Below are positions 1 to 20,801 of a DNA stretch of 20,801 nucleotides, piece by piece. Under the pieces are notes generated by a model that was given only the letters and a program-made list of their open reading frames with translations, searched no databases and had not been told where the DNA came from. How positions within the stretch are numbered: the first letter of the stretch is position 1; each line of letters starts with the position of its first letter. Source of the DNA: a virus; the IMG/VR virus record IMGVR_UViG_3300047678_000845, positions 1 through 20,801 of that record, one strand, 5' to 3'. Both the position numbers and the translations under genes were made by a program.

Positions 1-432
1 TTACGGGTAGGCGCTGGGATCGAGCTGGATGTGGCCCCAGTCGCGGAAGTGGGAGGTCTGGCCGTCCATCCAGGCGCCGATGGTCTGGCCGCCCCACTGG
101 ACCTTGACGCCGAGGCGCTCGGCGGCGGCGAGAATCTGAGACGCGGCGTGGCCATAGGCGCCGCCGGATGGGTCGGCGACGGTCCAGTCGATGACGCCGT
201 TGGTCAGGCAGGCGAAATCGATCGCCATGGCGAGGCCGCCATAGGCTAGCGCAGGCAAATGCCGGCTGTGCATCGTCTGGGAATGGCCGGTGCGGACAGC
301 CTCGGCCTCGGCGGCGAGCGTGCGCAGGCCGTAGACGATCTGGAATGCCTGCGGCGCCTGAGGGGCGGCGGCGACCACCTTGACCAGATCGGGATGGACC
401 TGGGCCAGGAGGCCACGCGGATCCAGGCTCAC
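1..432 (-). CDS. M15-family peptidoglycan peptidase (phage endolysin)
   Basis: This 143-aa protein is a likely endolysin that cuts peptide cross-links in peptidoglycan (VanY/L-alanyl-D-glutamate peptidase-like, M15). The visible zinc-site pattern is SRHLPALAYGGLAMAIDFA, giving a His and an Asp ligand, and near the C-terminus RDWGHIQL, giving the catalytic acidic residue and the last His ligand. The length is normal for a single catalytic domain, and no cell-wall binding domain is seen. I chose the GTG at 430-432 because it overlaps the stop of the holin-like gene as GTGA. The open frame extends further upstream, but that part is a shadow of the holin gene. It probably depends on translational coupling to the holin. 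There is no signal peptide, so export would rely on the holin. Confidence 0.85.
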   Translation of the reverse strand: MSLDPRGLLAQVHPDLVKVVAAAPQAPQAFQIVYGLRTLAAEAEAVRTGHSQTMHSRHLPALAYGGLAMAIDFACLTNGVIDWTVADPSGGAYGHAASQILAAAERLGVKVQWGGQTIGAWMDGQTSHFRDWGHIQLDPSAYP

Positions 433-632
433 GGGTTGGATTTCCGATTGATCGCCAGCGCGCCGATCAGGCCCGTGGCCACCAGGGCGGCGTCGTGGGG
501 ATCGCCCGAGCGCACAAAGCTGACCGCCAGCACGCCGAGCATGATGACGACAACGGCCTGTAGCGCCAGGAACCCGTCGAGGCCGCCGAGGCGCGAAGAC
601 GCAACCGGCGACGCCGGCGGGATGTCTGTCAT
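429..632 (-). CDS. Small two-helix membrane protein, probable holin
   Basis: The product is 67 aa. After a short polar N-terminus there is a strongly hydrophobic stretch (about residues 18-40, LALQAVVVIMLGVLAVSF) and a second shorter one (about 48-60, AALVATGLIGALAI), then a basic tail NRKSNP. Size, two membrane segments and position directly before an endolysin fit a class II-like holin that permeabilises the inner membrane at lysis. Holins share little sequence, so this rests on topology and context. The ATG at 630-632 has GGAG about eight bases upstream. The stop overlaps the GTG start of the M15 peptidase. It could instead be a plain phage membrane protein of unknown role. Confidence 0.6.
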   Translation of the reverse strand: MTDIPPASPVASSRLGGLDGFLALQAVVVIMLGVLAVSFVRSGDPHDAALVATGLIGALAINRKSNP

Positions 633-648
633 GAGGATCTCCGAATTT

Positions 649-740
649 CCGCTCGTCCCGGCGAATGCCGGGATCCAGATGACGAAGCGCCATGCGCCGC
701 GCTTTAGGATCTGGGTCCCGGCATTCGCCGGGATGAGCGG
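649..740. repeat. REP-like long inverted repeat between beta-helix gene and lysis genes
   Basis: Arms of 32 bases at 649-680 and 709-740 are inverted copies with only two mismatches, separated by 28 bases. Each arm contains the smaller palindrome CCCGGCGAATGCCGGG. Similar GC-rich palindromes are scattered between genes in many alphaproteobacterial chromosomes. The element lies after the stop of the beta-helix gene and before the holin, so as RNA it would form a very stable hairpin that could limit read-through or protect mRNA ends. No U-run follows, so it is not a classical intrinsic terminator. Confidence 0.8.
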
Positions 741-759
741 GGGTGTCAGGCGCGAGGGC

Positions 760-2685
760 CTACAGCGTCAACCACATGCTCGACGCCGCGTTCGCCAGCG
801 GCCCCGCCGCGCCGGCGTTGATCGGGGTGAACGCGCACCCGAAGCTGGGCGGATTGCCGGCGGTGAAGCCGTAGCTGTTGGCCGCCGCGTTGACGAAGCC
901 GGGATTGGCGACGGTGGGCGAGGCGTCCACGATCGTCCCCGTGTTCGGCAGGCTCCCCGTGGTGTCGTAATAGAGGTTGTTGGCCACGCTCGGCAGGGCG
1001 GCCGGGCTGGACGTATGCCAAAGGGTCGCGTCCAGCGTGGGCGGGTGGGTCGAATAGACGATGTTGCAGGCGAAGGTGTTGCCCGTCATCGGCCCGGTGT
1101 AGCCGCCGCTGGTCTCGCCCTGATAGAGGCCCAGATTGCCCATCCCCGTCAGGTCGAAGATGTTGTTGCTCACCACCAGGTTCAGGCCGCCATGCACCTG
1201 GTAGGCGTAGTGGCCGGTCCCATAGACGATGTTGCCGGTGATCGCCGCGTTCGATCCGAAATCGTCGGCGTAGATCCCCTCGCCGCCGGCCGTGTTCGGG
1301 CCAGGATTGATCACGATGTTGCCGGTGATCGAGATGCCCGTGCTCTGATTTCCCACGGTCCCGGCCCGGTCGTTGAAGTGGATCGCGCCGCAGTCGGCGA
1401 CCGCCGCGCAGGTTCCGCTGACCACATTGCCGCTGATCGTCGTGCCGGAGATGTTGTTCGATGAGTTGGTGGTGATGTTGATCCCGTCGCCCTGGGTGGT
1501 CAGCACCAGGTTCTGGGTGAAGCGATTATTCGTCCCGCCGTTCGAGGTCTGGATGGCCGCCTGGTTGAAGCCCGAGTTGAGCGCGGTGTTGACCGTGATG
1601 TTCTGGATCGTGTTGCTGTCGATCCAGGCGTTGCTGGCCCCGCTGACCGACAGGCCGCCCTCATAGAAGTTCTGGATCGTCAGGAAGCGGATGGTGACGT
1701 TCGGCGCGGCCGAGTTGAGCACGAAGGCCCATTGCAACGTGCCGCCGCCGTCCAGCACCGGGGTCTGCCCCGGATAACCCAGCCAGCTCTCGCCCCCGTC
1801 GCCCGACCCCAGGCTGAGCGAGGCCGCGCGATTGTACGTCCCGCCCAGGAGATAGGTGGTCTTGGTCGAGCCGGCCTTCATGGCGGTCTGGGCTTTTTCG
1901 AGCGTGGCCCAGGGCGAGCCGAACGTGCCCGCGCCCGTGGTGTCGTTGCCCGTCGGCGACACGTAGTAGGCCGGCGAGACCAGCGCCAAGGCGGGCGTGG
2001 CGGCGAGGAAGAGCGCGAGGGCGGTTAGGGCTTGGGCGATCCAGTGGCGATCAGTCCCGCGCTGGGTTAGACGTCGGGCGCACAGCGCCAGGGGTGACGT
2101 CCGATGATCGGCTTCTTTCTGAGGAAGGTGAAAAACTTCCTGGCGATCGGCGTTGATATCCAGATCGGCCAGAGGTCGTATCTCTCGCGCCTCCAGCTGC
2201 GCGCTCAAGCCGGTGATAGGATCATATTGGGCGACGACACTATCGTCAGTGCGTCGCTCCGGACAGACCGATCGCCCGCCACCATTTCCGTTGGCTCGCG
2301 GACGCAGATCGGAGGCAAGAGCCTTCTCGTCGCGGCGGAGCGCATCACCGTGGGTGACGATGTGCTGGTCTCCTGGGGCGTCACTATTCTTGATCACCAC
2401 TCCCACGCGCTCGACTGGGAGCACCGCCGCCATGATGTCCTGGCATGGGCGCAGGGGCGAAAGGACTGGAGCCACGTCTCGATCAAGCCCGTGGTCATCA
2501 GCGATAAGGCCTGGATCGGTACTGGAGCGATGATCCTGCCCGGCGTCACCGTAGGCGAAGGCGCGATTGTTGGCGCGGGTTCGGTCGTTACGAAAGACGT
2601 CGCGCCATGGACCGCTGTTGGCGGCAATCCGGCGCGGCTGATCAGAGAGCTCAGTCCCTATCCTTAGACGTCGGCGGTCTACCAT
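760..2685 (-). CDS. Right-handed beta-helix (pectate-lyase-like) protein, 5' part interrupted by an inserted acyltransferase gene
   Basis: The frame is open for 641 codons, but only residues from about 200 on look like protein. From there a signal-peptide-like hydrophobic run ends ATPALA. It is followed by YYVSPTGNDTTGAGTFGSPW, the typical entry of right-handed beta-helix enzymes, and many helix coils rich in N, T, I and V. Such folds serve as polysaccharide lyases or tailspike depolymerases; I cannot identify catalytic residues. No ATG, GTG or TTG lies just before the hydrophobic run. The nearest credible start is ATG 2683-2685 with GGAAGG upstream, overlapping the end of the SGNH gene. Codons 8-206 are mostly antisense to the acyltransferase and are flanked by 11-bp direct repeats. 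Without them the product would be 442 aa starting MVDRRRLTQRGTDRHW with a normal signal peptide. The gene is probably impaired or no longer secreted; rare-codon initiation near 2050 is another possibility. Confidence 0.7.
   Translation of the reverse strand: MVDRRRLRIGTELSDQPRRIAANSGPWRDVFRNDRTRANNRAFAYGDAGQDHRSSTDPGLIADDHGLDRDVAPVLSPLRPCQDIMAAVLPVERVGVVIKNSDAPGDQHIVTHGDALRRDEKALASDLRPRANGNGGGRSVCPERRTDDSVVAQYDPITGLSAQLEAREIRPLADLDINADRQEVFHLPQKEADHRTSPLALCARRLTQRGTDRHWIAQALTALALFLAATPALALVSPAYYVSPTGNDTTGAGTFGSPWATLEKAQTAMKAGSTKTTYLLGGTYNRAASLSLGSGDGGESWLGYPGQTPVLDGGGTLQWAFVLNSAAPNVTIRFLTIQNFYEGGLSVSGASNAWIDSNTIQNITVNTALNSGFNQAAIQTSNGGTNNRFTQNLVLTTQGDGINITTNSSNNISGTTISGNVVSGTCAAVADCGAIHFNDRAGTVGNQSTGISITGNIVINPGPNTAGGEGIYADDFGSNAAITGNIVYGTGHYAYQVHGGLNLVVSNNIFDLTGMGNLGLYQGETSGGYTGPMTGNTFACNIVYSTHPPTLDATLWHTSSPAALPSVANNLYYDTTGSLPNTGTIVDASPTVANPGFVNAAANSYGFTAGNPPSFGCAFTPINAGAAGPLANAASSMWLTL
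2067..2077. repeat. Left copy of 11-bp direct repeat flanking the acyltransferase
   Basis: TTAGACGTCGG occurs here and again at 2664-2674, exactly 597 bases apart. The bases outside the match differ on both sides. This copy lies upstream of the acyltransferase ribosome binding site and, on the minus strand, within the codons leading into the beta-helix signal peptide. It looks like an insertion footprint or recombination junction. Confidence 0.75.
2104..2667 (+). CDS. Hexapeptide-repeat (left-handed beta-helix) O-acyltransferase, probable moron
   Basis: This 187-aa protein belongs to the LbH acyltransferase superfamily (WcaF/maltose acetyltransferase-like), which usually moves an acetyl group from acetyl-CoA to a sugar hydroxyl. 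It shows imperfect hexapeptide turns from about residue 38 on. A His-rich active-site motif VTILDHHSHALDW lies near residues 92-105. The classic C-terminal end is WIGTGAMILPGVTVGEGAIV followed by the GAGSVVTKDV and GGNPARLI motifs. It is soluble, without membrane helices. AGGGG lies about ten bases before the ATG. It runs opposite to the phage late genes and is bounded by 11-bp direct repeats; the right copy contains its stop. The likely role is to O-acetylate a host surface polysaccharide, as in lysogenic conversion. The acceptor is unknown. By eye it is slightly less GC-rich than its neighbours. Confidence 0.85.
   Translation: MIGFFLRKVKNFLAIGVDIQIGQRSYLSRLQLRAQAGDRIILGDDTIVSASLRTDRSPATISVGSRTQIGGKSLLVAAERITVGDDVLVSWGVTILDHHSHALDWEHRRHDVLAWAQGRKDWSHVSIKPVVISDKAWIGTGAMILPGVTVGEGAIVGAGSVVTKDVAPWTAVGGNPARLIRELSPYP
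2664..2674. repeat. Right copy of 11-bp direct repeat flanking the acyltransferase
   Basis: This is the second TTAGACGTCGG, and it includes the TAG stop of the acyltransferase. On the minus strand it lies in codons 4-8 after the ATG at 2685. Joining this copy to the one at 2067-2077 keeps the beta-helix frame, because the offset is exactly 199 codons. Confidence 0.75.
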
Positions 2686-4007
2686 CCGGCAACCTTCCGG
2701 TAGGCCGCCAACCGCAAGGCCGCCGCGTCGCCGTAGCCTGCCTGGGTCGGGTGAACATAGTCACCGGAACCATAAAAGCCCCATGTCAGGCCCTGGGCGT
2801 AGGACACCGATCGCGCGAACTGATCGATGTACGGGATGTTCGCTTTCGTCATCGCGCTCAGCTCGGCCTGATAGGTCGCCTGCTGGGTGGCCAGGGCCGT
2901 GGAGCTGGCCGAGACCGGAAAGAGCGTGATCCCCACCACATCCGTCGCGCCGCCGTTGGCCTGGGCCGCGTAGATCAGGGCGAGGTTGGCGGCCGTGGTC
3001 GCGGGCGCGACCGCGTTGATCTCATCGTTGATCCCGATGTTCATCGACGCCAGCCCGCAGCCATAGGCGGACATGGCGACGTCGGGTTGCCACGGATGCC
3101 CCGTCGCGGACCAATCGCCGGTCTGCGAGCCGCCATAGCCCATGTTTCGCACACGCACCCGATGGACCGTCGAGGAATAGAACTCGGCCCCGGCGATCAG
3201 GACGTTCCCACTGGTAACCGCGATGTGAAGCGTGTGGGCCCCGGTCGAAAGGCCAGTGATCGTCACCTTGGTAAGGCTGTCGGCGGCGTTCGTGCTGACG
3301 CCGCCTGAGACCGCCCCGCTGTCGATCTGAGTGGTGAAGGTGCCGTATTGGCCAGAGGTGGTCCGGGTGATGTAATAGACATCGACGCTGTCGTTGTTCA
3401 GCACCGTGCCGTTCGGCATGGTGGTCGGCGTGACGGCGAAGTCGATGAAAGCACCCGTCGTCCCATTGATCAGCGGAACCCCGCCGTAGACCTTGAAGCC
3501 CTGTGACGAGGCCGCGCAGGCGGTCCCCGTGCAGTTGCTGATCGTGATGCGCGGATCGGTCGCCGGAAGCGTCGAGGTGTGCTCGTAGGACCCGCCGTCA
3601 CCCCAGAAGCTGTCCGCCGCCGCCGGGATGCCAGCCGCGTTCAGTCCTTTGACCAGGTAAGCGCTCTGAGAATAGGTCTTGGCGCTTGAATAGGTCGAGG
3701 CGCTGGAGCCAATCGTGATGACGCCCAGCTCCGTGCTCTCACCAAGATTGCACCAAATGAAATCCGAAGGCGTCGGGCCAAGAAGATTGGCGATGCCCGC
3801 GCGCAGGTGCGGCAGCTTCGCGGCGTCGAAGTTGTAGACATATTGGCCGCTATTCTTCTGGGCGTCCGCCGAGAGCGCATACGCCGCCAACGCCCGCGCC
3901 CCAGGGTCCACGCTCTGGGCGAAGGCGGACGGAGCGAGGGCGAGGCTCCAGGCGATCGGGGCGGCGAGGGCCGCGCGGCCATGCCGGGCGAGGTCGCGGA
4001 TCATCAT
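2679..4007 (-). CDS. Secreted SGNH/GDSL-family hydrolase with inserted beta domain
   Basis: The product is 442 aa. The N-terminus is a signal peptide (MMIRDLARHG, a hydrophobic run, then LAPSAFAQ). SGNH landmarks are visible: block I IWCNLGES with nucleophile Ser91, a Gly-rich block II NMGYGGSQTGDW, block III NIGIND near residue 327, and block V DYVHP with Asp416 and His419. The family includes esterases that deacetylate polysaccharides. About 120 residues rich in T, V and G between blocks I and II look like an inserted beta-sandwich, perhaps carbohydrate binding. The first ATG overlaps the stop of the preceding gene as ATGA, implying coupled translation. Lying among tail genes and next to an acyltransferase and a beta-helix protein, it probably removes acyl groups from surface glycan. 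The substrate is inferred, not shown. A signal peptide is unusual for a tail component. Confidence 0.85.
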   Translation of the reverse strand: MMIRDLARHGRAALAAPIAWSLALAPSAFAQSVDPGARALAAYALSADAQKNSGQYVYNFDAAKLPHLRAGIANLLGPTPSDFIWCNLGESTELGVITIGSSASTYSSAKTYSQSAYLVKGLNAAGIPAAADSFWGDGGSYEHTSTLPATDPRITISNCTGTACAASSQGFKVYGGVPLINGTTGAFIDFAVTPTTMPNGTVLNNDSVDVYYITRTTSGQYGTFTTQIDSGAVSGGVSTNAADSLTKVTITGLSTGAHTLHIAVTSGNVLIAGAEFYSSTVHRVRVRNMGYGGSQTGDWSATGHPWQPDVAMSAYGCGLASMNIGINDEINAVAPATTAANLALIYAAQANGGATDVVGITLFPVSASSTALATQQATYQAELSAMTKANIPYIDQFARSVSYAQGLTWGFYGSGDYVHPTQAGYGDAAALRLAAYRKVAGW

Positions 4008-4696
4008 TGGTCGAACCTGTAGCTGATGGTTCCGGAGACCCAGCCGCCCCCGGTGACGGTGGAGGCGCAGTCGATGCGGTAGACCGCGCCGTTCTCGCCC
4101 TCGACCCATTCGTCGGAGGCCGGGCTGGACCAGTATTCCGCCTGGATCACCGCCCCGCCGGCCGACACCGTGACCGGATACCAGGACCCCGAGGCGGTCA
4201 GTTGCCGCTCCAGCTGGCACGAGCCGGTGAAGGTCCCCGACAGGGTGACGTTGAACAGCCGGCCGGACTGGGGCGTGAAGCTGGACGACTGCGTCGCCGA
4301 GGCGATCGAGCCGGTGACCGAGGCGATCCCCGACGCCGCGGCGTTCGGCGAAGTGGGGATGCCGTTGTTGATCAGCGCGGGGCGGGCGGCGTTGATCTGA
4401 TCCAGATCCGTCTTCGCCCCGGCGAGGTTGCCGCCGGATTCCAGCGAATAGTTGGTCGGCGTTGATCCGCCCGTCCCCGGCAACTGACACGTCGAAGTCA
4501 GGCCGATGAGGCAGGCCGCGCCGGTGACGCTGTCCACGCCGACCACATGGGTGACGCCAGCGGGCACATAGGTGTTGCCGAGGTTCAGATATTGCGCCGG
4601 CGCCTGGGCGATGGCGGTCGACGCGGCCTGGGCGCGGGGCCCCAGCGCGCAGACAAGCGCTATCGCCCCGGCGATCGCGGGTCGTTTCAGCCTCAT
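4004..4696 (-). CDS. Secreted beta-rich phage structural/adhesin-like protein
   Basis: The product is 230 aa. It starts with a clear signal peptide (MRLKRPAIAGAIALVCALGP, cleavage probably after RAQA). The middle is low in complexity (A, S, T, G). The C-terminal 100 residues, beginning FTPQSGRLFNVTLSGTFTGS, resemble a beta-sandwich domain found in many phage virion or tail-fibre accessory proteins; this is from memory of the motif, not a search. Its start is supported by GAGGAC just upstream of ATG 4694-4696, 15 bases after the tail-tip gene stop. Its stop overlaps the SGNH hydrolase start. It may be a tail or head decoration, or an outer-surface protein made from the late operon. The function is unknown. 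Confidence 0.7.
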   Translation of the reverse strand: MRLKRPAIAGAIALVCALGPRAQAASTAIAQAPAQYLNLGNTYVPAGVTHVVGVDSVTGAACLIGLTSTCQLPGTGGSTPTNYSLESGGNLAGAKTDLDQINAARPALINNGIPTSPNAAASGIASVTGSIASATQSSSFTPQSGRLFNVTLSGTFTGSCQLERQLTASGSWYPVTVSAGGAVIQAEYWSSPASDEWVEGENGAVYRIDCASTVTGGGWVSGTISYRFDQ

Positions 4697-4710
4697 GATG
4701 TCCTCGTGGG

Positions 4711-7700
4711 TTAGGCCAGGGCCGTTATGGTGATGGAGCCGTTCTTGGCGCCGCCGATGACGGTGACGCCGCCGGTCGCGCCGGTGGTGTTGGTGTCGCC
4801 GCCGGTCGCGTTTCCGCCCGCGCCGTTGGCGCTGGGGCCGCCGCCGGCGCCGCCGTGGGCGGTGAGCGCGGGCGAGGTGACCGTGGAATTGCCGCCGGCG
4901 GTTCCGGGCGTGGACGACGGGTTGTCGCTGCCGTGCAGCCCGAGGCTGTAGGCGATGTTGGTCGTTCCGGGCGTCACCGTGATCGTCTTGGTCGCCGTCC
5001 CGCCCTTGCCGCCCTTGAAGGTCAGGCTCGGCTCGCCGTGCAGGATGGCGTACTCCCCGCCCCCGTCCGCGCCGGTCAGGGTGATGACGGCGTTGCCATA
5101 GCTGCCCGCCGGCAGGGTGATGTTCCCCGCGCCGCTGACGGATGTGGAGAGGATCACCGTACCTGGGGTGATCGAGGTGTTGCCGGCCGAATAGCTGCCC
5201 ACGGTCAGGGCCGAGGCGATCTGGTAGAGGGTCCCCACCACGCCGCTGACCAGATAGGCCACCGCGACGTCGTAATTCTGGCCCGAGGCGACCGAGGTGA
5301 TGTTGTAGAGCGTGGTGTCGATCGAATGCAGGCCGGCGGAGACCCAGGTCGCCGATCCGGTCACCCGATAGTAGAAGATCACCCCCGTGGCCGAGGGATT
5401 GTCGGTGACGCCGGTGATCTGGATCGCCGGCACCGACTGGCCCATGTTGGCCAGGGTCACGGCGGTCGCGGTCCAGGTCGAGGCGCCCGGCGGGGCCGCG
5501 CCGATCGGGACCGGGGTGAAGGGATAGGCCACGCAGTCCGAGAGCGGCGTCACCCCCTGGCCCCACTGATTGAAGCTCTGGAACTTGACGTAGCAGACCG
5601 TGCCGACGTTCGGGGCCAGATAGGGCAGATCGAAGATGGCGTCGTCCAGCCGGACGAAGGGCGCGCCAGCCGAATGCGCCGCGATCGGGGTGTTGAGGTA
5701 GCCGCGCCGGATGTAGGTCGTCAGGCTGTAGCGGCTGGGGTTGGTCAGGGTCGCGATGGAGAAGCAGACCAGCTCATTGTCCAAGAGGCACAGGGTCGCC
5801 CCATTGTCCGCCGCCGCGTCGGCCGCCGAACTCAGGCCGCCGCCCGAGGCGCCCAGGTCCACCGCCAGGGTGTCGGTGGTGTCCGGGTCCGCGCCCGAGG
5901 CATAGCTGGCCGTGGCCGCGCCGTAGCGGGCGGGCGCGTCGATGGTCCCCACCTGGGCGTAGTCGGTCCCGCCGTCGACGCTGACCCAGACGTAGGCGCC
6001 GCCCCAGTTGGGTCCGCCGGCGACCGCGGCCCAGGCCGACGATCCGGCGGTGTTCAGCACCGCGGGCGGGTTGAAGATCAGCGGCCCGGCGATGGCGCTG
6101 GTGGTCTGGGCGTAGACGCCGGGCGCGAGGCCCTGGCGCACGGCCCACTGGCTGAGGTTCAGGGCGTTGCCGGCGGTCGCGGTCCAGCTGAGCGCGCCCG
6201 TGTCGCTGAGCGCGGCGACGCCGGCGTAAAGCGTCGTGGCGGCGGGAACCTGAACGGTCAGCGCGACCTGCCAGATCCCGGCGACCAGGGTGGTGTTCAG
6301 GCTGGCCGAGACCACGACCCCGGTCCCTTGCGCGGTTCCGGGGGTCAGGATCACGCCGGCGTTGGTGTCGACCTCGATATATCCGCCGTTGCCGGCGCCA
6401 TCATTGACGAACACCCGCGCGTTCTTGTGCGCGTTCTTCTGGATGCAGACGGCGAAGGTGTAGTTAAGCCCGGCGAAGGCGCTGAACGATTGGCTGACCT
6501 GATGGGTCCCCGTGCTGGCCGTGGTGGTCAGGGCGTCGGCGGTGGTCAGGCCATACTGGTCGTTGGCCACATTGCCCGTGATCGTGCAGAGCGATTTCGT
6601 ATAGGCGCCGTTGGTCTGGTCCCCGCTCCAGAGCAGCAGATTGGCCTCGACCCCGCCGGGATCGGTGCTCTGGTTGACCTGAAGGCCGCCGCCGGTCTGC
6701 ATGGCGTAGAGCGGCGTGCTCGAGACGCCGATCGGGAAGTCCTCGGCCGTGATCGACAGGCCGTACTGCTCGTCCTCGTCGATCTGGATGATCCGCACGG
6801 GATAGGCGGAAAGGCCCAGCCCCGCGTCGGTCAGCTCCAGGATGTCGCCCGGCTCCAGGATGGCGAACATCCAGCCGAGTTTGAACTTGTACTGGGCGCG
6901 GATGTAGAGCGTGCGCTGAAGCCAGAGTTGAGAGGCGATCGCCGCGATATTCGGATCGCAGATCATATGGACCGTGTCGGGGTCCTTCCGCCGCATGCCG
7001 TACTGGGCGACGTTGGCCGCGTCGGACGCCAGCGCGATCGCCATATTGTACTGGTTGGTTCGGTCGAGGAACTCCAGCTGAACGACGTTATAGGCGTCGC
7101 TCTGGTCCATGATATCGACCAGCAGGGGCGCGTCGCCCTCTGACTGGGGAATGAAATCGTCGTCGTCCAGCGAATAGATGACGGTGTTGTTCGGCGCGTA
7201 GGTCTTGCCGTTGCCGGTCAGCGCCGTGTCGCCGTAGGGGATGAACTTCAGCAACCCCTCGGACCAGACGCAGGTCGAGTTGGTGGCGAGCAGCAGCTCG
7301 GTCAGGAAGTCCGAGGCCGAGCGCTGGGCGTCGATCACCGGCGAGACCAGGAGGCCGGCGGCCAGGCAGTAGTTCTGGTACTGGGTTAGCGACCCTAGCA
7401 GCCCCGAGGCCCAGCTCGGCACGCCATAGCGGCCGTTGGTGAAGAAGTCGGTGACCACGAGCGAGGGATCCGCGTCGGCGCTGGACCCGACCGCGAAGCT
7501 GGAGGTGCGCGCCACCTCGAAACTGTGGTTGGGCGGCGAGGCCGAGCTGTCCAGGGCGTAGTTGGCGGCGTAGGCGATGGCGAGGCCGGAATAGCCGATC
7601 GCCTGGCTGGGATAGTTGGACGTCAGGTACGACCAGACGGCCTGGCCGATCGCGCCGGTCGCCAGGCTCAGCCCGGCCTGGGCCAGGGCCGTGGTCACGC

Positions 7701-7986
7701 CGTTGGTGTAGATTTTGGAGTCGACATAGACCGTCTTGATCGAGTCGATCGGGCCTTCGCAGATCCCCAGGATCAGGGACGCCGAATAGCTGTAGCCCGT
7801 GGTGGTCGAGCCGCCCTTCCCGCTCGCCGCCTTCTGGGCGGTCGATTTGAAGTTGTTGTACCAGACCAGATTGCACTTGCATCGGTACGTGCCCCAGCCG
7901 ACCGGGATATTGACCCCCAGCGAGGACGTCTGGACCTGGATGCCGGCGTAGCGGGTGATGGTGTTGGAGGCGGAACGACCGGCCAT
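4711..7986 (-). CDS. Large tail-tip/host-specificity protein (GTA g15- and lambda J-like)
   Basis: This 1091-aa protein is the last of the tail-tip quartet and probably forms the baseplate hub and receptor-binding tip. The N-terminal 420 residues carry the phage-tail-3/tip domain typical of this family (ILGICEGPIDSIKTVYVDSK; later GDILELTDAG and YGLSITAEDF). Residues about 445-625 look like an inserted carbohydrate-binding beta-sandwich (motifs NLLLWSGDQTNGAY and HQVSQSF). The tip fold resumes near 640-830 (YIRRGYLNTPIAAHSAGAPF). A fibronectin-III-like segment lies near 835-930. The last 140 residues are very rich in Gly, Thr and Asn. ATG 7984-7986 follows the NlpC gene stop by two bases. It is shorter than typical GTA g15 proteins but longer than a minimal hub. 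Confidence 0.85.
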   Translation of the reverse strand: MAGRSASNTITRYAGIQVQTSSLGVNIPVGWGTYRCKCNLVWYNNFKSTAQKAASGKGGSTTTGYSYSASLILGICEGPIDSIKTVYVDSKIYTNGVTTALAQAGLSLATGAIGQAVWSYLTSNYPSQAIGYSGLAIAYAANYALDSSASPPNHSFEVARTSSFAVGSSADADPSLVVTDFFTNGRYGVPSWASGLLGSLTQYQNYCLAAGLLVSPVIDAQRSASDFLTELLLATNSTCVWSEGLLKFIPYGDTALTGNGKTYAPNNTVIYSLDDDDFIPQSEGDAPLLVDIMDQSDAYNVVQLEFLDRTNQYNMAIALASDAANVAQYGMRRKDPDTVHMICDPNIAAIASQLWLQRTLYIRAQYKFKLGWMFAILEPGDILELTDAGLGLSAYPVRIIQIDEDEQYGLSITAEDFPIGVSSTPLYAMQTGGGLQVNQSTDPGGVEANLLLWSGDQTNGAYTKSLCTITGNVANDQYGLTTADALTTTASTGTHQVSQSFSAFAGLNYTFAVCIQKNAHKNARVFVNDGAGNGGYIEVDTNAGVILTPGTAQGTGVVVSASLNTTLVAGIWQVALTVQVPAATTLYAGVAALSDTGALSWTATAGNALNLSQWAVRQGLAPGVYAQTTSAIAGPLIFNPPAVLNTAGSSAWAAVAGGPNWGGAYVWVSVDGGTDYAQVGTIDAPARYGAATASYASGADPDTTDTLAVDLGASGGGLSSAADAAADNGATLCLLDNELVCFSIATLTNPSRYSLTTYIRRGYLNTPIAAHSAGAPFVRLDDAIFDLPYLAPNVGTVCYVKFQSFNQWGQGVTPLSDCVAYPFTPVPIGAAPPGASTWTATAVTLANMGQSVPAIQITGVTDNPSATGVIFYYRVTGSATWVSAGLHSIDTTLYNITSVASGQNYDVAVAYLVSGVVGTLYQIASALTVGSYSAGNTSITPGTVILSTSVSGAGNITLPAGSYGNAVITLTGADGGGEYAILHGEPSLTFKGGKGGTATKTITVTPGTTNIAYSLGLHGSDNPSSTPGTAGGNSTVTSPALTAHGGAGGGPSANGAGGNATGGDTNTTGATGGVTVIGGAKNGSITITALA

Positions 7987-7988
7987 TC

Positions 7989-8468
7989 TTACGTCGCCCT
8001 ATCGCTCGCTGGCGCTCGCTGCTTGAGGGCGGTCGGCCAATAGCTGAAGTACCGCCGCGGCCGGTCGAACAGGCCCAGGTCGCGGTCGAGGTCGCACAGG
8101 GTCACGCGCTGGTCTTGCACCGCCGCGTGGATTGCCTGGGGCCAGTCCAGCAGGATCGCCCCGTGGCTGAAAACGCGCCCGATCTTGACCAGGATGACAT
8201 CGCCGGGCTTGGCGTCGGCCTCGGGAATTTCGGCGGCGAAGCGCTGGACGAAGGGCAGAAAACGCTCCTCGTCCCGGTGAATGTGCCAGTCGCGCGGATA
8301 GTCGCCGGTGTCGAACCCCTCGATCAGCCCCGCGCCCGCATAGACGCCGATGAGGAACTGGGCGCAGTCCACGCCCACGCCCTTGACCCGAGCCCGATGA
8401 TGCCAGGGCGTACCGAGCCAGGTCTTGGCCTCGGCGACAAGCGCCGCGCGGGCGTCGGATTCAATCAT
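7989..8468 (-). CDS. NlpC/P60-family tail-tip peptidase (GTA g14-like)
   Basis: The product is 159 aa. The catalytic Cys is in GVGVDCAQF (residue near 34), and the catalytic His is in FSHGAIL in the second half, with a further His in AIHAAVQ. The N-terminus AKTWLGTPWHHRARVKGVG is typical of phage NlpC/P60 proteins placed before the tail-tip protein, which open peptidoglycan during DNA entry. The ATG at 8466-8468 follows one copy of the intergenic repeat. The last dozen residues (LKQRAPASDRAT) are encoded by another copy of that repeat, so the original C-terminus may have been replaced or extended. The stop lies two bases before the start of the tail-tip gene. Confidence 0.88.
   Translation of the reverse strand: MIESDARAALVAEAKTWLGTPWHHRARVKGVGVDCAQFLIGVYAGAGLIEGFDTGDYPRDWHIHRDEERFLPFVQRFAAEIPEADAKPGDVILVKIGRVFSHGAILLDWPQAIHAAVQDQRVTLCDLDRDLGLFDRPRRYFSYWPTALKQRAPASDRAT
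7992..8031 (-). repeat. Dispersed junction repeat, copy ahead of the tail-tip gene
   Basis: CCCTATCGCTCGCTGGCGCT continuing CGCTGCTTGAGGG matches the tandem array at 9391-9567 with few changes and in the same orientation. It encodes the C-terminus of the NlpC protein and ends just before the start of the 1091-aa gene. On the transcribed strand its end reads ATAGGG, which could act as a weak ribosome binding site. Confidence 0.8.
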
Positions 8469-8506
8469 CGCGCTACCGCTCGCTCTGCTCGCTGCTTGAG
8501 CGCGCT
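8467..8506 (-). repeat. Dispersed junction repeat, copy ahead of the NlpC gene
   Basis: GCTACCGCTCGCTCTGCTCG followed by CTGCTTGAG is a slightly degenerate copy of the junction repeat. It fills the whole gap between the DUF2163 gene stop and the NlpC ATG. No other ribosome binding site is visible there. Confidence 0.75.
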
Positions 8507-9384
8507 CATCCGATCGCGCCCGTGATCGCGGGCGGCGTGAACGGCTGGCCGCGGAAGTGAATGAGGTTCGACTGGGCCGAGCAGTCGGCCATGGTCAAAA
8601 GACAGCCGCGAACAGCGTGGAAGGTGTCGCCGGACGACGGCGCGAAGGGCAGCGGAAAGGCGACGGCGACATTGCCCGAGGCGTTCAGATAGGTCTGGAC
8701 GGCCCTCGAGACGCCGGCGTTGGCGCCGGTCAGGAAGGTGATCGTGCCCTTGTCGAAATAATGGTCCGGATTGGTCAGGTTGGTGTTGAACGCCAGCGTC
8801 GTCGCGCCCGAGGCGACGGTCCCGGCGACGTTCGTCGCCGTCAGGCCGCAGCTGGCGTCATAGTGGGTGTTCAGGCACCCGGCCTGGAAGACATCGGGGC
8901 CCATGTTGACGTTCAGCAGCACGGTCCAAGCGCTGACCGTCATGGTGAACTTGGCGCGGCTTACGTCCTTCAGCTGGGTCACCCGGCCGGAGAAGGCGAT
9001 GGTCGCGCCGGTGATCGGGCTGGACCAGCTGGCCAGAAAGGCGCGGTAGAGGATGACGGTGGCCCCGTCGAAGCCGCGCCCCTGCGCGAACGGGATCAAG
9101 GGCACACCGTTGACCAGATCGGCCGGCGTGGCCGAGATGGTCATGTCCAGTGTCGCGACCTCGACGCCGAGCTTGGTGCTGATCTTGCCGCGGTCGATGC
9201 CGGGGCCATAGGTGTAGGTATGGCCGTTGAAGGTGACCGGGCCGGTGAGCTGGCCGCTGTGCCAGCGGATGACGGTCCCGCCGTTCAGGGTGATGGCCCA
9301 CAGGTCCATCATCTGGAAATCCGCCCCGCTGTCGAGCAGCGCGAGCGTCGCGCCGGCGGTTCCGTTGTCGATGAGGGTTTTCAC
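8506..9384 (-). CDS. DUF2163/phage BR0599-family tail protein (GTA g13-like)
   Basis: This 292-aa protein is part of the tail-tip hub in GTAs and related siphoviruses. The family signature is at the C-terminus: GCLLTMADCSAQSN followed by HFRGQPFTPP. It has no signal peptide or membrane segment and is rich in beta strands. Paired Cys residues (QAGCLN and DASCGL, then GCLLTMADC) match the family, in which Cys residues near the C-terminus have been seen as an iron-sulphur or metal site in some GTA homologues; that part is from family knowledge and uncertain. The start is GTG 9382-9384, preceded only by AGGG from the junction repeat and an A-rich stretch. Confidence 0.88.
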   Translation of the reverse strand: MKTLIDNGTAGATLALLDSGADFQMMDLWAITLNGGTVIRWHSGQLTGPVTFNGHTYTYGPGIDRGKISTKLGVEVATLDMTISATPADLVNGVPLIPFAQGRGFDGATVILYRAFLASWSSPITGATIAFSGRVTQLKDVSRAKFTMTVSAWTVLLNVNMGPDVFQAGCLNTHYDASCGLTATNVAGTVASGATTLAFNTNLTNPDHYFDKGTITFLTGANAGVSRAVQTYLNASGNVAVAFPLPFAPSSGDTFHAVRGCLLTMADCSAQSNLIHFRGQPFTPPAITGAIG

Positions 9385-9390
9385 TTTTTA

Positions 9391-9567
9391 CGTTTCCCTA
9401 CCGCTCGCATTCGCTCGCTGCTTGAGGGGAGATTTGCGTTTCCCTACCGCTCGCTGACGCTCGCTGCTTGAGGGGTGTCTGGCGGCGCCCTATCGCTCGC
9501 TGGGGCTCGCTGCTTGAGGGGAGTCTTTGCGTCGCCCTACCGCTCGCTCGCGCTCGCTGCTTGAGGG
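9391..9567 (-). repeat. Tandem array of four 46-47 bp junction repeats
   Basis: Four units begin CCCTACCG or CCCTATCG at 9396, 9442, 9488 and 9535, spaced 46, 46 and 47 bases. Each shares two GCTCGCT words and ends GCTGCTTGAGGG. The array fills most of the 267-base gap between the DUF2460 and DUF2163 genes. I see no gene in the gap. Further single copies lie at 7992-8031 and 8467-8506. All six copies have the same orientation, and each group ends 0-10 bases before a tail gene start. Confidence 0.85.
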
Positions 9568-9583
9568 TGGCGCTCAAGCAGCG
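9555..9583. other. Perfect hairpin at the end of the junction-repeat array
   Basis: CGCTGCTTGAG at 9555-9565 pairs fully with CTCAAGCAGCG at 9573-9583 across a seven-base loop. The right arm is an inverted fragment of the junction repeat. It lies downstream of the DUF2460 stop on the transcribed strand and could stabilise that mRNA end or slow read-through into the array. No U-run follows. Confidence 0.65.
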
Positions 9584-9651
9584 CGAAGCGCGTTAGCGCA
9601 CGAAAGACTCCGCCCCCACCCCAACCCCTCCCCGCGAAAGGGCTTTGCCGG

Positions 9652-10317
9652 TCATGCCCTCAAGCTGGTGAACTTCAGGCTTCTGCCGGTCCAGAGTTGG
9701 CTGACGATCTGCTCGAAGCCGAGGTCGTCCTGGAGGAAGCGGCAGCCGAAGTAGAAGTAGCCGAACCAGGTCAGGGCGTGGCCGGCGGCCGGCGCGGTGG
9801 TGAAGGTCACCACGCCATTGGGCGAGAGGGTGTAGGCGCCGGCGGCCGAGCCGTTGTCCAGGATGGTCGGGGCGTAGACGTCGAACACCGGCTCGACGAA
9901 GCTGTTGATCGCGCGGGTGAGCTGAAAGCTTCGCGTGGCGCCATCCCCCGTCCCGAACCCTTGGGGCGCGGAGGACGCTATCTGGCAGTCGGTCGGATCG
10001 ACGAACAGGAAGGGCGCGAACTGGCCCTGACGGACGTTGAAAAACTCCCACATCGTGAACAGCTCGGCCGTGGTCGGCCGATGCCGGATCACCTCGTATC
10101 GCAGCTCGAATTGCCAGAGCGGATAGGACCAGTAGGCGGTGCGGCGCTCCCGGCCGGAGGCGGTGCGGATCACCTGGCTCGACCATTGGGGCGCCTTGAT
10201 AACCGCGACCGCCTGGCCCGGCAGAAAGGGCAGCACCGGCAGGCCCTGAACGCCCGACCAGATGCCGGTCGGCAGACCGCTTATGCTCGATGGCGGGACA
10301 TAGGGCGTGATGCTCAA
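9652..10317 (-). CDS. DUF2460-family tail protein (GTA g12-like)
   Basis: The 221-aa product is the first of the four-gene tail-tip block (distal tail or hub adaptor). Family features are FLPGQAVAVIKAPQWSSQVI near residues 30-50, the WSYPLWQFELRYEVIR core, and PFLFVDPTDC in the middle. The C-terminal half carries ATRSFQLTRAINSFVEPV and ends FLQDDLGFEQIV then RSLKFTSLRA. The start appears to be TTG 10315-10317, with AGGGGCGAGG just upstream. The next in-frame ATG codons would cut into conserved sequence. It lies 46 bases after the tape measure gene. Confidence 0.85.
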   Translation of the reverse strand: MSITPYVPPSSISGLPTGIWSGVQGLPVLPFLPGQAVAVIKAPQWSSQVIRTASGRERRTAYWSYPLWQFELRYEVIRHRPTTAELFTMWEFFNVRQGQFAPFLFVDPTDCQIASSAPQGFGTGDGATRSFQLTRAINSFVEPVFDVYAPTILDNGSAAGAYTLSPNGVVTFTTAPAAGHALTWFGYFYFGCRFLQDDLGFEQIVSQLWTGRSLKFTSLRA

Positions 10318-10363
10318 ACCTCGCCCCTATGCGATGCGGCGGCGGACAGGAACGCGCGGGCGG

Positions 10364-11638
10364 TCAAGCGGTTTTCATCCCCTTGCGGCCCATCTCCTGG
10401 AGCACGGTGGAGAGGTGGTCCGCGTTGGTGCGCAGGAAAGTCTTGAAGCTCGGGCCGTCCATGGCGCCGTGGATGTGGAAGTGGGCGTGGACATCGCCGG
10501 CGCCGTCATTGGCGGCGATTGGACCCGCCTGTTTCGCGGCCGAATAGTTGTCCAGCATCGCCCGCATTGGATTGGCGAGGCGCGCGGGCAGAACCATCTC
10601 CTGGGCGTGTAGCTGGGTGACCGGGTTGACGCCCGAGGGGATGTCGTAGCCGCCGGCTGCGGAACTGATCAGGCCTCGGAACGCCATCACCGCGCCGAAC
10701 ACCGTCGCGGCGGCCGCGGCCCCCAGCACTGGCCCGATCAGGGGAATACCCGCCATCGCCTTATAGGCGTCGCCGGCCGCCGTGGCGGCGCTGTTGGTGA
10801 TGTCCTTCAATGACGCCGCGCCGCTGATCGCCATGCTCCGGGACGCGCCGGTCTGTTCGGCGGTGGCGCGGGCGGCGACGCCGGTCTGGGTCGCCATGCT
10901 CTTGGCGACCTCGCTCCACAGCCAGCGGTCGACCATCTGGTCGATGACCCGGAGCATGTCGGTCAGCATCTGCTGGCCCAGGCCGCGCACGACTTGCGAA
11001 AGGCTCTTGGTTCCCTCGGCCATCCGCATCAGGCCGGTGGCGAAGCTCGAAACCATGGGATCGACGGCGCCGTCCCATTCATGCTTGAAGCGCTCGATGC
11101 TGGCCAGGCGGTCGGCGTCCTGCTGGCGCAGGCTGTCGGCGGTGATCTTGGTCGTCCGCAGCGCCGTTTCCGACGCCAGGGCGACCATCTTGGCCGCGAT
11201 CGCCTGCTGGTCGTCGAAATCGGCCTGGCGCGCCGCCATTTCCTTCTTGAGCGCGTCCATCTTGGCGTTGTAGCTGGCCATGGAGGCCGCCAGCTCGTCC
11301 TGGACCGACTGTTGGCGCATCGCGGCGATCTGGGCGTACATCTGGGACTCGCTGATCTCGCCGACAGCGGCCTTCAGTTTAAGCGCCTCGGTCTGCTCGG
11401 CGATCTCCGCCCTTTGCGCCTCCAAGATGGCGGACAGGCGCGTCGAGGCCTCGGCGACATGGTCTGTTTTCGGCGCCTGGAAGGCCTCGTTGAACATCGC
11501 GCGGAGCGATTTCACGCTCTCGAGCACTTCGGCGATCGCCGGCTTGATCGTCTTGATCGCCGCGACCGCGTCGGCCGCGCCTTTCTGGACGCCGGACGCA
11601 TCCGCGCCGAACGTCACCTGCAGATCGGCGTCGGCCAT
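10364..11638 (-). CDS. Short tail tape measure protein
   Basis: The product is 424 aa. It has a coiled-coil, Ala/Gln/Glu/Lys-rich first half (about residues 60-190). A segment typical of tape measure C-termini follows (FATGLMRMAEGTKSLSQVVR), then a hydrophobic Ala/Gly-rich stretch (IPLIGPVLGAAAAATVFGAV), then AAGGYDIPSGVNPVTQLHAQ with EMVLPARLANP. It sets tail length and later aids DNA entry. At 424 residues it predicts a short tail, near the low end for siphoviruses and in the GTA range. I prefer ATG 11636-11638 because GAGGTG lies five bases upstream; a GTG six bases earlier lies inside that site. It begins two bases after the frameshifted chaperone stop. Confidence 0.88.
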   Translation of the reverse strand: MADADLQVTFGADASGVQKGAADAVAAIKTIKPAIAEVLESVKSLRAMFNEAFQAPKTDHVAEASTRLSAILEAQRAEIAEQTEALKLKAAVGEISESQMYAQIAAMRQQSVQDELAASMASYNAKMDALKKEMAARQADFDDQQAIAAKMVALASETALRTTKITADSLRQQDADRLASIERFKHEWDGAVDPMVSSFATGLMRMAEGTKSLSQVVRGLGQQMLTDMLRVIDQMVDRWLWSEVAKSMATQTGVAARATAEQTGASRSMAISGAASLKDITNSAATAAGDAYKAMAGIPLIGPVLGAAAAATVFGAVMAFRGLISSAAGGYDIPSGVNPVTQLHAQEMVLPARLANPMRAMLDNYSAAKQAGPIAANDGAGDVHAHFHIHGAMDGPSFKTFLRTNADHLSTVLQEMGRKGMKTA

Positions 11639-11640
11639 GC

Positions 11641-12260
11641 TCACCTCGATCCCATGAACGGCGATAGAAATCCGTCATCGCCCGCGACCGTCCGCGCCGC
11701 GCCCGGCATGTCGACGAGCAACCGAGCCAGCTCATCCGGGTCCGCGGCCGCGTTTGCTTCGGTCCGGTCCGGCTTACCCAAGCCCAGATAGAGGGCGACG
11801 GCGACATAGGTCGGCGGCCCGAACACGCGCCAATGTCGTTGCATGGCGAAATAGCGCGGCAAGCCCCAGCGCTGTTCTATGCGGTCCCAGTCGCCGCCGG
11901 CGCATCCGGCGGCGACCAGTTCGGCGATGATGGCGTCGAAATCGCCGTCGAAGGGCTCGCCGCTTCCGTCGACGGCGCGGCTTCCCCCGGCGGCGACGCT
12001 AGCCCAGCCTCGACCATCAGAGCGTTGATGAAGGGCCGCAGGCCCGCCATCTCGGCGGGCGTGAGCTGTTCCTCGAGTTGCGCCACACTCATCGTTTCGC
12101 CCACCGCGCCGACCGCGACCACGCCGAGGATGGCCTCGATCCCGACCATGGGGTCGACCTCGCCCTGCACCGCGGCGATGTGGCGCCACGCGGCCTTGAG
12201 GGTCTTGAAGTTGGGCAAGGCGACCTCGATCGCCCGCCCACCGATGATCACGCTGGCCAT
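11641..12260 (-). CDS. Tail assembly chaperone, -1 frameshift extended form (lambda gpGT-like)
   Basis: A second frame, open from about 12189 to 11641, overlaps the 127-aa chaperone and holds protein-like sequence (FDGDFDAIIAELVAAG, DWDRIEQRWGLPRYF, PTYVAVALYLGLGKP, DPDELARLLVDMPG). It has no start codon near its beginning and lies in -1 relative to the chaperone frame. A G5 run at 11984-11988 spans codons Pro91-Gly92-Glu93 and would allow a -1 slip, giving a fusion of 206 aa (92 residues of frame 0 plus 114). Phages commonly make a chaperone pair this way before the tape measure gene. After the slip point frame 0 turns into a low-complexity P/S/T/A run, which supports selection on the -1 frame there. 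Confidence 0.65.
11877..12260 (-). CDS. Tail assembly chaperone, unshifted form (lambda gpG-like)
   Basis: The 127-aa product starts MASVIIGGRAIEVALPNFKT and has EQLTPAEMAGLRPFINALMV near residues 64-83, typical of small chaperones that coat the tape measure during tail assembly. It lies between the major tail and tape measure genes, as expected. The ATG at 12258-12260 is six bases after the major tail stop, without a strong ribosome binding site, so coupled translation is likely. Its last 35 residues are low in complexity and probably reflect constraint on the overlapping -1 frame. Confidence 0.75.
   Translation of the reverse strand: MASVIIGGRAIEVALPNFKTLKAAWRHIAAVQGEVDPMVGIEAILGVVAVGAVGETMSVAQLEEQLTPAEMAGLRPFINALMVEAGLASPPGEAAPSTEAASPSTAISTPSSPNWSPPDAPAATGTA
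11984..11988 (-). promoter_or_regulatory. Candidate -1 ribosomal slippage site (G5 run)
   Basis: On the coding strand the sequence reads CCG GGG GAA GCC in frame 0. A peptidyl-tRNA-Gly on GGG can re-pair with GGG one base back, moving into the frame that encodes the second chaperone part. It is not a perfect X-XXY-YYZ heptamer, so efficiency is uncertain. It is the best homopolymer I see before frame 0 ends at 11877. Confidence 0.5.
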
Positions 12261-12266
12261 GGATCG

Positions 12267-13004
12267 TCAGCCCGTCAGTGTCCAGGAGAAGACGTTGCCC
12301 GTCCCATCGTCCTGGGCCGACATGTCCAGCGCCGGCAGGCTGAAGTCGTCCAGCTTCATCGGCAGGCTGAGCTTGGAGGATTGCACCGCGCCGAAGGTCA
12401 AGGCGATCGATTTGCTCTTGAAGCTGTTCACCAGCTGAAGGGCGAAGATGGGACCGGACCCCATGGACGGGTTGGCGCCGGCGAGCGTGGTTCCCGTCGC
12501 GCTGGACCCATAGGTGTAGCTCAGCTTGATGGCCCCTCCGGTGTCCGCCGCGGCGAAGGTGTAGACCCCGGTCGAGGTGTTGACGGAATACTGGCCCGTC
12601 GCCGGGCTGGCGGCCACGCGGGCGAGGAACTTGCCCAGGGTGGTGGAATAGACCCCGAGGTCGGTCTTGAACGTGGCGCCATTGGCCGCCGTGACCGTAT
12701 AGGGCGTCGCGGGAATCGTCGCCGCTTCCGAGATCGAGTTGAGCACCTCGCCGCTCGACGTGGTCTGGCCGAAGTAGATCTGATTGAACAGCGCCGGATC
12801 GAAGCGGCCGACCGCGGATTTGATATCGATCTTGCCCTTGCCCCTCGCCTGCTCCAGTGCGAACTGGTTCTGACCATAGAGCTGCTTCAGGTCGAAACTG
12901 AAATCGACGCTAGTGTCCTGCACCGCGCCGAACATGACCGGGGTGGGGTTGGCGCCGGACGGAATGGCGAACAGAAAGCCCGCACCGAAGACGGATTGCA
13001 CCAT
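12267..13004 (-). CDS. Major tail (tube) protein
   Basis: The 245-aa product resembles siphovirus tail-tube proteins: MVQSVFGAGFLFAIPSGANP, SVDFSFDLKQLYGQNQFALE, then KGKIDIKSAVGRFDPALFNQ, with an Ig-like middle (YTVTAANGATFKTDLGVYST) and a C-terminal strand region ending GNVFSWTLTG. It polymerises into the tail tube. AAGGAG lies seven bases upstream of ATG 13002-13004. The stop of the preceding 62-aa gene abuts this ATG (TAGATG), so the ribosome binding site lies within that gene's last codons. It is the best-placed gene for high expression in this block. Confidence 0.88.
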   Translation of the reverse strand: MVQSVFGAGFLFAIPSGANPTPVMFGAVQDTSVDFSFDLKQLYGQNQFALEQARGKGKIDIKSAVGRFDPALFNQIYFGQTTSSGEVLNSISEAATIPATPYTVTAANGATFKTDLGVYSTTLGKFLARVAASPATGQYSVNTSTGVYTFAAADTGGAIKLSYTYGSSATGTTLAGANPSMGSGPIFALQLVNSFKSKSIALTFGAVQSSKLSLPMKLDDFSLPALDMSAQDDGTGNVFSWTLTG

Positions 13005-13193
13005 CTAAATCTCCTTCAGAAGGATCGCCGCCAGGGAATCGAGCGCGGCGTCGAGGTGGTTCCAGCACGCGGTGTCACGAGCGATGGGGCCGCCCGCGAT
13101 CATCTGGTCGCGCCAGGCGCGGATCGTGGCGGCGATGCGGGCGGCCCGATCCACGGACGCGGTTTCGATCGGGGGCGAGGCGTCATCGGCCAT
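13005..13193 (-). CDS. Small phage protein of unknown function
   Basis: The 62-aa soluble protein starts MADDASPPIETASVDRAARI and is mostly helical by composition, with a C-terminal amphipathic run LDAALDSLAAILLKEI. It has no signal peptide, membrane segment or motif that I recognise. CAGGAGC lies about ten bases ahead of ATG 13191-13193. It lies between the tail-terminator-like gene and the major tail gene with tight spacing, and its last codons carry the ribosome binding site of the major tail gene. It may help tail assembly, or may mainly serve translational coupling. Confidence 0.6.
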   Translation of the reverse strand: MADDASPPIETASVDRAARIAATIRAWRDQMIAGGPIARDTACWNHLDAALDSLAAILLKEI

Positions 13194-13215
13194 GGCGGGC
13201 TCCTGGATATCGGGA

Positions 13216-13656
13216 TCAGGGGGCGAGGATTTTGATCGGCACGATCAGCAGAGCCTGACCGTCGAGATCGCCGGGGTCCTTGAACAGCCGGCCTGAGATG
13301 AAGCAGTGGTGGACCCGACCGCCGAGCGTCTGGACGTTGTCGGGATCGCCGGCGGGAAACAGCGCCTGGACCGCGTCGAGGATGAGGTTGGATTGCTGCG
13401 CAGGGATGGCGGATGGGTCCTTGCCGGCGTCGTGATAGATCAGCCAGCTGGCGGAATAGGTGGTCGCCGAGGGCATGCCCGTGACCTCGGTGATGTCTTC
13501 GTCATGCTCGGCTTGGCAAAGCGCCGGCTGGGCCGGCAGGTCGCTCCACAGCGCCACGCGGCGCGATCGATAGGCAAGGCTCTGGGCCGGCGAACCCCAT
13601 TCCAGGGTCTGGGTCAGGGCGAATAGAGCCTGAAAGATGTCCTCGCGCGCGGCCAT
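13216..13656 (-). CDS. Tail terminator-like minor tail protein
   Basis: The product is 146 aa. It starts MAAREDIFQALFALTQTLEW and contains SRRVALWSDLPAQPALCQAE, SWLIYHDAG, the DAVQALFPAG helix, QTLGGRVHHCFISGRL and a terminal strand LLIVPIKILAP. This arrangement matches a family of phage proteins placed just before the major tail gene, in the position of tail terminator proteins (lambda U/HK97 gp10 neighbourhood). I chose ATG 13654-13656, twelve bases after the preceding stop with TAGGAC upstream. The open frame extends to 13725, but that part overlaps the previous gene and is not protein-like. The assignment rests on position and motif memory. Confidence 0.7.
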   Translation of the reverse strand: MAAREDIFQALFALTQTLEWGSPAQSLAYRSRRVALWSDLPAQPALCQAEHDEDITEVTGMPSATTYSASWLIYHDAGKDPSAIPAQQSNLILDAVQALFPAGDPDNVQTLGGRVHHCFISGRLFKDPGDLDGQALLIVPIKILAP

Positions 13657-13667
13657 GTCTGTTCGTC

Positions 13668-14153
13668 CTAGTCGTCGAGCGCCGAGGTCGCGACCGCCCG
13701 CAAATCCGCGATGATCGTCGGCCACATCCGCGTCAGCGCCGGCCGCAGGTAGGGCCTGGCCGGAATCGTCGAGCCGGGGTGATGCACGATCCGCGCGAAG
13801 ACGCGCCGACCGCCGACAATAAAGGCGAGCGCCCTGGCCTTGTTCGGCGCGATGTCGTGCGCCGGCGTATGGCCGCCGAGTTCCTGAATCGCCGCGTATT
13901 TGACATCGCCGCGCGAGAAGACCCGCGCTTGCACGCTCGATCCGTCGTCCGTCACCTCGGCGGCGATGGAATCGCGCAAGGCGCCGCTGCGGACTTGCAG
14001 CACTTGGCCGGACAGTTCGTCCTGGGTCACATAGGCGGCGAGCGCGAGCGCCAGGGCGTCCATCTTCGCGCGCAACGCCGCCTGAACGGCGTCGGGCAAG
14101 GCCTCGAGCCGCGCGGCCAGCGCCTCTTCGCCCTCAAAGGTCAGGCCGAACAT
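13668..14153 (-). CDS. HK97 gp10-family tail completion protein
   Basis: The 161-aa product has the family pattern: an N-terminal helical part with ALEAL and a DALALALAAYVTQDELSGQV region, then VRSGALRDSI, then YAAIQELGGHTPAHDIAPNK, and a C-terminal HPGSTIPARPYLRPAL. Members of this family sit at the head-tail joint. The ATG at 14151-14153 lies three bases after the connector stop. I see no good ribosome binding site, so coupled translation is likely. Confidence 0.88.
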   Translation of the reverse strand: MFGLTFEGEEALAARLEALPDAVQAALRAKMDALALALAAYVTQDELSGQVLQVRSGALRDSIAAEVTDDGSSVQARVFSRGDVKYAAIQELGGHTPAHDIAPNKARALAFIVGGRRVFARIVHHPGSTIPARPYLRPALTRMWPTIIADLRAVATSALDD

Positions 14154-14156
14154 GGA

Positions 14157-14723
14157 TCAGACCGGCGCGACGGCCTGGTAGGGCGCGAGCATGGCCTTGA
14201 TCGCGGCGTTCATATCGGTGGTCAGGAAGGCCACCGTTTCCTGTCCGCCCAGCGTCTTGGAGCTTTGGCCGATACGGTCGCGGCGCTTGAAGGTCTCGCC
14301 GACCAGCTCGTTCACCGCCTGCTGGACGCCCGCCGGCGCGCTGGCGTAGCCGGCCGTATAGCTGACCACCACGGGCGCGCCGTGCGGGAAGCTATAACCG
14401 AGCAGCGACAGACGGCGGCCATCGAACAATATGCCTGGCGCGCCGGCCACAGGATCGGCCATCGCGGTCAGAATGAATCCCGCGAAGGCCACGGACTGAA
14501 CCGCCGTGATCGGCGCCTGGCGCAGCAGCATCCAGCCCGCGCCATTGCCGTCGTAGACCTCGACATAGTCGGCGGTCAGCAACTCGCGGTTCAAATAGCC
14601 GCGGACGAAATCCGACGCCGCCGTGATCAGCGCGGCGAGCAGGTCATCGCTGGGTCCAGCATCCGATGGCAGGCCAAGCCAGGCCTTGACGCTGGCGAGA
14701 TCGGTGAGATCGCCGTCGGCCAT
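14157..14723 (-). CDS. Head-tail connector protein (gp6-like)
   Basis: The 188-aa product carries the usual pattern of phage gp6-like connectors: LTDLASVKAWLGLPSDAGPS, then LLAALITAASDFVRGYLNRE near the N-terminus, a beta-rich middle (YVEVYDGNGAGWMLL), VVVSYTAGYASAPAGVQQAV, and a C-terminal helix. It forms a ring under the portal. GGAGG lies five bases before ATG 14721-14723, which is why I prefer it to a TTG 18 bases further upstream. A 132-base non-coding gap with hairpins separates it from the capsid gene. Confidence 0.88.
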   Translation of the reverse strand: MADGDLTDLASVKAWLGLPSDAGPSDDLLAALITAASDFVRGYLNRELLTADYVEVYDGNGAGWMLLRQAPITAVQSVAFAGFILTAMADPVAGAPGILFDGRRLSLLGYSFPHGAPVVVSYTAGYASAPAGVQQAVNELVGETFKRRDRIGQSSKTLGGQETVAFLTTDMNAAIKAMLAPYQAVAPV

Positions 14724-14751
14724 GCCGCCTCCGTGGGTCAAAGGAAAGGTT

Positions 14752-14838
14752 GCGGGGGACCGGCGCTGGGCGGGCCACTCGGTCCCCCGCCGTCCTCGCC
14801 GCGGTCAGCGGCGGGACCGCTCCTCCACGAGAAGGAGC
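14752..14838. promoter_or_regulatory. Hairpin cluster between capsid and connector genes
   Basis: GCGGGGGACCG at 14752-14762 pairs perfectly with CGGTCCCCCGC at 14780-14790. The right arm can also pair, with a small bulge, with CGGCGGGACC at 14809-14818, so two structures compete. A third small hairpin is GCTCCT at 14819-14824 with AGGAGC at 14833-14838. The cluster fills most of the gap after the capsid stop. It may partly terminate or process the transcript, so that capsid mRNA exceeds downstream mRNA. I see no U-run. Confidence 0.55.
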
Positions 14839-14855
14839 ATGGGATCCGCGTCGGG

Positions 14856-16388
14856 TCAGCCCGGCGCGATGTTGGTGATCGCCGCCATGGCGAACGGCGC
14901 ATAGACGGCGAGGACTTCCTCCGAATAGACGCCGACCATCTGGGCCCTGGTCGTGACCGGCCAGTCGATCTGGTAATAGTCGCGGCGCACGCGCACCTCG
15001 GCCACGTTCGGCGTCTCGTTCGACTGGTATTGCAGTGGAAGGTCCGCGGCGTAGGCCAGGATGGTTCCGGGCGGCACGAAGGGATGGATCTTGATCGGGA
15101 TCCGCATGCCGCCGTTAAGGAACGGGTTGAAATAGAAGTCGATGCCGGCGCCGGCGGTGATCCGGGCCTCGCCATCCTCCGGACGTTGGAAATACTGCAA
15201 CAGGGGGGCGGAGCCGCTGGACAGCACCTTGGCGGCGATATCCTTGAGCTGCTGGCTGTTGACCCAGAGGACGGTCGGCGAGACCTGATAGCTGTCCCAG
15301 AGGCCCTGCAGCATGGCGTCGATCTCATTGACCGAGCCATGACCGGTCGAGGTCAGGGTGGTTCCAGCGCCCGGCGTGCCGGTCGCCAGCGCTTTGACGT
15401 AGGCGCCGCTGGCGGACTTCAACGCGGTGGTCAAAAGGCCGTCGAACCCAGTGGCGTTGGTCGAGCAGTCCGAACTGATCGCGCTGGCCGCCTGACGCGA
15501 GCCGGTCAGCGGCGCAGAAAAGGTGGCGCTGTTGATCCCAGTGATCGCCTGAAGCGTCTCGGACCCGACGGCGCCGACATACCAGGCGTAGGCCACGGCC
15601 CCCTGGATCGCGGTGACGCTCGCCGAAAGAGTCTGACCAAGCGTGACGGCCTGGGTGGCGTTGGCGGAAACGTTGGAAGAGCCGCCGTTGATGGTGAAGG
15701 TCTTGCCATCCGCGCCGGTCACCGACTTGGTGGTCGCCACGCCGTTGGCCAGGCTGGAGTTGCGATAGCCTTCGAGCGTCAGGGCCACGACGATCACGGA
15801 ATAGGTCAGCGCCGGCAGGGTCGCGCCGCTGCCCGCCGCCGAGAGGCTGGGCGCGGCGGGGGTGCCGAGCGCCAGGCTGGCGTTGCCGCCTAGGACGGCC
15901 ATTTCCTCCTTGAGCATCATCTTCTGGAGCAGGCGGGTAGTCATGGTCGCCTGAACGTCCTCGAACGTGCGTCCGGCGCTGATCGCTTCCCAGGTCGCCT
16001 GGTCTTCTTCGCCGATGGTGGCGTAGGCGGCGGATTTGGAGGCGACGGAATAGCTCATCTGCCCGGCGCGTTGGCCTTCCGGCACCCAGCCCGTGGCGTC
16101 GAAGCCGGAGCCGGAAAGGCCGGTTACGGCCTTCCAGTTGGTCGCCGTGCCGACCCCGCCGGTGCGCGGCAAGCTTTTGATCAATGGGGTGTTGACCGGA
16201 TAGAGGTTCTTGGCGGGCGCTTGCAGATCATAGGCGACAAGTCCCGTGCCGGTGGTGATCGCCTTTTCGATCTGGCTGGGATTGATGCCGGCCATCGCAA
16301 GCACATGGCGAGCGATCTCTTCCGAGGGATTGGACAGGGAATCGACGACGGCCTTGCGGACCTCGTCGGTGTTGACGATGGCGTTCAT
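14856..16388 (-). CDS. Major capsid protein with inserted beta-rich domain
   Basis: The 510-aa product lies just after the prohead protease gene and has an ideal ribosome binding site, AAGGAGG, before ATG 16386-16388. It has an N-terminal helical part, conserved-looking capsid segments (ATGWVPEGQRAGQMSYSVAS; YATIGEEDQATWEAISAGRT), and a C-terminal half with SPTVLWVNSQQLKDIAAKVL, FNPFLNGGMRIPIKIHPFVP and RVRRDYYQIDWPVTTRAQMV. These fit an HK97-fold capsid subunit. About residues 210-320 form a T/S/A/V-rich insertion resembling an Ig or fibronectin-type domain (YSVIVVALTLEGYRNSSLAN; AVAYAWYVGAVGSETLQAIT), which would protrude from the shell. An upstream extension of the open frame to 16493 overlaps the protease gene and is rejected. 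Confidence 0.87.
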   Translation of the reverse strand: MNAIVNTDEVRKAVVDSLSNPSEEIARHVLAMAGINPSQIEKAITTGTGLVAYDLQAPAKNLYPVNTPLIKSLPRTGGVGTATNWKAVTGLSGSGFDATGWVPEGQRAGQMSYSVASKSAAYATIGEEDQATWEAISAGRTFEDVQATMTTRLLQKMMLKEEMAVLGGNASLALGTPAAPSLSAAGSGATLPALTYSVIVVALTLEGYRNSSLANGVATTKSVTGADGKTFTINGGSSNVSANATQAVTLGQTLSASVTAIQGAVAYAWYVGAVGSETLQAITGINSATFSAPLTGSRQAASAISSDCSTNATGFDGLLTTALKSASGAYVKALATGTPGAGTTLTSTGHGSVNEIDAMLQGLWDSYQVSPTVLWVNSQQLKDIAAKVLSSGSAPLLQYFQRPEDGEARITAGAGIDFYFNPFLNGGMRIPIKIHPFVPPGTILAYAADLPLQYQSNETPNVAEVRVRRDYYQIDWPVTTRAQMVGVYSEEVLAVYAPFAMAAITNIAPG

Positions 16389-16431
16389 CGGGGCCTCCTT
16401 CGTGGGGGCGTTGGGAAAGGGGGGACGGGCC

Positions 16432-17550
16432 TCAGCGGCCGACGGCGATGGGCTGACGCAGGGCGGCGCGAAGCTGAAGTTGGCCGCGCTCATCCTCCGG
16501 CAGGCTGTCGAAATATTTCTTCAGGGTCTCGGGGCTGATCGCGGGCGGATCGGACGGATTGGCGTCTTCGCCCTTGGTGACGGCGCGGACGACGCCGGCG
16601 ATGGCCTTGGGCGCGGCTGGCTGAGCCGCGATGTCCGCCAGGCGGCGCTCCAGTGTCTCGACCGTGCGCCTCAAATCCTCCGGGCGCGGCGTCATGGCGT
16701 CGACCTCGCCGGCCAGGCGAACGTTCTCGGCGAGCAGTTTGATCAGGTCGTCGTTGGGGGCGATCTTGCCTTCATCGCCGTCGCCGCCACTGTCACCATC
16801 GTCATCGTCGTCGCGGGCGGCGATGTCGCATCGAGCGCCGAGATCGACCAGATGGTCGTGCGCGGCCTGAATATGCGCCAGATCAGACGCCGAGTTTCGG
16901 GCGCCGCGCTTGGCCGCTGCCTCATCGGCGACCAGCGTAAAGTCATCCCCCGTCTGGACATCCCCGTTGATCGCGTCCGCGGCCTCGCTCATCAGCATCT
17001 CGCGCGCCTTGACGACGTAATCGGCATGGCGGCCAGCCTTTCCGGCCGCGCTGGCCATGGCGATCGCCCGCGCGATCACCTCGGCGTTGGTGGGCGCCGT
17101 CGCCGCGCTCGCCTTCCACATGTCGATCACGGCCTCCGGGTTGCAGGGCCGGTCGACGAGGGAGATTTCGTTGAGCTTGAGCTTGGTGATCACCTTGCGG
17201 TCGGTGGGATCGCGCGCCAGCACCTTCCCGCCGATGCTGAAACCCTTGTAGACGCCAAGCTGGACTTTCCTGATCGCCACCGGATCGACCACCAGCGCCT
17301 CGATACGCGTCGCGCCGTCCTCGCCGACCTCCGCGTTGAGCGTCGCACCGGCGGCTGAAAGCCCGTGCATCTCGCGCAACGCGCCAAACCTCATGTAAGC
17401 GGGGAGCGCCGCCTTCATCGCCTCGGGCAGCACGCGCTCATCGGCGTCATCGACCGCGCCGGTGGAGGCGACGCCGACCACCTTGATGGCGCCATCGTCC
17501 TGGGGCTCGACCTTGGTGATTTCGCCATAGAGCTTCATTCTGCGGTCCAT
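16432..17550 (-). CDS. HK97-type prohead serine protease with C-terminal scaffold region
   Basis: The protease domain covers about residues 1-165 of 372. The likely catalytic His is in MRFGALREMHG, and the Ser is in VYKGFSIGGKV, followed by the family strand LNEISLVDRPCNPEA. The second half has an acidic run ARDDDDDGDSGGDGDEGK and a coiled coil (LIKLLAENVRLAGEVDAMTP; RRTVETLERRLADIA). This resembles a built-in scaffold that the protease digests during capsid maturation. The start is uncertain: ATG 17548-17550 (MDRRMKLYGE), ATG 17536-17538 (MKLYGE) and ATG 17584-17586 are all in frame, and none has a strong ribosome binding site. The frame runs open to 17757 but there overlaps the opposite-strand secreted-protein gene. 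Confidence 0.83.
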   Translation of the reverse strand: MDRRMKLYGEITKVEPQDDGAIKVVGVASTGAVDDADERVLPEAMKAALPAYMRFGALREMHGLSAAGATLNAEVGEDGATRIEALVVDPVAIRKVQLGVYKGFSIGGKVLARDPTDRKVITKLKLNEISLVDRPCNPEAVIDMWKASAATAPTNAEVIARAIAMASAAGKAGRHADYVVKAREMLMSEAADAINGDVQTGDDFTLVADEAAAKRGARNSASDLAHIQAAHDHLVDLGARCDIAARDDDDDGDSGGDGDEGKIAPNDDLIKLLAENVRLAGEVDAMTPRPEDLRRTVETLERRLADIAAQPAAPKAIAGVVRAVTKGEDANPSDPPAISPETLKKYFDSLPEDERGQLQLRAALRQPIAVGR

Positions 17551-17692
17551 CTGTATGATTGTGGAATCCGGCCGAAGCGCGTTCATCGCGCGTACAGCTT
17601 CGGATGCGTTAAACTTGAAAAGAGCGGCGCGAACCGCCAGTGCTTGAGCCGGGTCGGGTCCAAACAACCGCCGCGTCCATGGAGGACTGAGA

Positions 17693-18088
17693 ATGCGCAA
17701 ACATCTCTTGGCGGGCGGGCTGATCGCCTTGTCGCTGCTTGGAACCGCGGTCGCCAACGCCGATCCGGTGTCGAAAACGCCGATGCAGTGCTTCTATTCG
17801 AATGACTGGAGCGGCTGGAAAGCCACGCCCGATTCCAAGTCGATCTATATCCGGGTGGGCGTGAACAAGCTCTACCGTCTAGATTTGAGTTCCGCCTGCC
17901 CGGCGCTACAGGCCCCCAACTCTCACCTGATCACCGATCTGCACGGCTCGTCTTCGATCTGTAGCGCGCTCGATCTGGACATGCGGGTTTCGGACGGCAC
18001 TGGGTTCGCCACCCCCTGCATCGTCAGCGAGATCACGCCGCTGACCGCCGCCGAGGCCACGGCCTTGCCAAAGGATCTGCGGCCCTGA
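17693..18088 (+). CDS. Small secreted DUF6491-like protein, probable moron
   Basis: The 131-aa product begins with a signal peptide (MRKHLLAGGLIALSLLGTAV, cleavage probably after ANA). The mature part contains CFYSNDWSGWKA, SIYIRVGVNKLYRLDLS and three further Cys residues, resembling the DUF6491 family common in Caulobacterales (recognised from memory). Its function is unknown. GGAGG lies seven bases before ATG 17693-17695. It runs against the phage late operon between portal and protease, has its own 142-base upstream gap, and ends tail to tail with the portal gene with no bases between the stops. It was probably acquired as a lysogenic-conversion gene; its product would be periplasmic or on the surface. 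Confidence 0.8.
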   Translation: MRKHLLAGGLIALSLLGTAVANADPVSKTPMQCFYSNDWSGWKATPDSKSIYIRVGVNKLYRLDLSSACPALQAPNSHLITDLHGSSSICSALDLDMRVSDGTGFATPCIVSEITPLTAAEATALPKDLRP

Positions 18089-18095
18089 TCAGGGC
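18082..18095. other. Palindrome shared by two convergent stop codons
   Basis: GCCCTGATCAGGGC is a perfect 14-base palindrome centred on TGA|TCA, the stop of the plus-strand secreted-protein gene and of the minus-strand portal gene. As RNA it is too tight for a loop, so a terminator role is doubtful, but it marks a very compact junction. Confidence 0.6.
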
Positions 18096-19465
18096 GGCGT
18101 CGCATTGGCTGCCGTCGATGTCGCTATCGACGGGGATGTCGGGTCGAGGCTGACCGCGCCCTGCGCGCCGTAAATCCGGGCCTTGGCGCCCTGCCCGTCC
18201 GGCAGTGGCCCCTCGCCACGTCTCGCGCGCACCTCGTCGATCGTCGCCGAACCGTTGCGGAGCGACACATCGTCGATGTCCGCCTGGGCCTTGGGATCGA
18301 CCGACGGCGCGTCATTCCAAGCGAACTCGAGGTCACGCGCGCCCTGCTCGTCCTGGATAACCCCGTCGATCAGCCGCTTGGCCCACAGCTTGATCGGCTG
18401 CAATCCCTCCTCCAACCCACGATCCTGATCCTCGCCGGCGGTGCCGCGGTTCATCTGCCGGACGAACGGCGTGGGCGGCAGGCTGAAGGCGAAGGCGACC
18501 AGCCGCGCCAGCCATTCATCGAAGTCATCCTTGATCGGCGCGTCCTTGAACGCCTGGTAGCGGGTCCCGGCTGGCACCCACAGCAACTTGGCCTGTTCCG
18601 CGGTCTGGCCCGACAAGCGCGCGTCGAGCCAGGCCTGCATGTCGCGAATCTGATCCGGGCTCCAGCCTTCCGGGCCGTTCAACAGACCAGCCGGGGTGTT
18701 GCCTTCGGTGAAATAAGCCAGTTGGCTCGCCTGGCGGCGCATGGCGGTGTTGATCGTGACGATGATCTGCTCGACGGGCGAGAAGCCGTAATTGTGGTTC
18801 GGCCGAGGGTTGCGCGGCGCGTAGATGAGGTCGTCGTTCGTCAGATTAGCCCAGGCGACACCCTTGATCACCTGCTGGAAGGCGATCTCGCCTGGTCCGC
18901 GTGGCCGCCGCCCGGTTTCGTCCACCATGGGATGGATGGTGTCGCCGGGGATGATATCGAGCCCGATCAAGGCCCCGCCCCGACTTCGGCGCCGCTCGAA
19001 GGCCGGCGCGTCCAGCACCAGAAGGTCCTCCAGCGCGAGGCGTAGCCAGGTGGCGAAGGGCGTGGCGCCATCGGGCTTTCGCCAGAATCCCTCCAAGGCC
19101 GCGATCCGCGGATCGGCGCCGCCCGCGCCCACCGAGCCGTCGCCGCCGATCCAGGCCGAGTTGCGCGGCTTGATCCGCCAATCCAGCCGCTCGATCTGAT
19201 CCTTGCGGGTCTCGATCGCCAGCCGCACCAACTCGACATTGCTGAAGGCGCGAAGCTGGGCAAAGCCGAACGGCTCATAGGCGCGTGGCCGGATAACGGT
19301 ATTGATACCGACGGGAAAGTCCCACACCCGCACCGGCTCCGGCGCCGCGGGCGCCAGGGGCAGACCCGGACCGAAGGCGCCCCAGTTGGAGGCGAACTGG
19401 CCGCTGAGCGGGCCGCCCTGGACCTGATAGCTGAGCGAGGCGCGAATACCGCCGGCAGGAGGCAT
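18089..19465 (-). CDS. Portal protein
   Basis: The 458-aa product shows the phage portal pattern: VRLAIETRKDQIERLDWRIK, LALEDLLVLDAPAFER, DLIYAPRNPRPNHNYGFSPV, EQIIVTINTAMRRQASQLAY, then FTEGNTPAGLL, and the clip/crown part FDEWLARLVAFAFSLPPTPF. It forms the dodecameric DNA gate at the head vertex. ATG 19463-19465 with CGGAGT upstream is preferred; the open frame continues to 19597 through a hairpin-rich leader that does not look coding. The terminase normally just upstream is absent from the adjacent 1.3 kb. Confidence 0.88.
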   Translation of the reverse strand: MPPAGGIRASLSYQVQGGPLSGQFASNWGAFGPGLPLAPAAPEPVRVWDFPVGINTVIRPRAYEPFGFAQLRAFSNVELVRLAIETRKDQIERLDWRIKPRNSAWIGGDGSVGAGGADPRIAALEGFWRKPDGATPFATWLRLALEDLLVLDAPAFERRRSRGGALIGLDIIPGDTIHPMVDETGRRPRGPGEIAFQQVIKGVAWANLTNDDLIYAPRNPRPNHNYGFSPVEQIIVTINTAMRRQASQLAYFTEGNTPAGLLNGPEGWSPDQIRDMQAWLDARLSGQTAEQAKLLWVPAGTRYQAFKDAPIKDDFDEWLARLVAFAFSLPPTPFVRQMNRGTAGEDQDRGLEEGLQPIKLWAKRLIDGVIQDEQGARDLEFAWNDAPSVDPKAQADIDDVSLRNGSATIDEVRARRGEGPLPDGQGAKARIYGAQGAVSLDPTSPSIATSTAANATPP

Positions 19466-19494
19466 GGACGAAACTCCGGTCTGGCGGAAAAGAA

Positions 19495-19521
19495 GCGCCC
19501 CGCCGGGGCGTGGCGGGGCGC
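19495..19521. other. Perfect hairpin in the portal leader
   Basis: GCGCCCCGCC at 19495-19504 pairs with GGCGGGGCGC at 19512-19521 over a seven-base loop. It lies about 30 bases upstream of the portal start. It may be part of a terminator for the upstream genes or a structured leader. There is no U-run on the minus strand. Confidence 0.6.
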
Positions 19522-19524
19522 TCG

Positions 19525-19568
19525 CGCCAGGTCGGCCGAGAGAGCGTGGGGACGCCGGCCGACTGGCG
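19525..19568. other. Second long hairpin in the 254-base gap before the portal gene
   Basis: CGCCAGGTCGGCC at 19525-19537 pairs with GGCCGACTGGCG at 19557-19568 with a single bulged G, across a 19-base loop. Together with the next hairpin it isolates the portal operon from the membrane-protein gene. The rest of the gap (19569-19719) shows no gene or clear promoter to me. Confidence 0.6.
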
Positions 19569-19719
19569 GTGTGGATCGGCGGTATGAGCCGACACACGCC
19601 CTCGTCTCACAACGATAGGGCGGATCGAAGTTAATTCGATGACAGGTTCGGTATTATGGCGCAAGCTCCGGAAGGGGGCCGGCGTGAGTAGGTGGGCGGT
19701 GGTGGCCGCGCTCCTAATA

Positions 19720-20547
19720 CTAGGTAGCGGCCAAGCCTACGGACTTATCAACGAGACGGACGTTGTCCTCGCTCAGCTGCTGAATGCTCAGGCTGGGCGT
19801 GGCGTTCCAGGGGCCAGCCCCTCCCTTGCGCGTCCATATATTGAGGGCGAACGGCGTCTCACCTCTGCCGCCGGCGAATTCATAGGTGACGACGCCACCC
19901 ACCACGAACTCAAACATTTGGTCGCCTACCGATGGATCTATTCCGCGCCGAACGAGATCGGCGTTCGACAAGATCGGAAAGCTTATCCTGTCCCGTTGCT
20001 CATTCGGAAAGAGGGTCAATCCGCGCGTGTGAACCTCGGGTTTCACACGGCGCACGGCCGCGACCTCATCAACGTATCCCACGCCGTCCGATTTCGGCCA
20101 GAGTCGGATGCGCGTCATGACGTTGATGGCTGGGGTGGAGCCCATGTTCGTAAGCGTTATCTCGCACGCGAGACGAACGGCATCCTCCGCAACCCTGAAT
20201 TCTTTCCCAATCAAGTCGACCTTGATCCACGACCTCTGAGAAATGACGGCGGCCTTATGTTGATCTCGGCCGACAAAATAGAGCAGCAAGGTGAAGGCGG
20301 CGACCAGCCCACTAAACAGCGCATTGAAGGCCCCGTTGTGCAGGTCAAAGAATCCGATGACGACCATCGCGATGCTTGGGTTCTTGCTGGTGCCGCGGGA
20401 TGGTTTGGATGCGCCGTTTTTGGGTTGTGGGCGAGCTTCAGCGGTCGCCGGCGGCTTGAGGTGGCCGGGGTGTGGGTCTTTAGCCTCTGGTGCGTTTTGA
20501 GTGGCCTGGGGCCGCTCTGTGTCGGACTTACGGCCGCCTTCAGCCAT
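19720..20547 (-). CDS. Membrane-anchored protein of unknown function
   Basis: The preferred form is 275 aa. It has a Pro/Lys-rich polar N-terminus (residues 1-57) and hydrophobic segments around IAMVVIGFF and FSGLVAAFTLLLYFVG, then GRDQHKAAVISQRSWIKVDL, opening a soluble beta-rich domain (VRLACEITLTNMGSTPAINV). This layout, a membrane anchor followed by a QR-[AS]-W-type beta domain, occurs in many uncharacterised proteobacterial proteins. The start is unsure: an ATG at 20629-20631 would add 28 residues resembling a signal peptide, but would overlap the upstream gene by 58 bases; ATG 20545-20547 avoids that. Neither has a good ribosome binding site. A 308-codon open frame on the other strand looks like a shadow. 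Its role in the phage, if any, is unknown. Confidence 0.65.
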   Translation of the reverse strand: MAEGGRKSDTERPQATQNAPEAKDPHPGHLKPPATAEARPQPKNGASKPSRGTSKNPSIAMVVIGFFDLHNGAFNALFSGLVAAFTLLLYFVGRDQHKAAVISQRSWIKVDLIGKEFRVAEDAVRLACEITLTNMGSTPAINVMTRIRLWPKSDGVGYVDEVAAVRRVKPEVHTRGLTLFPNEQRDRISFPILSNADLVRRGIDPSVGDQMFEFVVGGVVTYEFAGGRGETPFALNIWTRKGGAGPWNATPSLSIQQLSEDNVRLVDKSVGLAAT

Positions 20548-20573
20548 AGCATCGGCGCCCGCTAGCGAGACGG

Positions 20574-20801
20574 CTATTCCAGCCGCAATATACCGGCGCC
20601 AATGGCTCGCATTGCGGCTAGCATGAACCATGCTGGAAACGCCCCCCGGTTGATCTTGACCTGAACGGACGCCTCAGATTCGGGCAAGCCCATATCGGTC
20701 AGACGCTTCGCCAGCTCGGCGTTCTTCACGCCCGCACGGACCATTTCGGCCCTGAGTAGCCGCTTGGCTAGGTCGGCCCACTCGTCACTTTTCGATGCCA
20801 T
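20574..20801 (-). CDS. Small DUF6471-like putative DNA-binding protein
   Basis: The 75-aa product is complete, with the ATG at the very edge of the window. WADLAKRLLRAEMVRAGVKN followed by AELAKRLTDMGLPESEASVQ and VKINRGAFPAWFMLAAMRAI resembles the DUF6471 family, small helical proteins with an HTH-like layout similar to phage repressors (from memory). It may be a regulator, but no operator is identifiable here. Its upstream region lies outside the window. Confidence 0.75.
   Translation of the reverse strand: MASKSDEWADLAKRLLRAEMVRAGVKNAELAKRLTDMGLPESEASVQVKINRGAFPAWFMLAAMRAIGAGILRLE

Follow-up and report, generated by a model that had tools for sequence, protein, structure and literature searches.

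The repeats that precede the tail-tip genes of this viral sequence are copies of a hairpin element that is dispersed by the dozen in the chromosomes of some Caulobacter relatives. The unit is polar and structured, and its presence at a given site differs between related genomes and between related phages. Very probably, it is a small polar dispersed hairpin element of the Caulobacterales that went into junctions of phage/GTA-like genes whose stop and start codons overlap, or nearly so, in relatives, with a later tandem duplication at one junction.

The window, that is, the whole stretch of DNA analyzed, comprises positions 1–20,801 (20,801 bp) of the IMG/VR viral record IMGVR_UViG_3300047678_000845. 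Its minus strand carries a head-tail module, in which the portal gene comes first and is followed by further head and tail genes, including DUF2460, Gp84/BR0599, NlpC/P60, and Phage-tail_3/Rcc01698 genes in the order of their RcGTA counterparts g12–g15 (Table 1). The NCBIfam scores of these four g12–g15-like proteins lie under the curated cut-offs, and the module is therefore named "phage or GTA-like", neither being chosen. An ORF on the opposite strand to the structural genes (2104–2667, +) resembles hexapeptide-repeat O-acetyltransferases, with a best, WbbJ-like match under the cut-off, and is a candidate accessory or surface-modifying gene.

Table 1. Tail-gene neighborhood and repeat copies in the window. 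Coordinates of copies give the hairpin, from outer stem to outer stem, on the minus strand for the first six.
Feature	Position	Strand	Description
Portal	18089–19597	-	
DUF2460/Rcc01695-family distal tail protein (g12-like)	9652–10317	-	upstream neighbor of the array
Gp84/BR0599 baseplate hub protein (g13-like)	8506–9384	-	GTG start
NlpC/P60 peptidase (g14-like)	7989–8468	-	C-terminus supplied by a repeat copy
Phage-tail_3/Rcc01698-like baseplate protein (g15-like)	4711–7986	-	
Hairpin element	7995–8031	-	6-bp outer stem around the inner hairpin GCGAGC-GCCA-GCGAGC; ends 8 nt ahead of the g15-like start; codes for the last NlpC residues
Hairpin element	8469–8504	-	6-bp outer stem around the inner hairpin GCGAGC-AGA-GCGAGC; adjoins the NlpC ATG; 38 nt inserted where certain phages have overlapping codons (TGATG)
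Tandem copy 4 of 4	9396–9428	-	inner hairpin loop GAAT; ends 11 nt ahead of the g13-like GTG
Tandem copy 3 of 4	9442–9474	-	inner hairpin loop GTCA
Tandem copy 2 of 4	9488–9520	-	inner hairpin loop CCCA
Tandem copy 1 of 4	9535–9567	-	inner hairpin loop GCGA
Seventh copy, opposite orientation	9570–9599	+	inner hairpin GCGC-GAA-GCGC (GCGCGAAGCGC); back to back with the array

The six same-orientation copies of the original prediction are present before the g13-, g14-, and g15-like genes, all reading with the genes, and the copy said to encode the C-terminus of the NlpC protein does so, giving ...LKQRAPASDRAT and a stop. The accompanying statement that each copy ends 0–15 bases before a start codon is correct for three copies, at distances of 8 nt (g15-like), 0 nt (g14-like), and 11 nt (g13-like), and incorrect for the remaining three tandem copies, which lie 57–150 nt upstream of the start codon; the seventh copy was absent from the prediction. 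Tandem-repeat detection finds the four-copy array with a period of 46–47 bp (3.7 copies, score 230). The 15-mer CGCTCGCTGCTTGAG occurs eight times in the window when up to three mismatches are allowed, against 1.6 expected, a count reached in none of 100 shuffles, and the window copies score E values of 1e-13 to 1e-8 with a covariance model whose seed includes them. Back-to-back pairs recur in three different phages (window 9535–9599, L178 980–1053, and L012 3737–3856), each combining a copy of the G.A type, in sense orientation before a start codon, with a copy of the perfectly paired type that follows the preceding gene in antisense orientation.

The minus-strand layout of the unit is NNNNCT-CAAGCA-(hairpin)-GNT-AGNNNN with an A-rich tail behind it. 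The outer stem is 4–10 bp long and ends in C-T/A-G, the internal loop CAAGCA/GNT is fixed, and the inner hairpin is free to vary in sequence as long as pairing is kept. All six same-strand window copies have the inner hairpin GCGAGC-loop-GCGAGC, the arms of which could pair through tandem G.A mismatches, and other copies have GCGAAGC, GCGCGAAGCGC, GGCCGAAGGCC, GGGC-loop-GCCC, or GCGAGC-NNCCGCGNN-GCGAGC. Thermodynamic folding alone is uninformative (z from -0.7 to -1.8); the evidence for structure is covariation, which is found in both helices among 45 sequences: 92.8% of the pair cells are formed, seven pairs show double changes, and double-changed cells number 54 versus 17.9 in shuffles, with 0 of 500 shuffles matching the real alignment on any of five measures. 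Covariation is far lower in slid-alignment controls. The tail of about 10 nt, common to chromosomal and viral copies, spans +4 to +13 after the TAG, where A typically makes up 30%–67% of residues versus about 20%, and ends abruptly at +14. Hairpin and tail together form a unit of about 46–54 bp, in agreement with the tandem period of 46–47 bp in the window.

Stems also differ between closely placed or orthologous copies. In one phage contig (L133 4344–4430), two adjacent tandem copies have 10-bp outer stems that differ by compensated pairs, the stems in L133–L135 being CCCAGGCCCT/AGGGCCTGGG and CCCAAGGCCT/AGGCCTTGGG; these compensated differences suggest a fast, coordinated rewriting of stems. 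At the hslV-hslU junction of L253, the G.A-containing inner hairpin of the orthologous copy is swapped for the fully paired GCGCGGCTC-CGC-GAGCCGCGC between conserved flanks.

A strict pattern for the unit matches 43 of 398 genomes of the order to which a Caulobacteraceae MAG belongs, with up to 23 copies per genome, and the same pattern reversed, as a control, has no match in these 398 genomes. The covariance model, with 150 candidates scored per genome, gives minimum counts of 42–66 copies for every one of seven copy-rich genomes, at least 45 and at least 60 in two Caulobacteraceae MAGs, at least 12 in Parvularcula oceani, and at least 35 weaker matches in one further genome, as well as 0–2 matches in most genomes in which the strict pattern has none. 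The carriers that can be named are Caulobacteraceae MAGs and P. oceani. When a looser pattern was applied to 289 genomes of the class, high counts were obtained in two genomes only (39 and 13 copies), both already from that order; matches elsewhere in the class are scattered and mostly chance-like, and controls give a similar background. Outside the element-rich groups, exact matches to the minimal form GCTCAAGCAGCGAAGCGRTAGC are few and come from four genomes of the wider class (G461, G476, G554, and G585). With respect to genes, as called by a simple purpose-made gene caller, 13 chromosomal copies are sense, 18 antisense, 23 convergent, and 10 divergent; viral copies lean toward sense (26 vs. 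15). The unit is therefore a generic dispersed repeat, scattered among ordinary genes of the chromosomes in every context, and has no phage specificity; this is the very outcome that the original prediction had named as its refutation.

Sites with and without the element were compared across 22 viral loci that encode relatives of the g13-like protein at 53%–80% identity. At the g13-NlpC junction, the stop codon of one gene overlaps the start codon of the next in most relatives (TGATG, ATGA, or GTGA), and the window has TGA-GCGCGCT...AGCGCG-ATG, with 38 nt more, both flanking proteins being homologous to their ends. At the NlpC-g15 junction, the NlpC protein of most relatives ends like ...YFSFW or FTYEGW and the junction is short or overlapping; in the window, the element supplies the protein's end. 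The g12-g13 gap measures from -4 to +11 nt in most relatives versus 267 nt in the window, five elements included. Most relatives are devoid of the repeat at the g12–g15 junctions. One related phage, represented by three contigs (L133–L135), has two antisense copies at NlpC-g15, and the element is also present between comparable tail genes in L003 and L019/L178. The g12-g13 and g13-NlpC junctions accept other inserts too, given that L139 has unrelated ones at both (for example, of the TCATCCCGG...CCGGGATGAC type).

Host chromosomes offer the same contrast. At the junction named fmt-truA, most species have the genes overlapping at TGATG and four have the element (L273, L286, L290, and L291), and the junction named hslV-hslU contains it one way round in several species, reversed in L256, L257, and L270, and not at all in others; these gene names are read from flanking sequence, not from database assignment. 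Among orthologous hslV-hslU copies, those of L250 and L251 have decayed and that of L253 is coherently rewritten. In the few empty sites compared, neither a terminal TA nor a target-site duplication was identified: a duplication of at most 1 nt is possible at the BR0599-NlpC site of the window, and none is evident at fmt-truA.

Because the junctions of relatives exist without the repeat and the sequence to its left and right stays homologous, the copies are insertions and not module boundaries. The suggestion of a spreading element made in the original prediction is supported by the occupied and vacant sites of phages as well as of chromosomes. Its other suggestion, a recombination linker that would offer short homology at gene boundaries for swapping tail genes between phages, could draw on the copies at three successive window junctions and at comparable ones in L003 and L019/L178, but relatives keep the same genes adjacent and in the same order without the repeat, the homology of the gene ends is unbroken, and the unit often lies between housekeeping genes, all of which makes such a linker extremely improbable. 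Insertion of a host-type element replaces a phage-specific recombination account of the tail-gene repeats.

In the window, the next gene has the A-rich tail as its leader, and in several phages the start codon follows directly after the tail. The idea that the repeat supplies a weak ribosome binding site is weakly supported: it gains from this placement and loses from the fact that tails are about equally A-rich where no start follows. Tails in general are not rich in ribosome-binding motifs; Shine-Dalgarno-like words are clearly above the shuffled level in the viral sense-oriented subset only (11 of 26 vs. 5.0, with tandem copies not being independent), and a ribosome-binding role is thus possible in phages and not general. 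On a broader reading, the unit would be a functional RNA cassette, selected in phages, whose intercistronic hairpin and A-rich leader set the translation of the next gene or the stability of the mRNA. The sense bias of viral copies, their Shine-Dalgarno-like tails, the adjoining start codons, and the strong covariation all agree with it, and compensatory variation could also mean selection for RNA function. However, sense bias is lacking in the chromosomes, the orthologous hslV-hslU copies of L250 and L251 decay, and compensated pairs between adjacent duplicates are also expected from a mutational mechanism. Template-switch correction of quasi-palindromes can yield coordinated stem changes; as these are explicable by template switching or by RNA selection, covariation is no proof of RNA function, and we regard the cassette as unlikely.

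In three single-contig chromosomes of element-rich genomes (G365, G322, and G234), copies cluster in the half nearer dnaA (39 of 51, 36 of 42, and 49 of 55 clusters; p = 2e-4 to 2e-9, with dnaA standing in for oriC and genome lengths rounded), and density falls with distance toward the expected terminus. No significant bias with replication-fork direction is seen in these three (25/51, 15/42, and 24/55), and the fork-strand bias expected of lagging-strand transposition is accordingly absent. Such a concentration around dnaA might be expected if the units marked the origin-proximal half of the chromosome as a domain signal bound by a nucleoid or segregation protein, the phage copies being strays. 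Yet the element is missing from most Caulobacterales sampled and shows no preferred orientation with respect to the fork, and persistence near conserved genes or a higher dosage would give an identical gradient, so that a domain signal seems quite improbable; conserved gene content near the origin could be the source of the gradient.

As to what moves the element, a Y1 transposase of the RAYT kind (Y1_Tnp, PF01797) is lacking in 17 of the 18 element-rich genomes, and the one match is weak (23.4 bits). Reverse transcriptase (PF00078), an idea raised by the A-rich tail, is undetected in 12 of the 18, and a resident enzyme of this type is not required as the mover. Since neither a transposase for the element (PF01797 searched) nor, at the few sites compared, a target-site duplication was identified, "mobile" is used here on the strength of presence or absence at sites and of copy number. 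For the preferred reading, a dispersed hairpin element of the Caulobacterales, the following course may be proposed. The element inserts as additional DNA, here at tail-gene junctions, which are presumably the places that tolerate insertions in tightly packed phage genes, and tandem duplication at one junction would come afterwards. Once inserted, its tail may provide the next gene with a leader, and the element itself may turn into coding sequence. Copying would take place at the DNA level, probably via a single-stranded hairpin, and the stems might stay paired through template-switch correction, selection, or both.

It is tempting to go further and assign the element to an undescribed class of mobile hairpins that has no RAYT and mostly no detectable reverse transcriptase, rewrites its stems in a coordinated manner, concentrates at the origin, and is carried by phages between Caulobacterales, a proposal that is tentative and at present rather doubtful. 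If true, it may point to a new, replication-linked spread of short palindromes. How short palindromic repeats spread without a recognized transposase is the open question addressed here, and the element offers a clean system for it, with a defined unit, filled and empty sites (fmt-truA, hslV-hslU, and phages), compensatory variation within genomes, and an origin-centered distribution. For the phages, the consequence is that dispersed repeats of the host are acquired at gene junctions, altering a protein C-terminus and breaking stop/start overlaps.

The repeats have no match in Rfam (whole window, and relaxed on 7900–9700) and no convincing DNA match among annotated phages and plasmids, and a literature search by exact sequence and topic found no description of the element, its coverage leaving out most subscription journals, so that novelty is provisional. 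Intrinsic terminators share a G+C-rich stem-loop between genes and are rejected because the hairpin is followed by A-rich rather than T-rich sequence, and in the other direction the T-rich part precedes the hairpin. The CIR intergenic repeats of Caulobacter and Brucella, as far as the account in PMC2229807 of Chen and Shapiro (2003) describes them, are about 110 bp long and two-armed, with a conserved GANTC. Intergenic location, RNA-like secondary structure, and an alphaproteobacterial host are shared with them; identity is rejected on that description, the present element being about 46–54 bp, single-armed, and without a conserved GANTC. Small MITEs (RUP, ERIC/IRU, and Correia/NEMIS; reviewed in PMC2229807) and the Rickettsia RPE are likewise non-autonomous, dispersed palindromic insertions that are found at gene ends and can become coding, and the covarying outer stem of 4–10 bp corresponds to their terminal inverted repeats, but the Caulobacterales element is much shorter, and neither a terminal TA nor a target-site duplication could be recognized at the few empty sites compared.

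In its behavior the element resembles a REP or a very small MITE. REP/REPIN sequences, which are accompanied by RAYTs, are also hairpin units of tens of bp, present in dozens of copies, mostly intergenic, and arranged in tandem or inverted (PMC2817692, PMC3116915, PMC3733652). The element has the short palindromic unit and the many intergenic copies of a REP, together with tandem and back-to-back arrangements and a GTAG-like end (GGTAG), so that it might be taken for one of the REP families mobilized by RAYT (TnpA_REP) transposases. The 5' foot of the hairpin has neither a GTAG nor a CGTC tag, however; GNTAG sits 3' of the inner hairpin, with its AG paired in the outer stem, and the single weak PF01797 match in 18 element-rich genomes largely refutes a resident RAYT as the mover, leaving membership of that system very unlikely. 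The Caulobacterales element also departs from REP/RAYT in its asymmetric fixed internal loop, its freely varying helices, and its one-sided A-rich tail. The element is a REP-like dispersed hairpin family of the Caulobacterales, probably new to the literature, that now also resides inside phage tail modules.
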